A stretch of 64,000 bases of DNA from Planctomycetota bacterium (lineage in GTDB: Bacteria; Planctomycetota; Phycisphaerae; Phycisphaerales; Phycisphaeraceae), in NCBI GenBank assembly GCA_021413865.1, contig JAIOPN010000014.1:62001-126000 (forward strand), read 5' to 3'. Shown in pieces: positions 1-64,000 of this stretch. Position numbers and translations under genes: made by a program. Below the pieces are notes generated by a model. The model had not been told where the DNA came from. It worked only from the letters and a program-made list of their open reading frames with translations, and made no database searches. Within the stretch, counting starts at the first letter, position 1. The number at the start of each line of letters is the position of its first letter.

Positions 1-10
1 ACCACGCGCT

Positions 11-126
11 CCCATAGCTAGCCCCCGGCTCCGCCGGGGGGGGTTCGTTGGATCACCACGCGCGCGGGAGTTTTGCGATATCCCATGATCGTACAAGAAC
101 CCCCCGGCGGAGCCGGGGGCTATGGG
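11..126. repeat. Inverted repeat downstream of the pseudopilin-like gene
   Basis: Positions 11-46 and 97-126 are near-perfect reverse complements, each built on a GC-rich core reading CCCCCGGCTCCGCCGGGGG. They are separated by about 50 bp, and the left arm carries a small GCTAG insertion. Each core is also nearly self-complementary, so both local hairpins and one long stem are possible. It lies just past the minus-strand stop at 136, where it could act in transcript ending or stability, but no U-tract is visible. It may also be a dispersed planctomycete-type repeat. Nothing else is seen in positions 1-135. Confidence 0.7.
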
Positions 127-135
127 CCAGAGAAA

Positions 136-1047
136 TCAATCCGGGTGCGGGTCATCACCGGGGCGCAGTATCCGCCATGTGAGCTTCTGGTCCACATCGG
201 GGTCGCGATACCACTGCGCGTAGCCCGACGGGTTCGCCCCCGTGACGCTCAGCTTGTAGCGCTGGGTTTCGTGGCGGCCCGAGCCATCGACGAAGACGAT
301 GTTCGCCCCGCCGTTGTGCCGCAGTCCGATCGTGGCTTCCAGCAGGTGGAAGTGCGACGCCGTGCCGCCGGCCGGGGCGTCCATGGGGTAGAGGTCCTGG
401 GCCCGGCCGTCGCCCAGGAGGACCGTGCCGCTGGTCTGGAAGATGCGCGTCTCCCTGATCCAGTACACCAGGATTTCGTCGGTCGGGTCGTTGAGGAGCT
501 TGCCGAAGCGGTAGTTCATCTTGATGGTGCGGTTGTTGGATTGCTTGCAGTCGTAGGTCGTGGCCATGGCGGAGAGCTGGCCGTCGGCGGGTAGCCGCTC
601 CCACACCGGGTCCTGCTTGTATTTCTCGTAGTGGCGGTTGCCCACCGCCGAAGCGCCGGAGCCCTGGTAGTTGAGCCGGTTCTTGTTGAGGTAGTCATCC
701 ACAGCGTTGAACCAGATGGCGGAGCCGGCGGCGGCCTGGTTCATCGGGTGGCCGCTGCCAAGCCCCTCGTAACCGCGGGCGCGGATGTCCTCGTCGTACC
801 CGGGCTGCGGGAAGATGCCCTTGTAATCCTGCGTGTAGGCGGTGACCGCCAGCCCCATCTGCCGCATGTTCGAGAGGCAGATGCTGCTGTTCACCGCCAC
901 CCGCGCGCTGCCCAGGACCGGCAGCAGCAGCGCGAGCAGGACGGCGATCACGGAGACGGACACGATCAGCTCGACGAGCGTGAAACCCGCCCGCGCGCAG
1001 CCACAGCGCGAATGACAGGCCCCCTGGACGGAACAGAATCCGGACAT
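136..1047 (-). CDS. Prepilin-type N-terminal methylation / H-X9-DG protein
   Basis: A 303-aa secreted pseudopilin-like protein. The N-terminus has the type IV prepilin signature: a short basic leader, then G-FTLVELIVSVSVIAVLLALLLP, in which Gly-Phe is the expected peptidase cleavage point and Glu is at mature position 5. Near the C-terminus RHNGGANIVFVDG fits the H-X9-DG motif of the planctomycete/verrucomicrobial family of prepilin-processing-associated proteins (H, nine residues, then DG). I chose the ATG at 1047, close before the leader; the frame stays open upstream to 1134 but adds an unlikely 29-residue extension. These proteins are usually secreted and are not proven to build pili. The next gene upstream is a PEP-CTERM surface protein, so both may belong to the cell-surface inventory. 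Confidence 0.85.
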   Translation of the reverse strand: MSGFCSVQGACHSRCGCARAGFTLVELIVSVSVIAVLLALLLPVLGSARVAVNSSICLSNMRQMGLAVTAYTQDYKGIFPQPGYDEDIRARGYEGLGSGHPMNQAAAGSAIWFNAVDDYLNKNRLNYQGSGASAVGNRHYEKYKQDPVWERLPADGQLSAMATTYDCKQSNNRTIKMNYRFGKLLNDPTDEILVYWIRETRIFQTSGTVLLGDGRAQDLYPMDAPAGGTASHFHLLEATIGLRHNGGANIVFVDGSGRHETQRYKLSVTGANPSGYAQWYRDPDVDQKLTWRILRPGDDPHPD

Positions 1048-1148
1048 GATCGGCGGGTCCCGGGCTTGAGAAATGCGCGCCGGGTTACGACCCCCGGCCA
1101 CGGCATTATGCCCGAACGCCGCCATGAAATGCAATGATTTCGTTCCGG

Positions 1149-4100
1149 TCAGCGGCGACGACGACGGGCCAGCAGACCCGCCCCGGCGGTGAGCAGGAGC
1201 AGCGAAGAAGGCTCGGGGATATCGAAGCGGAGCTGCATGACCCGGCCGTTGACCGCGGGGTTGCCTCCGGCGCCGTCGAAGTCGGCGATATCCGCCACCG
1301 TGCGGAGCTTGGGATAGTACGCGTTGGAGAGCGGGGAATACGTGTTGCCGTTGTAGCTGGTGCCGCCGCCCGCGTCCTGCATGTAATACTGGAAGTCGGC
1401 GCCCATGACGAGGGAGAGGAAATCCGTCGGCAGGTCGGTATAGAACCCGCCGCGGAACGTGCTCATGTGCGGGAGCGAAGCGACGTTGAGGTAGATGTTG
1501 ACGGTGTTCCCGCTGCCCAGGGCGACGCCCTCGAAGGGGCCCGAGCCCGAAGTCTCGGTCAGTCGGAGAACGTCGTTGATGCTCGCGGTGGCATTGGTGT
1601 AGTTGGGGCTGCCGGTCGCGGTGAACTCAAAGTTGTAGTCCAGGCCACCCGAGGCGTTGGTGGAGGTGCCGGTCATCACGCCGGGGCTGTTGCCGGGGGA
1701 GATCGATCCACCGCCCACGAGGCGGCCGACCGAACCCGAACCGCCCAGGTCCGCGCCGCTGCTCACCGTGGTGGTGCCGGTGATCGAGCCGTTGACGATG
1801 AGCTTGCCCTGCTGGACGTTGGTGCCGCCGCTGTGGCTGGATGAGCCCGGAAGCGTCAGTGACCCTGAGCCGGACTTATTCACCGTAAGGTTGCCCGTGA
1901 ACGCCCCGGTGAATGCCTGCGCCGAGCTGCTGCTGAGGGTGAAGGCGTGTTGTACCCCGCCGGAGTTGGTCACCGTGCCGCCGCCGCTGATGCCGGAGGC
2001 CGATACATTCTGCCCGGTGACATCGAGCACGCCGGAGGAGTTGCCGAAGGTGAAGGTCTTGCCGCCGGGCATCGAAGAAGAACCCACGACCTCCACGGTG
2101 CCGTCGGAGATGTTGACGTTACCGCTGAAGCTGTTGCTCCCCGAGAGCGTGAGTTTGCCCGCGCCGGTCTTGGTCAGGCCGAGATTGCCGTTGACCTGAC
2201 CGCCGAAGGAGTTGGCGGAGGCATTGTTGACCGTCAGCGTGCGTGCCGTGCCGCCGGAGTTGGTGACCGCGCCCGAGCCGCTGATGCCGTTGATGGATGC
2301 GCTCTGGCCCGTCAGGTCGAGCACGCCGCTGCTGTTACCGAACGCCACCGTCTTGCCACTGGGCATCGAAGCGGAGCCCGCGACCTCCACGGTGCCGTCG
2401 GAGATGTTGACGTTGCCGCTGAAGCCGTTGCTCCCCGAAAGCGTGAGCTTGCCAGCCCCGGTCTTGGTCAGGCCCAGATTGCCGTTGACCTGACCGCCGA
2501 AGGAGTTGGCGGAGGCGTTGTTGACCGTCAGCGTGCGCGCCGTGCCGCCGGAGTTGGTCACCGAGCCGCCGCCGTTGATGCCGTTGATCGATGCGCTCTG
2601 GCCCGTCAGGTCGAGCACACCGCTGCTGTTGCCGAAGGTGACCGTCTTGCCGCCGGGCATCGAAGAGGAGCCCGCGACCTCTACGGTGCCGTCGGAGATG
2701 TTGATGTTGCCGCTGAAGCCGTTGCTCCCCGAAAGCGTGAGCTTGCCCGCGCCGGTCTTGGTCAGGCCCAGGTTGCCGTTGACCTGGCCGCCGAAGGAGT
2801 TGGCGGAGGCGTTGTTGACCGTCAGCGTGCGCGCCGTGCCGCCGGAGTTGGTCAACACACCCGAGCCGCTGACGCCGTTGATGGAGACATCCTGGCCGGT
2901 GACATCGAACACGCCGGACGAGTTGCCGAAGGTGACCGTCTTGCCGCTGCCCATCGAAGAGGAACCAGCGACCTCTACGGTGCCGTCGGAGATGCTCACG
3001 TTGCCGCTGAAGCCGTTGCTCCCCGAAAGCGTGAGCTTGCCAGCCCCGGTTTTGGTCAGGCCGAGATTGCCGTTGACCTGGCCGCCGAAGGAGTTGGCGG
3101 AGGCGTTGTTGACCGTCAGCGTGCGCGCCGTGCCGCCGGAGTTGGTGACCGTGCCCGAGCCGCTGACGCCGTTGATGGAGACATCCTGCCCGGTGACATC
3201 GAGCACGCCGGACGAGTTGCCGAAGGTGACCGTCTTGCCGCTGCCCATCGAGGAAGAGCCCGCGACCGCCACGGTGCCATCGGAGATATCCACATCGCCG
3301 GAGAAATTGTTGTTGCCCGAGAGCGTGAGCTTGCCCGCCCCGGTCTTGGTGAGCTTGAGGTTACCGTTGAGCTGGCCGCTGAAGGAATTGGCGGAGGAGT
3401 TGTTGACCTTGAACTCGCGCTGGGTGCCGCCCGTGTTGGTGACAATGCCGGAACCCGAGAGCGCGGCAACGGAACTCGGTGCGCCGCCGGAAAAATCCAC
3501 GCTGCCGCCGTTGACGACCAGGTTGAGCGCGTTGGGCAGGCCGCCGTTGGTGATGACGAGCGTGCCGGAGTTGACGGTGGTCATGCCGCCGTAGGTGTTG
3601 GTGCCCGAGAGGTTGAGCGTGCCGTCGCCGTCCATGGTCAGGCCGCCGGCGCCCGAGATGGCGTTGGAGAGGGTGACGTTGCCGGCGCCGTCCAGGGTGA
3701 GGCCGAATCCGCCGTTGTTGATGGTGCCCGAAACCGTGAGCAGACCGGAGCTGGATGCAAACGTGGACGCGGCGGCCAGGACGATGGAAGGGGCGATGGT
3801 GTTGTCGCCGGTGCTGGTGACGCCCGCACCGGAGTTGGAGAAGGTGAGGGTATTACCGCTGTTGAGCGTGTGCCCCGCCGCGCCGAATGTGAGGGTGTTG
3901 ATGTTGTAGTTGGCCCCCATGACCACGGGCCAGAACTGGGTCGAGGTGGCGATCAGGTCCGCCGTGCCATCGCTGGCGGGCACAGTGTTGGGGTTCCACA
4001 TGTTGGCGTTGTTCCACTGCTTGGAGCCCGAAGACGGGCTGCCGTCCCAGGTCCACGTCGCCGCCGACGCGGGGGACAACACCCCGCCGAACAGGGCCAA

Positions 4101-4178
4101 CCCGGCGATGCCGCCCAATAGCCGCGCCCGGTGCGACTGGGGGTTACCGCGCCGATCAATTGCAAACGTAGGATTCAT
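1149..4178 (-). CDS. Autotransporter-associated beta-strand repeat protein with PEP-CTERM sorting signal
   Basis: A 1009-aa secreted surface protein. The start at 4178 has a purine-rich Shine-Dalgarno (GGAGGAGCGGGAG) and opens a signal peptide ending ASA-ATW. The body is Gly/Ser/Thr/Asn-rich beta-helix-like sequence with repeated G-x-L-x-L-T-K-x-G-x-G-x-LTLSG units, typical of autotransporter-associated beta-strand repeats. Five near-identical 98-residue units lie in the middle. The C-terminus reads IPEPSS, a hydrophobic stretch and RRRRR, which is a PEP-CTERM signal recognised by an exosortase that removes the tail and anchors or releases the protein. No exosortase or outer-membrane translocator domain is seen in the window. 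The substrate or ligand is unknown. Confidence 0.9.
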   Translation of the reverse strand: MNPTFAIDRRGNPQSHRARLLGGIAGLALFGGVLSPASAATWTWDGSPSSGSKQWNNANMWNPNTVPASDGTADLIATSTQFWPVVMGANYNINTLTFGAAGHTLNSGNTLTFSNSGAGVTSTGDNTIAPSIVLAAASTFASSSGLLTVSGTINNGGFGLTLDGAGNVTLSNAISGAGGLTMDGDGTLNLSGTNTYGGMTTVNSGTLVITNGGLPNALNLVVNGGSVDFSGGAPSSVAALSGSGIVTNTGGTQREFKVNNSSANSFSGQLNGNLKLTKTGAGKLTLSGNNNFSGDVDISDGTVAVAGSSSMGSGKTVTFGNSSGVLDVTGQDVSINGVSGSGTVTNSGGTARTLTVNNASANSFGGQVNGNLGLTKTGAGKLTLSGSNGFSGNVSISDGTVEVAGSSSMGSGKTVTFGNSSGVFDVTGQDVSINGVSGSGVLTNSGGTARTLTVNNASANSFGGQVNGNLGLTKTGAGKLTLSGSNGFSGNINISDGTVEVAGSSSMPGGKTVTFGNSSGVLDLTGQSASINGINGGGSVTNSGGTARTLTVNNASANSFGGQVNGNLGLTKTGAGKLTLSGSNGFSGNVNISDGTVEVAGSASMPSGKTVAFGNSSGVLDLTGQSASINGISGSGAVTNSGGTARTLTVNNASANSFGGQVNGNLGLTKTGAGKLTLSGSNSFSGNVNISDGTVEVVGSSSMPGGKTFTFGNSSGVLDVTGQNVSASGISGGGTVTNSGGVQHAFTLSSSSAQAFTGAFTGNLTVNKSGSGSLTLPGSSSHSGGTNVQQGKLIVNGSITGTTTVSSGADLGGSGSVGRLVGGGSISPGNSPGVMTGTSTNASGGLDYNFEFTATGSPNYTNATASINDVLRLTETSGSGPFEGVALGSGNTVNIYLNVASLPHMSTFRGGFYTDLPTDFLSLVMGADFQYYMQDAGGGTSYNGNTYSPLSNAYYPKLRTVADIADFDGAGGNPAVNGRVMQLRFDIPEPSSLLLLTAGAGLLARRRRR
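1975..3444 (-). repeat. Five tandem 294-bp coding repeats
   Basis: Inside the PEP-CTERM gene, five consecutive 294-bp units encode 98-residue repeats starting T-N-[ST]-G-G-T and containing TLTVNNASANSF, TKTGAGKLTLSG, ISDGTV and FGNSSGV. The middle units differ at only a few positions, mainly in the segment after SSSM. The first unit (toward 3444) and a sixth degenerate one (below 1975) are more diverged. This points to recent unequal crossing-over or gene conversion, and copy number may vary between strains. Confidence 0.9.
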
Positions 4179-4547
4179 GATCTCCCGCTCCTCCAATGGC
4201 GACGACACAGCGAACGCTACCGTGGCGTTTTCGCACCGCGTCTCACTTTTGAGAGCCCGACTCCACTTCCAGAAAGGCTCCCCCCATCCGACAACTAAAC
4301 CTAACACCCAAAACCGCCGGGGCAACCAAAAGCTGCAAAAAAATAGAGCCAGATCAGGGCTAAAAACGGGCACCTGTAGGGGCTGGAGGGATTGGAGAAG
4401 CAGTGGCGCGACTGCGCTGCAATAAGCCGGTTTTGGCGCGCGGAAATAGGAAACCCCACGCCACACGCTCACTGCCGCAGGAACGGGTTGCCCCCCCCCA
4501 ATGGGATCCACGGCGTTGCCGCGCCGATGGCCGCCCACCGGCCAAGG
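4179..4547. other. Intergenic region upstream of the PEP-CTERM gene
   Basis: These 369 bp separate the clpB stop from the PEP-CTERM start, with both genes on the minus strand. They are less GC-rich than the flanking genes, with A-runs near 4338 and a C-run near 4492. They must hold the promoter and leader of the PEP-CTERM gene, but I cannot fix -35/-10 boxes. No RNA gene or conserved ORF is evident. Confidence 0.4.
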
Positions 4548-7166
<2,619 letters not shown>

Positions 7167-7186
7167 GGGTTGATCCTTGTAGAGGT

Positions 7187-7242
7187 AAACAGCCGTTCAA
7201 GACCCCGACCCTTCGCGGACTCGGGGTCGGGCGTGGCTGTTT
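7187..7242. repeat. Nested inverted repeat between dnaJ-like and clpB
   Basis: Outer arms AAACAGCC (7187-7194) and GGCTGTTT (7235-7242) and inner arms CCCGACCC (7204-7211) and GGGTCGGG (7224-7231) are each perfectly complementary. The result is a two-part stem-loop in the gap between the co-chaperone stop and the clpB start. On the minus strand it sits just ahead of clpB translation and could attenuate or stabilise the message. It lacks a terminator U-tract. Confidence 0.6.
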
Positions 7243-7267
7243 CCTAATTTGCAAATCCCGTACCAGT

Positions 7268-8206
7268 TCACTTCCCGTTGGCTTTGAACCTCGACTCCTT
7301 CTGCAACTGCTCGAACAGCTCGCGCTCACGCGAGGAGAGTTCCTTGGGCACCACGATCCGGAGGCGCACGAATAAATCTCCCGCGTCGCTGCCGCCACGG
7401 TGCGGCAGGCCCTTGAACTTCAGCCGGAGCTTCTGCCCCGAGCTGGTGCCGGGCGGGACGGTCATCGTGACCTCGCCGTACGGCGTGGGTACGGCAACCT
7501 TCGCACCCAGCGCGGCGTCCCAGGGCGTGACGTCGAGCGTGGTGATCAGGTCGTGGCCGTCCACCTCGTATTGTGGGTGCTTGGCCAGGTGGACGCGGAG
7601 CAGCAGGTCGCCCGGCTCGCCCTCGCCCATGCCCGGGCCACCCTGGCCGTTGAGGCGGATGGTGGAGGACTCGACCACGCCCTGGGGGATCTTCACGCTC
7701 AGCGTGCGCGTCGAGCCGTCGTCGGGCGATTGCAGCGTGAGCTGGCGCGTCGAGCCGTGGATCGCCTCTTCGAGAGAGATCGTGATATCGGCCTCAACAT
7801 CCTGCCCGTCGCGGTTGCCGGTGCGCCGGCCAAAGCCCTGCCCGCCCGCCCCGCCGCGGCCGAAGAACGACTCGAAGAAGTCCGTGAAGTCGCCGCCGTC
7901 GCTGGAAAAGTTGAACCCGCCCTGCGGGCCGCTCTGACGCCGGCCTTCCCAACCTGGCGGCGGGCGGAACTCCTGCCCCGCCTTCCAATCGGCGCCCAGC
8001 TCGTCGTATTTCTTCCGCTTCTCGGGGTCCTTCAAAACCTCGTACGCCTCGCCGATAAGCTTGAACTTGGACTCGGCCTCCTTTGTCTTGTTCACGTCCG
8101 GGTGGAACTGCCTCGCCAACTTGCGGTAGGCGCGCTGGATCTCATCCTGCGACGCCGAGCGCGGCACCCCGAGGGTCTCGTAGTAGTCCTGATATTTGAC
8201 CGCCAT
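7268..8206 (-). CDS. DnaJ/CbpA-type co-chaperone without zinc finger
   Basis: A 312-aa Hsp40 that would stimulate DnaK ATPase activity and deliver clients. It has an N-terminal J domain (about 5-70) with the HPD tripeptide in RQFHPDVNK, a Gly/Phe-rich linker (about 85-130: GRGGAGGQGFG), and two C-terminal beta-sandwich substrate-binding domains (DVEADITISLEEA onward; VPPGTSSGQKLRLKGKG-like segment). The four CxxCxGxG zinc-binding repeats of classical DnaJ are absent, so it is a class B (CbpA-like) member. It precedes clpB on the same strand with a 101-bp gap. It could be called cbpA, but I do not assign a symbol because naming of single-copy class B proteins varies. Confidence 0.93.
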   Translation of the reverse strand: MAVKYQDYYETLGVPRSASQDEIQRAYRKLARQFHPDVNKTKEAESKFKLIGEAYEVLKDPEKRKKYDELGADWKAGQEFRPPPGWEGRRQSGPQGGFNFSSDGGDFTDFFESFFGRGGAGGQGFGRRTGNRDGQDVEADITISLEEAIHGSTRQLTLQSPDDGSTRTLSVKIPQGVVESSTIRLNGQGGPGMGEGEPGDLLLRVHLAKHPQYEVDGHDLITTLDVTPWDAALGAKVAVPTPYGEVTMTVPPGTSSGQKLRLKFKGLPHRGGSDAGDLFVRLRIVVPKELSSRERELFEQLQKESRFKANGK

Positions 8207-8385
8207 AGACAGCCCGTCCCCCGAGGACCGGCCGTGTGGTCACGGTCCCCGCGTTGAAGTGTTGCAATCCGTGCGCCGCGATTCTCACCCCATTTTACAG
8301 GGTATCGGAGGGTTTAGTCTGACAAAGGCGCAGCGTGACAGGTGCGACGGTGCCGGATTGGCAGGCGGGGATATGGCCGTAATCG

Positions 8386-10698
8386 TCACTGCACCAGCAC
8401 GTCCGTGTCGCTGACCATGTGGTGGTCGAACGCGAGCTTCGTGAAGTACATGGCGTGGACCCAGCCCAGGGGCCAGCGGGCGGCGCGGAAGGCGTGCCAG
8501 AACGGGTACGCGACGCGTTCGAGCCACTTGCGGTCGCCGGTGAGGTAGAAGGCGTAGGCGGCGGGGTTGTAGTCGGTGGTGCGGTGGAAGCCGTGTACGC
8601 CGCAGAACTCCGGGGCGACGCGCCACTCGAGCTGCGAGAGCATGAAGCTCTTGAGCCCCTCGTCGCGCGTGATCTCCCAGAGCCAGTACATGCCCTCCCA
8701 CGCGGCGTAGTCGCCGTAGCTGCAGACCTTCACGGGATTCACGAACGGCTTGGCGTCGAGCATCCGGCCGTATTTTTCCGTGTTCGCCATCAGGTAGTCG
8801 CGCACGATCGTCCAGCAGCCGTCGAGGTATCGCTGGTCGCGCGTGAACTCGTAGAACCAGGTGAGGTTGATCATCGGCTGCCCGGCCTCGCGCTGGTCGG
8901 CGGCGATGATCTGGAAGCCCTCGGGTGTGTTGATCCAATAAAGCAGGTGCTCGCAGGTGCGCTTGCCCGCCTCCAGGAACTCGCGGTCGCCGGTCAGGAC
9001 GTAGGCGAAGAGGTATTCCGTGAACCACTCGTGCGAGGGGTAGGCGGTGCCGTTGTTGTGGTCGGTGGTGTGGGCGACCTGCCCGCCGGTCTGGAGGCGG
9101 TCGGTGCTGTAGGCGCAGTGGTCCACCTCCATCATGTGGTAGGAGCCGGTCAGGGCGAACTCGGCGCAGCCCCAGTTGCCGGAGCGGAAGTAGTTCTGGA
9201 AATAGACGAGGTTGTGCATCTCCTCGTTGTTGCCGCCGCCCTGGTCGCCGAAGTGCCAGAGGCCGGCGGCGGGCCAGTGATTGACCTGGTCCACCGCGCC
9301 GAGCTGGCCGTAGGAGACGCCGATCCAGGCGTCCATGACCTTGCGCTCGAAGGCGAAGTTGCGGACGGGCTCGTAGGCGGGGAGCTTGTGGATTTGAAAC
9401 ACCGCGCAGGCACGCACATGATCCAGGTCGGGCTTGATCTCCACCGGCGTGCCGCTGGGGACGTGCGTGTGGATGCCGCCATATTCCCAGCTCAGGTAGC
9501 GGTCCTGGATATCGACGTCGGTCGCCTTGGGATCAACGGGGCCGATGCGCATGACGTGCGACCGCCCCGCACCCTGCGTGATCTTCAGCGGGCCGGCCCA
9601 GTCGGGATAGAGCGCCAGCTCGAACACCGAGCCGCGCACCGTCAGGCTCTTGGGGTGCAGGCAGGTCATCCGGTCGATCGACGCCACGGCGCCGAGTTTC
9701 TCATCCACGATCGCCAGATACGGCCAGACGCACTTGCTGCCGCCGGCCTGCAACCGAAATTTAATATCGCGCAGCCACCACGGCTTGGCCTCCATCGGGT
9801 CGTGCAGCACCTCGGGGTTGCGCACGAAGCAATCGGCGTTGGCGCGGTCCTTGTGGGCTGCGGCGTAGTTGTCCAGGTCGCCGGTGTCGGAGGCGACGAT
9901 CTCCGGGTCCTCGCTCACGCGCATCGGCTCGGTGAGGTAGTGCCGCGTCCGCGTGTTGGCGGTGAAGCAGCGTTTAGCGGTGGGCGAGACGGCGGTGTCG
10001 AACCGCGCGACGAAATTCCGGATCGCGATGCCCGGCGTGGCCTCCTCGCGGTTGCGGAAACAGTGCGTGACCTTCACGTCGTCACGCCCGGCAAAAATCT
10101 CGATGCGCAGGAAGTAATCCAGCCAGTCGCCGCGCGACCCGTCGGCGCGGCCGTGCCTGCCGTCCAGCCGCAGCACGGCGCGGCAACCGTTGGCGTGCTC
10201 GATGGTGAGCTTGTGCGTGCCGGCGCGGAGCGAGAACGTGCGGCCGTCCGCGTCGTCGAACGTGATGTCGAACCCCTCATCCTTCACGAACGGCTTACCG
10301 TTCGCCTTCCATGAGCGGACGAGTTCGCCGCGCTTGGAGGAGACGACCAGTTCCACCAGCCCATTCCCGATGCGCGCCGTGTCGCCGTCGATGGCGATCG
10401 TGACGGGGTTTCGCGGCTTCACGGCCTTCGCCTTGGCGGATTCGATGATGAGCGCCACGTGGGCGGAGGGGGCGAGGTCGAGTGAGGTGTCGAGCAGCGT
10501 CCACTGCGCGCTGCCATCTTCCCAGCGGTTGAGCGTGGTGAACGCGGCGGGAATCGTCTCACCCGCTTCATCGCGGAGGACGAGTTCGGCCTCGCTCTTG
10601 ATCGCGCCCTTGGGCCAGGGGACCCCGTAGGTCACGGGCTGCGCGGGCATGTCGCGGTGAACGCGGCTGTGGATGTGGATGGTCTGGCGTGTGGTCAT
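8386..10698 (-). CDS. Exo-rhamnogalacturonan lyase / YetA-like family protein
   Basis: A 770-aa protein. The N-terminal region (about 1-120) has the pattern of the PcRGLX/YetA-like family: GVPWPKG early, a polar strand pair, and the RWEDGSAQW signature. A beta-sandwich middle follows. The C-terminal half (about 430-770) is rich in W, Y, H and G with repeated helical segments (TYPSHEWFTEYLFAYVLTGDREFL, WYEFTRDQRYLDGCW), consistent with an alpha/alpha toroid. Fungal PcRGLX is an exolytic rhamnogalacturonan lyase; bacterial homologues are mostly uncharacterised, so activity on pectin side chains is inference. The ATG at 10698 was chosen because the family-like sequence begins there. No signal peptide is evident, so it may act inside the cell on imported oligosaccharides. 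Confidence 0.72.
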   Translation of the reverse strand: MTTRQTIHIHSRVHRDMPAQPVTYGVPWPKGAIKSEAELVLRDEAGETIPAAFTTLNRWEDGSAQWTLLDTSLDLAPSAHVALIIESAKAKAVKPRNPVTIAIDGDTARIGNGLVELVVSSKRGELVRSWKANGKPFVKDEGFDITFDDADGRTFSLRAGTHKLTIEHANGCRAVLRLDGRHGRADGSRGDWLDYFLRIEIFAGRDDVKVTHCFRNREEATPGIAIRNFVARFDTAVSPTAKRCFTANTRTRHYLTEPMRVSEDPEIVASDTGDLDNYAAAHKDRANADCFVRNPEVLHDPMEAKPWWLRDIKFRLQAGGSKCVWPYLAIVDEKLGAVASIDRMTCLHPKSLTVRGSVFELALYPDWAGPLKITQGAGRSHVMRIGPVDPKATDVDIQDRYLSWEYGGIHTHVPSGTPVEIKPDLDHVRACAVFQIHKLPAYEPVRNFAFERKVMDAWIGVSYGQLGAVDQVNHWPAAGLWHFGDQGGGNNEEMHNLVYFQNYFRSGNWGCAEFALTGSYHMMEVDHCAYSTDRLQTGGQVAHTTDHNNGTAYPSHEWFTEYLFAYVLTGDREFLEAGKRTCEHLLYWINTPEGFQIIAADQREAGQPMINLTWFYEFTRDQRYLDGCWTIVRDYLMANTEKYGRMLDAKPFVNPVKVCSYGDYAAWEGMYWLWEITRDEGLKSFMLSQLEWRVAPEFCGVHGFHRTTDYNPAAYAFYLTGDRKWLERVAYPFWHAFRAARWPLGWVHAMYFTKLAFDHHMVSDTDVLVQ

Positions 10699-10804
10699 GT
10701 TCGGCTTCCGGTGATTTCCGGGGGAGTTCCGGGGAGCCGAACACGTTATGTCAAAGCGGGGGGCGAGCCAAGCAGGAGCGTCGCTCCGCGACAGCCGCAC
10801 ATTG

Positions 10805-12733
10805 TCAGTTCAGCGGGGTGCAGAGGAAGGCGGTCTCGTCGCCGAGCTGGACTTCCTGCAACAGGTGAACATGGACCATGTCGCCCAGGCGGGTGATGAG
10901 GGCGGTGGCGGCGCGGGACTGGTCGGTGAACAGGTGCATGGCGGGCTCGGCGTCGTCGCTGAAGCGGAGCTGACGCTGGGTGAGGCGGAGCAGCGCGAGG
11001 TGCTCCCGCGCCCAGGCGCGGGACTCGAGCATGACGACCAGCGCGGCGGAGAGATCGCCGGGCGTGGTGTGCTGACAGAGCAAATGGAGCCGGCCGTCCT
11101 GGTCCAGCACGAGTCGCGTGTCGGGGTGGCGTGGGCAGACGGCGTCCAGCGCGATCGCGCCGGGCAATTGCGAGAGCATGAACTCGACCAGTTCCGGCGC
11201 GTCGGCGTCGGCCTCCACAGTGTGCGAGGCAACGGGCTCCGGCACGGGCGGTGGAACCGGCGTGGCGGGCGCTGCCGGGCGTGGTGAGGGCGAGGGACGC
11301 GCGGCAATGGGCGGCGGCGTGACGGGCGGGGCCTTGGGTCGCGGCGCAGGTGCGGGCCTCGTTGCGGCGGCGTCCTGGGGCGCGGGCTGTGCGGGTTGTT
11401 GCGGGCGCTGCGGGTGCGGCGCGCTGAATGCGGGGGTGGATGCGGGCGGTGCGGCGGGATGGACGGGGGCTGCGCTCATGGGGGTGGCAGGCTGCGGGGC
11501 CTTCAAAAAGGTGACGATGTCGGGCACCGGCACCGCTGCAACCGCGGGCGGGTCGTGGATGTCGTTGATGTGCGTCGCCCCCGGAGTCCCCGGAGCGGCC
11601 GGGGTGGGCGTCGCCGGCTCGGCGAGCGGCGCGTCCGCCACCGCCACGGGCACCGCGAGGTGATCGATGGCGAAGCTGACCGCCGCGTCCGATGCGGCGG
11701 CCTCCTCGAACGTGCCCAACCGGTGCAGCGTGACCGGGCCCATCTGTCGCTGCGATCCGATCAACTGCACGGGCACGCCTGTCGCCAAACGCACGGCCTG
11801 GTCGAGTTGCTGCGCGGCGCGCACGGCCGAGTCGTCGTCCGACCCCATGACCATCACGCCCAGCGTCGGGCGATCGGCGGGGTCCAGCACGCCGAGCATG
11901 GCGGTCATCTGCCGTGCCGCGGCGGCGACGGCGGCCTCATCCGCCCCGCAGAGCCAGGTCCAGTGCCCCAGCGCGGCGGCGCGGAGGGCGATCTCCTCGT
12001 TTTCACCGGCGGTGAAGTGGAACAGCCAGTCGTGCACCTGCACGGGGGCCTCGTGCAGCAGGCTGTCGAGCAGCTCGACGAGATCGAGCCGCACGCTGTC
12101 GGAGGCCCACTGGGCGAGCAGGACGTTGTCGGACGGGCCGTGCCCGGTGCCTGCGCCGGCGGCGTGGGCGGTGATGAGTTCGACGTCGGCCTCGTCGGGT
12201 TCGAGGTGGAGGATGACGGCCGCCTCGCCCTGCCTTGCGAGGTAATGGGCGTACTGCGCGAGCCAGGGCCCGCCGAAGCCGGGCAGGTTGCCCATGAAGA
12301 CGGCCTGGGGCGTGAGGGTGGCGTCGTGGTTCCGCCCGCGGCGCGGGGCCGGGGCGGTGGTGAACATGGAGACGGTTTCGGCTTCTTCGCGGTGCAGGCG
12401 CAGCGGCGGCGCGGCGGGCGTGTGTGTGTTGATCGAGCCGACGGTCGCGGGGCTGTCGTCGCCCTCGCTGGCGGTCTCTTTGGGGGGCGGCGGGTTGAAG
12501 AGGCGGGCGCCGGGGAGACGCATGGTGGCCGGGGTTTGCGGCGCGAGCCTCGTGGCGGGCGGCGTGGGGCGGAGGCGCGGGGCCATGCGGATGGGCCGCG
12601 GGCCGCTGAGCGGGTCGGGCTTGCCGGGGTCTGATCCCGGCGGGGTCGGGGGCTTCTTGCCGGGCGTGGTGCCGGTGAGGTAGAGCTCGGCCAGGGCGTC
12701 GAGTGTGTCGCGGGTGTGCTTGTCGTCGCTCAT
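10805..12733 (-). CDS. Hypothetical protein with a degenerate MinD/ParA-like ATPase fold, partner of the ParA gene
   Basis: A 642-aa protein of unknown function. Residues 1-140 and about 390-510 are long Pro/Ala-rich, probably disordered linkers. Residues about 142-350 resemble a SIMIBI/MinD-like fold: a hydrophobic strand (AVFMGN), a glycine loop (LPGFGG) where a P-loop would be but without the GKT lysine/threonine, an amphipathic helix, then VILHLEPDE, like the strand after Walker A. The C-terminal about 120 residues form a compact hydrophobic domain (LPGAIALDAVCPRHPDTRLVL). It starts 12 bp after the ParA gene, so the two are co-transcribed. The pairing suggests an inactive ATPase working with an active ParA, but I know of no demonstrated role. 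Confidence 0.65.
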   Translation of the reverse strand: MSDDKHTRDTLDALAELYLTGTTPGKKPPTPPGSDPGKPDPLSGPRPIRMAPRLRPTPPATRLAPQTPATMRLPGARLFNPPPPKETASEGDDSPATVGSINTHTPAAPPLRLHREEAETVSMFTTAPAPRRGRNHDATLTPQAVFMGNLPGFGGPWLAQYAHYLARQGEAAVILHLEPDEADVELITAHAAGAGTGHGPSDNVLLAQWASDSVRLDLVELLDSLLHEAPVQVHDWLFHFTAGENEEIALRAAALGHWTWLCGADEAAVAAAARQMTAMLGVLDPADRPTLGVMVMGSDDDSAVRAAQQLDQAVRLATGVPVQLIGSQRQMGPVTLHRLGTFEEAAASDAAVSFAIDHLAVPVAVADAPLAEPATPTPAAPGTPGATHINDIHDPPAVAAVPVPDIVTFLKAPQPATPMSAAPVHPAAPPASTPAFSAPHPQRPQQPAQPAPQDAAATRPAPAPRPKAPPVTPPPIAARPSPSPRPAAPATPVPPPVPEPVASHTVEADADAPELVEFMLSQLPGAIALDAVCPRHPDTRLVLDQDGRLHLLCQHTTPGDLSAALVVMLESRAWAREHLALLRLTQRQLRFSDDAEPAMHLFTDQSRAATALITRLGDMVHVHLLQEVQLGDETAFLCTPLN

Positions 12734-12745
12734 GGGCTGCGCGTT

Positions 12746-14329
12746 CTACGGCCTTGGATCGGCGTGGATTTCGACGACGTTGTTGAGCTCGCCGAACGGG
12801 TTGGCCTCGACGTAGGTGTTGTGCGGGTCGTGCAGCCACAGGCCATCGACGACGAGCCGGTAGCGGTACCGGCCGGGGGGCAGGTTGATGCAGGCCTGCC
12901 ACACGCCCAGGCGGTCGTCGCGGGTGAGCGGCGTGGCGACGGCGGACCAGTTGTTGAAGTCGCCGGCGATGTGCATGCTCGCCGCCTTCGACGCGGGCTG
13001 GACGAAGAGCAACCCCTGGCTGGTCTGGTGAGCGCCGTAGAGCTTGGCGAGCTTCTGCGAGAGAGCGGGCGTGGCGACGGGCTTGACCGGCGCGGTGCGG
13101 ACCGGCTCGGCGATGGGCACGAGCGTCGTTGTCGCCTCCACGGCGTCGGCGACGGCGACGGCGGAGTCGTTTGATGCGTGATGGGGCGCCCGTGCCGCGG
13201 GGGGGATGGGTGCGAACGGCCGGGGGGAGATTTCAGAGTGAGAGAGCGCCGAGCCGGGCGGCGTGGGCGCCGGCGGCTTCATGCCGACGCTGTCGGGCGA
13301 CGCGCCGACGGCCATGACCGGCTCGGGCATCACGGTGTGACGCGACGGCGCGGGCGGGACGGGAACGGTGGGCAGGCCGAACGCCGGCGCGACGCGGGCG
13401 GTTTCGATGTCGCGCTCGGTGACGATGTCCGGGTCGCTCGAAAGCTTGGAGGAGAGCGCGGCGGTGCGGGCCGCCAGGGCGCGGGCTCGCTCGACGAGCT
13501 CGGCGGCGCGGCTGATCGCGGGGTTGGTCGTGGCGTTGCGGTCGCCGGGCGCTTCGGGCGGGGCGGGCGGATTGGCGATCAGCCAAGTCGCCAGCTTGTC
13601 GAAGTCCGCCATGCCGCGGCTGGCCGGGTCGTACTCAGTGATCGGCTGGCCGAAGCTGGCGGCCTCCTTGAGCTTGGAGTTGAAGTTGACGACGACGGGC
13701 ATGAGCTTGTCGCCGAAGTGCCGCTTGAGCTCGGAGAGAATCTCGCGCGCCAGCTTGGTGCGCACGTCGTACATGGTCGCCAGCACCTTGAAGCGCGACT
13801 TGTGGTTGGCGCGCCGGGCGAGCATCTCGATGGTGGCCTCCTGCCGCACGGCCCCCTGGAGGGCGAAGTAGCCGGTCTCGACGGGGATCACCACCTCGTC
13901 GCTGGCGCGGAGGGCGTTGAACGTGAGCAGGCCGATCGAGGGCGGGCAGTCGATGATGCAGAAGTCGTAATGGTCGGCGACCGTGGAGAGGATCTGCGAG
14001 AGCCGGCGGTCCTTGTCGTGCGCCGCGGCGAGCTCGACCTCGACGCCCGCGAGCGCCATCGTGCTGGGGGCGAGGTCGAGGTTGCGCGAGACCTGCCAGA
14101 CGACGTCGCTGAAGACCATCGTGCCGCTGAGGCCGGCGAGCAGCGCGTCGCCGATGGAGCGGTCCACCTGCGACTCGGGCACGGCCAGACCGAGCGAACA
14201 GTGCGACTGCGGGTCCATGTCCACCAGCAATGTCTTACGGCCCATCGAGGCCAGCACCGCGGCGAGATTGATGGACACGGTGGTCTTGCCGCAACCGCCC
14301 TTTTGATTGATGACCGCGATCGTTCGCAA
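12746..14329 (-). CDS. ParA-family ATPase fused to a CBM48/AMPK-type glycogen-binding domain
   Basis: A 527-aa protein. The TTG at 14329 places the strand TIAVINQ and deviant Walker A KGGCGKTT at the very N-terminus, as in ParA/Soj/MinD; an AAGGG box lies just upstream, and the open frame above it looks non-coding. The ATPase domain spans about 1-255 (LLVDMDPQSH switch, FCIIDCPPS Walker B-like). A low-complexity Pro/Ala linker follows, and then a C-terminal isoamylase-N/AMPK beta-type domain (about 445-527) with HIAGDFNNW, GVWQ, PGRYRYRLVVDG and LHDPHN. ParA proteins position DNA or protein cargo; CBM48 domains bind alpha-glucans. The fusion could localise a glucan or use the fold for protein contact. 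It is the first gene of a two-gene unit. Confidence 0.88.
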   Translation of the reverse strand: MRTIAVINQKGGCGKTTVSINLAAVLASMGRKTLLVDMDPQSHCSLGLAVPESQVDRSIGDALLAGLSGTMVFSDVVWQVSRNLDLAPSTMALAGVEVELAAAHDKDRRLSQILSTVADHYDFCIIDCPPSIGLLTFNALRASDEVVIPVETGYFALQGAVRQEATIEMLARRANHKSRFKVLATMYDVRTKLAREILSELKRHFGDKLMPVVVNFNSKLKEAASFGQPITEYDPASRGMADFDKLATWLIANPPAPPEAPGDRNATTNPAISRAAELVERARALAARTAALSSKLSSDPDIVTERDIETARVAPAFGLPTVPVPPAPSRHTVMPEPVMAVGASPDSVGMKPPAPTPPGSALSHSEISPRPFAPIPPAARAPHHASNDSAVAVADAVEATTTLVPIAEPVRTAPVKPVATPALSQKLAKLYGAHQTSQGLLFVQPASKAASMHIAGDFNNWSAVATPLTRDDRLGVWQACINLPPGRYRYRLVVDGLWLHDPHNTYVEANPFGELNNVVEIHADPRP

Positions 14330-14581
14330 GAGCCGCCCTTTCGTCCGTGAAAGAGTCAGGGGTCTAAGTAAGGTCGGGGCTGATGTGAGTCCCCAAACCC
14401 GTCGTGCTCCGCCCCGCGCCGTCCTGGCACGGGAACGCATCTCACCTCACGGACCGGATATGGCACGGTCCATTGTTATGGAGTTATCGGGGTTCATAAC
14501 CAAAAACCTTGAATAGCAATACTGAAAACGGGGATTTCGTGAATCCAAGGGGGACCCTCCGGACCTCCCGCTAACCTTACA

Positions 14582-15238
14582 ATGACCCCCGTGACCACCC
14601 CGATCACGCCTCCAACGCTGCTCCTGGCCAGCCGGTCCCCCCGCCGCGCCGCGGTGCTGCGCGAGGCCGGTTACGACTTCATCCAGAAAGACCCTCCCTT
14701 CCACGACCCACCCCAACCCGAGCAGGCCCGCGACCCCCTCGAACTGGCCCGCTCCCTCGCGGCCATGAAGGCCCTGAGCCTGCGCGACGCCTCCCCCCTG
14801 CCCAATTCCCTGATCCTCGCCGCCGACACCCTCTGCCTCGACGCCGCCGGCCGGCTCATCGGTCAGCCCGCCGACCGCGACGACGCCCGCCGCATCCTCC
14901 GCGCCTTCATGGGCGTGACCCACGCCGTGATCACCGGAGTCGCCCTCCTTGCAATGAACGATCGTCAGCCCGAGACACTGACCGATAGCACCCAAGTGTT
15001 CATGCACCCCATCGCCGACGCCGAACTCGAGACCTACCTCGACACCCAGCAGTGGCGCGGCAAGGCGGGTGCCTACAACCTCTTCGACCGCCAGGCCGCC
15101 GGCTGGGTGATCGACGTTCACGGCGACCCCACCACCGTGGTCGGCCTGCCCATGCGGCTGCTCGTCCCACGCCTCGAAGCCCGCGGCGTCCGCCCGACGC
15201 GCAAACCCACTCCCCATCACGAACTGTTCCAGGCATGA
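14582..15238 (+). CDS. maf: Maf/Ham1-type nucleoside triphosphate pyrophosphatase
   Basis: A 218-aa protein of the Maf family, which hydrolyses dTTP/UTP or modified nucleotides to the monophosphates and is linked to septum control. The N-terminal signature LASRSPRRAAVLREAGY is clear, followed by ADTLCLDAAGRLIGQPADRDDARRILR, where the family's catalytic Asp lies, and a C-terminal half with WRGKAGAYNLFDRQA and the VVGLP segment. The length is near the usual 190-200 aa with a slightly long C-terminus. The stop overlaps the lpxK start by 4 bp (ATGA), so the genes are translationally coupled. Confidence 0.93.
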   Translation: MTPVTTPITPPTLLLASRSPRRAAVLREAGYDFIQKDPPFHDPPQPEQARDPLELARSLAAMKALSLRDASPLPNSLILAADTLCLDAAGRLIGQPADRDDARRILRAFMGVTHAVITGVALLAMNDRQPETLTDSTQVFMHPIADAELETYLDTQQWRGKAGAYNLFDRQAAGWVIDVHGDPTTVVGLPMRLLVPRLEARGVRPTRKPTPHHELFQA

Positions 15239-16299
15239 ACGCACGCCGCTGGATCCCGATTCTCTCCGGCGAGGACCGCTCCATCCGCGCCGCCGTCATG
15301 CGCGTCCTGCTGCTCTGCGCCGAGCCGTTCTACGGCTTGGCGATCCACGCCCGCAACCTCCTCTTCAACTGCCGACTCCGCCGCGGCCACAAACTGGGGC
15401 GAACGACGATCAGCGTCGGCAACATCACCACCGGCGGGACGGGCAAGACCCCAGTCGTCGCCGACCTGGCGCGCCGGCTCATCGCCATGAACGCCCGGCC
15501 GGCCGTGCTCCTCCGCGGCTACCTCGACGACGACGGTCGCAGCGACGAAGCGGACGTGCTCATCCGTGAACTGGGATCATCCGTGCCCGTCATCGCCAAG
15601 CCCGACCGCCGCCTCGGGGCCCGCATCGCCCTCCAGCACAACCCGGCCGTCACCGTTTTCCTCCTCGACGACGGCTTCCAGCGCCGCCAGGTCCACCGCG
15701 ACCTCGACCTGGTCCTCATCGACGCCACCAACCCCTTCGGCCACGGCCACCTGCTGCCGCGCGGCCTGCTCCGCGAACCGCTCTCCGGCCTCCGCCGGGC
15801 GCGGGGCATCATCGTCACCCGCGCCGACCTCATCACCCCCGACGCCTTGTGGGCCCTCGACCGGACCATCGCCGAGCGCGCCGGCCGGCCGCCCATCGCC
15901 CACGCCGCCCATGTCTGGACCGGCTTCCTCGACGCCAAAGACCAATTGCTGCCCATCGACGCGCTGCGCGCCCGCCGCGTCATCGCCGTCACCGGCATCG
16001 GCAACCCCGACGCCTTCGAGACCACCCTCCGCCAACACGCCGCAGCCGTCATCCACCACGCGAAACTCGACGACCACCATAATTACGCCGACCTCAATTC
16101 CATCCTCCCCGCCATCTGCCGCACCGCCTCCACGGACGACATCCTGGTCACCACCGAAAAAGACTGGGTGAAATGGAAGCCTCGCATCGCCGGCGCGAAG
16201 ACGCCGCTGCCCGTGTACCGCCCGGTGCTGGGCATCCGCTACCTCGACGGCGAGGTGGCGGTCGATAACCTCCTCCGCCACGCATCCGCTATCCTCTAA
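15235..16299 (+). CDS. lpxK: Tetraacyldisaccharide 4'-kinase LpxK
   Basis: A 354-aa inner-membrane-associated kinase that phosphorylates the 4' position of the lipid A disaccharide in LPS synthesis. Evidence: an N-terminal hydrophobic segment (RVLLLCAEPFYGLAI), the LpxK P-loop in ISVGNITTGGTGKTP at about residue 60, FLLDDGFQRRQVHRDLDLVLID, and the later HHNYADL segment. The length fits the family (about 330-360). The ATG at 15235 overlaps the maf stop by 4 bp; the frame is open upstream, but that part reads as a shadow of maf. Its presence, with hldE next to it, implies an LPS-bearing outer membrane. Confidence 0.95.
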   Translation: MNARRWIPILSGEDRSIRAAVMRVLLLCAEPFYGLAIHARNLLFNCRLRRGHKLGRTTISVGNITTGGTGKTPVVADLARRLIAMNARPAVLLRGYLDDDGRSDEADVLIRELGSSVPVIAKPDRRLGARIALQHNPAVTVFLLDDGFQRRQVHRDLDLVLIDATNPFGHGHLLPRGLLREPLSGLRRARGIIVTRADLITPDALWALDRTIAERAGRPPIAHAAHVWTGFLDAKDQLLPIDALRARRVIAVTGIGNPDAFETTLRQHAAAVIHHAKLDDHHNYADLNSILPAICRTASTDDILVTTEKDWVKWKPRIAGAKTPLPVYRPVLGIRYLDGEVAVDNLLRHASAIL

Positions 16300-16304
16300 T
16301 ACGC

Positions 16305-17813
16305 ATGACCACCACTCTCCCCGGCAGTGACGACCTGATCCGTTTCCTCGACCGCTGGCGTCGGCGACGCATCGTCGTCGCCGGGGACTTCATGCTCGAC
16401 CACTACATCTACGGCAACGCCGACCGGCTCAGCCCCGACGCCCCCGTGCCGGTGCTCGCCGTCGTGCGCGAGGAGCACAAGCCCGGCGGCTCCGCCAACG
16501 TCTGCCTCGACCTCCGCGCCCTCCATTCCGACGTCGCCTGCCTGGGCGTCATCGGCGCCGACTCCGCAGGCACACAGCTCCGCTCCGCCCTCCGCAAGGC
16601 CGGCTGCGACGTCAAGGGCCTGCTCATCGATCGCGCCCGCCCCACCACCGTGAAGCAAAACCTCGTCGGCCTGGCGCAGCACCGCCACCCGCAGAAAATG
16701 TTCCGCGTCGATGTCGAGACGCGCGACCCGCTCTCGGCCGATTCCGCCGACCGCCTGGTGGCGACGGCGAAGAAACTCCTCCGCGGTGCCGACGCACTCT
16801 GCCTCGAGGACTACAACAAGGGCGTGCTCAGCGAGGCCGTCTGCCGGCGGTTGATCGAGTTGGCGAAAAAAATGCGCGTGCCGGTTTACGTCGATCCCGC
16901 CGCCATCACCGACTACCGCAAGTACCGCGGCGCGACCTGCATCACCCCCAACCGCACCGAGGCCGCGCTGGCGACCGGCGCCAACGGCCAGCCGCAGAGC
17001 CCGGCCACCCTCGCCCGCATGGCGCAGCGGCTGCTCAGGGAGCTTTCCCTCGACGCCGTCGTGCTCACGCTCGACAAGCAGGGGGCGATGCTCCTTGAAA
17101 AAGGCGGCCGGCCGATCATGGTGCCCACCGTGGCGCGGCAGGTGTACGACGTGACCGGCGCGGGCGACATGGTGCTGGCGATGCTCGCCGCCTCGCGCGC
17201 CAACGGCGCGGACTGGCCCGCGTCCGTCGATCTGGCCAACACCGCAGCGGGCCTGGAGGTCGAGAAGTTCGGCGTCGTCCCCATCGAGCTCGACGAGGTG
17301 CTGCTGGCGCTCCTGGAGCGGCGGCACGAGTCGCTCGGCAAGCTGCGCACCGCCGAGCAGATCACCACCGAACTGGCCGCGCACCGCCGGCGCGGACGGA
17401 AGATCGTCTTCACCAACGGCTGCTTCGACATCCTCCACGCCGGCCACGTGCAGTTCCTGCGCGAGGCCCGCCGCGGCGGCGACCTGCTCGTCGTCGGCCT
17501 GAACTCCGACCGCTCGATCCGCCGCCTCAAGGGCGAGGGCCGCCCCGTCAACCACGAGGCCGACCGCGTCATGGTGCTCAGCGAGCTTGAGAGCGTGGAC
17601 TACATCGTCGTCTTCGGCGAACAGACGCCGATCCGCCTGATCAAGTCCGTGCGCCCGGACGTGCTGGTCAAGGGGGCCGACTACCGCAAGGACCAGGTCG
17701 TCGGCGGCTCGTGGGTCGAGCGGAACGGCGGAAGCGTCATGCTCGTCTCGCTCGTCAAGGGCCGGAGCACGACGAACATCATCCGCCGCATCGCCAAGCA
17801 ATCGCGGCGCTAA
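16305..17813 (+). CDS. hldE: Bifunctional heptose-7-phosphate kinase / heptose-1-phosphate adenylyltransferase HldE
   Basis: A 502-aa bifunctional enzyme (also called RfaE) making ADP-D-glycero-beta-D-manno-heptose for LPS inner core. The N-terminal PfkB-type kinase domain (about 10-340) shows PGGSANVCLDLRAL and the anion-hole/catalytic segment VTGAGDMVLA. The C-terminal nucleotidyltransferase domain (about 355-500) begins KIVFTNGCFDILHAGHVQFL with the HxGH motif and ends in VKGRSTTNIIRRI. E. coli HldE is 477 aa. It follows lpxK by 5 bp, so maf-lpxK-hldE is one operon. Confidence 0.96.
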   Translation: MTTTLPGSDDLIRFLDRWRRRRIVVAGDFMLDHYIYGNADRLSPDAPVPVLAVVREEHKPGGSANVCLDLRALHSDVACLGVIGADSAGTQLRSALRKAGCDVKGLLIDRARPTTVKQNLVGLAQHRHPQKMFRVDVETRDPLSADSADRLVATAKKLLRGADALCLEDYNKGVLSEAVCRRLIELAKKMRVPVYVDPAAITDYRKYRGATCITPNRTEAALATGANGQPQSPATLARMAQRLLRELSLDAVVLTLDKQGAMLLEKGGRPIMVPTVARQVYDVTGAGDMVLAMLAASRANGADWPASVDLANTAAGLEVEKFGVVPIELDEVLLALLERRHESLGKLRTAEQITTELAAHRRRGRKIVFTNGCFDILHAGHVQFLREARRGGDLLVVGLNSDRSIRRLKGEGRPVNHEADRVMVLSELESVDYIVVFGEQTPIRLIKSVRPDVLVKGADYRKDQVVGGSWVERNGGSVMLVSLVKGRSTTNIIRRIAKQSRR

Positions 17814-17829
17814 ACTAAATAATCCGCGG

Positions 17830-18894
17830 TCACTTCATCTTCGCCAGATCGCCCTCAAGCTCGACGAGCACCGGCAGGCGCGGGCTGAGCGAGCGCACAC
17901 GGTCGATCATCGCCTTGGCGCCGGCCTTGTCGCCCGCTTTGACCCGCCACCGCGCCGCGGCCACCGCGAGTTTTGCATTCGTCGGGTCATTCCTGAACGC
18001 CGACTCGTACACCTCCGCCGCCTTCGCGGGCTTGCCGAGCATCGCCCAGCAGACGGCCGTCTCGCCCAGCACCGATTCGTCCGCGCGCTCCGCGGCCGAC
18101 AGCGTGCCGAGCACCTGCAGCGCCCCGTCGGGTTTGTTGGCGCGGCGGAGCAGCCCCGCCTTGCGGCAGATGTACTGAACCTGCAGCGGCCGCCTGGCGA
18201 CCGGCGTGTTCTCGATCGCACGCTGGATGTTCGTCAGCGCCTGGTCCAACTGGTTCCGCTTGGCGCACAGCTCGCTCATCAGGGCGTAGGCCGAATAGGA
18301 GGATGAGTCGATCGCCAGCGCGTCGAGGATCATCATCTGCGCGCGGTCCAGGTCGTTGCGCTTGATGTACACATCCGCCAGAAAGAGCTTGTAGTTTGGT
18401 TCCTGCGGCGCGAGCTGGACGGCGTTGGCGTAGTACCGCGCCGCCTCGTCCGTCTTGCCCAACTGCCGGGCCGTCGTCCCCGCGAACAGGTGCACCTCGG
18501 GCTGCTGCTTGTCGAGGTCGATGCTCGTCTTGAGCTGCTCGTATGCCTCGGGCAGCCTGCCCTCGAGCATGAGGACCTGCGCCAAAAGTGTGTGCGCCGG
18601 GGCGAAGCGCGGGTAGCGTTCGACCAGTTGCCTCGCGTCCTCGCGAATGCCGGCGGTGTTCCCCGTGTCTGCGGCGGAGGCGAGGTGCTTCTGCAGCGCC
18701 TCGAGCTCGTCGCGCGCCTTGCGCGGGTCCCACTTCACGGAGCCGGCGCCGGGCTGGGTCGCGGGGAACGTCCGGGCCACGACGCCCGACCAGTAATTCC
18801 TGGCGATCAATCCGGCGGCCACGGCCAGCAGCAGCATGACCGCCACAACCAGCGTGCCGCGCGAGACCGCGCCGCTTTTTCGAGATCGCGTCAT
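17830..18894 (-). CDS. Tetratricopeptide-repeat protein with N-terminal membrane anchor
   Basis: A 354-aa protein. The start at 18894 gives a basic N-terminus followed by one transmembrane segment (GTLVVAVMLLLAVAAGLIARNYW), so the rest probably lies in the periplasm. From about residue 60 to the end there are TPR-like helical pairs (RFAPAHTLLAQVLMLEGRLPEAYEQL; DEAARYYANAVQLAPQEPNYKLFLADVYIKRNDLDRAQ; KPAKAAEVYESAFRNDPTNAKLAVAAARWRVKAGDK), about seven in all. TPRs mediate protein-protein contact; the partner is unknown. It is convergent with hldE, 16 bp away. The frame continues upstream into the 18.97-kb hairpin element, which is not part of the gene. Confidence 0.85.
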   Translation of the reverse strand: MTRSRKSGAVSRGTLVVAVMLLLAVAAGLIARNYWSGVVARTFPATQPGAGSVKWDPRKARDELEALQKHLASAADTGNTAGIREDARQLVERYPRFAPAHTLLAQVLMLEGRLPEAYEQLKTSIDLDKQQPEVHLFAGTTARQLGKTDEAARYYANAVQLAPQEPNYKLFLADVYIKRNDLDRAQMMILDALAIDSSSYSAYALMSELCAKRNQLDQALTNIQRAIENTPVARRPLQVQYICRKAGLLRRANKPDGALQVLGTLSAAERADESVLGETAVCWAMLGKPAKAAEVYESAFRNDPTNAKLAVAAARWRVKAGDKAGAKAMIDRVRSLSPRLPVLVELEGDLAKMK

Positions 18895-18970
18895 GCGCGC
18901 CAGCGTAACCGATGCGTCAGCGTCCGCAACGCTCCCCGCCGCGCGGCACGTCCATGGGTGGTGTCTTGGC

Positions 18971-19068
18971 TTGAAATGGGTGGCTGGGGCTGAGGCTTTG
19001 CGAAGCCCCAGTGCGGTATCCCAAACAGACTGGGGCATCGAAGACTCTGCCCCAGCCACCCTGACAAT
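18971..19068. repeat. Dispersed hairpin element, copy 1
   Basis: A roughly 100-bp element with inverted arms GGGTGGCTGGGGC (18978-18990) and GCCCCAGCCACCC (19049-19061). Between them are the internal hairpin GGCTTTGCGAAGCC, a second CCCC/GGGG pair, and the conserved block GGGGCATCGAAGACT. Two more copies are at 19.50 and 41.22 kb. This copy lies upstream of the TPR gene and downstream of a small minus-strand gene, and its outermost arm is less complementary than in copy 2. It could be a MITE-like element or a structured RNA; no ORF fits it. Confidence 0.8.
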
Positions 19069-19080
19069 CAAATCAGGACA

Positions 19081-19317
19081 TCACCGGGTCACAACGGGCT
19101 CCGGCGTTGTATCCGCCGCGTCGCTTTGACGGACGGGTATGGGCCGGGTTTGTGCTCTCTTTCGATCCGGGAGGAGCCTCGGGTTCTCCGCGATCCACGC
19201 CGTGGCGCACGGCACCCATTCCGAGTGCGCGGACGCCTGAGGCCATGGGGCCAGCAACGAGCCGGCGAATAAAAGCCCCAAATACACCGCGACGCTGTAA
19301 CGCACCCAACTCGCCAT
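19081..19317 (-). CDS. Small exported or membrane protein (hypothetical)
   Basis: A 78-aa ORF whose ATG at 19317 is preceded by a strong Shine-Dalgarno (AGGGGAAGG). The N-terminus MASWVRYSVAVYLGLLFAGSLLAPWPQASA looks like a signal peptide with a possible ASA cleavage point; the remainder is polar and basic with two cysteines or fewer. I do not recognise a family. It lies between two copies of the dispersed hairpin element. It may be a real small secreted protein or a chance ORF; the ribosome site and signal-like start favour the former. Confidence 0.42.
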   Translation of the reverse strand: MASWVRYSVAVYLGLLFAGSLLAPWPQASAHSEWVPCATAWIAENPRLLPDRKRAQTRPIPVRQSDAADTTPEPVVTR

Positions 19318-19501
19318 GCCTTCCCCTGTCAATGAATCAGGCAAAACCCCGTGACGGCCGCACGCCCGCCGCGCGGGTGTCGCGATGCCGTGTCTCCACA
19401 ACTATTCAAAACGCCGGCGCAAAAACAAGCCGATACCCGCCACCATCGCGCGACGGACGCCCCTACAAACGTCACGCGCGGCGCGGACGCACCGGGGTGA
19501 T

Positions 19502-19615
19502 CCTTTTTGAAATGGGTGGCTGGGGCTGAGGCTTTGCGAAGCCCCGGTTCGGCACCGAAAGCAGACCGGGGCATCGAAGACTCTGCCCCAGCCACCCCTC
19601 CTATTTCAAAAGGGA
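19502..19615. repeat. Dispersed hairpin element, copy 2 (best preserved), in the 19,318-19,681 gap
   Basis: The most complete copy. The outer arms (TTTTGAAAT near 19505 and ATTTCAAAA near 19604) are complementary, and the inner arms GGGTGGCTGGGGC (19514-19526) and GCCCCAGCCACCC (19585-19597) pair perfectly. Internal hairpins are GGCTTTGCGAAGCC and CCCCGGT/ACCGGGG, which gives a clover-like fold. It sits about 65 bp upstream of the PTPS-like gene. The rest of the 364-bp gap shows no gene or other feature I can support. Confidence 0.85.
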
Positions 19616-19681
19616 CCACTACCGACACACCGACGGACACGCCGCTCGGGACACCCCTGGGTTCAGCCTATAATCCCGCCC

Positions 19682-20506
19682 ATGCTCGAGCTCAGCCGGA
19701 CAATACGCTTCTGCCTCAACGGCCCGGACGACGGGCGCGACACGCCCAAAAACAACACCTTCGCCGCCTGGCCCCCGATGCGCGGACTGGGAAGGTACTA
19801 CCAGCTCCACGTCCGCTGCGCCGGCGAAGCGGACCCGGTCACCGGCTATTTCATCAACATCCGCGACATCGACCAAGCGGTGCGCGGCCACGTGCTGCCG
19901 CTCCTCAACGACGTGCTCGCCGCGCAGCCCGACAGCGCCGCCATCCCGATGGGCTCGCTCATGCAGCGCATGCTCGACCGGCTGCGCTCCCCGCTGAACC
20001 GTTCCGTCGCGGGCCTCACGCTCGAACTCACGCCCTACCACCGCCTGGAAATCCGGAGCAACGACATGGCTCACGTCATCGTGCGGCAGCAGTTCGAGTT
20101 TTCCGCGGCCCACCGGCTCCACGTGGACCGCCTGAGCGACGACGAGAACCGCGAGGTCTTCGGCAAGTGCAACAACCCCTCGGGCCACGGGCACAACTAC
20201 CGGCTCGAGGTGGCCGTCCGCGCCCCGATCGACACCGGCGGGCGCGTCGCCCCGGTCGAGAAACTCGACGGGCTGGTGGACCGCGTGGTGATCCAGCGGC
20301 TGGACCACAAGCACCTGAGCGTGGACGTGCCCGAGTTCCGCGGGCTCAACACCTCGGTGGAGAACATCGCCGTGGTCGTCTGGGGGATGCTGGAAAAAGC
20401 GGTGCGTGAGATCGGCGTGGAGCTCGACGAGGTCAGCGTGTGGGAGACGGGCAAGACCGTCTGCACCTACCGCGGCGATACGACAACGAAGGTTCTCCCT
20501 GTTTAG
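19682..20506 (+). CDS. Tandem 6-pyruvoyl-tetrahydropterin synthase / QueD-fold protein
   Basis: A 274-aa protein, about twice the size of QueD (about 120 aa). The C-terminal half (about 130-274) is a complete PTPS/QueD domain: QFEFSAAHRLHVD with zinc ligand H144, GKCNNPSGHGHNY with catalytic C163 and zinc ligands H169 and H171, DHKHL (D208, H209) and WETGKT (E255). The N-terminal half (about 1-128) has similar length and strand pattern but lacks the His ligands and Cys, so it is probably a degenerate PTPS repeat. QueD makes 6-carboxy-tetrahydropterin for queuosine; other PTPS enzymes act in folate or biopterin routes, so the pathway is not settled. Confidence 0.85.
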   Translation: MLELSRTIRFCLNGPDDGRDTPKNNTFAAWPPMRGLGRYYQLHVRCAGEADPVTGYFINIRDIDQAVRGHVLPLLNDVLAAQPDSAAIPMGSLMQRMLDRLRSPLNRSVAGLTLELTPYHRLEIRSNDMAHVIVRQQFEFSAAHRLHVDRLSDDENREVFGKCNNPSGHGHNYRLEVAVRAPIDTGGRVAPVEKLDGLVDRVVIQRLDHKHLSVDVPEFRGLNTSVENIAVVVWGMLEKAVREIGVELDEVSVWETGKTVCTYRGDTTTKVLPV

Positions 20507-20563
20507 CGGCCGCCCCGGAGGGGCGCTCCGTGCCTCCCGCAAACCGTGCGGTAAAAACATGTC

Positions 20564-21838
20564 ATGCCCGCACGCCCCAACATCCTCTTCATTATGACGG
20601 ACCAGCAGACCGCCGGCGCTATGAGCTGCGCCGGGCACGGCGACCTGCGCACGCCGGGCATGGACCGCATCGCGACGCGCGGGGTGCGGTTCGACCGGGC
20701 CTACTGCACGTTCCCGCTCTGCACGCCGTCTCGCTTCAGCCTGATGACCGGGCGGTGGCCGCACGAGGTCGGCTGCGCGGGGAATTCGGTCAACGTGCCG
20801 CCGGGCATGATCCCCCAGAGCATGGGCGCGCTGCTGAGCGCCGCGGGGTACGAGTGCGGCTATGCAGGCAAGTGGCACGTCGGCCCGGGCGCGGTCTCCG
20901 AGGGGTGGGGCTTCGAGCGCGTGCATGGCTTCAATGATGTCGGCCTCGACGACGCGGCCATCGGCTTCCTCCAGCGCAAGCGCGACAGGCCCTTCCTCCT
21001 CGTCACCTCGTTCGACAACCCGCACAACATCTGCGAGTGGGCCCGGCAGCAAGCCCTGCCGCACGGTGAAGTACCCGACGCGCCGACGGAGGCCTGCCCG
21101 CAACTGCCAGCCAATTTCGCCGTCGCGCCATTCTCACCCCTCGCGCTGGAGCGCGAGCGCGCCGCCAACGAGCAGGTCCACCCCACGCTCACCGTCGCCG
21201 ATGACTGGTGGCGTCACTACCGGCAGGCGTACTTCCGGCTCATCGAGAAGGTGGACGCCCAAATCGGCCGCATCCTCAACGCGCTGCGCGACGCCGACCG
21301 CGACAAGGATACGCTCATCCTCTTCACCTCCGACCACGGCGACGGCAACGCCGCCCACCACTGGAACCAGAAATCCGCTCTTTACGAGGAAGCCGTCCGC
21401 GTCCCGATGATCGTCAGCCCGCCGGGCGGCGGTGCGCCGCGCACGGACCATTCGCACCTGGTCTCCAACGGCCTGGACATATTGCCGACGTTCTGCGACT
21501 ACGCGGGCATCACACCACCGACCGGCCTGAGCCTGCGGCCGCTGCTCGAAGGCGCGTCCAACACATGGCGCGACTCGCTCACCGTGCAGACCTGTTTCGC
21601 CCCGCCGCGCTACCTGAGCACGGTCGGCCGCATGATCGTCACGCGGTGCCACAAATACGCGGTGTATAGCTGGGGGCAGCACCGCGAACAGCTCTTCGAA
21701 TTATCGCAGGACCCGGGCGAGATGGTGAACCTCGCGGTCGAGCCGCGCCACGCGGCGCTATTGAAAGATCACCGGCAACAGCTGCGCACCTGGGCACAGA
21801 CGGCGGGCGATGAACTCGGCGCGTTGATCGTGCCCTAA
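20564..21838 (+). CDS. Sulfatase without signal peptide
   Basis: A 424-aa type I sulfatase. The N-terminus NILFIMTDQQ carries the metal-binding Asp, PLCTPSRFSLMTGR holds the C-x-P-x-R motif in which C53 would be converted to formylglycine, then GKWHVG and LFTSDHGDGNAAHHWNQKSALYEEAVRVP complete the alkaline-phosphatase-like core. It hydrolyses sulfate esters of an unidentified glycan or small molecule. There is no N-terminal hydrophobic stretch, unlike the two exported sulfatases nearby, so it probably acts in the cytoplasm on imported material or leaves by another route. Its stop overlaps the stop of an antisense amidohydrolase remnant. Confidence 0.93.
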   Translation: MPARPNILFIMTDQQTAGAMSCAGHGDLRTPGMDRIATRGVRFDRAYCTFPLCTPSRFSLMTGRWPHEVGCAGNSVNVPPGMIPQSMGALLSAAGYECGYAGKWHVGPGAVSEGWGFERVHGFNDVGLDDAAIGFLQRKRDRPFLLVTSFDNPHNICEWARQQALPHGEVPDAPTEACPQLPANFAVAPFSPLALERERAANEQVHPTLTVADDWWRHYRQAYFRLIEKVDAQIGRILNALRDADRDKDTLILFTSDHGDGNAAHHWNQKSALYEEAVRVPMIVSPPGGGAPRTDHSHLVSNGLDILPTFCDYAGITPPTGLSLRPLLEGASNTWRDSLTVQTCFAPPRYLSTVGRMIVTRCHKYAVYSWGQHREQLFELSQDPGEMVNLAVEPRHAALLKDHRQQLRTWAQTAGDELGALIVP

Positions 21839-21938
21839 CCCTTCCGCATCGGCGTCTGCGGCACGAGGCGCAGCGCGTTCTCGCCGTATATCTCCTTCCA
21901 CGCATCCTCCGGCAGGCCGAGTGTCTTGAGGAAGTCGT
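21835..21938 (-). pseudogene. 3' remnant of an amidohydrolase gene
   Basis: Positions 21841-21938 match 33810-33907, the 3' end of the intact amidohydrolase, at 91 of 98 bases, with the first 48 identical. Read on the minus strand it encodes DFLKTLGLPEDAWKEIYGENAL...PQTPMRKG and stops at 21835-21837, where the intact copy ends PQTPMRK. Upstream of 21938 the similarity ends abruptly and no coding sequence continues. It is in the same orientation as the intact gene about 12 kb away. Confidence 0.82.
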
Positions 21939-21983
21939 ACCGGCACCTTCATTCTCCGCGCGTCGTTGCTGACGGGTGCGGTT

Positions 21984-22595
21984 TCAGGGCGAGATCACGG
22001 TGATCGAAACAGCCTCGGTGTAGTTGATGACGACACGATCGCCCTTTTGAACCTTCTCGAAGCTCTTCACCTTCGGGTCCACATGATCGAGCGCGACGTC
22101 ACCCCCGAGCGTGCGGATCGTGACCGATCGGGCCTTATGGTCGATGGCCGAGACGGTGCCCGAAATCTCGGCGGTCCGCGTGGCCACGATCCCGGGCTTG
22201 GCGCCCAGCGGCGCCAGGTCGATCTGCCCGGCCAGCATCGCGCTATGGGGTTCGTCTGATCGGCTCACCGAGGCGGTGATCTTCTGAAGATACTGCGCCC
22301 TGACCGTGTCGCCCTTTTTGATCTGGGTGAAGTTCCGGACCTCACGGCCGACCGTGAATATCTGCGTTTTACCGTCGCTACCTGCCAGGGCGATCGCCCG
22401 GTTGTCGTAGTCGATGGACTCGACCTTCACGTCCGCGGCGGCGGTTTCCGTGAGCACCACGTGGGGCAGCCCGTGCACGCTCGTGCGCTCGGCGGTGAAT
22501 GTGTTGCTGGTGCCGGCCGAGTCCGTGCAGCCGGACGCCACCACCAGGGCCAGGAGGGCCGCCGATCCCACGGACGCCATTCGTAGAGTAAACAT
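21984..22595 (-). CDS. Lipoprotein with two repeated beta domains (hypothetical)
   Basis: A 203-aa predicted lipoprotein. The ATG at 22595 has AAAGGAG upstream and opens a signal peptide ending LVVASGC, a lipobox-like site. The mature part holds two copies of a roughly 50-residue unit: VESIDYDNRAIALAGSDGK...VGREVRNFTQIKKGDTVRAQY, and VSAIDHKARSVTIRTLGGD...DPKVKSFEKVQKGDRVVINY. The shared pattern (strand, strand, a buried FxxxKKGD turn, strand) suggests small beta-barrel domains. I do not recognise an enzyme family. It is followed 65 bp away by the 810-aa arylsulfatase on the same strand and is probably part of that exported set. Confidence 0.75.
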   Translation of the reverse strand: MFTLRMASVGSAALLALVVASGCTDSAGTSNTFTAERTSVHGLPHVVLTETAAADVKVESIDYDNRAIALAGSDGKTQIFTVGREVRNFTQIKKGDTVRAQYLQKITASVSRSDEPHSAMLAGQIDLAPLGAKPGIVATRTAEISGTVSAIDHKARSVTIRTLGGDVALDHVDPKVKSFEKVQKGDRVVINYTEAVSITVISP

Positions 22596-22660
22596 GCTGT
22601 GGCTCCTTTGTGTTCGATGCTGCCCAACCACCTCGACGCTCGCCGCGTGAATCGACGTAT

Positions 22661-25093
22661 TTAGTCGGCTATCGCCTTTCTCACAACCGCTTCGTTTCTG
22701 GCGGCATCCGCCTCTGCCTTGACCGCCTCGCCGATCGGTTTGACGTCCACCGTGACCTTGATGATCTTGCCGGTGAAGGCATTGTCGCGTTCCTTGTAAT
22801 CAGTCGTGACAGGCGTGGCGTCGTCCAGCCCCACGCCCGCCGTCTCGTCGGCTGAGAAGATCGCCATTTGCGTGCGCCCGATCCGGCCGCTGGCGACCTT
22901 CTCGTTGTTGACGAGGAGGGTGGCCGTGCCGCCCTTGCCGACCCCGCCGCCGTCATAGTCGAAGTTCAAGCGGATCGTGGCCTTGCCCGCCGCCAGTGGC
23001 CGCGGCGCGGAGACTTTGAATTCCTCGAGCCCGAGGAAGTTGTAGCAGTACGTCGGCTTGCCGTCCTTGAGATACAGGCTCCAGCCGCCGAAGCGGCCGC
23101 CCTGGGCGAGGATCACGCCATTCGCGCCACCCTCTGGGATCTCCACGTCCGCCGTGAGTGACAACGAGCGATTCTTGACGTTGATGAAGACGTTCTCGCT
23201 CATCGAGTCCATGCCCTCGGAGAGGGTGAGGGACGCTCGCTCGCCCATCAGGTCGGGTCGGCCCGCGGTCGCCGGGACGAGGCGTTCGAGCAGCCGATCA
23301 TCAATGGGTAGCACGCGATACTTGGTCGCATCCTTGATGAAGAGGCTCTGCAGTTCCTTGAGCTTCGCGGGATTGGTCGCGGCGAGATCGTTCGACAGGC
23401 TGAAGTCGGCGCGCGTGTCATAGAGTTCCCACACGTCGTCTTGCAGCTTTCGCCTGGACACCTTCTCCCACGGCGCGCGGTGGATCGTGCCGGCAAACCA
23501 GCCGTCGTGGTAGATGGCGCGGTTGCCGAATATCTCGAAATACTGGGTCGTGTGCGTGCTCGCAGCGCCGGGCTTGTCGAAGGAGTAAACCATGCTCACG
23601 CCCTCGATCGGCGTCTGGACGGTGCCGTTGACGCTCTTGGGTTCGGGCAGCTTTGCGGCTTCGAGCACGGTCGGGGCCACGTCGATGACATGGTGCCACT
23701 GCGAGCGCACCTGATTAGCCGCTTTGATGCCCTTGGGCCATGAGATGATCATGCCGTTGCGCGTGCCGCCGTAGTTGGAGGGTATCTGCTTGGTCCACAT
23801 GAACGGGGTATCGCCCGCCACTGCCCAACCGGCGGCCATGTGCGGATAGGTCGAAGGCCCGCCCCACTCGTCGTAGTGCCTGAGCATGTCCTGCACGGTC
23901 TCCTGCACGTTATTGAAAAAGGTCATCTCGCAGAACATGCCGAACATGCCGCCCTCGGCGCTTGTTCCGTTGTCCCCGAGGATGTAAATGATCAGCGTGT
24001 TGTCGAGCTGCCCGGTTTCGGCGATGGCGTCGAACAACCGACCAATCTCATGGTCGCAGTATTCCCCAAAGCCCGCGTACACCTCCATTTGGCGGGCGAA
24101 GAGCTTTTTCTCATCCGCCGTGAGCTGGTCCCAGTCCTTGATGTCCTTGGGCTTCGCGGCCAGTTTGGTGCCCGCCGGCACCACGCCCAGGGCGATCTGC
24201 CTGGCCAGGGTTTCTTCGCGCAGCTTGTCCCAACCGCCATCAAAGCGGCCCTTGTACTTCTCGATCCATTCCCTGGGCACGTGATGCGGAGCGTGGGTTG
24301 CGCCCGGCGCGAAATAGATGAAAAACGGCTTGTCCGGCGTCAGCGCCTTCTGGAACTTCATCCACGAGATCGCCTTGTCAGCCATGTCGGTCATGAAGTT
24401 GTAGCCCGGATAGTGCGGGGTGGGCACGCGGGTCATCCCGTCGTAGAGCGTCGGATTCCACTGGTCGGTCTCGCCGCCGAAGAACCCGTAGAACTTGTCG
24501 AAGCCCGAGCGCGACGGCCAACGGTCGGTCGGCCCGGAGACGCTCACTTCCCACGGTGCCGTCTCATGGTTCTTGCCGAAGAACGCGGTGCTGTACCCGT
24601 TCAGCCGCAGCATCTCCGCCAACGGCGCGACGTTGTTGGGACGCTGCCCGGTGTTTCCCGGAAATCCCGTTGCGGTTTCAGTGATGCTGCCCATGTTGTT
24701 CGTGTGGTGGTTGCGGCCCGAGAGCAGGGCCGTGCGCGTGGGCGAGCAGAGCGCCGTGGTGTGGAACTGGTTGTAACGCAGCCCCTTGCTGGCGAGGCGG
24801 TCGGCGCTCGGCATGCGCACCGGCCCGCCGAAGGCGCTGGGCATGCCAAAGCCCATGTCGTCCACGAGCACGATCAGCACGTTGGGTGCGCCGGCGGGGG
24901 CCTTGATGTCGAAGCGCGGCGGGACCTTGGCGTCACGGGCGTCGAGCACGGTGCTGTGCGGGTAATCCGGTTGGGCGATCGGGAGGATCGTGCGGTCCAT
25001 TGCCGCCGGCTCCGCGGCATAGGCACACAACCCGGTCAATGCGATCGCGAAGCACAAACCAATCCATACCATCAGACGTGTTGGGTTAGTCAT
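22661..25093 (-). CDS. Exported arylsulfatase (810 aa)
   Basis: A type I sulfatase with a signal peptide (residues 1-27, ending AYA-AEP). NVLIVLVDDMGFG supplies the metal-binding Asp pair (D78, D79); ALCSPTRTALLSGRNHH holds C-S-P-T-R with C116 as the formylglycine precursor; FFGKNHETAPWE, HAPHHVP and YILGDNGTSAEGG complete the active-site elements. About 250 C-terminal residues form an added beta-rich domain (VEIPEGGANGVILAQGGRFGGWSLYLKDGK), common in long periplasmic arylsulfatases. Its likely maturase (FGE) is encoded 4 kb away. The substrate is unknown. GAGG precedes the ATG at 25093. Confidence 0.95.
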   Translation of the reverse strand: MTNPTRLMVWIGLCFAIALTGLCAYAAEPAAMDRTILPIAQPDYPHSTVLDARDAKVPPRFDIKAPAGAPNVLIVLVDDMGFGMPSAFGGPVRMPSADRLASKGLRYNQFHTTALCSPTRTALLSGRNHHTNNMGSITETATGFPGNTGQRPNNVAPLAEMLRLNGYSTAFFGKNHETAPWEVSVSGPTDRWPSRSGFDKFYGFFGGETDQWNPTLYDGMTRVPTPHYPGYNFMTDMADKAISWMKFQKALTPDKPFFIYFAPGATHAPHHVPREWIEKYKGRFDGGWDKLREETLARQIALGVVPAGTKLAAKPKDIKDWDQLTADEKKLFARQMEVYAGFGEYCDHEIGRLFDAIAETGQLDNTLIIYILGDNGTSAEGGMFGMFCEMTFFNNVQETVQDMLRHYDEWGGPSTYPHMAAGWAVAGDTPFMWTKQIPSNYGGTRNGMIISWPKGIKAANQVRSQWHHVIDVAPTVLEAAKLPEPKSVNGTVQTPIEGVSMVYSFDKPGAASTHTTQYFEIFGNRAIYHDGWFAGTIHRAPWEKVSRRKLQDDVWELYDTRADFSLSNDLAATNPAKLKELQSLFIKDATKYRVLPIDDRLLERLVPATAGRPDLMGERASLTLSEGMDSMSENVFINVKNRSLSLTADVEIPEGGANGVILAQGGRFGGWSLYLKDGKPTYCYNFLGLEEFKVSAPRPLAAGKATIRLNFDYDGGGVGKGGTATLLVNNEKVASGRIGRTQMAIFSADETAGVGLDDATPVTTDYKERDNAFTGKIIKVTVDVKPIGEAVKAEADAARNEAVVRKAIAD

Positions 25094-25157
25094 CGGTCAG
25101 GTCCTCGTGGGTTCATGGATGGGCAGTTTCGAATGGACATATTAGTGACGCGCGGCT

Positions 25158-25345
25158 TTACTTGCTCTCGGCCGCTAAGACGGTTTTCCAGTTGTTCTTC
25201 ATGTCCACCACCGTTCAGCCTTTGGCCACGGGCTCGTCCCACGCTTTGTCGAGCGTGCCGATGTGGGACTTGCGGTCATACCCCCACTCACGCTCGGTGT
25301 CGGTGTGATGAACGAGCAGGCAGAACCGCGCCCCGACGACCGCGG
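25158..25345 (-). pseudogene. Remnant of a HAD-phosphatase paralogue, with in-frame TGA
   Basis: Read on the minus strand, this segment encodes GARFCLLVHHTDTEREWGYDRKSH...LDKAWDEPVAKG, then TGA (25215-25217), then TVVDMKNNWKTVLAAESK and a TAA stop (25158-25160). It corresponds to residues about 274-328 of the neighbouring HAD protein, where the TGA replaces a TGG tryptophan codon (KGWTV). No HAD sequence continues upstream. The rest of the 25,094-25,424 gap shows nothing else I can support. Confidence 0.78.
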
Positions 25346-25424
25346 CGAAGAAGAGGCCTTTGTTGCAGGCGGTTTTTATTGTTCTGGCTCTTTGTTGTTT
25401 GTTCTGGCGGTTTGGCTGCTTGTC

Positions 25425-27047
25425 TTAGCGATTCAAATCCCATTCCTTGAGTTTCTTCGCCGCAGTGCCGAACGGGCCGAGCTGATAAACGGCCGCGCCC
25501 GCGGGCGAGAAGGTGAACGACTCGAACGGTTCGGCCAGCATCTTGTCGAGGTAGTCTTTGGGGGCGACGCCGGTGCTGACGTGCGGATTGAAGTTCTCGC
25601 CGGACATCTTGGGCACAAAGGTCGAGACGTACTGGATGATGGCCGCGTCGATCGCGGGGTCATCGTGCGGAGCGGTGAACGCGCCGATGGGGCCGGTCTC
25701 CACCATGAACGGCTTCGCGGCGGCGATGATGTCCGCCTGGAGTTTGAGAATCTGCGGGGTCGGCTTCGCACAGATGCCCGCAACACCCGTCGCGCCCGCC
25801 GGTGCGTAGTAATACTTGAAGGCCTCCAGCTTCATCGCGTTCACGTTGGTGGCCGCGAGCACCTTTTCCTCGGCGGCGTAGAGCTTGTCCAAATTCGCCG
25901 TGCGGACGAAGCACTGGAGCATCGTGATGTGCGGGCGGTGCGCCGCGTCCAACGCGAAACCCTTCGGGAAGACCGCCAGCAGGCGGGCGTTGCTGGCTTC
26001 GGCGTGCTTGAGCATCACGGCGTCCGGTTCGAGCAGGATGTCAATGGCCGTCACCGCGGGTGGCTCGGGAGCGAAGACGGCCTTCCAGTCGCTCTTCATG
26101 CTGGCGACGGTCCAGCCCTTGGCGGCGGCCTCGTCGAGCCCCTTGTCGAACTTGGCCAGATGGTCCGTGCGGTCGTAGGCGTATTCGCGGTCGGCGTCGT
26201 CGTGGTGGACGTACAGGCAGAAACGTGCGCCGCTGCCAGCGCCGGTGTATTGGAGCATCTGCAGGTCGCCGTCGGAATTGCCGAACGCCGCGATGGGGCG
26301 GCGGCCGATGTGCTGGTTGATGCCGACGGGCTTGCCGCCCTTGTCGTCATTGAAGTTCAATTCGGGCAGGCGCACGAGCACCGGCTGGCCGTCGCGCAGC
26401 TCAAACTTCGTCTTCACGCTGCTGCCGATGACCTGTTCCGGCGGGATGCCGTAGGCCTTCTCCGCCCACGGGCGCATGAACTCGATGCCGCCGCCCGAGA
26501 CGATGTAGGTCTTGAATCCGTTCGTGCGCAGGTAGGCGAGCACTTCGAGCATCGGCTGATACACCATCTCCGTGTAGAGCCTGCCGGTCTTGGGGTGCCT
26601 GGTGGTGGCGATCCACTCCTTCACGATCTGCTCGAATTCGACGGTGGTGTTGCCCGTGTGCGTGGCCATCATGAGTTCCACGATCGCGTGTTCACCGCCG
26701 CCGGCGGCGGTCTTCATGTCGCCCCTGAGGATCGAGGCGAACGGCTCCCTGGTCTGCCATTCGGGATGCTGCGGCGCGAGCGCCTTCACGCGGTCAATCG
26801 CAAAGTAGAGCTGAACCGGCATCGGCTTCTCGCACCAGAGCGTGCCGTCGTTGTCGAAGACGGCGATGCGCTCGGGGGCGGGCACGAAGTCGGGCGAGCC
26901 GGGTTTGGTCACCTTCTCGACGAAAGTGATGATGGATTGTCTGACCGGGCCGGCGTTCCAGGACGGCAGTGGGTCAGCGGCGAGCGCTGGCAGCACGAAA
27001 CTGAATACGCAAAGAACGGCGAATGCGGCGAATGCCCTGATTTTCAC
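25425..27047 (-). CDS. Exported HAD-superfamily phosphatase fused to a 2H phosphoesterase-like domain
   Basis: A 540-aa protein with a signal peptide (residues 1-23, ending ALA-AD), so periplasmic. Residues about 30-328 are a HAD hydrolase: FDNDGTL with nucleophile D65 and D67, YIVSGGG as motif II, and GNSDGD as motif IV. Residues about 332-540 resemble 2H phosphoesterases: PHITML (H373-x-T375) and PHVSTG (H489-x-S491) are the paired H-x-[ST] motifs of a two-lobed fold. HAD removes phosphates; 2H enzymes act on cyclic or 2',3'-phosphodiesters, so it may degrade a phosphorylated ester in two steps. The start codon is GTG. It lies between two arylsulfatases. Confidence 0.82.
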   Translation of the reverse strand: MKIRAFAAFAVLCVFSFVLPALAADPLPSWNAGPVRQSIITFVEKVTKPGSPDFVPAPERIAVFDNDGTLWCEKPMPVQLYFAIDRVKALAPQHPEWQTREPFASILRGDMKTAAGGGEHAIVELMMATHTGNTTVEFEQIVKEWIATTRHPKTGRLYTEMVYQPMLEVLAYLRTNGFKTYIVSGGGIEFMRPWAEKAYGIPPEQVIGSSVKTKFELRDGQPVLVRLPELNFNDDKGGKPVGINQHIGRRPIAAFGNSDGDLQMLQYTGAGSGARFCLYVHHDDADREYAYDRTDHLAKFDKGLDEAAAKGWTVASMKSDWKAVFAPEPPAVTAIDILLEPDAVMLKHAEASNARLLAVFPKGFALDAAHRPHITMLQCFVRTANLDKLYAAEEKVLAATNVNAMKLEAFKYYYAPAGATGVAGICAKPTPQILKLQADIIAAAKPFMVETGPIGAFTAPHDDPAIDAAIIQYVSTFVPKMSGENFNPHVSTGVAPKDYLDKMLAEPFESFTFSPAGAAVYQLGPFGTAAKKLKEWDLNR

Positions 27048-27085
27048 GAGGGTTTCTTCCCAATTAGGGTGGATACAGCCCGAAT

Positions 27086-27115
27086 GGCCGCACGCGCGTT
27101 TCCGCGAGTGCGGCC
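27086..27115. repeat. Intergenic stem-loop between arylsulfatase and HAD-2H genes
   Basis: GGCCGCAC (27086-27093) and GTGCGGCC (27108-27115) are perfect inverted repeats with a 14-nt loop. They lie 75 nt beyond the 507-aa arylsulfatase stop and upstream of the HAD-2H start on the same strand. No U-run follows, so a role in processing or partial termination is only possible. Confidence 0.5.
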
Positions 27116-27190
27116 GGGTTTAGTGAATAGGCGTTTTGTTGATCGCCCTCGCTTACTTCGCGCCGGCTGAGCCGGAGGAGAGTTTCGCCA

Positions 27191-28714
27191 TCACTCCGTC
27201 CAACTGCCCACCTTCTGGCTCGGCGGGTATTCCTTGAACGTGGCCATGAACTTCCCGATGAGTTCCTGCACGGGCACCATGATGAACATGTGGTCCACCC
27301 GCCAGCGCCAGTAATCGGCGGAATGGTCGGCCTCCTCGAAGGGATCCGAGCGGAGGTTGTAGAGTTTGGGAATACTCAGCTTCGAATACTCCTCCTGCCA
27401 GGCTTCAAGGCCGTGGGCGCGCTGTTCCAGAAAGGTGATCTTGTATTGGTTGTAACGGACCGCGGCCAGGTCGCCCCGGTCGTTGAAGTAGAAGAACTCG
27501 TGGCGCGGGCTGGGCGTCTTGCCGGCGAGGGCGTCGGTGAGGTCGTAGCCGTCGAGATGGACCTTGAAAGTCTTGTCGCCGACTTTCATGCCGGTGAGCA
27601 GCTTGGTCTTCACGTCCGGATCGCCCGCGGCGGCCATGAGCGTGGGCAGCATGTCTTCATGGGAGAAGATGTCGTTGAGCACCGTGCCGGGCTTGATGAC
27701 GCCGGGCCAGCTAATCAGGCAAGGGACGCGGAATCCGCCTTCCCATTGGGTGACTTTCTCGGCGCGAAAGGGTGAGGCGCCGCCGTCGGGCCACATGCCT
27801 TTTTCCGCGCCGTTGTCGGTGGAATACATGACGATGGTGTTGTCATCGAGGCCGAGCTCCTTGAGCTTGGCGAGGAGCTGGCCGACGTGGCCGTCGTGCT
27901 CGACCATGCCGTCGGGATAGACGCCGAGGCCGGTCTTGCCCTCGCTTTCCTTCTTGAGGTGCGTCCAGATGTGCATGCGGGTGGCGTTCCACCAGAGGAA
28001 GAACGGTTTGCCGTCCTCCTTGCGCTTTTGCATGTAGTCCATCGAGAGCTTGGTGAACTCCTCGTCCACGGTCTCCATACGCTTGATGGTGAGCGGGCCG
28101 GTGTCCTCGATCTTCTGGGTTCCGTCCGGGTTGGCGAACGAGTGGATCACGCCGCGCGGGGCGAACTTTTTGATCATCGCCGGATCCTTGAAGTAGTCGG
28201 GATGCTCGGGTTCCTGGCTGGCGTTGAGGTGATAAAGCGGGCCGTAGAACTCGTCGAAGCCGTGTGCGGTGGGCAGCGTATCGTCGGCATCGCCGAGATG
28301 GTTCTTGCCGAACTGTGCGGTCGCGTAGCCCCGCGCCTTGAGCAACTGGGCGAGGGTGACGTCGCGCGCCTGCAAGCCTTCCTTCGCGCCGGGCAGGCCG
28401 ACCTTGAGGTTGCCGGTGCGGAGGCCGACCTGGCCCGTGATGAAGGCGGAACGTCCGGCGGTGCAACTCTGTTGACCATACCAGTCGGTGAAGATCGCGC
28501 CGTTTTTGGCGATGCTGTCGATGTTCGGCGTCTTGTAGCCCATCATGCCCATGTTGTAGGCGCTGATGTTCCAGATGCCGATGTCGTCACCCCAGATGAT
28601 CAGGATGTTGGGCTTCTTCGCGTCAGCCGCCCGCGCCGCGGGCACGAGGAACGGGGCTCCGATCAATGCCAACCCGAGGGTCAGCGCCCTAAGAAATGGA
28701 CTGATTCTTCTCAT
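27191..28714 (-). CDS. Exported arylsulfatase with C-x-A-x-R motif (507 aa)
   Basis: A 507-aa type I sulfatase with a signal peptide (about 1-29, ending ARA-AD) and a strong AAAGGAG ribosome site. NILIIWGDDIG gives the metal-binding Asp pair; QQSCTAGRSAFITGQ places C84 in C-T-A-G-R, an alanine variant of the canonical C-x-P-x-R motif that occurs in one group of bacterial arylsulfatases. FGKNHLGD, MYSTDNGAEKGMWPDGG and the N/K-rich central region complete the fold. It follows the FGE gene by 36 bp, which indicates co-transcription with its own activator. Confidence 0.95.
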   Translation of the reverse strand: MRRISPFLRALTLGLALIGAPFLVPAARAADAKKPNILIIWGDDIGIWNISAYNMGMMGYKTPNIDSIAKNGAIFTDWYGQQSCTAGRSAFITGQVGLRTGNLKVGLPGAKEGLQARDVTLAQLLKARGYATAQFGKNHLGDADDTLPTAHGFDEFYGPLYHLNASQEPEHPDYFKDPAMIKKFAPRGVIHSFANPDGTQKIEDTGPLTIKRMETVDEEFTKLSMDYMQKRKEDGKPFFLWWNATRMHIWTHLKKESEGKTGLGVYPDGMVEHDGHVGQLLAKLKELGLDDNTIVMYSTDNGAEKGMWPDGGASPFRAEKVTQWEGGFRVPCLISWPGVIKPGTVLNDIFSHEDMLPTLMAAAGDPDVKTKLLTGMKVGDKTFKVHLDGYDLTDALAGKTPSPRHEFFYFNDRGDLAAVRYNQYKITFLEQRAHGLEAWQEEYSKLSIPKLYNLRSDPFEEADHSADYWRWRVDHMFIMVPVQELIGKFMATFKEYPPSQKVGSWTE

Positions 28715-28750
28715 GTGGATCGACTCCTTTCGCAGACGTGGGAAAAGGAA

Positions 28751-29920
28751 CTACTTCGACGGATCGGGTACCCGATCCGTCGCTGTCGCCGGCTTCACAC
28801 AGCGGAAGCCGACGTGGTTGCTGCCGGTGCTGATCTCGCCCTTGCCGCGCGTGCCGACCATGTAGCGGGTGCAGTACTGGTCGGTGCAGAGAAATGAGCC
28901 GCCGCGCTGCACGCGTTTCTTCTCGTTGGGCTCGGCGGGGTCGTAGGGGGAGTTGGGGCCTTGCGGGTTGCGGGTGATCTTGCCGGCGAGCATCTGCCGG
29001 GTGTAGGTGTCAACGCGGTACCAGTCGCTGCACCACTCCCAGACGTTGCCGGCCACGTCGTAGAGGCCGTAGGCGTTGGGCGGGAACTGGGCGACCGGCG
29101 CGACGCCGATAAAGCCATCCTCGCCGGTGTCCTTCACCGGGAACGTGCCCTGGAACGTGTTGGCCATGAACTTGCCGTTGGGCTTGAACTCATCGCCCCA
29201 GGCGAAAGTCTTCCCCGCCGCGCCGCCCCGCGCGGCGAACTCGAACTCCGCCTCGGTCGGCAGCCGCTTGCCCGCCCACTTCGCGTAGGCCGCCGCGTCG
29301 TCGTAGGCGATGTGCACAACCGGGTATTTCTCTTTGCCCTTGAGGTCGCTCTCCGGGCCTTCGGGGTGACGCCAGTTCGCGCCTCTCTGGTACCGCCACC
29401 ACTGGTAATGATTGTCGAGCGGCACCGGGCCGGGCGTGGGCGTGAAGACCGTCGAACCGGCGACGAGGTTTTCCGGCGGGGCGCCGGGGAAGTCCTCCGC
29501 CCTGGGCGTCTGCTCGGCGATGGTGACGTAGCCGGTCGCCTTCACGAACTTCTCGAACTGCTCGTTGGTGACCTCGGTCTTGTCCATCCAGTAGCCGTCC
29601 ACATAGACGCGGTGGATCGGCTGTGCGTCGGGCATCGAGCCGTGCATGTCGCAGAGCGCGGCGTCGGCGTCGAGCGAGCCCATGGAGAACTCGCCGCCGG
29701 GAATCCAGACCATGCCCTCGACCGCAGGCGTTGGCGCGGGCGCGGCATTGGGGATCGTGGGGCCGAATGCGTTAGGTTTCGTTGCCGCGTCGGTCTTCGC
29801 CTGAGGCGCGGCGCGGCCGGAATTGCTCTCCTGAGCCCAGCTACTGGTTGAGATGATCCCGCCGACCGCGATGATGAGGCTGACTGCCCTAAATGTTACA
29901 AGATGTGTCGCGCTCGTCAT
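28751..29920 (-). CDS. Exported formylglycine-generating enzyme (sulfatase maturase)
   Basis: A 389-aa copper-dependent FGE/SUMF1-family oxidase that converts the motif cysteine of sulfatases to formylglycine using O2. The N-terminus has a signal peptide (VSLIIAVGGIISTSSWAQ), so it should act in the periplasm. Family marks: MVWIPGGEFSMGS, DKTEVTNEQFEKFV, KRLPTEAEFEFAARGG, NVWEWCSDWY and RGGSFLCTDQYCTRY. The last has the two active-site cysteines (about C346 and C351) with the same five-residue spacing as human FGE C336/C341. It sits in the same strand run as two arylsulfatases. The ATG at 29920 was preferred over one 33 bp upstream because the signal sequence follows directly. Confidence 0.95.
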   Translation of the reverse strand: MTSATHLVTFRAVSLIIAVGGIISTSSWAQESNSGRAAPQAKTDAATKPNAFGPTIPNAAPAPTPAVEGMVWIPGGEFSMGSLDADAALCDMHGSMPDAQPIHRVYVDGYWMDKTEVTNEQFEKFVKATGYVTIAEQTPRAEDFPGAPPENLVAGSTVFTPTPGPVPLDNHYQWWRYQRGANWRHPEGPESDLKGKEKYPVVHIAYDDAAAYAKWAGKRLPTEAEFEFAARGGAAGKTFAWGDEFKPNGKFMANTFQGTFPVKDTGEDGFIGVAPVAQFPPNAYGLYDVAGNVWEWCSDWYRVDTYTRQMLAGKITRNPQGPNSPYDPAEPNEKKRVQRGGSFLCTDQYCTRYMVGTRGKGEISTGSNHVGFRCVKPATATDRVPDPSK

Positions 29921-30220
29921 GGAGTGCCGCCTCGTTGCTCCGCCGCCGGTCAAATGACCGTGAGGCAGAGGCTAAGTGACCCCGAAATTCCCGACAATGA
30001 GGAATCCCACGCAGGTAATTCTTCTTATGAGAGCATGAAGTGGTGCAACTCGAGTGCGTCTTGGCACCGGTAGCGGGTTCCATTTTCAAAGCGCCGCGAG
30101 ACGTTCGCGGGCGGAATGGCATTCGATGATCAGGCCGGCTCTTTCTCTGACAACCGATGGTACACCCCGCGTGCGGTATTTGGAAGTTGTTTTGTGCTCC
30201 ACGCACCGCGATCCGGGGCG
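29921..30220. other. Intergenic region upstream of the FGE gene
   Basis: These 300 bp lie between the repeat lipoprotein stop and the FGE start, both on the minus strand. A 14-bp symmetrical site CGGTCAAATGACCG (29947-29960) lies 27 bp before the FGE start and could be an operator, but I cannot tie it to a regulator. I see no other gene. Confidence 0.3.
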
Positions 30221-31042
30221 CTAGTTCGCGCCGGGCGCACGTTGAGACAGCATCGCAGCCAATGTCCTGTTGATGCGAGAGAGCGTGACGAGCAGGTAAA
30301 CCACCGCGAAGACCAGGAGGATGACGACACCACCCAGCGCGGCGATCACCAGCTTGCCGCCGGTGGATTGCGGCGACATGCCCTCCATGAGCCTGTTCAG
30401 CGCCGCGAGCTGCTTCTGGTTTTCGTCGATGGCGGCGGTGCTCGCGACGACCCCACGCTCGTTCGCGGCGACCGCGGCCGTGCTCTTGTCCACGGCCTGC
30501 TGGTTGCGCGCGACCGATTCGGCGGAGGCGAGCACGCCTTTCTCGTTGGTGGCGACGGCCTGAGTGCTCTTGCGGACGCCGGCCTCGTTCTGAGCGACCG
30601 CGTCGGTGCTCGCGCGAACGCTCTTCTCATTCGCACCGATGGCCGCCGTGCTCGCGTTCACGCCTCTGGTGTTGCCGTCGATCGCCTCCATGCTTTTGCG
30701 GACACCGGTCTCGTTTTGAGCCACCGCGTCGGTGCTGGCACGCACGCCCTTCTCATTGCCCGCGATCGCTTCGGTGCTACCGCGCACGGTTTTCTCGTTC
30801 GCATCGATGGCGGAGGTGCTGCGGGCGACGGCCTCCCTGTTGGCGTTGATCGCCTCCGTCGATTCGCCGATCGCCTTGCCGTTGGCGCGGATCGCCTCGG
30901 TGCTCGCGCCGATGGCGGCCTCGTTCTCCTTGACGAGCTTGGCCATCCGGCCCAGGTCTTCGCAGCCGGTCAGGCAGAGGGCGCACAAGAACAGCGTGGC
31001 CATGAGGGGCGCGGCGGGCTTGCGAAACAGGTTGATGCTCAT
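30221..31042 (-). CDS. Lipoprotein with thirteen 14-residue coiled-coil repeats and a C-terminal transmembrane helix
   Basis: A 273-aa predicted envelope protein. A signal peptide ends in the lipobox LTGC (lipidated C27). Residues 35-216 are thirteen consecutive 14-residue repeats of consensus x-A-[IV]-x-x-N-x-x-x-V-x-x-S-T, two heptads each, a pattern expected to form a long parallel coiled coil. Residues about 230-255 are a strong transmembrane helix (KLVIAALGGVVILLVFAVVYLLV). If the lipid sits in the outer membrane and the helix in the inner membrane, the coil (about 27 nm at 1.5 Å per residue) could span the periplasm; both ends in the inner membrane is the alternative. I know no named family. 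A divergent porin gene lies 225 bp away. Confidence 0.82.
   Translation of the reverse strand: MSINLFRKPAAPLMATLFLCALCLTGCEDLGRMAKLVKENEAAIGASTEAIRANGKAIGESTEAINANREAVARSTSAIDANEKTVRGSTEAIAGNEKGVRASTDAVAQNETGVRKSMEAIDGNTRGVNASTAAIGANEKSVRASTDAVAQNEAGVRKSTQAVATNEKGVLASAESVARNQQAVDKSTAAVAANERGVVASTAAIDENQKQLAALNRLMEGMSPQSTGGKLVIAALGGVVILLVFAVVYLLVTLSRINRTLAAMLSQRAPGAN
30395..30940 (-). repeat. Thirteen 42-bp coding repeats
   Basis: In-register 42-bp units encode the 14-residue coiled-coil repeats of the lipoprotein. DNA identity between units is partial (some pairs, such as the DAVAQNE units, are very close), so the array is old enough to have diverged but shows local duplication. Confidence 0.85.
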
Positions 31043-31266
31043 GGAAACGCTCCCGCGTGCTCTGTTGCGTGGCAAATGAAAGAACCGATGTTTCACCAGA
31101 CCCGCCGATGTACAGGTCAATCCTTGTTGTGTAAAACCCGTTTGTGCTCGCCGCGGCAGCCGAGATGCGCGACCATGATATAGTGGAAAACAACAGAGCC
31201 GTTAGTGTTTGTTGTAAGCACGCCGTGTCAATTTGTGTTGAACGCATGAAAAGGAAACCACCCGCG

Positions 31267-32649
31267 ATGAAATCATCTCTCCGCACGCACTTGCTGTTCA
31301 CTTCCATCGTGGCCGTTTCGCTGGTGCCGCACCACGCCGTATCGATCGCCGCCGAGCCCGAGACGAAGGCTCCGGTCAGCGCGGAGGCCCCGGCCGAGGC
31401 CAAGGGCATCCTCCCGGTGCCCGACTACAGCGGTGATCTGTTCGAGCGGTCCCACCTCACCGGCGACTGGGGCGGCACACGCACCGACCTGGCGAACAAG
31501 GGCATCCAGTTCCAGGTGGACTGGACGCAGCACCTGCAATCCGTGGTCGATGGCGGCGCCGACACCGCGACGCAGTACGGCGGGAACCTGGATTACATGC
31601 TGAACCTCGACCTCTACCGCATGGGGTTGCTGCCCGGCGCGCTGATCAAGGTCCGCGCCGAGACGCGCTACGGCGAATTTGCCAATGACAAATCGGGCTC
31701 GATCATCCCCGTTAATATGGACGGTGCCGTCCCGATCAACGACAGCAACGGGGCGGCCGATGTGCCCATCGCTCTGACCGACCTGGCCTACTACCAGTTC
31801 CTCTCCGAAAAGTTCGGCGTCTTCCTGGGCAAGATCGACACGCTCAACGGCGACCCGAATCCCTTCGCCTCCGGCCGCGGCGTCTCGCAGTTCATGAACG
31901 CCAATTACGTCATCCCCGTCCAAACCCTGCTGATGGTGCCCTACAGCACGCTCGCCGCCGGCTTCGTAGCCATGCCCACGCCCAACATCACGCTCACCAG
32001 CGCCATGATGAACACCGCCGACTCCTCGACGACCTCGGGCTTCGGCGAGTTCGGTAACGGCTGGACATCGGGCTCGGAGGCCGACATCCAATACCGCCTC
32101 GGCAAGCTCCCCGGCGGCATGAACTTCGGGTTCGTCTACGCGGCGGACCGCGATTACACCGAGTTCGGCGGCCGATTTACCTTTCAGCGCGGCGAGGGCC
32201 TCGTCGTGCCGACCCAGGACAACACGTGGGCGGCGTACTGGAGCGGCTGGCAGTATTTCTACACCCCCGAAGACGTCAAGGGCCCGGTGAAAATGGCCAA
32301 TGGCGCACCGGACCGTCAGGGCGTGGGCATCTTCTGGCGATTCGGTGAAGCGGACCACGACACCAACCCCATCCGCTGGACGCTCAGCGGCGGCGTCGGC
32401 GGCAAGGGCCTCGTCCCCGGCCGGCCCAACGACCTCTGGGGTGTGGGCTACAGCTATGCGAGCCTGGGGACGTCGCGCCTCACCTCCGCCCTGGCCGTGG
32501 ACGACAACTCCCAGGGCTTCGAGGGTTTCTATAACATTGCTCTGACCCCCGCGATGCACCTCACCTTCGACCTGCAGGTCGTCGATCCACCGTTTCCCGA
32601 TCGTGACACCGCGGTCGTCCTGGGCGGCAGGCTGCAGCTCTCGTTTTGA
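31267..32649 (+). CDS. OprB-family carbohydrate-selective porin
   Basis: A 460-aa outer-membrane porin. The ATG at 31267 with AAGGAAA upstream opens a signal peptide (about 1-28, ending SIA-AEP); an in-frame ATG at 31246 is a less likely start. After a short Ala/Pro-rich stretch, HLTGDWGGTRTDLANKGIQFQVDWTQHLQ is the OprB N-terminal signature, and the rest is alternating amphipathic strands ending LGGRLQLSF with the terminal aromatic residue typical of beta-barrels. OprB porins admit sugars. Here it stands beside exported sulfatases, so uptake of desulfated sugars is a plausible inference. It is divergent from the coiled-coil lipoprotein. Confidence 0.93.
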   Translation: MKSSLRTHLLFTSIVAVSLVPHHAVSIAAEPETKAPVSAEAPAEAKGILPVPDYSGDLFERSHLTGDWGGTRTDLANKGIQFQVDWTQHLQSVVDGGADTATQYGGNLDYMLNLDLYRMGLLPGALIKVRAETRYGEFANDKSGSIIPVNMDGAVPINDSNGAADVPIALTDLAYYQFLSEKFGVFLGKIDTLNGDPNPFASGRGVSQFMNANYVIPVQTLLMVPYSTLAAGFVAMPTPNITLTSAMMNTADSSTTSGFGEFGNGWTSGSEADIQYRLGKLPGGMNFGFVYAADRDYTEFGGRFTFQRGEGLVVPTQDNTWAAYWSGWQYFYTPEDVKGPVKMANGAPDRQGVGIFWRFGEADHDTNPIRWTLSGGVGGKGLVPGRPNDLWGVGYSYASLGTSRLTSALAVDDNSQGFEGFYNIALTPAMHLTFDLQVVDPPFPDRDTAVVLGGRLQLSF

Positions 32650-32816
32650 TTGACGGTGTGCGGCGCAGGCGTCCCTCGCGCAAGGCGCATCACGATAAGG
32701 AGAAGGCGATGGTATCTGAACGGTCCTTCATCAAGGCGGTGCTGATCGGCGTGGTGCCGGCGCCGCTGTTTCCGGAGCAAGGCATGCCTCGCATCGAACA
32801 CCTAAGGAGATTGGCC

Positions 32817-33563
32817 GTGAGCAAGTACATCGCCGGTTGGTTGCTGATAGCACTGTTTTTGGCTTCGGCCCTAACCGGGTGCGGCTCGACCAAGTCCTCG
32901 GGCCCGTCGCCCTTCGTCGCCAACCCCAAGCCCGCGGGCTACGTCGAAGATCACGAGCGGATGAAAAAGGACGAGCGGTTCCCGTTCCAGCTTATCTGGA
33001 TCGACCCGGCGCGCGACATCCATCCGCGCAAGATATACATCGCGCCGGTGGACACCAGCCACCAAGTCAACAACCCCTGGTACACCAGCGTCAACACCCG
33101 CTACGCCATGCCGGATTACAAGCGTGACCTGGCGGACATCGCCGCGTTCACGCGCGAGACGGTCATCAAGGCCTTCCGTGAGGACGCGGGTAATCAGTAC
33201 CCGGTCGTTGACTCCAGGGACAAGGCGGAGATTGTGCTCGAACTGTCGCTGGTGGAACTGGTCCCGGCGGCGCCTGAATTGGTGGCGGCCGGATGGGTCG
33301 TCCCCGGCACGTCGCTGGCGAACCAGCCCAGCGTCGGCTTCGAGGGGCGCGTGCGCGACACGCACGAGAACAAGGTTGTCGCCACCTTCGCCTTCCGAGA
33401 CCAGCCCAACATCGCGGTTGTTGACCTGCAGAACATGAAGTCCTGGTACGACTCGGACAAGGACGTGATCCGCAAGTGGGCCGCGATCTACGTGGATGTG
33501 ATCAACCAGCGGTATGACCCGAAGAGCCGCTCGAAGGTTCCCGTGAGCCTGCTCAGTTGGTAA
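32817..33563 (+). CDS. DUF3313-like lipoprotein
   Basis: A 248-aa predicted lipoprotein. I chose the GTG at 32817: AAGGAG stands 7 bp upstream and the following sequence is a proper lipoprotein signal ending LTGC. An in-frame ATG at 32709 also has an AAGGAG box but would put 36 residues ahead of the signal. The mature part (KIYIAPVDTS, LADIAAFTRETVIKAFRED, KAEIVLELSLVELVPAAP, GFEGRVRDTHENKVVATFAFRDQ) resembles DUF3313-type outer-membrane lipoproteins, whose function is unknown. It lies 167 bp after the porin and is probably co-transcribed. Confidence 0.72.
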   Translation: MSKYIAGWLLIALFLASALTGCGSTKSSGPSPFVANPKPAGYVEDHERMKKDERFPFQLIWIDPARDIHPRKIYIAPVDTSHQVNNPWYTSVNTRYAMPDYKRDLADIAAFTRETVIKAFREDAGNQYPVVDSRDKAEIVLELSLVELVPAAPELVAAGWVVPGTSLANQPSVGFEGRVRDTHENKVVATFAFRDQPNIAVVDLQNMKSWYDSDKDVIRKWAAIYVDVINQRYDPKSRSKVPVSLLSW

Positions 33564-33591
33564 TACCGGAACCCCGCAGCCGCTAGCGACG

Positions 33592-33608
33592 CGTGACCTG
33601 CGGTCACG
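33592..33608 (+). terminator. Short hairpin after the DUF3313-like gene
   Basis: CGTGACC-TGC-GGTCACG is a perfect 7-bp stem with a 3-nt loop, 28 bp after the stop of the plus-strand lipoprotein gene. No run of T follows, so an intrinsic terminator is only a weak call. The rest of the gap up to 33,806 shows nothing else. Confidence 0.35.
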
Positions 33609-33806
33609 ATCGTTTGCCGCTCTTCATTTGATCTTCCAGCCCCCCCGGAACACCTCGCCCGCACGGCTTGTTGTTTATGGAGTATGGCGTTTATGCAAGG
33701 GGGCGTGGGTTGAGCGGGGATGAGGCCCGCCGACACTCGCCGACGGCCACGAGGCGATCAGATCACCCAGCTATCCCCGGCCCCCCGCATCGGGCGGGCA
33801 CGACGG

Positions 33807-34703
33807 CTACTTCCGCATCGGCGTCTGCGGCACGAGGCGCAGCGCGTTCTCGCCGTAGATCTTCTTCCGCGCCTCCTCGGGCAGGCCGAGGGTCTTAAGG
33901 AAGTCGTGCAGCTCGGTGCCGTAGTAGTCCCGGCCGAACAGCAGCCGGTCGGCGTAACGCGTGAGGAACTTCAACGCGTGCCCAGGGTCGCGCGACAGCG
34001 CAAAACGCGCCGAGCCCGCGGAGAGGTCGGCGTAGAGGTTCGGGTTGTTGTCGAACAGCTCATACAGCCGGCCGCCGGGCGCAACGGGCCCGCTCGGGTA
34101 GCTCCCCACCGCCTTGTCGGCGTCGCCGCTGATCTCGCGCCAGAAGCCCGGCGCGTGGCCGATGAAGATCGTCTCCGGGCAGGCCTTGAGCGCGCGTTCG
34201 AGGTTCGCCACCGTTCCGCCGTACCAGTGGGGCTCGTACCTCAACACCCCCTTCTCGTCGGGCATGTAGGGGATGTCCAGGTGGAGCACCACCGGGCATT
34301 TCAGCTCGCCCGCCTTGCGGAAGAGGTTGATCGAGCGCGGGTCGTCGAAGGGGATGCGGAACTTCCACTCGCCGCAGACGCGCACGCCCAGGATCTTGTA
34401 CGCCGCCTCGAAAGCCGCCGGCGCGTTGCCCATGCAGGGGTGCGGGCAGAAGCCGACGACGAAGCGGTCCGGGTAGCGGTCGCGCGTGAGGATGAGGTCG
34501 GAGAGCGGGATGCCCGCGTGCGTGCCGTCGCCGCGGAAGTGCTGCGGGTTGAGCACGCCGTGGTACCCGGGGCTGTCCTCGCTCGGCGGGATCTCCCAGG
34601 AGAGGAGCCACGACACGTCGATGCCGTGCGCGTCCATGTCGGCGATGAGGCCCTTGTCGTCGCGGCCGTGCCAGAACACGTGCTGGTGGGAGTCGATGAA
34701 CAT
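33807..34703 (-). CDS. Amidohydrolase-family protein (TIM-barrel metal-dependent hydrolase)
   Basis: A 298-aa member of the amidohydrolase_2 group. Metal-ligand elements are visible: DSHQHVFW at the N-terminus (HxH type), VVLHLDIPYMPD in the middle, IFIGHAPGFW, and LLFGRDYYG near residue 262, where the Asp is the last ligand. Members include decarboxylases and lactonases; the substrate is unknown. It is downstream of a DegT aminotransferase on the same strand, separated by a 26-bp perfect inverted repeat. Its 3' end is duplicated as a remnant at 21.8 kb, marking the far side of the sulfatase region. Confidence 0.88.
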   Translation of the reverse strand: MFIDSHQHVFWHGRDDKGLIADMDAHGIDVSWLLSWEIPPSEDSPGYHGVLNPQHFRGDGTHAGIPLSDLILTRDRYPDRFVVGFCPHPCMGNAPAAFEAAYKILGVRVCGEWKFRIPFDDPRSINLFRKAGELKCPVVLHLDIPYMPDEKGVLRYEPHWYGGTVANLERALKACPETIFIGHAPGFWREISGDADKAVGSYPSGPVAPGGRLYELFDNNPNLYADLSAGSARFALSRDPGHALKFLTRYADRLLFGRDYYGTELHDFLKTLGLPEEARKKIYGENALRLVPQTPMRK

Positions 34704-34729
34704 GGGTGGAATCTATCTATCTAAATGGT

Positions 34730-34793
34730 GGTGGGGCAGGCGTCCCGCCTGCCTCTTGGGTTGCGCGGAGGCAGGCGGGACGCCTGCCCCACC
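34730..34793. repeat. Perfect 26-bp inverted repeat with self-complementary arms
   Basis: Positions 34730-34755 and 34768-34793 are exact reverse complements around a 12-nt loop. Within each arm GGCAGGCG-TCC-CGCCTGCC is itself a hairpin, so the DNA can form one long stem or two short ones. It lies between the DegT aminotransferase and the amidohydrolase and could reduce read-through or stabilise RNA. Its shape also fits a dispersed planctomycete repeat. Confidence 0.85.
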
Positions 34794-34809
34794 GTTTTGA
34801 AAAATGGAA

Positions 34810-36126
34810 CTACTTCAAATCCTCCGCGCGCTGCGCCACCTTCCGGTACGCCGCCGCGTAGCGCTCGATCTCCTCCGGCCGATCGTGCTTGAACCACGGC
34901 ACGCCGAACGCGATCTCGTGGATGCTCTCCGTCACCGGCAGCGTCCCCTTGCCCTGGCGCACGTCGCGCTGGCCAAACGCAATCATCGTCGGCTTGCCCT
35001 GGTGGAACAGGTCCAGATCATGGAACACCGCGTGCGTGTGCAGTGGGAAGTTCGCCCCCGGCCCGCAGCCCGGCACGCCCTCCGCGCTCACCGCCTCGCA
35101 GAACTTCGCGATCGGCAGCCCGCCAAGCTCCTTCGCCACATAAAGCCCGCGCGAGGCGTACCACCCGCCCATCGTCGAGCCCGACCCCTTCGCCGGCCGG
35201 TGCGCCCGCAGGCCCGGCACGCCCTCGAGCAGGTCCCAGAACCGGTTGAGCGCCTTCTGGATCTCCGCCGCGCGCTGGTCGTACGACTTGAGCTGCACCC
35301 GACCCATCGCGGCGCAGGTCTGGTTCATCCGGTGCTTCTGCCCGCCGACCGGAACCCCCTTGAAACGCGACAGGTCCACGTTGCTGACCGCCCCCTCGCC
35401 CTTCGCGTAGATGCTCGGCCCGCCGGTCCGCTCGTAGAAGCCGTACGCGATGCACCGCTCGTACAACTCCTCGTTGTTTGTCACCATCACGCCCGCCTCG
35501 CCGATGGCGAAGCTCTTGCCCGACATGCAGCTCATGGCCGCGATGTCGCCGATCGTGCCGACCTTCCGCCCCTTGTAGAGCGTGCCGTGCGCGTGGCTGC
35601 AGTCCTCGATCACCTTGACGTTGTGCTTGCGGGCGATGGCCATGATGCGGTCCATGTCCGCCGGGTAGCCGGCGTAGTGGACCACGATGATCGCCCGCGT
35701 CTTGGGCCCGATGCGGTGCTCGATGTCGTTCGGGTCGATGCAGAGCGAGTTGAACTCGACGTCGGCGAAGTTCACCGCCGCCCCCAGGTGCAGGATGCTC
35801 GTGCACGACGCCCAGTAGGTCATGCCCGCGCAGATCACCTCGTCGCCCGCCCCGATGCCGCACGCCCAGAACGCCCCCTGCAGCGCGCTGGTGCCGCTGG
35901 GATAAGAAAGGCAGTACTTCGTGCCCATCCACTTGGCGAAATCCGCCTCGAACAGCTTGCTGATGTCGTTGCTCGACATCGCCCCGCGCCGGACCACGTC
36001 GAGCACCGCCTCTTCATCTTCCTTGGTCACGATCGGCCAGGCGAACAGGGTCGGATCGACCTTCTCGACGGCCTTGGGGCCGCCCTTGATCGCCAAAGTC
36101 TGTGCGGTGAGCGTCGCGGTGGTCAT
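34810..36126 (-). CDS. DegT/DnrJ/EryC1/StrS-family PLP aminotransferase
   Basis: A 438-aa fold-type I PLP enzyme. It shows YPSGTSALQGAFWACGIGAGDEVI (the cofactor phosphate region), VIEDCSHAHG with the Asp (D175) that pairs the pyridine nitrogen, and SCMSGKSFAIGEAG, in which K204 would form the Schiff base. In this family the enzyme aminates keto-sugars (amino-sugar synthesis) or acts as a dehydratase; the substrate is not evident. The ATG at 36126 with AAGGAT upstream fits the family start; the 27 residues above it are not conserved-looking. Downstream lies an amidohydrolase on the same strand, perhaps one pathway. Confidence 0.92.
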   Translation of the reverse strand: MTTATLTAQTLAIKGGPKAVEKVDPTLFAWPIVTKEDEEAVLDVVRRGAMSSNDISKLFEADFAKWMGTKYCLSYPSGTSALQGAFWACGIGAGDEVICAGMTYWASCTSILHLGAAVNFADVEFNSLCIDPNDIEHRIGPKTRAIIVVHYAGYPADMDRIMAIARKHNVKVIEDCSHAHGTLYKGRKVGTIGDIAAMSCMSGKSFAIGEAGVMVTNNEELYERCIAYGFYERTGGPSIYAKGEGAVSNVDLSRFKGVPVGGQKHRMNQTCAAMGRVQLKSYDQRAAEIQKALNRFWDLLEGVPGLRAHRPAKGSGSTMGGWYASRGLYVAKELGGLPIAKFCEAVSAEGVPGCGPGANFPLHTHAVFHDLDLFHQGKPTMIAFGQRDVRQGKGTLPVTESIHEIAFGVPWFKHDRPEEIERYAAAYRKVAQRAEDLK

Positions 36127-36283
36127 GGGGAATCCTTGTGAAAGCCTTGTGAAAGGGAGGCGGACCATTGTAACAGGGCGGGGAATCGAGCGGGTACGCA
36201 CGGCCACGGGGGCGTGTTTGCCGATAGGGGATCAAATTGGATTGGAAATCATCCCAAGGCTATCATGGTCACGGAGGTGAATC

Positions 36284-36490
36284 ATGCATTTTACCGTGGA
36301 AGTTGAACGCGAAACCGACAAGCGATGGATCGCGGAAGTGACCGACCTACCGGGCGTCATGGCCTACGGCACCACGCGCAAACAGGCCGTGTTGAAAGTC
36401 CAGGCGTTGGCCCTGCGGGTGCTCGCGGATCGCATCGAGCACGGCGAGAAGATCCCCTCCATCGCCAAACATTTCGTGGAGGCGGCGTGA
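36284..36490 (+). CDS. hicB: HicB-family antitoxin (UPF0150 fold)
   Basis: A 68-aa protein with the HicB N-terminal fold: FTVEVERETDKRWIAEVTDLPGVMAYGTTRKQAVLKVQALALRVLADRIEHG. The WIAEVTDLPGV and A-x-x-x-V-x-x-A-L segments are typical. It lacks a separate C-terminal DNA-binding domain, as do many short HicB proteins. Its stop overlaps the toxin start (GTGA), so they are translationally coupled with the antitoxin first. It should bind and inactivate HicA. Confidence 0.9.
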   Translation: MHFTVEVERETDKRWIAEVTDLPGVMAYGTTRKQAVLKVQALALRVLADRIEHGEKIPSIAKHFVEAA

Positions 36491-36699
36491 GCCGGTGGGG
36501 CTCCCATAAAGCCAAACGCGTTCTTGCCGCGCTGCTGCGGATCGGTTGGCGGATCAAGCGCACAAGCGGCTCGCATCACACACTGACACGCGAAGGATGG
36601 CCGGATTATGTCTGGGCGTTCCACGACGGCGTGGAAATCGGCCCCCGTATGCTGGCGCGTATCGCCCGAAAAAGCGGGCTGCGCACGGAAGATTTGTAA
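36487..36699 (+). CDS. hicA: HicA-family mRNA interferase toxin
   Basis: A 70-aa HicA-type toxin: KRVLAALLRIGWRIKRTSGSHHTLTREGWPDYVWAFHDGVEIGPRMLARIARKSGL. The double-stranded-RNA-binding-like fold and catalytic His in GSHHTL are present (family motif G-S-H-x-x-L/Y), followed by the usual helix and IARKSGL. The start is the GTG at 36487, overlapping the antitoxin stop by 4 bp; no better start exists in frame. HicA cleaves mRNA or tmRNA when free of HicB. The pair lies in a region of repeats and a low-GC gene, which fits accessory DNA. Confidence 0.88.
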   Translation: MSRWGSHKAKRVLAALLRIGWRIKRTSGSHHTLTREGWPDYVWAFHDGVEIGPRMLARIARKSGLRTEDL

Positions 36700-36802
36700 C
36701 CTCTCACCCCACCGGCGGCAGCGCATGTCGGACCTCATTTCACCCGCCAATCCGCAATTGATGCCACACCGCATCCCGCCAGGGTGCGGCGTGTCTCGAT
36801 CT

Positions 36803-36995
36803 TCCAGCCCAACGGGCTGAAACCCACCAGCCCGGGGCAACGCCCCGGGAACCGATCACCCCCCTTAATTTTCAAGCCCTGAAAGGGCGGCACGCCCATC
36901 GTGTGTCGCCCTTACAGGACTGACGCGTTTCACGGCGACCCAACCCGGGGCGTTGCCCCGGGCTTGTAAGTGCCAGCCCGTTGAGCTGAAAGAGA
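36803..36995. repeat. Nested inverted-repeat element in the gap after hicA
   Basis: Two identical-sense hairpins CCCGGGGC-AAC-GCCCCGGG (36831-36849) and CCCGGGGC-GTT-GCCCCGGG (36944-36962) are reverse complements of each other. Outside them CCAACGGGCTGAA (36809-36821) pairs with CAGCCCGTTGAGC (36974 onward), and inside them GCCCTGAAAGGGCGGCAC pairs with GTGTCGCCCTTACAGGAC (36901-36920). The roughly 190 bp can therefore fold into one long interrupted stem. It fills most of the 369-bp gap between hicA and the next gene and resembles REP/MITE-like elements. I see no gene in the rest. Confidence 0.8.
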
Positions 36996-37068
36996 CAAGG
37001 CTGATCCGAAGCGGGAGTCACGGGTCGGGCGTACCCGCCGGACCCGTGCCTCGGGGACACGTTCAAGT

Positions 37069-38634
37069 TCATTGGCCGATGTTGAGGCGCAACGGCTCGA
37101 ATCCGGGAGCTACCACCGCAACCTGATCGCCCAATGCCCACACGATTCCCTGTAGGTGACCGATTTCGCCGATTCCATTAGCAGGCAGAACAATAGTCGC
37201 TGACTTTATCGGGTGACCCTCGGCGTCGAGTTTCAATACCGTGGCTTGAATGTCCAACGGAGCCCCGTTGCGAAGCGACAATACCAGCCCGGGCCCAGTC
37301 ATTGCAGCCCGATGCGATGCTACTACCGAAAACTTGATGCCGCCAGTCACACCGATCTTCGGAATCGCGTTTGGGTTCTTCTTCCGGGCAATCTTGTCGG
37401 GTATAGTAGGAAGGCCTAATTCCCGAGTGACTCGGCTCGGGAGCGGCGCAATTCCCAAGCTCCGCATTGCACTCAACGGTAACAACAAATAATCCGGATG
37501 TGGCTTTCCGTCGCCGGTAATTTTTGCCGCATCAGCAAATTCTTTTGAGCCTGCCTGAATCGCAGCGCAGAAAGATGTAGCGGACATGTAGTTCATTTTG
37601 GCCTGGTCGGGCTCCGAACGGATATCCGTGTGTCCGATCATGGTGGTCTCGAGTCCGTAGATCTTGAACTCGTTGCCGTTTTCCACACGAAACGCGAGGA
37701 ATGCGTGGCCCGGAACAATCGCAATGTAGGGCTCTATATTAATTTTTCTCAGAAGCGATGCGAATACAGCGGTTCCATCAATGCAATTCCCCTGCGCAGT
37801 GGACAAAGAGTCCTCAAAAGGTCGCACAGTTTGGCTGAACACTTTCCCACCAGCACCCGGCGTAACTTCAATGCTGCTGTAACGAAATCCGCGCCGCTGA
37901 AGGGTTTGCCATATGGCAAAGACCTGTTGCATTGTGTGTTCGGGGCCAGAGTGCTGTCCATTGAAGCTGTCGACGATTCCTTGTTCTAGCGACTCGCGGA
38001 GCAGCAAATCAATCCACGGATGATCCTCATTGACATAAGCCGCTACCATCCACTGTACATTTTCAGGTCCTGATCCCGAGAACTGATTGGACCACCCGAG
38101 CGGGCAGTCGCGTATTGACCGAACCGTAATCGTCTTGACGATTTCCTTCTCCGCATCGTCATCGATCCTCACCTTGAATACAACGCTCAATGGAATCTGT
38201 TGATCATTTTCACCTAGTATTTTGTAGTTCCATTTCATAGTGGGATAGACTTGGTAGGATCGGCCGTTCTCCGTAAGTACTTCGTCACAACTGCTCTCGT
38301 CGAAGAACCGGGTTGCTGCGATGATCAGTCGCACTCGTGTGTGCGGCTTGCTTGTTTTGATGGTGACGCCGAGAAATTCCTGAAGAAGTTTCTCGATCTG
38401 GGCGCTCGAATTATCTTTCTGTGACCGGATTCGGTCCTGCTGTACCGATGCTGCTTGCAGCGCCTTGATTCTTTCGGGTCGAATCGTTGATGCCGCAATT
38501 ACAAGTGATGGAAAGAGGTTATCGTCGGGCTGCGCCCATGCGCATTCTACTTGTGCATATGTCGTTGATGAAGAAACCAACGCAAGCGTGAGTACAACAA
38601 CCGAGAATGCGATTGAACCTAAACGAGTTGTCAT
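37069..38634 (-). CDS. Exported transglutaminase-like (papain-fold) protein
   Basis: A 521-aa protein with a signal peptide (about 1-27, ending TYA-QV). Residues about 235-335 fit a transglutaminase-like protease fold: QGNCIDGTAVFASLLRKINIEPYIAIVPGHAFLAF has the expected Cys (C284) at a helix start and His (H310), and LETT (E329) could be the third residue. The N-terminal 200 residues and C-terminal beta-rich part (VVASHRAAMTGPGLVLSLRNGAPLDIQATV) match nothing I recognise. Substrate and activity are unknown. GC content is visibly lower than its neighbours, with A/T-ending codons, which suggests transfer. It lies beside hicBA and a repeat element. Confidence 0.75.
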   Translation of the reverse strand: MTTRLGSIAFSVVVLTLALVSSSTTYAQVECAWAQPDDNLFPSLVIAASTIRPERIKALQAASVQQDRIRSQKDNSSAQIEKLLQEFLGVTIKTSKPHTRVRLIIAATRFFDESSCDEVLTENGRSYQVYPTMKWNYKILGENDQQIPLSVVFKVRIDDDAEKEIVKTITVRSIRDCPLGWSNQFSGSGPENVQWMVAAYVNEDHPWIDLLLRESLEQGIVDSFNGQHSGPEHTMQQVFAIWQTLQRRGFRYSSIEVTPGAGGKVFSQTVRPFEDSLSTAQGNCIDGTAVFASLLRKINIEPYIAIVPGHAFLAFRVENGNEFKIYGLETTMIGHTDIRSEPDQAKMNYMSATSFCAAIQAGSKEFADAAKITGDGKPHPDYLLLPLSAMRSLGIAPLPSRVTRELGLPTIPDKIARKKNPNAIPKIGVTGGIKFSVVASHRAAMTGPGLVLSLRNGAPLDIQATVLKLDAEGHPIKSATIVLPANGIGEIGHLQGIVWALGDQVAVVAPGFEPLRLNIGQ

Positions 38635-38744
38635 GCATGCGTCCTCAAGGATGCGACACCACTAATTCCAACAACGAAAAAGCTTCAGCCGCCGCTGACC
38701 GGCTACCCCATGCTAGAGACATAATACCCGGGCACGAAGACCCC

Positions 38745-41159
38745 TCACGCCAGCCTCGCAAACCCCGTGTGCTTCACCGGGCCGCCGATGCGTTGACGCA
38801 CATCACCCGCGCGGATCGCGGCGGCTAGCTCAGCGAAGACGGTGTCGCAGGCGGCGAGGTAGGCGTCCGCGTGGCGGTCCTCATGGGTGAGCATGGGGTA
38901 GAAGCCCGAGCCGGCGAGGAAGCCGTGGGTGAGCATGCGGACGGTGAAGAGCGTCGTCAGCGCGGCGGCGTCGGGGTGGGTGAAGGCGAAGCCGGCCCAG
39001 CAGACGTGGCCGGTGGAGGTGAGCGGGAGGCTGTGGCGCTTGGCCAGGTCGAGCCAGCCGGCGCGGACGCGCTCGCCGATGCGCTTCACGTGGGCGGGGA
39101 CGTCGATGCGCATCATCTTTTTCACCGCCGCCACGCCCGCTGCGGGGCCCACGCCCTCGGTCCAGAACGAGCTGGAGATGAACGACGCCTGCGCCGCCTC
39201 CATGGTCGCAGCCTTGCCGAGGACGGCCGCGATCGGGAAGCCGTTGCCCAGCGCCTTGGCGAAGACGGCCACGTCGGGCGTCACGCCATACAGCAGGTGC
39301 GCCCCACCTAACCGCATCCGCCAGCCGATCGACACCTCGTCGAAGACGAGCTTCGCGCCGTGTTTGTCGCACATCTCACGGATGCCCTCGAGGAAGCCGG
39401 GGGCGGGATCGACCGAGCGCGTCGGTTCCATGATGACGGCGGCGAGCTTCGGGCCGTGCTGGTCGAAGATGCGTTTGATCTCGTCGAGCTTGTTGTAGTT
39501 GAAGGTGAGGCAGGAGCCCGAGAGGGAGGCGGGGACGCCGGTGGGGCTCAGGCCCGGGAGCAGGTGGCCGTTGAGAGACTCGGTCGAGCCCAGGTTGGCG
39601 GCGAGGTACCAGTCCGACCAGCCGTGGTAGCCGCAGACGGCCAGGGTCTCGCGGCCGGTGGCGGCGCGGGCGATGCGCGCCGCCACCGCCAGCGCCTCGC
39701 CGCCGGCGCGGGTGTAGCGCACCTGCTGCGCCCAGGGGTGGATCGTCGTGAGCAGCTTCGCCAGCTCCACCTCATCCGGCGAGTTGAGCACGCTCACGGA
39801 GCCCAACTGCACACGGCGGATCACCGCCGCGTTCACGTCCGGGTCGGCGTAGCCCAGCAGGCAGGCGCCCACTGAGTTGTAGCTCATGTCGATGAACTTT
39901 CGGCCCTCGGTGTCGATCACCTCGCAGCCGATCGCCTGCTCGTAATAGGCGGGCCACTGGTCGGGGGCGAACATCTCGGGCCGCTTGGAGAGGAGCTGCG
40001 TGCCGCCGGGGATCAGTTTTTTCGCCTCGCGGTAGAGCGCCTGCACTTTTTCGCCGGTGGGCTTGGGGGTGATGCCCAGCAACTGCCGGGCGTTGCTGGA
40101 GAAGATGCGCTCGATGTCCGTGTCGGTCAGGTGCATGGTGAGCGCCGCCTGCTTGAGGGCGAGGAGCGACTCGTTGCCGACGAGGGTGTGCCGGCCGAGC
40201 TTCCAGTTGTCCCACTGGGCGTTGTTGTCGTAGAGCCAGAAGAAGCCGTCGGCGATGGAGATGGCCCGGCCGCGCATGCCCGAGACGGGGAAGTCGCTGC
40301 CGTACATGAGGCGCGTGGTGCCGAACTCGCGGATGATCGCCTCGTAGGCGGCGGCCTCGCAGACGGCGGAGGAGTCGAAGTAGATATTGTCCAGCCCGCG
40401 GAGGGAGCCGACGCCCTCGACGGTGTGGTAGGCGCTGAAGCCGCGGGCGGCGTGGGCGAGGACGTAGCGTGCGTTGGGGAAGCGGGTGCAGTGCTCGCGG
40501 ATGTAGCGCTGGTTCTGCGGGTCGGCGATGGCGCGGTTGAGCACCATGTGCATGGTGATCCAGAGGCCGTAGCGGTCCGCCAGCTCCCAGCCCCACTCGG
40601 GCATGAACTCGGACTGGTCGGCGTTCATGGTGTCGGTGCGCTGGGAGAAGACGTGGTAGACCTTGAAGCCGCAGATGCGGGCGCGGTGCTTCTTGATGAA
40701 GGCCTCGACTTGGGCGGGGTCGTCGCTGGGGCGGATCATCATCAACCCGCGCGAGCCGGCGGTTTCGGGGCGGGAGAGCTCATCGACTAGGAATTGGTTG
40801 GCGGGGCCGGGGTCGAGCTGGCGGAAGGGGAAGGGGAAGTAGAGGCCGTCGCGCAGGGCGCGGTCGCCCATCCACTGGTCGGTGTGCTCTTTGGTGACGT
40901 CGTAGCCGATGACGGGGTTGCCGGTGAAGGCGTCGGCGGGCGTGCCGGGGCTGAGGTGGCGGAGGTCGTACCAGTGGGCGTGGGCGTCGAAGGAATCGGG
41001 CGGGACGAAGCTGCGCAGGAGGCGGTCGAACAGCTCACGGTCGGCGGGCTCGACCTTGTAGGCGCGGGCGTCGGCGACGGTCGCCAGGGCGGAGGGTTTT
41101 AGGACGGAGGCGGCGTCGGCGGCGGGCTGCGCGGGCGTGGTGGTCGTGGAGGTTGTCAT
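38745..41159 (-). CDS. Amidohydrolase fused to a class III (GSA-like) PLP aminotransferase
   Basis: An 804-aa two-domain protein. Residues about 50-330 form an amidohydrolase_2-type TIM barrel: DAHAHWYDL at the first strand, LAHAARGF in the middle and LMYGSDFPVSG at the last metal ligand. Residues about 355-804 are a class III aminotransferase: LIPGGTQLLSKRP as in GSA aminotransferases, RYTRAGGEALAVAARIAR, VCGYHGWSDWY, LVFDEVSIGWRM with the PLP-pairing Asp, and FAKALGNGFPIA with the Schiff-base Lys. The ATG at 41159 begins a Thr-rich N-terminus; the open frame above it (to 41,993) runs into a repeat and an opposite-strand gene and is not coding. Substrates are unknown. Confidence 0.88.
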   Translation of the reverse strand: MTTSTTTTPAQPAADAASVLKPSALATVADARAYKVEPADRELFDRLLRSFVPPDSFDAHAHWYDLRHLSPGTPADAFTGNPVIGYDVTKEHTDQWMGDRALRDGLYFPFPFRQLDPGPANQFLVDELSRPETAGSRGLMMIRPSDDPAQVEAFIKKHRARICGFKVYHVFSQRTDTMNADQSEFMPEWGWELADRYGLWITMHMVLNRAIADPQNQRYIREHCTRFPNARYVLAHAARGFSAYHTVEGVGSLRGLDNIYFDSSAVCEAAAYEAIIREFGTTRLMYGSDFPVSGMRGRAISIADGFFWLYDNNAQWDNWKLGRHTLVGNESLLALKQAALTMHLTDTDIERIFSSNARQLLGITPKPTGEKVQALYREAKKLIPGGTQLLSKRPEMFAPDQWPAYYEQAIGCEVIDTEGRKFIDMSYNSVGACLLGYADPDVNAAVIRRVQLGSVSVLNSPDEVELAKLLTTIHPWAQQVRYTRAGGEALAVAARIARAATGRETLAVCGYHGWSDWYLAANLGSTESLNGHLLPGLSPTGVPASLSGSCLTFNYNKLDEIKRIFDQHGPKLAAVIMEPTRSVDPAPGFLEGIREMCDKHGAKLVFDEVSIGWRMRLGGAHLLYGVTPDVAVFAKALGNGFPIAAVLGKAATMEAAQASFISSSFWTEGVGPAAGVAAVKKMMRIDVPAHVKRIGERVRAGWLDLAKRHSLPLTSTGHVCWAGFAFTHPDAAALTTLFTVRMLTHGFLAGSGFYPMLTHEDRHADAYLAACDTVFAELAAAIRAGDVRQRIGGPVKHTGFARLA

Positions 41160-41224
41160 GGCGATAGGCCCTGGAGGTGAGGGTCGAAAGGCGAGCGGGC
41201 ATTGTATCCTGAGGCGAGTAATGG

Positions 41225-41337
41225 TCTCTTTTGAAATGGGTGGCTGGGGCTGAGGCTTTGCGAAGACCCGGCTTGGCGCTCGAAGCAGACCGGGGCATCG
41301 AAGACTATGCCCCATCCACCCCTTGCGTTTCAAAAAG
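41225..41337. repeat. Dispersed hairpin element, copy 3
   Basis: A third copy of the element at 18.97 and 19.50 kb, about 22 kb away in the same orientation. The left arm TTTTGAAATGGGTGGCTGGGGC is unchanged, but the right arm has GCCCCATCCACCCC, a one-base change that weakens the stem, and the internal hairpin reads GGCTTTGCGAAGACC. The GGGGCATCGAAGACT block is kept. It occupies the divergent promoter space between the amidohydrolase-aminotransferase gene and a small membrane protein. Confidence 0.82.
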
Positions 41338-41372
41338 AACCACCCTCCCGTGCCGCGGTTACAATCGGGCCG

Positions 41373-41624
41373 GTGGACAAGACCACACGACACGCGCAGG
41401 CGGTGATGCTGCTCTCGCTGATCCTGCTGGGAGCGGTGATCGGCTCGGTGGTGATCGGCCTGCTGATCCGCGCCTGGCGGAGGTATAACGAGCGGCTCAC
41501 CACGTCCCGCAAGAACGAACCGCCGGCCGACGCGTGGACGATCGCCGGCCAACGGCTCGAAACACCCCCCGATGACACCGAAGAAAACGAAGACGACGAA
41601 ACCGACCCGCCGCCCTACCAGTGA
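41373..41624 (+). CDS. Small single-pass membrane protein (hypothetical)
   Basis: An 83-aa protein starting at GTG 41373. Residues about 10-33 are a clear transmembrane helix (VMLLSLILLGAVIGSVVIGLLIRAW), followed by a basic stretch (RRYNERL) and an acidic, Pro-rich tail (DDTEENEDDETDPPPYQ). By the positive-inside rule the C-terminus is likely cytoplasmic. I do not recognise a family. It overlaps the start of the reductase gene by 53 bp in another frame, so the two are probably co-transcribed. Confidence 0.5.
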   Translation: MDKTTRHAQAVMLLSLILLGAVIGSVVIGLLIRAWRRYNERLTTSRKNEPPADAWTIAGQRLETPPDDTEENEDDETDPPPYQ

Positions 41625-42387
41625 CCGCGCCGAACCGGGCGCGAAGGTGGCGCTGGTGACGGGCGGGGCGAAGCGCGTGGGGGCGGCGATCGCGCTGCGG
41701 CTGGCGGAAGCCGGATACGACGTGGCGATCACGTACAACAGCAGCGCGGCGGAGGCGGCGAAGGTCGTGCGGGCGATCGAGGCGCTGGGGAGACGGGCGC
41801 TGGCGATCCGGGTGGATTTCGCGAAGGCGGGCTGCGCGGAGGCGGTGTACCGGGCGTTCACGCGGCGGTTCGACCGGCTCGACGCCCTGGTGAACAACGC
41901 GAGCACGTTCGCCCCCTCCCCGCTCGCGAGCGTGGAGCGCCGGGATTTCGACGCCAACATGGCGGTGAACGCGGTGGCGCCGCTGATGCTCATCCAGAAG
42001 TTCGCCCCGATGCTGCGGGCCCACTATGACCCCGCCGACCCGGCGAGCACCGGGCGGGTGGTGAACTTCATCGACATCCACGTGCTGGGCCAGCCGCTCA
42101 AGGGTTACGTCGCTTACAACGCCAGCAAGGCGGCGCTGCACGAGGTCACGATGACGCTGGCGCTGGAGTTGGCGCCGTCGATCACGGTCAACGCGATCGC
42201 GCCCGGCGTGGTGGCGTGGGCGGAGTCGTACACGGCGGCGCAGCGTGAGGCGTACATGCGCCGCGTCCCGCTGGCCCGGCCGGGCACGCCGGCGGACGCG
42301 GCGGCGGCGGTGCTCTTCCTCGTGCACGATGCGCACTACTGCACGGGGCAGGTGATCCGGCTCGATGGCGGGCGGTGGTTGACGTGA
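41572..42387 (+). CDS. SDR-family reductase of the PTR1/FolM type
   Basis: A 271-aa short-chain dehydrogenase. The nucleotide-binding motif is TGGAKRVG, the TGxxxR(x)G variant seen in pteridine reductases and FolM (dihydromonapterin reductase), in place of the usual TGxxxGIG. NNAS follows, the catalytic YNASK is at about residue 181, and IAPGVV and LDGGRWLT end the protein. FolM/PTR1 enzymes reduce dihydropterins or dihydrofolate with NADPH; that role is likely here but not certain. The N-terminal about 22 residues are basic and Pro/Thr-rich, so a later start is possible. The gene overlaps the small membrane-protein gene. Confidence 0.85.
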   Translation: MTPKKTKTTKPTRRPTSDRAEPGAKVALVTGGAKRVGAAIALRLAEAGYDVAITYNSSAAEAAKVVRAIEALGRRALAIRVDFAKAGCAEAVYRAFTRRFDRLDALVNNASTFAPSPLASVERRDFDANMAVNAVAPLMLIQKFAPMLRAHYDPADPASTGRVVNFIDIHVLGQPLKGYVAYNASKAALHEVTMTLALELAPSITVNAIAPGVVAWAESYTAAQREAYMRRVPLARPGTPADAAAAVLFLVHDAHYCTGQVIRLDGGRWLT

Positions 42388-42428
42388 AGAGATAAGAGAA
42401 TCCGGCCCCCCGACGATTCGCGGATTCG

Positions 42429-42890
42429 TCATCGGGCTTGGCTTGGATTGCCGTGCAGGACGCAGCGGCCGGTGCCGGTGCAGACGTCGCATTCGGGGAC
42501 GTTGCCCGCGACGTGGGCGAGGCAGTGGTCGATGCGCGAGCCGATGACATCGGCGATCAATGGGTGCAGGCCGAGCGGCGCGGCGACGAGGAACTCGACG
42601 CCGGGGTGTTTCTGCGCCGCCTGCGCGGTGAGGCGGGGGATGTCCTGGTCCCAGTGACGGCCGGGCAGGAGGAAATAGGGCATCACGACCACGCGGCCGG
42701 CGCCGCGCTCGACGCAGCGGTCGAACGCGGTGGCGATGGAGGGCTCGGCCAGCTCCATGTGGGCGGGCTCGACGATCGGGAACTTCGCGCCGCCGTGGCC
42801 GCGGAACAGCTCGACGACCTGGAGGAGCATGTCGTTGGACTCGGCGCGGCGGGAGCCGTGGTCCACGATGATGACGGCGGGCTGGGGCAT
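42429..42890 (-). CDS. CbiX/SirB-like sirohydrochlorin chelatase with C-terminal cysteine motif
   Basis: A 153-aa single-domain member of the CbiX/SirB class II chelatases. VIIVDHGSRR carries the metal/tetrapyrrole His; then MELAEPSIATAFDRCVERGAGRVVVMPYFLLPGRHWDQDIP, with a second His region, fits the family well. Such enzymes insert Co or Fe into sirohydrochlorin for cobalamin or siroheme. The C-terminal tail has ECDVCTGTGRCVLHGN, a C-x2-C-x5-C pattern, which may bind an Fe-S cluster or zinc; short CbiX proteins with C-terminal Cys/His motifs are known. It is convergent with the reductase gene, 41 bp away. Confidence 0.85.
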   Translation of the reverse strand: MPQPAVIIVDHGSRRAESNDMLLQVVELFRGHGGAKFPIVEPAHMELAEPSIATAFDRCVERGAGRVVVMPYFLLPGRHWDQDIPRLTAQAAQKHPGVEFLVAAPLGLHPLIADVIGSRIDHCLAHVAGNVPECDVCTGTGRCVLHGNPSQAR

Positions 42891-42944
42891 AAGAAAAATA
42901 AGAGAAGACGCTAAGCCGCGAGCGGCTCGGAGGAGCGCCGGGGG

Positions 42945-43757
42945 TTATCTGGTTGACGGGGTGGCGAAGATTTCATCGAAGAAGTTGCGCATGTGCTGCC
43001 ACGACCTGCGGTCGGCCTCCTCGTTGTAGCCCACGCCGTCGAGCTTCAGGGTCTTATTGTTGGGGTTGGTGAAGCCGTGCACCGCGTTGCTGTATTGGAT
43101 GAACTGGAAGTCCACCTTCCCGCCGCGCATCTCGTCGAGGAACGCGGCGACCTGGGCGGGCGGCTCGTAGGGGTCGTCCGCGCCGTGGAGGACGAGGATC
43201 TTGGCGTGGATGTTTTTGGCGTCCTCGGGCGTGGGTGTGTCGAGCCCCCCGTGGAAACTGACCACGCCGGCGACCTTCGCGCCCGAGCGTGCCAGTTCCA
43301 GCACCGTGGTGCCGCCGAAGCAGTAACCGATGGCGGCGATGCGATTGGGGTCCACGTTGTCCATCTTGCGCACGGTGTCGAGCGCGGCGGCGATGCGTTT
43401 GCGGAGCAGGGGGCGGTCGTTCTTGTATTGGGTCGCGAGCTTGCCGGCCTCTTCGGGTGTGTTCACGGACCGGCCGCCGCCGTAGATGTCGGCGGCGAAG
43501 GCGACGTAGCCCAATTCGGCGAGCATCACCGCGCGGCGCTTGGGGTAGTCGCTGAGCCCCCACCACTCGGGCACGACGATCACCGCCGGGCGGTGCGCAA
43601 TTTTGCCGTCCACGTGGTCCCGCGCCGTGTCGTAGGCCAGGTATCCCTTGAGAACCGTGTCGCCCTCGTGGTACTCGACTTCTTTGGTCAACACCTCGGC
43701 ATGCACTGACGCGGCCAGCAGCAACACCGCCAACGCGGACAGGATCGCTTGTTTCAT
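42945..43757 (-). CDS. Exported dienelactone hydrolase family protein
   Basis: A 270-aa alpha/beta hydrolase with a signal peptide (about 1-20, ending VHA-EV). The catalytic triad is visible: Cys in IGYCFGG (nucleophile, as in dienelactone hydrolase), Asp in HGADDPYEPP, and His in AVHGFTNP. VVPEWWGLSDYPKRRAVMLAELGYVAFAADIYG is the family's N-terminal pattern. Members cleave lactones and other esters; the substrate is unknown. The ATG at 43757 has GAGGAG upstream and directly precedes the signal peptide. Confidence 0.9.
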   Translation of the reverse strand: MKQAILSALAVLLLAASVHAEVLTKEVEYHEGDTVLKGYLAYDTARDHVDGKIAHRPAVIVVPEWWGLSDYPKRRAVMLAELGYVAFAADIYGGGRSVNTPEEAGKLATQYKNDRPLLRKRIAAALDTVRKMDNVDPNRIAAIGYCFGGTTVLELARSGAKVAGVVSFHGGLDTPTPEDAKNIHAKILVLHGADDPYEPPAQVAAFLDEMRGGKVDFQFIQYSNAVHGFTNPNNKTLKLDGVGYNEEADRRSWQHMRNFFDEIFATPSTR

Positions 43758-43846
43758 GGCTGCTCTCCTCAATGTGGTATCGCGCCCGCATCCATCTTAG
43801 TGCGGATGCCGTTCGCGGAGAACCGGATTGCTCGGATGAAAACAGG

Positions 43847-44851
43847 TCAGGACTTGGCGTGCTGGCGCTGGCCCTTCTGGCGGGCGACGTACTGGTCGTG
43901 GATCCAGGCGTAGGTGCGTTCCAGGCCGTCGCGCAGGCGGATAGAGGGCTCCCAGTTGAGGAGCTTCTTGATCTGCGTGTTGTCGCTGTTGCGGCCGTTG
44001 ACGCCCTTGGGGGCGGTCAGGTCGTAGCTGCGGCGGAGCTTCACGCCGGCGATATCGGAAACGATGTCCACGAGCTGGTTGATCGAGACCAGTTCGCTGG
44101 AGCCCAGGTTGAGGGGCTCGACGATATCGGAGTGGAGGATGCGGTCGATGCCGAAGAGGCAGTCGTCGATGTACATGAAAGAGCGAGTCTGGTTGCCGTC
44201 GCCCCAGATGTTGATGGTCAGGTCGTTGGTGGCCTTGGCGTGGATGACCTTGCGGCAGACGGCGGCGGGCGCCTTTTCGCGGCCGCCGTCCCACGTGCCG
44301 TGCGGGCCGTAAACGTTGTGGAAGCGTGCCACGCGCGCCTGCACGCCGAAGTCCTCGCGGAAGTGGCGGCACATGCGTTCGGAGAAGAGCTTCTCCCAGC
44401 CGTAGCCGTCCTCGGGCATGGCGGGGTAGGCGTCCGCTTCCTTGAGGGCGGTAACGTTGGGGTCGCGCTGTTTGTCGGCGTTGTAAACGCAGGCGGAGGA
44501 GGCGTAGAAGAACCGCTTGACGCCGTGCTCCTTGGCCGCCATGAGCATGTGCGTGTTGATGAGCACGGTGAGCATGCAGAGCGCTTTGTTCTTCTCGATG
44601 AAGCCCATGCCGCCCATGTCGGCGGCGAGGTTGTAAACCTCGGACGCGCCGGCGGTCGCGGTGTTGCAGTGTTCGCGGACCGAGAGGTCCAGGACGAGGT
44701 TCTCGACGCCCTCGAAGCGCTGGTACCACTCGTCGAAGGGCTTGCAGTCCACGGCGCGGATGCGCGTGAACCCCTTGCGACGGAGGTCCGCCACCAGGTG
44801 CCCGCCGATGAAGCCGCCAGCGCCCGCGACGAGGATCAGGTCTGTCTTCAT
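43847..44851 (-). CDS. NAD-dependent epimerase, GDP-mannose 3,5-epimerase-like
   Basis: A 334-aa extended SDR. VAGAGGFIGGHLV is the NAD-binding motif, ADMGGMGFI and SSACVYN hold the GME-type active site with its Cys, YGWEKLFSE is the YxxxK catalytic pair, and RFHNVYGPHGTWDGGREKAPAAVCRK is closely like the signature of GDP-mannose 3,5-epimerase, including the Lys in REKAP. GME makes GDP-L-galactose or GDP-L-gulose from GDP-mannose. In bacteria it is expected in exopolysaccharide synthesis, and here it neighbours glycosyltransferases. The length fits the family (about 350-370 aa), slightly short. Confidence 0.86.
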   Translation of the reverse strand: MKTDLILVAGAGGFIGGHLVADLRRKGFTRIRAVDCKPFDEWYQRFEGVENLVLDLSVREHCNTATAGASEVYNLAADMGGMGFIEKNKALCMLTVLINTHMLMAAKEHGVKRFFYASSACVYNADKQRDPNVTALKEADAYPAMPEDGYGWEKLFSERMCRHFREDFGVQARVARFHNVYGPHGTWDGGREKAPAAVCRKVIHAKATNDLTINIWGDGNQTRSFMYIDDCLFGIDRILHSDIVEPLNLGSSELVSINQLVDIVSDIAGVKLRRSYDLTAPKGVNGRNSDNTQIKKLLNWEPSIRLRDGLERTYAWIHDQYVARQKGQRQHAKS

Positions 44852-44977
44852 AAAATGAGGTCCGATAGGGTCCGCGCACCCGTCCTTTGCTGGGAATAAC
44901 GACCCGACAGCCGGGGTGTGACATCATAATCGGTTGGAATGGTCCTGACGATAAGGGCCCGCAGCAGCGAGGTTGGC

Positions 44978-45880
44978 TTACCGCCCCAACATTCCCCTGA
45001 CGGGGAAGCCCGCGAGGTATCGCCAACGTCGCAGGTGCAGACTCCACCGGAATGTGCGGCGATAAATCTCCCAGGCCATGCGGCGTTCGTCGGCGTTGGC
45101 GGTAAGGCCGGAAAAGCTGGCGGGCCTGACCAGTCGACTGAGGATGACCCGCCGCTCGTGCTCCCGCGCAGCTCCGCCGGGGTACTTACCAGCATTTTCC
45201 TGGTCGATCAGGTAGAGCGCGCCTTCAAGCGTGCGGCCGACGATCTTCGTGACCGATCCGGCGTGCTGCCGCACCGCCACCGTCGGCGGGTCGAGCACCT
45301 CAACAAACCCGGGCGACACACCCAACCGCATGCCGAAGTCCAGGTCCTCGTAATTGATGTGGCCCTCGACGAAGCCACCCGCCGCCAGGTAGGCGTCGCG
45401 CCGGATGACGACCATACCTGACCCCACCAGCACGATGCGCGGGTGCGAGGCGTAGAAATCATCCGACCGCAGCCAGCGCGGCTCGGCCTGCCGGACATCC
45501 GCCACCGACCGCTCGTCCGTGAACACCGCCATCTTGCCGGAGATGAGCGAGGGCTCGCCGGCTTCACGGATGATGCGTGCGAAGACCTCCAGGGTCCAGG
45601 GGAACCAGAGGTCGTCTGAATCGAGCAGCGCGACGTACTTCCCGGTGGCGTGGGCGACACCCAGGTTGCGGGCGGCGCCGGGCCCCTTGTTGGGCTGGCG
45701 GACCACGCGGACGCGTGGGTCCATGGCGGCTGCGATGTCCGGGGTGCCATCGGTCGAGCCGTCGTCGGCGACGATGATTTCCCAGTCCGTCATGCGCTGG
45801 GCGAGGACGGACCGCAACGTCGCACCGATCAGGCCGGCGCGGTTGTAGGACGGAACGACGACGGAGAAGAGGGGCGGCAA
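44978..45880 (-). CDS. Family 2 glycosyltransferase (inverting)
   Basis: A 300-aa GT-A fold glycosyltransferase. It has FSVVVPSYNRAG, IIVADDGSTDGTPD with the nucleotide-binding Asp, NKGPGAARNLGVAHATGKYVALLDSDDLWFP with the DxD-type metal site, and the C-terminal region NYEDLDFGMRLG with the acceptor/catalytic ED. It probably adds a sugar to a lipid-linked or surface polysaccharide. The start is TTG at 45880, 2 bp after the upstream GT2 stop; AAGG lies inside the end of that gene, so translation is coupled. There is no earlier ATG in frame. Confidence 0.9.
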   Translation of the reverse strand: MPPLFSVVVPSYNRAGLIGATLRSVLAQRMTDWEIIVADDGSTDGTPDIAAAMDPRVRVVRQPNKGPGAARNLGVAHATGKYVALLDSDDLWFPWTLEVFARIIREAGEPSLISGKMAVFTDERSVADVRQAEPRWLRSDDFYASHPRIVLVGSGMVVIRRDAYLAAGGFVEGHINYEDLDFGMRLGVSPGFVEVLDPPTVAVRQHAGSVTKIVGRTLEGALYLIDQENAGKYPGGAAREHERRVILSRLVRPASFSGLTANADERRMAWEIYRRTFRWSLHLRRWRYLAGFPVRGMLGR

Positions 45881-45882
45881 GG

Positions 45883-46815
45883 TCAGGCCTTACTCGGCCG
45901 GTTGAAAATCCGGCGCTTGATGTTCATGGCGGTGCGGATCGGCGAGGGCACGATGGGGGCGAGGGAATAGAACAGCCTGTGCTTGAACCCCAGGTAGGGC
46001 CAGGCCAGTTCCTTCATCGGCTCGAACTCGGAGGGATCATTGACGAACGCCAGCCCCATGCCGCGTGTGGCGGACATCCTTAAGAGGGCGTCGAGGGCCG
46101 GGCCGTCGTACCCCTGTTTGTTGCGGATGAACGAGCGCAGGTAGTAGTACTCGGCGCTGGCGAGCTTGCTGGAGATCGAGCCGGGGGTGTCGATGCGGTA
46201 TCCGGCAGACTTGACGGTGTCGTAGGACCAGGTGCGGCCGCAGATGACGCGCATCCAGAGGTCCATATCGTGCCTGCGGAGCTGGGAGACCTCGAACATA
46301 CCGACTTCACGGACGCGGTCGATGCGGTAAATACAGGTCAGATGCCCAAAGTGAAAGCCCCGGCGGATGATGGGCAGGAAATCGTGGTGGGTCAGGCCGA
46401 ACATAGGTTCGGTGTGCGGGATCTTGAAACCCGGGGGGATCGGGGTGGGTTTGCTTTCCAGATCGATCCAGTCGTGATTGGACATGAAAGCCACGTCGTC
46501 GTTCTTGGATAACAGGTCGACGGCGCGTTCGAGGTGATTGGGGTACCAGATGTCGTCGGCGTCGAGGATGGCGATATGGTCGCCGGTGGCCACCTCGATG
46601 CCGGCATTGCGTGTGGCGGCGGCGTTGCCGTATGCGACCCGCAGGAGCCTGACAGGGATGCCGCTGTTCTGAACCTGGGTGATCGAGTCGTCCTTCGATT
46701 TGTCATCGATGACGATGATCTCGTGGGCGGGATACGTTTGCGCCTGGACGCTGCGCAGACATTCCGCCACCCACCGACCGGCGTTGTGACAGGCGATAAT
46801 GACCGAGAATCGCAT
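45883..46815 (-). CDS. Family 2 glycosyltransferase
   Basis: A 310-aa GT2 enzyme: FSVIIACHNAGRWVAECLRSV, IIVIDDKSKDDS, NAAATRNAGIEVATGDHIAILDADDIWYP with the metal-binding DADD, and the later QLRRHDMDLWMRVICG with the catalytic Asp. It is similar in layout to the next gene downstream but clearly divergent. The two form an operon. The start at 46815 is preferred; an in-frame ATG at 46848 adds 11 residues. It is divergent from a polysaccharide deacetylase gene across a 226-bp promoter space. Confidence 0.88.
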   Translation of the reverse strand: MRFSVIIACHNAGRWVAECLRSVQAQTYPAHEIIVIDDKSKDDSITQVQNSGIPVRLLRVAYGNAAATRNAGIEVATGDHIAILDADDIWYPNHLERAVDLLSKNDDVAFMSNHDWIDLESKPTPIPPGFKIPHTEPMFGLTHHDFLPIIRRGFHFGHLTCIYRIDRVREVGMFEVSQLRRHDMDLWMRVICGRTWSYDTVKSAGYRIDTPGSISSKLASAEYYYLRSFIRNKQGYDGPALDALLRMSATRGMGLAFVNDPSEFEPMKELAWPYLGFKHRLFYSLAPIVPSPIRTAMNIKRRIFNRPSKA

Positions 46816-47041
46816 CGAGTGTGGACGCCGCGATGGTGAGCGGATCATGGCGGTAATGCAGGAATCCGGGGACGATTGTCGGGCGATCCTCCCGGTCCGT
46901 CAACCCCCACGAAAAACACCCGGTCGCACCAAAAATCTGTTCCGTGTTCTTGACATTCGGGGCCAATCCGACGATTAATGAAGTGAGACCAGTGAGCACT
47001 TCTCATCGAAGTAGTACCCTGTTGCCGACGAGTTCCGCTCC

Positions 47042-48037
47042 ATGACGAATAGGCTTTCTCGTTCCGCGGCGTCCGTGGATCGTTGGTTTGCGCGTCGCCG
47101 TCGCAACCTGATGGGGGAGCACCACTGCCTGATCGTGCTGGGGCTGCACGGCATCGTGCCCGACGCCACCTACCTCCGCAGTGGGGCCATTGACCCCAGC
47201 TTTGTTCTGGCGATGGATCAGATCGAAGCCATCATCAACTACTTTCTGGAAGACGGCTTCATCCCCGTGGGTGTGGAACAGGTGCTCGCCGGCCTTGACC
47301 CCATGAAGTACCACTTCATGCTCACCTTCGACGACGGGTACTACAACAACCTGTTGATGCTACCCCTCTTGGAACGGCTCAACGTCCCCGCCCAGTTCGC
47401 GCTGATCGGCCACGCCGTCCGCACCGGCCACGCCTTCTGGTGGGACGTCCTGAACCGCACCGGCCCCATCGACCCGGACAACCCCTTGGAGAGCCGCGAC
47501 TCCCTGAGTCTCACGCCCCTCCCCGAGATCGAGGCCAAGGTCGTACAGCGCTTCGGGGAGCACTCCCTCAGGCCTGCCGGCGACATCGACCGGCCGATGA
47601 AGACTGACGAGATCCGCCGCATCGCCAACCACCCCCTGATCACCATCGCCAACCACTCCTGGGGGCACCGTATCCTCCAAGGCATGTCCGAACGCGACAT
47701 CGAGGCCGATCTCACCCGCACCCAGGAGGAGCTGCAAAACATCACTGGGTTTGCGCCCCAAACTGTCGTGTACCCCTACGGCCTGCAGGATCCAGCCGTG
47801 CTCTCCGTCTCCCGGCGCATGGGCTTCAAACTCGGCTTCGCCGGCAACCACGCCAAGATCGGCCTGCCCCTGCGCCTCAACAGCGACTTGGCGATGCGCC
47901 TGCCACGCTTCTCCATCTTCAACACCCGCTCCATCGTCGCCCAGTGCGAGAGCTGCCATCTTGAGTGGAAGCCCTCCTGGTTCGTCCGACGCATGCTCCA
48001 CCAGGGCATGGTCGGCCCCAAAGTGGTGTACTCCTAA
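47042..48037 (+). CDS. Polysaccharide deacetylase (NodB homology)
   Basis: A 331-aa protein with a NodB-type domain. MLTFDDGYYNN supplies the catalytic and metal-binding Asp pair, ANHSWGHRIL the H-x(3)-H metal site, and VVYPYGLQDP a later family motif. It would remove acetyl or N-acetyl groups from a glycan such as a surface polysaccharide intermediate. No signal peptide is evident, so it may act on lipid-linked precursors in the cytoplasm. It is transcribed away from the two glycosyltransferases and is followed by an acyltransferase and a methyltransferase on the same strand. Confidence 0.88.
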   Translation: MTNRLSRSAASVDRWFARRRRNLMGEHHCLIVLGLHGIVPDATYLRSGAIDPSFVLAMDQIEAIINYFLEDGFIPVGVEQVLAGLDPMKYHFMLTFDDGYYNNLLMLPLLERLNVPAQFALIGHAVRTGHAFWWDVLNRTGPIDPDNPLESRDSLSLTPLPEIEAKVVQRFGEHSLRPAGDIDRPMKTDEIRRIANHPLITIANHSWGHRILQGMSERDIEADLTRTQEELQNITGFAPQTVVYPYGLQDPAVLSVSRRMGFKLGFAGNHAKIGLPLRLNSDLAMRLPRFSIFNTRSIVAQCESCHLEWKPSWFVRRMLHQGMVGPKVVYS

Positions 48038-48068
48038 AGCGGCGGCCGGAAACGGGAGATAACAGCAG

Positions 48069-48140
48069 GGTTGGCTGTCGGGCGAGCGACGTAGGGTGCG
48101 TTACGCTCCGCTCCACGCACCCTACAGCCGACAGCTAACC
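48069..48140. repeat. Inverted repeat between deacetylase and acyltransferase genes
   Basis: Outer arms GGTTGGCTGTCGG (48069-48081) and CCGACAGCTAACC (48128-48140) pair with one mismatch, and inner arms GTAGGGTGCGT (48091-48101) and ACGCACCCTAC (48115-48125) pair perfectly. GTAGGGTGCG-type palindromes occur as dispersed repeats in several bacteria. It may be a mobile hairpin or a processing site in the transcript. Confidence 0.75.
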
Positions 48141-48167
48141 GGAGTGGCTTGTTAGGATTAGTGGCGC

Positions 48168-49244
48168 ATGAAGCTCAACGTCCTGCCCGCTGATCAACTG
48201 ACTCCCGAACATATCGCGTCATGGGCGCGGCTGCACGCCGATAACCCCACGCTGGCCAGCGCCTACTTCCACCCCGCGTTCACCCAGGCCGTCGCCGCCG
48301 TGCGCCGCGACGTCGAGGTCGGCGTGATGGAGGAGGCCGGCACAATCGTCGGCTTCTTCCCGTTCCAGCGAGGTCGCCTGGGTATCGCCAAACCCGTCGG
48401 CGGGATCGTTTCGGATTTCCAGGGCGTTATCGCCGAACCGGACTTGGTGTTCGACCCCCGCGAACTGCTCCTCGGGTGCTGCCTCAACGCTTGGGACTTT
48501 GATCATATGCTCGTTTCGCAGGCGCCCTTCACCCCGTTCCATGCGCATCACTACGGTTCGCCGTTGATTAATGTCACCAACGGCTTCGAGGCGTACAAAG
48601 AAGAGCGACGCAAGGCGGGCTCAAAGCACATCCAGAAGCTCGGCACGCTCTGGCGGAAGATCGAACGAGAGATCGGCCCGCTGCGGTTCGAGGCCCACAC
48701 CACCTCGGCCGATGCCCTCGATACTACGCTGCGGTGGAAGTCCGCGCAGTACCGCTCGACCGGCGTGCTGGACCTCTTCCGGCTGCACCCCTGGGCCGGC
48801 GAGCTTCTCGCTCGTTTGCAGCAAACGCAGGAGGATTCTTTCGCGGGCATGATCTCGACGCTGCACGCCGGCGACCAGCTCATCGCCACGCACGCCGGCA
48901 TGCGGTCCCGCACCGCCTGGCACTACTGGTTCCCTGCTTACGATGAAAAGTTCCACCCCTACTCACCCGGCCTGCTCCTGCTCTTGCACATCATCGAGCA
49001 CGCGCCCAAACTGGGTCTCAAGCGCATCGACCTGGGCAAGGGCGACTCGTTTTACAAGGAGCGGTTCATGAATGGCTCCCTGCCGCTGGCGGACGGACGG
49101 GTCGAGAGGCCTTCGTGGGTGACCATGTGCCGCGGGTCGTGGCGCGGGCTGTCCCGCTGGGCGCGCGGCTCGCCCCCGGCGCAGCTCCTCCGCCGTTGGA
49201 AGCACCGCAAGGACAAACCCGCCTCCACGCCGGAGGAGACCTGA
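48168..49244 (+). CDS. GNAT/FemAB-like acyltransferase of the CelD/BcsL type
   Basis: A 358-aa protein with a layout like CelD/BcsL-family transferases found in exopolysaccharide loci: an N-terminal acyl-CoA-fold half (SAYFHPAFTQAVAAVRRDVEVGVMEEAGTIVGFFPFQ), then RRKAGSKHIQKLGTLWRKIEREIG, WKSAQYRSTGV, and a second GNAT-like half ending LKRIDLGKGDSFYKERF. These enzymes are thought to acylate glycans or link amino acids; the substrate is unknown. The next gene starts 2 bp after its stop, so the two are coupled. Confidence 0.82.
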   Translation: MKLNVLPADQLTPEHIASWARLHADNPTLASAYFHPAFTQAVAAVRRDVEVGVMEEAGTIVGFFPFQRGRLGIAKPVGGIVSDFQGVIAEPDLVFDPRELLLGCCLNAWDFDHMLVSQAPFTPFHAHHYGSPLINVTNGFEAYKEERRKAGSKHIQKLGTLWRKIEREIGPLRFEAHTTSADALDTTLRWKSAQYRSTGVLDLFRLHPWAGELLARLQQTQEDSFAGMISTLHAGDQLIATHAGMRSRTAWHYWFPAYDEKFHPYSPGLLLLLHIIEHAPKLGLKRIDLGKGDSFYKERFMNGSLPLADGRVERPSWVTMCRGSWRGLSRWARGSPPAQLLRRWKHRKDKPASTPEET

Positions 49245-49246
49245 AG

Positions 49247-49942
49247 ATGTCGTTCCGTGCCCTCAAAAACTATCTCGTCATGGCCCGCGAGAAAGGCGTC
49301 GCCCACGCCTGGCAGGCCGTCATCCAACGCTGTTCTGAGAAGTACCACGAACGCCGCCTGGGCATCCACAGTGCGCAGATCGTCCAACCCCACGAGGTGG
49401 GCATCTCCAACCCCAACGCCCACAGCTACACCCCGACCGAGTTCGGCCACTTCACCGCGATCTTCAAGCAACTGCCCATCCCCCCGGGACGGCATGTATT
49501 CCTCGACTACGGCTCGGGCATGGGCCGCGTCCTCATCCTCGCGGGGCAGTATCCTTTCAAGCGTGTCCTCGGCATCGAGTACGCCGAGCAACTCCACAAG
49601 GTCGCCCTCGACAACGTCGCCATAGCCCGGGACCGCCTCACCTGTAAAGACATCCAGCCCCTGGTCGGCGACGCCACCACCTGGCCCGTCCCCGACGACG
49701 TCACCGTCGTCTATTTCAACAACCCTTTTCACGGCGAGATATTCACCGGCGCACTGGCGCGCATGAAGGAGTCCCTCGACCGCGCCCCGCGGCCCATGGC
49801 CGTCGTCCTCTACGTCCCCCGTCCGGGACCCTCGCGCCTGGACCGCATGGTCCGCGACGCCGGCTGGCTCGAGGTCCGCCACCAATTCGATCTCTCGCCC
49901 GAACGCATGTGCTTCATCTACACTACCCCCGACTGGAAGTAA
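49247..49942 (+). CDS. Class I SAM-dependent methyltransferase
   Basis: A 231-aa protein. The Rossmann SAM-binding motif is FLDYGSGMGRVLILA, followed by VLGIEYAEQL (acidic residue binding the ribose) and later VVYFNNPFHGE in the motif IV position, where NPF is unusual and DPF or NPPY would be expected. The ATG at 49247 has GGAGGAG about 10 bp upstream and lies 2 bp after the acyltransferase stop, so they share a transcript. The target is unknown; a glycan or lipid carrier is plausible from context. Confidence 0.83.
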   Translation: MSFRALKNYLVMAREKGVAHAWQAVIQRCSEKYHERRLGIHSAQIVQPHEVGISNPNAHSYTPTEFGHFTAIFKQLPIPPGRHVFLDYGSGMGRVLILAGQYPFKRVLGIEYAEQLHKVALDNVAIARDRLTCKDIQPLVGDATTWPVPDDVTVVYFNNPFHGEIFTGALARMKESLDRAPRPMAVVLYVPRPGPSRLDRMVRDAGWLEVRHQFDLSPERMCFIYTTPDWK

Positions 49943-50006
49943 CCCCTCCCGCCGCTCGCGGCTTAGCATCTCCTCCTTGACTTGCCCCCCCGCTCTGCGG
50001 ACCATC

Positions 50007-53000
50007 ATGGTGCCGCACGACGATCCCACGGGTGAACCGCCCCCCCCACCACCCGGACCCGACATGACCCAGACGCAAACCATCGACGGCGCCGCCACGG
50101 TTGAGCGATTGATACGCGTGCTCCGCGCCGTGCAGACGCACGCCCGGCGCGTGTGGCTGGCGACCGTTCTGCTCTCCACGCTCGGCGCCTTCGCCGCCGC
50201 CATCACCATCGCCCTGCTCATGGACCACTACTGGGGCCTGCCCGGGGCGGTCCGGCTGCTCATGCTCTGCGTCGTCCTGGCCGCGCCGGTGATCGCCTTC
50301 CGCCGGGCCTTCGCCCGTAAGCCCGCCAAGACGCCCGAGGAGATCGCCCTGCTGATCGAGGAGCGTTACCCCGAACTGGACAACGGCCTGATCAACAGCC
50401 TGCAACTGGCGGGCTCGGACCACCCGGGCGCCGAGTCCATCGTCGCCGCGGTGACGCAGGAGGCCGGCGCCGCGCTGGGCTCCATCCACGCCTCCAAGGC
50501 GGTGCCGACCCGCGACCTCTCCCTGGCGACGACCATCGCCGCCGGCTCGCTGGCGGTGTTCACCGTCTTCGCGCTCATCAGCGGCCACGGCCTGCGCACC
50601 GGGCTGGCGCGCATGCTCCTGCCCCTGGGCGACACCAGCCTGACGCGGATCGAGAAGGTGCTGCCCGGCAACGCCGACGTGCTGCTCAACTCCCCCGTGC
50701 AGGTGATCGCCACGGTCACGCGCCGCATCCCGACACAAGCGCAGCTCGTCGTGTTCCACCCCGACGGCCGCCGCGACAAGGTGGCGATGCTCGCCCCGGC
50801 GCTAGCCACGCCCGGCCGGTTCACCGCCGCGATCGATCGCGTGGAAGAAGACCTCGAATACCAGGTGATCGCCGGCGACGCGGCCTCCGCGCGCTTCACG
50901 CTCAACGCCCGCCACCGGCCGACGATCCGCAAAATCACGCAGACCGTCACCCCGCCCGATTACCTCCAGGGCACGCCGACGCAGCAGACCGGCGGCAACA
51001 TCGCCGCGGTGGCGGGCTCCAGGGTGGACATCCGTTTCGAGACCGCCGAGCCCGTGCGCGAGGCGCGCGTGATCGTCGCCGAGGGCAAGCCGAACATTGT
51101 GAAGATCGAGCCGATCTCGCAGGGCGGCGTGGTCGCCTCCGCCGTAATGACGCGGCTCACCGTCGCAAAAGCCGAGACGTACCACATCCAGCTCGTGAGC
51201 GAGCAGGGCTTCGAGAACGAGCCGGCGGTGTACGACATCGCACCGATCGAGGACCGCACCCCGCAGGTCGAGCTGGGCATGGCGCAGCCGGGCGGGTCGA
51301 AGACGGCCGTGACCAGCGAGATCGAGGTCGATCTGGATGCGAAGCTGACGCTGGCGCTCACCGCGTCGGACGACCACGCCATGCGTGAGATGCGGCTGGA
51401 GCGCGTGACCGGCGGCGACGGGGCCATCGGCACGCCCGCGACGCTCCAGGCCTGGCCGGTGGAGAACAAGCAGACGCTCCGCCTGACCCGCAACGCGACG
51501 GTCAACGTCGCCGAGCTGGGCCTGACCGCTAAATCACCGCTGACGATCCGCGCCGCGGCGTGGGACCACCGCCCCGACTCCCCGCCCGGCACGTCGCCGA
51601 CGCTGACCATCCGCCTGCGATCCACCTCGTCGGAACGCGAGGCGACGCCCGCGGCGGTCTCGCGCGTCTCCCTCGCCTCCCTGATCACCAAGCAGCGGAC
51701 CAACATCGCCGCCGGCGACGCGCTCTTGGCGCAGGCAAAGCCCGACGCCAAGACCGGCGCCGGGCCGCGCCTCGAAGACCTGCCCGCGATCACCGCCCGG
51801 CAGGAGGACATCCGCGCCGAGGCGATGCAGATCGCCTCCGGCCTGGCGGCCAGCGCAACCAACCCAGTGATCCAGAAGAAACTCGAAAACCTGGGGCAGA
51901 CGCTGATGCTCGTGGCCGTCGAGCAGTTGCGCTCCATCGCCCCCGATGCGGCGGCGCGCACCGCGGGCCTACCCAAGGCGCTCGACACCCAGCGCGCCAT
52001 CCTCGCCGCGCTCTCCGTCAGCGAGGTGCGGCAGGAGCAGGAGCTGGCCGAGCGGAAGCAGCGAGAAATCTCCGAGGCGCTGGCGGAGCTGATCGCCAGG
52101 GAGCAGGCGCTGCGGAACGACACGCAGGGCGCCAAGGAGAGCGGCAAATCGCTCTCGGCGAGGCAGAGCGTGCTGGCGCGCGAGGCCGTGCGGGTGCAGG
52201 CGCTGGTGAAGCTGCAGGCCGCGACCGGCGCGGGGGGCAACGCGGACCTGGCGGCCCAGTACGAGAAGGTCGCCGCGGGCTTCGAGTCCCGCGCCATCCG
52301 CCAGACCATGCTCGTCGCCGCCGAGGACCTGTCGAAGGACGCTATCAAAGAGGCCGTGCCCAAGCAGGACCGCGTGATCGCCGACCTGACCGAGCTGCTC
52401 AAGCTGCTCCGCGCCCCGGCGCTGGCGGCGGCGAAGGAGCAGATCGAGGAGACCAAGAGCGAACTCGCCAAGGCCAAGGAAAAGGTCGGCAAGCTCGAGA
52501 AGCTCCAGCAGTCCATCACCGAGATGTCCAAGGAGCTTAAGAAGAACAAGGACATCAGCGACGGCAAATCGATGGACGGCGACCTCAAGGACCTGGTCGA
52601 GTCCCGCAAGAACGTTCAGGACGTGATCGAGCAGATGGTCAAGGACATGCACGTCCTGCCCGACGCCGTCGCCAGCAACGACCTGCTCGAAGAGGTCTCC
52701 GAGGTGTACGAGCAGATCAAGCAGCAGAAGGGCAGCGAGGACAACCCGGCGGGCGAGCTGGCGGTGGACCGCGACGAGGCGCTGCTCCAGGCGCTCAAGG
52801 CCATGCAGAAAGGCATGGGCGAGCGCATCGGCGACCTTGAGATGTGGCTGATGGACAAGCCCGACTCCACGCGCACCAAGAACGAGAGCTTCGACAAGCA
52901 GGAGTTGGGGAAGATCCCCCTGGGCGACCTGCCCGACTCGCTGGAGGACATCGTCGGCGACCTGGTGAAGAAATCCGAGAAGCTCGAGAAGGACGCGCAG

Positions 53001-53726
53001 GACTCGGCGAGCAACCAGGCGGTGCCCGACGGCGAGATGGGCTGGGACATCGGCGACGGGCCGATGCCGAGCTGGGCGGCCAAGGGCAAGAGCGGCAACG
53101 ACAGGCCCAACTCCAACGAGCAGACCGGCCGCAGCGGCTCGGGCCGGCAGGGCGCGAGCTCGGGCGAGATCGTCGGCGACACGGTGAAGTCCCTCGAGGG
53201 CGGCGAGGTCAAGGCCCGCCGCACGAACGAGGGCTTCCAGGCGGGCGAGCTCAAGGAAGAAAAAGATTCCAAGATGGACGTGAAGGCGACCGGCGGGGGG
53301 AAGCTGGCGGGCACGAGCTCGGGTGAGGGCTTCGCCGGCGACGCCCCGGCGCGGAACGAGCTGAAGTACCGCGACATGGCACGCCAGGCGCACCAACTGA
53401 AGCGCGACGCCGAGACCGTCTATTCCAAGGCCCGCCTGCTCCGCCTGCCCACCGGCGAGCTGGACCGGGCCGTCCTCGAGCTCGACGCCGCGACGCGCCG
53501 CCTGAGCGCCGGCGACGCCGAGGGCTTCGCCAAGGCGCAGCAGCAGGTGGTGCGCTCCCTCAAGCAGACCCAGACCCGGCTCGCCGGCGGCAACGTCACC
53601 GCCGCGCCGACCGTCACGCCGCACGCGGACCCGAACCTCGCCGGCGCCACCGGCGAGCCGTTGCCCAAGCAGTATGAGGACGCCGTGGCGGAATACATGC
53701 GGACAATCGCGCAGGAGCCGCGGTGA
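50007..53726 (+). CDS. Large coiled-coil inner-membrane protein, DUF4175-like
   Basis: A 1239-aa protein. Residues about 45-100 hold two transmembrane helices (VWLATVLLSTLGAFAAAITIALL and LLMLCVVLAAPVIAF), then PEEIALLIEERYPELDNGLINSLQLA, the DUF4175-like pattern, and a third helix near 180. Ig-like beta domains (TPPDYLQG, VAGSRVDIRFETAEPV) are followed by long E/K-rich coiled coils (about 540-900) and a Gly/Ser/Lys-rich C-terminus. DUF4175 proteins accompany MoxR/vWA clusters; their role is unknown. The start is uncertain: ATG at 50007 or 50064, since neither has a strong ribosome site. It is the first gene of the eight-gene cluster, and its stop overlaps the next start (GTGA). Confidence 0.78.
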   Translation: MVPHDDPTGEPPPPPPGPDMTQTQTIDGAATVERLIRVLRAVQTHARRVWLATVLLSTLGAFAAAITIALLMDHYWGLPGAVRLLMLCVVLAAPVIAFRRAFARKPAKTPEEIALLIEERYPELDNGLINSLQLAGSDHPGAESIVAAVTQEAGAALGSIHASKAVPTRDLSLATTIAAGSLAVFTVFALISGHGLRTGLARMLLPLGDTSLTRIEKVLPGNADVLLNSPVQVIATVTRRIPTQAQLVVFHPDGRRDKVAMLAPALATPGRFTAAIDRVEEDLEYQVIAGDAASARFTLNARHRPTIRKITQTVTPPDYLQGTPTQQTGGNIAAVAGSRVDIRFETAEPVREARVIVAEGKPNIVKIEPISQGGVVASAVMTRLTVAKAETYHIQLVSEQGFENEPAVYDIAPIEDRTPQVELGMAQPGGSKTAVTSEIEVDLDAKLTLALTASDDHAMREMRLERVTGGDGAIGTPATLQAWPVENKQTLRLTRNATVNVAELGLTAKSPLTIRAAAWDHRPDSPPGTSPTLTIRLRSTSSEREATPAAVSRVSLASLITKQRTNIAAGDALLAQAKPDAKTGAGPRLEDLPAITARQEDIRAEAMQIASGLAASATNPVIQKKLENLGQTLMLVAVEQLRSIAPDAAARTAGLPKALDTQRAILAALSVSEVRQEQELAERKQREISEALAELIAREQALRNDTQGAKESGKSLSARQSVLAREAVRVQALVKLQAATGAGGNADLAAQYEKVAAGFESRAIRQTMLVAAEDLSKDAIKEAVPKQDRVIADLTELLKLLRAPALAAAKEQIEETKSELAKAKEKVGKLEKLQQSITEMSKELKKNKDISDGKSMDGDLKDLVESRKNVQDVIEQMVKDMHVLPDAVASNDLLEEVSEVYEQIKQQKGSEDNPAGELAVDRDEALLQALKAMQKGMGERIGDLEMWLMDKPDSTRTKNESFDKQELGKIPLGDLPDSLEDIVGDLVKKSEKLEKDAQDSASNQAVPDGEMGWDIGDGPMPSWAAKGKSGNDRPNSNEQTGRSGSGRQGASSGEIVGDTVKSLEGGEVKARRTNEGFQAGELKEEKDSKMDVKATGGGKLAGTSSGEGFAGDAPARNELKYRDMARQAHQLKRDAETVYSKARLLRLPTGELDRAVLELDAATRRLSAGDAEGFAKAQQQVVRSLKQTQTRLAGGNVTAAPTVTPHADPNLAGATGEPLPKQYEDAVAEYMRTIAQEPR

Positions 53727-55789
53727 CCCGGCGAATCCCGACCATCAGCGCTTGTCTGGCCGTGGTGCTGCTGACGCTCGGCGTCGCGTCGGCGACGGAT
53801 GTCGTCACGCGCCCGCTCGCCCTCACCTCCGCCCATGAAGACATCGTCCTCCTGCGCTTCCGCACCTGCGGCGAGAGCGACCGCGCCGGGCGCGGCATCG
53901 CCGTGCTCGACTCCGACGGCAAGGGGGTGGCCTGCCGCCTGATCTCCCACGACCCCGACGGCGAGACCGTCCTGGCCGTGGACGTCCGCACCGCGCCGCG
54001 CCCGCTGAGCCTGACCTACGGCACGCAGCCCAGCACCCAGTCCAGACAGGACCCGTCCCTCATCCCCAGCCTCGTCGTGCAGACATTCCCCCTGGCGCGC
54101 CGCGCATTCAAGGACGGGGGCGAGCTGGTCAACATGATCGCCCAGGCCAAGCCGATGGGCACCGCGCAGATCAACAGCATCTTCATGGGCAGCAACCCCT
54201 TCGGCCCGCAGACCGACTTCATCACGCTCATCCAGGGCAGGCTCACCATCGAGACCGCGGGGGAGTACTGGTTCGCCCCCATCCACGACGACGCGGCGGT
54301 CGTCGAGATCGACGGCAAAAACGTCTATTCCCGCTTGACCGCCAACACCGGCTTCGACTCCGAGCGCGTCGCCCGGCAGGCGGATAAGATCACCCTCGAC
54401 GCCGGCACGCACACGCTGCGTTTCCTCCACGCCCAGACCGACGGCGGATCGACCGCCGTGCTGGCGATGCGGCCGCCGGACAACGACAGCACCGTCGTCG
54501 CCGTGCCCGCCGAGCGGTTCGTCCACGACCCCGAGCTCATCCCCGAGCCGGCGACGGCGCGCGGCGAGCACCCCGCCGTGGGCTTCGACGCCGCCCAGGT
54601 CGATCAGATCGCGCACGAGGAGTACACGTTCACCCGTTTCAAGCTCCGCCCCATCGCCCCCGCGCCGCCGGGCACGCACTACCGCTTCGACTTCACCGAC
54701 GGCACGAACCTGTCGCTGCCCGAGTCCGACGGGTCGGCCGAGCCGGCGTGGGTCGAGCGTGTGTTCGTGGGCGGCGCGGCGGAGTGGCCGACCTTCCGCG
54801 TCTCAATGGAGCTGGTCACCAAAGAGGGCAAGTCATTGGGCAAATGCGCCTCGTCGCTCCGCACGCAGATGTTCGACGACACCGGCACGATCGGCGATAC
54901 GGCCCGCGTGGAGCAGTACGCCGCGGCGATCACAGCGGCCAGCTACTCCAACGCCAAGCCCGAGCTGCTCGTGGCCCTCTTCCAACTGGTGGACACGCTC
55001 AACCGCATCGAGCTGACCGCCCCACTGGCCGAGGCCTTCGTCGCCCGCTTCGGCGAGCGGCAGGGCAAGGTCGTGGACCAGATGAAGGAGCTCCTGGCCC
55101 TGCACGTCTCGGGCTCCGATCCGCAGCGCGCCGCCAAGCTGTTCGAGGAGCTGAGCACCACAACGAGCGACCCCTGGCAATCGGCGACGGCGTCGGCGGA
55201 GGAGATGGACCTGATGATCTTCCGCCTCGGCCGGGCGAAGGAGGTCCCCGCCATGGTCGCCAAGCTCTCGGCGGGCAAGGGCCCGCGCGAGAAGGCACTC
55301 CTGCAGGCGCGGCTGGGCGATTCGCTCCGCGTGGCGGGCAAGCTCGACGATGCCGAAAAGGTTTACCGCGACGCGCAGCCCGAGTCGTTGCGCAAGCTTG
55401 AGGCCAACAAGGCCGCCGTGCAGGAGCGCGCCTGCCGTGAAAAGGCGCTCTCGCTCTTCGAGCAGAAGCGCTACCCGGAGCTGCACCGGGCGCTGCTGGA
55501 GTGGGAGGCCGATTTCCCCATCGCCAAGCTCGGCGGCGACCTGCCCGTGCTGCGCGGGCGGTACTTCCAGGTGATCGGCGATGACGCCCGCGCCGAGGCG
55601 GAGCTGCGCACCATCCTCGCCCTCAACCCGATGCACCCCGGCACGCCCGAGATCACCTTCCGCCTGGCGCAGAGCCTCATGCGGCTCAACCGCACGGAGG
55701 AGGCGACCGCGATGTACGACAAGGTCGCCAAGGAATTCCCCAACAGCCCCTTCGCCGCCCGTGCCGCGGCGCGGGACGTGGAGAGATGA
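53723..55789 (+). CDS. Exported PA14-like / TPR protein (hypothetical)
   Basis: A 688-aa protein starting at GTG 53723, overlapping the previous stop by 4 bp. It has a signal peptide (about 1-24, ending ASA-TD). Residues about 160-265 resemble a PA14-type domain: ITLIQGRLTIETAGEYWFAPIHDDAAVVEIDGKNVY, then THTLRFLHAQTDGG. The C-terminal half (about 420-688) is helical with TPR-like repeats (GKLDDAEKVYRDAQPESLRKLEANKAAVQE; EEATAMYDKVAKEFPNSPFAARAA). PA14 folds bind glycans or other ligands. It could be a periplasmic scaffold or cargo of the MoxR system; no direct evidence settles which. Confidence 0.72.
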   Translation: MTRRIPTISACLAVVLLTLGVASATDVVTRPLALTSAHEDIVLLRFRTCGESDRAGRGIAVLDSDGKGVACRLISHDPDGETVLAVDVRTAPRPLSLTYGTQPSTQSRQDPSLIPSLVVQTFPLARRAFKDGGELVNMIAQAKPMGTAQINSIFMGSNPFGPQTDFITLIQGRLTIETAGEYWFAPIHDDAAVVEIDGKNVYSRLTANTGFDSERVARQADKITLDAGTHTLRFLHAQTDGGSTAVLAMRPPDNDSTVVAVPAERFVHDPELIPEPATARGEHPAVGFDAAQVDQIAHEEYTFTRFKLRPIAPAPPGTHYRFDFTDGTNLSLPESDGSAEPAWVERVFVGGAAEWPTFRVSMELVTKEGKSLGKCASSLRTQMFDDTGTIGDTARVEQYAAAITAASYSNAKPELLVALFQLVDTLNRIELTAPLAEAFVARFGERQGKVVDQMKELLALHVSGSDPQRAAKLFEELSTTTSDPWQSATASAEEMDLMIFRLGRAKEVPAMVAKLSAGKGPREKALLQARLGDSLRVAGKLDDAEKVYRDAQPESLRKLEANKAAVQERACREKALSLFEQKRYPELHRALLEWEADFPIAKLGGDLPVLRGRYFQVIGDDARAEAELRTILALNPMHPGTPEITFRLAQSLMRLNRTEEATAMYDKVAKEFPNSPFAARAAARDVER

Positions 55790-56541
55790 TGCGCCGCGCA
55801 TATTTCATCATCCTCGTCCTCATCGCGCTGTTGATCGCATCACCGCTGCACGCCGATCCGTACCACACCCCGCTCGACCCGTCACAGTCCGGCGCGATCG
55901 TAGGCGTGGTGCAGCCGGCGGAGGGCTTGCAGGCGGTAATCGCCATCGAGCCCACGGAGATCAAGGCCTACCAGGCCGCGGTGGACAAAGAGACGGGGAA
56001 GTTTGAATTGCGCGGCCTGCCGCCGGGCGAGTACGACCTGTTCATCAAGCTGACCGGCAAGGTGTACGAAGGCGTCACCCTCCAGGCGGACCCGGAGACA
56101 GGCTCCAAGCCCAAGGAGCGTGAGAAGCTGCTCGACGCGGTCAAGCCGCTGCTCGCCGAGATGGAGGACTTCTTCAACCTCAAGCACGTCATCCGCCTCG
56201 ACGGCACACCAGAGCAGGCACGCGTCCTGCTCATGCACCGCCGCACCCTGCCGACGACCGACCCCTCCGGCGCGCCGATCCGCGCCACCATCCGCCGCTT
56301 CGACTTCGTCACCCTCATCAAGAACGGCAAGACGTGGCAGATCGACACCGACCGCCACGTGCTGCGGCAGGAAATCCCCTACGGCGACGCCGACGAGAAA
56401 TGCGATTTCACCCACAGCGCCGCGCTGGGCGCGATCCTGGTCGGCGAAGAGGTGCGCGACATGGGCACGCTGGACCTGGCCAAGCTCCTCAAAAGCACGG
56501 CGGGCGAATACCCGTCGGCGGACCTCAAGGCCCCGCACTGA
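55786..56541 (+). CDS. Exported protein with carboxypeptidase-regulatory-like beta domain (hypothetical)
   Basis: A 251-aa protein starting at ATG 55786, overlapping the previous stop by 4 bp (ATGA). It has a signal peptide (about 1-23, ending LHA-DP). Residues about 38-100 ([54 protein letters not shown]) have the typical pattern of a carboxypeptidase-regulatory-like fold. The rest is a mix of helices and strands with no known motif. It is translationally coupled within the cluster and ends 100 bp before the MoxR gene. Confidence 0.74.
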
Positions 56542-56641
56542 CGCGAATCCGTCGCTTCGATTGCCCGCCCGTAACTTGAGCCTTAGAATCCACCCGGTTG
56601 CCCCGCCCGATTCCCCCCCGCCCGCCGCCGGAAAACCCCGC

Positions 56642-58920
<2,279 letters not shown>

Positions 58921-58924
<4 letters not shown>

Positions 58925-60519
58925 CGACTCCACACGACCAAAACGAGCACCAAGGCTGCTGCGACGCCGAGCACACGCGGCCTGCCACGCTGGACCGCTG
59001 GGTGCGCTGGGCGACGACGGCGACGCGCCGGCGTTTCCTGGGGCTCTCCGCGTTCCTCGTGCTCGCCCTGCCGCGCTGGGCCAGAGCCGTCGCCGACGCC
59101 GGGCCCTGCGGCCTGCCCCCTCCGGAAAAACCCGCCCAGGCCTCCGCCGCCGAGGGGCTGCCGCCGCTGCCCATGCCCGCCACGCCGCAGCGCCGCACCG
59201 AAAAGAAAAACCCGCCGCGCCCGCCCGTCATCGCCGTCAAGATCCGCACCGAGAAGGTCCAGGACTGGGGCACCGACCCCAACGACCTGAACAACCTCCT
59301 CATCTGGATGAAGGCCAACCTCGGCATCAATTTCACCTACGACGAAAAGCCCCTGGGCGAGATCGACCTGGAGTCCGGCAACGTCCCCGTGCTCTACCGC
59401 ACCGGGCACACCGAGTTCAGCTTCTCCAGCGACGAGCGCCGCCGCCTCCGCGAGTACCTGCTGCGCGGCGGGATGATCATCTTCGACGCCTGCTGCGGCA
59501 AAAAAGCCTTCGCCGACTCGGCGCGGCTCGAGATCGCCGCCATCATGCCCGAGCGAAAGCTCAAGCCCGTCCCCATCGACCACCCGATCTTCAACTGCTA
59601 CTACCAGAACGCGGGCGTCGTCCACTTCACGCCCATCTCCAACCTGCCCAGTCCCGGGCCGTCGGGCATCGAGGGCGTCGAGGTCGGCTGCCGCATGCTC
59701 ATGGTTTTCTCGCCGCACGACCTCTCCTGCGGCTGGGACATGCACACGCACCTGATCCAGGGCAACACCTACATCGAGAGCGAGGACGGCCTGAAGATCG
59801 GCGCCAACTACATCGCCTACGCCACCGCGACGCGCGACCTCTCCGTCGGCCTCACCCAGGCCAAGGCCTACACCGACGCCGAGAAGACCAGGGCCGACAA
59901 GTTCCGCGTCGGCCAGATCGTCCACGACGGCGACTGGAACCCCGACCCCGTGGGCCTGCAGAACCTGCTCGACACCGTCGGCCAGACCACCTCCATCAAG
60001 CTCAGCTTCGCCACCGAACCCGTGCAGGTCGATGCCGCGTCGCTCAGCAAGTTCCCCTTCGTTTACATGACCGGCCACGACGACTTCATCTGGAACGACG
60101 CCCAGGTCGCCGCGATGAAGCGTTACCTGGACAACGGCGGGTTCCTCTTCGCCGACGCCTGCTGCGGCCGGCAGAAGTTCGACGCCGCCTTCCGCCGCGA
60201 GATGGGCAAGGTCTTTGCCGGCGACGGCGGCCCGGCGCGGTTCCAGACCGTCCCGGCGACCCACCCGCTCTACCACCTGCAGAACGACATCAAGACCGTG
60301 CGCTTCACCGAGGCGGCGGTGGCGCGCGGCGGCGCCGGCCGGGGCGACCAGCCCAAGCTCGAGGCGATCTCCATCCGCAACCGTCTGGCCGTGGTGTACA
60401 GCCCGTTCGCCCTGAACGTCGGCTGGCGCGTCAAGGCCGTGCCCTATGCCGTGGGCTACGACCCGAAAAGCTCGCTCGAACTGGGCGTGAACACGGTGAT
60501 GTACGCGCTGAGCCAGTGA
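58921..60519 (+). CDS. Tat-exported tandem DUF4159 protein
   Basis: A 532-aa protein starting at GTG 58921, overlapping the MoxR stop by 4 bp. A twin-arginine signal is clear: [21 protein letters not shown] (about 37-57). Two homologous DUF4159 units follow (about 100-325 and 330-532), each with a conserved start ([36 protein letters not shown]), Y-x-TGH, then a helix and D-A-C-C-G ([16 protein letters not shown]). DUF4159 is of unknown function and regularly accompanies MoxR/DUF58/BatA genes. Export in the folded state suggests a cofactor or folded cargo in the periplasm. Confidence 0.86.
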
Positions 60520-60544
60520 ACGCGGCGACCCCGACGACACGACC

Positions 60545-61357
60545 ATGACCCGATACCTGCTGCGACTATGCGTGTTCCTGGGCTGCACCGCCGCCGCCGC
60601 GCCGCTGGCGGCGCAGGAGGCCGGCGCACCGGCGCAGTTCCTCGCGGCGTGGACGGCCACGACGCAGAACCCGGCGCAGGCCGCCGCGGCGTGGGATTCA
60701 CTCGCCTCCTCGCACAAAGAGCACGAACTGGGCATGCTCGCCCGCGTGATGCTGGGGATCACCAGACTGCGCGACGGCGCGGAGCCCGATTCCGTCCGCG
60801 AGTTGTTCGAGGTCCCCGAGCCGCGCGAGGGGGCGAAGGCGTCCGAGCTGCGCCGCCGGGTCGGCGAGGCGGGCAAGGCGATGCTCGCGCGGCTGGCGAT
60901 GGCGAAGCTCGCCGACAGGCTCAAGTCCTACTACGCCCAGCACGTCGAATACCCCGCAACGCTCGACGACCTGGTCGCCGCCAAGCTCGCCAAAGCCGCC
61001 GACATCATCGACCCCTTCGGCAAGCCCTACGGCTACGAGACCCGCGCCCGCCGCAAGATGCCCGGCGTGGCGCGGCAGGCGTACACCCTCCGCTGCGTCA
61101 CGACGGAGACCGAGCACGCCCCGCTGGGCCAAGTGCTCGACGCCGTGTCGCAGCGTGTCACGACGCACTCCATCACCAGCCTCACCCCCGCCGACAATCA
61201 GGCGTTCATCCGCCGCAACCGCAAAGATGGCCTGCCCAGCCCGGCGCAGCGCTGGACACTGGGGTTGACCGTTGACGAGATGACGCTCTGGGCCGTGTAC
61301 GACAAATACCTCATCGCCGGCTGGCACGGGCTGCCGCGGGTGATGACCAAGGAATAA
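60545..61357 (+). CDS. Exported protein with a GspG-like tail (hypothetical)
   Basis: A 270-aa protein with a signal peptide (about 1-23, ending LAA-QE). Residues 24-128 are helical with no known domain. Residues about 129-166 (YYAQHVEYPATLDDLVAAKLAKAADIIDPFGKPYGYE) match the C-terminal pattern of type II secretion major pseudopilin GspG, including P-x-T-L-x-D-L and D-P-[FW]-G-x-x-Y. It lacks the prepilin N-terminus that GspG has. It may have borrowed the GspG fold for a periplasmic structural role. It lies 25 bp after the DUF4159 gene. Confidence 0.72.
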   Translation: MTRYLLRLCVFLGCTAAAAPLAAQEAGAPAQFLAAWTATTQNPAQAAAAWDSLASSHKEHELGMLARVMLGITRLRDGAEPDSVRELFEVPEPREGAKASELRRRVGEAGKAMLARLAMAKLADRLKSYYAQHVEYPATLDDLVAAKLAKAADIIDPFGKPYGYETRARRKMPGVARQAYTLRCVTTETEHAPLGQVLDAVSQRVTTHSITSLTPADNQAFIRRNRKDGLPSPAQRWTLGLTVDEMTLWAVYDKYLIAGWHGLPRVMTKE

Positions 61358-61387
61358 CCTTCTCCCCGCTGTTCACCGCCGCCAACC

Positions 61388-62299
61388 ATGAAGATCGACC
61401 GCTCCACCATCGACCGCTTCCTCGAGCCGCGCCTGCTCCGCGCGCTGGCGCGGATGCCGCTGATGAGCCGGCGCGTCGTCGAGGGGGCAATGGTCGGCTC
61501 GCACCGCAGCCCGTTCAAGGGGTTCTCCACCGAGTTCGCCGACCACCGCACCTACGTCCGCGGCGACGACCTGCGCCACCTGGACTGGAAGGTGCTCGCC
61601 CGCACCGAGCGCTACTACATCAAACGCTACGAGGAGAACACCAACCTCCGCGGCTACATCCTGCTCGACTGCTCCGCCTCGATGCGCTTCCCCGCCAAGC
61701 CCGCGCCGGGGCGCATGACCAAGTACGAATACGCCTCCCGCCTCGCCGCCGGGCTGGCGTACGTCCTCGTCCGCCAGCAGGACCCGGTGGGCCTCTTCCT
61801 GTTCAACGACGACATCGTCGCCGAGGCGCCGGCCATGCGCTCGCTCTCGCACCTCCGCAAGATGCTCACCCTCATCGACCAGACCCACCCCTCCAGCCGG
61901 ACCGACTCGGGCAAGGCACTCAACACCGTCGCCCGCCGCCTCAAGCGCCGCGGCCTCCTACTCATCATCAGCGACCTCATGGACGACCCCGAGCGCATCG
62001 TGCAGTCCCTCGCCCACTTCCGGCAGCGTGGCCACGACGCCATCGTCATCCAGGTCCTCGACGAATCCGAGCTCCACTTCCCACACACCGACACCGTCAC
62101 GCTCCGCGACATGGAGTCCGGTTCGCTGGTCACCGTGGACGGCGCCGAGATCGCCGCCGACTACACCGCGAAGCTCAACGAGTTCCTGGAACGCTATAAG
62201 AAGAGCTGTTTCGAGCACAACTTCGACTACGTCCTGGCCAGCACCGCCACCCCCTACGACGCGCTGCTCACCGCCCTGCTCTCCCGCCGCAAGCGATAG
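61388..62299 (+). CDS. DUF58 domain protein (vWA-like, MoxR cluster)
   Basis: A 303-aa DUF58 protein. The signature is FADHRTYVRGDDLRHLDWKVLARTERYYIKRYEENTN, followed by a vWA-type metal-ion-dependent adhesion site, LLDCSASM (D-x-S-x-S, D94), with the remaining vWA elements LTLIDQTHPSSRTDSGKAL and LLLIISDLMDDP (the second Asp). It has no transmembrane segment, so it is cytoplasmic. DUF58 partners of MoxR ATPases are thought to bind ATPase-driven substrates through the vWA site. The next gene starts 3 bp after its stop. Confidence 0.93.
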   Translation: MKIDRSTIDRFLEPRLLRALARMPLMSRRVVEGAMVGSHRSPFKGFSTEFADHRTYVRGDDLRHLDWKVLARTERYYIKRYEENTNLRGYILLDCSASMRFPAKPAPGRMTKYEYASRLAAGLAYVLVRQQDPVGLFLFNDDIVAEAPAMRSLSHLRKMLTLIDQTHPSSRTDSGKALNTVARRLKRRGLLLIISDLMDDPERIVQSLAHFRQRGHDAIVIQVLDESELHFPHTDTVTLRDMESGSLVTVDGAEIAADYTAKLNEFLERYKKSCFEHNFDYVLASTATPYDALLTALLSRRKR

Positions 62300-62302
62300 C
62301 CC

Positions 62303-64000
62303 ATGATTTTTACCGCGCCGCTCATGCTGCTGGGTCTGCTCGCCGTCGCGGCGCCGGTCGTCATCCACCTGCTGGACCGCTCTCGCAGCAAGACACTCGA
62401 CTGGCCCGCGCTGCGGTTCTTGCAGGCAGCGCGGCGCGAATCCAACCGCCGCTCCAAGCTCAAGAACGTCCTCGTGCTCATCGCCCGCTGCCTCATGCTC
62501 GCGCTGGTCGCCCTGGCCATGGCCAAGCCCTACACCACCCACCAGGAGTGGACCAAGCCCCTCGACCTGCCCACCACCGTCGTCTTTGTTCTCGACAACT
62601 CCTACAGCATGGGCTACCGCGAGGGCGGCACCACAGGCGGGACGCGCTTCGACCGCGCCAAGGCCATGGCGCTCGAGCAGCTCGCCGCGCTCAAGCTCGA
62701 GGACGAGGCCGCGCTCGTGCTCGCCAACGAGCAGGCCGTCGTGCTGCTCGACCGCCCGACGCGCGACCACGAGCAGGTCCGCAAGCTCATCCAGGAGGCC
62801 AAGCTTTCCTCACGCGGGACGGACCTGGGCTCCGCCCTCGTCACGGCCTTCGCCGTCGCGCGGCTCGATGCCGTAGTCACCCCCGCGCCGGGCGACAGCA
62901 CCCCTTCCGCCACCACAGCGCCCGCCGGCGCCACCGGTCGCAACGCCTGGCGGCAGCTCGCCGTTTTCACCGATCTGCAGCAGGCGGGCTGGGCCTCCTT
63001 CATCAACGACAAGCTCATCGAGCGCGTCGCCGACCCCGTGCCCGTCACCGTGTACGACCTGGGCTCACCCGACTCCACCAACCGCTACGTGCGGCAGACC
63101 ACCGTGCAGGACGGCACGCTCGACGACCAGCTCCACGTCGAGGTCGAGGTGGGCCGGACGGGTCCCTCCACCGCCGGCGGCGTGGACGTGACGCTCTGGA
63201 TCGACGGCAAAAAGGCTGGCGCCCCCACGCCCGTGCCGCCCGGGTTGGATAAGATCACCCTCCTCGCCCCGATGCCCGCGCCGGGCGTTCACGCCTGCTC
63301 CATTGAAGTCGAGGAAGACCGCCTCCCCGCCGACGACCGCGCCCACTTCTCCATCCGCCTCACCGGCGGGTCACGCCTGCTGGTCGTGGACGGCAACCCG
63401 TCGTCCGTGCCGGCGCTCTCCGAGACCTTCTTTCTCAACTCCGCGCTTTCACAACTCCAGTCCCGCGTCAACGCGCCGACTATTCAGCGCCTCTCCCTCA
63501 CCGACCTCGCCTCCAGCGACCTGGGCTCGGGCGGCTGCCTCATCCTCTGCAACGTCGCCCGTCTCGACGGCTCGGCGCTCAACCGCGTCGAGAACTTCCT
63601 CCGCGCCGGCGGCAGTGTGTTCATCAGCCTCGGGGACCAGGTTGACATCGGCCACTACAACCGCGACTGGCTCTTCCTGCCCCTCAAGCTCGACAAGCCC
63701 ATGGGCGACCCCGCCCGCACCCGCGCCTACTCCGCCGTCGTCTCCGCCGACCAGCACCCGATCTTCCTCGGCGGGCTCGACCTCTCCGCGACGCGCTACT
63801 TCACCTTCACCGGCTCCGACCCGACAACACTCAAGAGCAATGCCCGCGTCCTGGCGCGGTTCTCCAATGAATCGCCGATGCTCGTCGAGGGGGCGTTCGG
63901 CGGTGACGGCAACGACCCGGACAACACCGCCGCCACCGGCCGCGTGCTCCTGCTCACCGGCGCGATCGACGCCGACGCCTCCAACTTTCCCTACCGCCGC
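62303..64000 (+). CDS. BatA-type vWA membrane protein (partial at right edge)
   Basis: At least 566 residues; the frame is open to the window edge. The N-terminus MIFTAPLMLLGLLAVAAPVVIHLL is the BatA/aerotolerance N-terminal membrane domain, with a second helix at about 55-73 (NVLVLIARCLMLALVALAM). A vWA domain follows with VFVLDNSYSMGY (D98-x-S-x-S), and the rest is a periplasmic-type beta region (VRQTTVQDGTLDDQLHVEVEV; FLRAGGSVFISLGDQV). It starts 3 bp after the DUF58 stop. It is the membrane partner of the MoxR system. In the family these proteins have a C-terminal transmembrane helix, which should lie beyond the window. Confidence 0.9.
   Translation, partial: MIFTAPLMLLGLLAVAAPVVIHLLDRSRSKTLDWPALRFLQAARRESNRRSKLKNVLVLIARCLMLALVALAMAKPYTTHQEWTKPLDLPTTVVFVLDNSYSMGYREGGTTGGTRFDRAKAMALEQLAALKLEDEAALVLANEQAVVLLDRPTRDHEQVRKLIQEAKLSSRGTDLGSALVTAFAVARLDAVVTPAPGDSTPSATTAPAGATGRNAWRQLAVFTDLQQAGWASFINDKLIERVADPVPVTVYDLGSPDSTNRYVRQTTVQDGTLDDQLHVEVEVGRTGPSTAGGVDVTLWIDGKKAGAPTPVPPGLDKITLLAPMPAPGVHACSIEVEEDRLPADDRAHFSIRLTGGSRLLVVDGNPSSVPALSETFFLNSALSQLQSRVNAPTIQRLSLTDLASSDLGSGGCLILCNVARLDGSALNRVENFLRAGGSVFISLGDQVDIGHYNRDWLFLPLKLDKPMGDPARTRAYSAVVSADQHPIFLGGLDLSATRYFTFTGSDPTTLKSNARVLARFSNESPMLVEGAFGGDGNDPDNTAATGRVLLLTGAIDADASNFPYRR

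Follow-up and report, generated by a model that had tools for sequence, protein, structure and literature searches.

Does a single polypeptide that seems to join a HAD phosphatase to a 2H phosphoesterase-like domain really contain both enzymes and, if so, what would they do together? The question arises from a gene in a 64,000-nucleotide stretch of a Planctomycetota bacterium contig, referred to below as the window. Both folds are supported, the 2H fold by structure prediction and the HAD fold by close homology to a crystal structure. The protein is probably an exported bifunctional hydrolase that would first open a phosphodiester, probably a cyclic one, and then split off the phosphate. We infer the activity, the order of the two steps, the location, and a role in scavenging.

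The fusion gene and its two halves

The gene and its parts are listed here by window coordinates.

25425..27047, minus strand: HAD-2H fusion gene, 540 aa, GTG start; intact homologues exist
26976..27047, minus strand: signal peptide, residues 1-24, with a hydrophobic core ending in ALA-A
26064..26975, minus strand: HAD phosphatase domain, residues 25-328 (match to PDB entry 4ovy extends to ~330, E 5.5e-124; PF12710, 4.5e-13)
26847..26855, minus strand: HAD motif I, D65-N-D67, predicted nucleophile and general acid/base
26265..26282, minus strand: HAD motif IV, G256-N-S-x-G-D261, invariant except residue 259
25428..26051, minus strand: 2H phosphoesterase domain, residues 333-540 (PF13563, confident model, fold matches)
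25923..25931, minus strand: first 2H motif, H373-I-T375, H and T invariant
25575..25583, minus strand: second 2H motif, H489-V-S491, H invariant, third position S or T
25161..25343, minus strand: decayed tail of a second HAD copy, matching residues 270-330 at 54% identity, with an in-frame stop

The open reading frame lies at the coordinates first described. The polypeptide had also been described as exported, in agreement with its N-terminus, MKIRAFAAFAVLCVFSFVLPALA, which resembles a Sec signal peptide as judged from the letters, and with the alignment to the homologous crystal construct 4ovy, which starts at residue 25. On this reading of the signal peptide, the fusion protein would be located outside the cytoplasm. 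A Pfam scan of the protein matched only HAD and 2H families. A 635-aa open reading frame on the plus strand overlaps the gene and appears to be a shadow ORF of the kind that GC-rich sequence produces. The decayed HAD tail sits just downstream of the fusion, between it and the next sulfatase gene; with its in-frame stop, it is a sign that two HAD copies once stood at this locus.

The N-terminal half is a member of the HAD superfamily of the HAD-IB-like kind, with predicted phosphatase activity. It matches PF12710 above the cut-off, and the match to TIGR01488 (HAD-IB) lies below that model's own cut-off. Motif I reads D65-N-D67-G-T. In the HAD alignment, D65, D67, and D261 are invariant and S184 is nearly so, in line with the DxD motif I, S/T motif II, and acidic motif IV of the superfamily. 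Motif IV has Asn (N257) in place of its first acidic residue throughout the family. Of the HAD motifs proposed in the preliminary description, D65/D67 stands unchanged, whereas GNSDGD needs amendment: N257, S258, G260, and D261 are invariant, but D259 varies, so that the motif is G-N-S-x-G-D.

The case for the C-terminal half began with two H-x-[ST] motifs at residues 373 and 489. They are found exactly there, and both are kept in all aligned fusions and in the other fully covered members except L104/L124, a lipoprotein-like solo 2H relative that retains the first motif and has lost the second histidine. The motif pair alone is weak evidence, since two or more H-x-[ST] motifs also occur in 5.7% of shuffled C-terminal halves. 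The motifs gain significance from the profile match, the confident model with its fold matches, and their invariance across phyla. PF13563 scored 27.5 bits on the 2H domain alone (cut-off, 27) and 23.4 bits, below the cut-off, on the whole protein; it was matched by 29 of 29 family members, and LigT_PEase was matched by 12. A model of the 2H domain alone, built from 21 relatives, had a mean pLDDT of 93 and a pTM of 0.89. When this model was compared with the PDB by Foldseek, all 33 matches at E<=1e-3 were of the 2H fold, among them plant cyclic phosphodiesterase (CPDase), Usb1, YjcG, LigT, and rotavirus VP3. Structural comparison across the whole domain (162-165 aligned residues) gave Z scores of 15.6 to Bacillus subtilis YjcG and 15.1 to plant CPDase. 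Structure prediction with a fold search had been proposed as the test that could refute the 2H assignment, and its outcome, together with the profile match and conservation, rules out a coincidental occurrence of the motifs. By motifs, fold, and profile, the C-terminal half is a member of the 2H phosphoesterase superfamily, with predicted phosphodiesterase activity. A profile search with the 2H alignment against PDB sequences returned no credible relatives. The full-length model had a pLDDT of 68, with low values in the HAD part, and is too poor to show how the two active sites lie with respect to each other.

Distribution and repeated pairing with phosphatases

One scan of species-level genomes yielded about 25 similar fusions from Planctomycetota, Pseudomonadota, Acidobacteriota, Verrucomicrobiota, and other phyla; few further copies came from samples taken at the level of phylum, genus, and family. 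Fusions in the same order were 66-80% identical and included sequences from Planctomycetota, Pseudomonas, Nitrosomonas, Thiocystis, Rhodoblastus, Acidobacteriota, and Verrucomicrobiota (organism names for metagenome bins follow the deposited records and may be incorrect). In our surveys, the 2H family was rare and unevenly distributed, with 1 of 392, 2 of 398, 6 of 299, and 2 of 298 genomes carrying it. High identity across phyla combined with patchy presence points to horizontal transfer, and the mosaic trees likewise suggest that the unit may have moved between lineages. In Pseudomonas reinekei (L030:4713-6206), the start of a sulfatase gene of the SulfA type is in frame with the remainder of HAD-2H, apparently via a deletion.

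The two domains occur together in several arrangements. Two planctomycete loci, L048 and L051, encode the reverse-order fusion, 2H-HAD. The 2H domains of the two are sister sequences (71% identity), and a grouping of their HAD domains was rejected (p-AU 0.023), which makes an exchange of the HAD part, or two separate joining events, probable. HAD and 2H are separate adjacent genes, in that order, in Rhodococcus (L093) and Streptomyces (L091), and are separated by 2 kb at L090. A Pseudomonas-genus genome (L120) has SulfA, HAD, and 2H as three genes with separate signal peptides, and the unfused order at L128 is SulfA-2H-HAD. In Ensifer (L089/L126), a single open frame of ~503 aa, with two sulfatases nearby, fuses 2H to a class A PhoC-like acid phosphatase of the PAP2 fold (PhoC model, 1.6e-46). 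Solo 2H genes were found at L121, L122, L123, L125, and L127, and those of L122 and L127 lie near sulfatase and FGE genes. With four states (HAD-2H, 2H-HAD, PAP2-2H, and unfused), the 2H tree requires at least five changes; a first count of 13 had been inflated by finely split labels.

What most strongly suggests a diesterase step followed by a phosphatase step is that 2H has been joined to two non-homologous phosphatases, and the best evidence that the first step may feed the second is the recurrence of the pairing. The stepwise breakdown of a phosphodiester proposed in the preliminary description thus gains strength, as a reading of gene arrangements, from both fusion orders, the adjacent unfused genes, and the fusion to an unrelated acid phosphatase. 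Two observations count against this reading: most of the HAD relatives in our sample (54) have no neighboring 2H, so that the HAD family also has a role independent of it, and 2H genes likewise occur alone.

The sixth residue after the Trp of motif I is Pro in 29 of the 31 2H-linked HADs of the tree set and Tyr in 51 of the 54 without 2H. We considered this residue as a sign of HAD-2H co-specificity and rejected it: it changes twice on the tree, independent pairs are not significant, and L048 is the sole independent case, which makes it mainly a clade marker. Two fusions, L031 and L033, carry truncated 2H parts, and the HAD of L031 is of the Tyr type otherwise seen without 2H.

Proposed reaction and comparison with known enzymes

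In the proposed mechanism, the 2H domain would open a phosphodiester, probably a cyclic one, to give a phosphomonoester. The HAD domain would then hydrolyze this monoester with Asp65 as nucleophile and with Mg2+, so that phosphate and the dephosphorylated remainder are set free. Characterized 2H enzymes hydrolyze 2',3'-cyclic phosphates among other substrates (PMC5283653). Our best single guess for the substrate, a tentative one made by analogy with periplasmic CpdB, is a 2',3'-cyclic nucleotide; another cyclic, carbohydrate, or lipid phosphodiester has about an even chance. The link to sulfatases described below suggests that the substrate would not be a plain nucleotide. Because the 2H domain is predicted to be exported and is tied physically to phosphatases of two unrelated folds, the question narrows to a diester whose monoester is dephosphorylated outside the cytoplasm, and the substrate becomes directly searchable.

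In CpdB, opening of the 2',3'-cyclic phosphodiester and dephosphorylation occur together in the periplasm (PMC4905662). Both CpdB and the fusion protein are exported, and both combine diester opening with phosphate removal, as predicted in the case of HAD-2H. However, CpdB consists of metallophosphoesterase and 5_nucleotid_C domains and has neither HAD nor 2H, whereas the fusion protein has neither CpdB domain. Most likely, the fusion would work as CpdB does with unrelated folds, which, if true, makes it a second, unrelated solution to the same pair of reactions. The window's genome, a draft assembly, gave no match to the CpdB family model TIGR01390, which fits this reading and proves nothing.

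LigT, YjcG, and plant CPDase share with the C-terminal half the fold and two H-x-[ST] motifs, but they are single-domain proteins of ~170-185 residues, only ~10-18% identical, without a fused phosphatase. STS-1/STS-2 (UBASH3) also combine a 2H phosphodiesterase and a phosphatase domain in one polypeptide (PMC10218301); unlike the fusion, they are animal, intracellular proteins whose phosphatase is a histidine phosphatase (PGM fold), with additional UBA and SH3 domains. The structure 4ovy, deposited as a haloacid dehalogenase domain protein hydrolase, is a close relative of the HAD half over residues 25-330, but its 310-aa chain lacks a 2H domain; our literature search found no paper naming it. 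The preliminary description knew of no named enzyme with this layout, and our search of open-access papers likewise found neither a HAD-2H enzyme nor a description of the layout. The fusion is a new architecture of known superfamilies and not a new kind of system.

Sulfatase genes and other readings of the locus

The fusion gene is flanked by the following genes.

28751..29953, minus strand: FGE/SUMF1-type sulfatase-modifying protein (PF03781, 2.2e-79), probably the first gene of the unit
27191..28714, minus strand: SulfA, sulfatase upstream of the fusion (PF00884, 2.1e-47; Cys-T-A-G-R signature)
22661..25093, minus strand: SulfB, sulfatase downstream of the fusion (PF00884, 8e-62; C-S-P-T-R signature; matches to PDB arylsulfatases)
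31144-32649, strand opposite to the fusion: OprB-type porin

The genes for the FGE-like protein, SulfA, HAD-2H, and SulfB are co-oriented on the minus strand. The fusion had been placed next to sulfatases and a porin; the sulfatases, joined by the FGE-like gene, do share its orientation, but the porin gene is on the opposite strand and hence outside its transcription unit. Where the flanking sequence was long enough, 22 of 28 fused loci and 24 of 41 HAD-only loci had a SulfA-type gene on the same strand, no more than 1.5 kb upstream. As SulfA also precedes HAD genes without 2H, the association with sulfatases is in the first place a feature of the HAD family, and one that the fusion shares. 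With sulfatase genes and a gene for a formylglycine-generating-type protein alongside HAD-2H, the module would probably release sulfate and phosphate from esters in organic matter outside the cell, as a source of P, S, or carbon. If true, this would link the scavenging of organic phosphorus and organic sulfur genetically. A wider proposal, which we hold only tentatively, is a horizontally mobile system of modules outside the cytoplasm: formylglycine sulfatases would act together with a 2H phosphodiesterase, itself coupled to interchangeable phosphatases (HAD or PAP2), to degrade natural compounds bearing both sulfate esters and phosphodiesters, the HAD being specialized for the 2H product.

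The same context bears on a different view of the fusion, in which the domains attack separate bonds of a single sulfated and phosphorylated polymer or lipid headgroup (e.g., a phosphodiester-linked exopolysaccharide) rather than in consecutive steps on one phosphate, and are fused only to be kept together. The high frequency of upstream SulfA genes, as opposed to only 21 PF00884 matches in the 4.4-Mb genome of the window, favors this view, as do the FGE-like gene and the second sulfatase in the unit. Nevertheless, a phosphatase that acts on the 2H product would account for the recurrence of 2H with two unrelated phosphatases (HAD and PAP2/PhoC), and we regard action on different bonds as unlikely.

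Successive action on one phosphate also presupposes a catalytic 2H domain. The fold matches include 2H proteins with binding roles (AKAP18 and mitoribosomal proteins), and the lost second motif of L104/L124 and the truncated domains of L031 and L033 would suit a 2H domain that binds substrate for the HAD phosphatase or regulates it without any catalysis of its own; since all other members with full coverage of the domain keep both motifs, such a role is improbable. It is very doubtful, too, that 2H is a horizontally spread passenger of a sulfatase-HAD unit with no functional coupling. The patchy spread across phyla and the mosaic trees would agree with a passenger, but the pairings recur in differing arrangements, and both sets of catalytic motifs have been maintained.

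Genes for DUF1254-type proteins adjoin HAD genes in several phyla (L064, L072, L045, L068, and L093). Near the unit in the window, the minus strand at 30221-31120 encodes a protein of 299 aa that is rich in short repeats (IGASTEAI / ANEKSVRAST-like).
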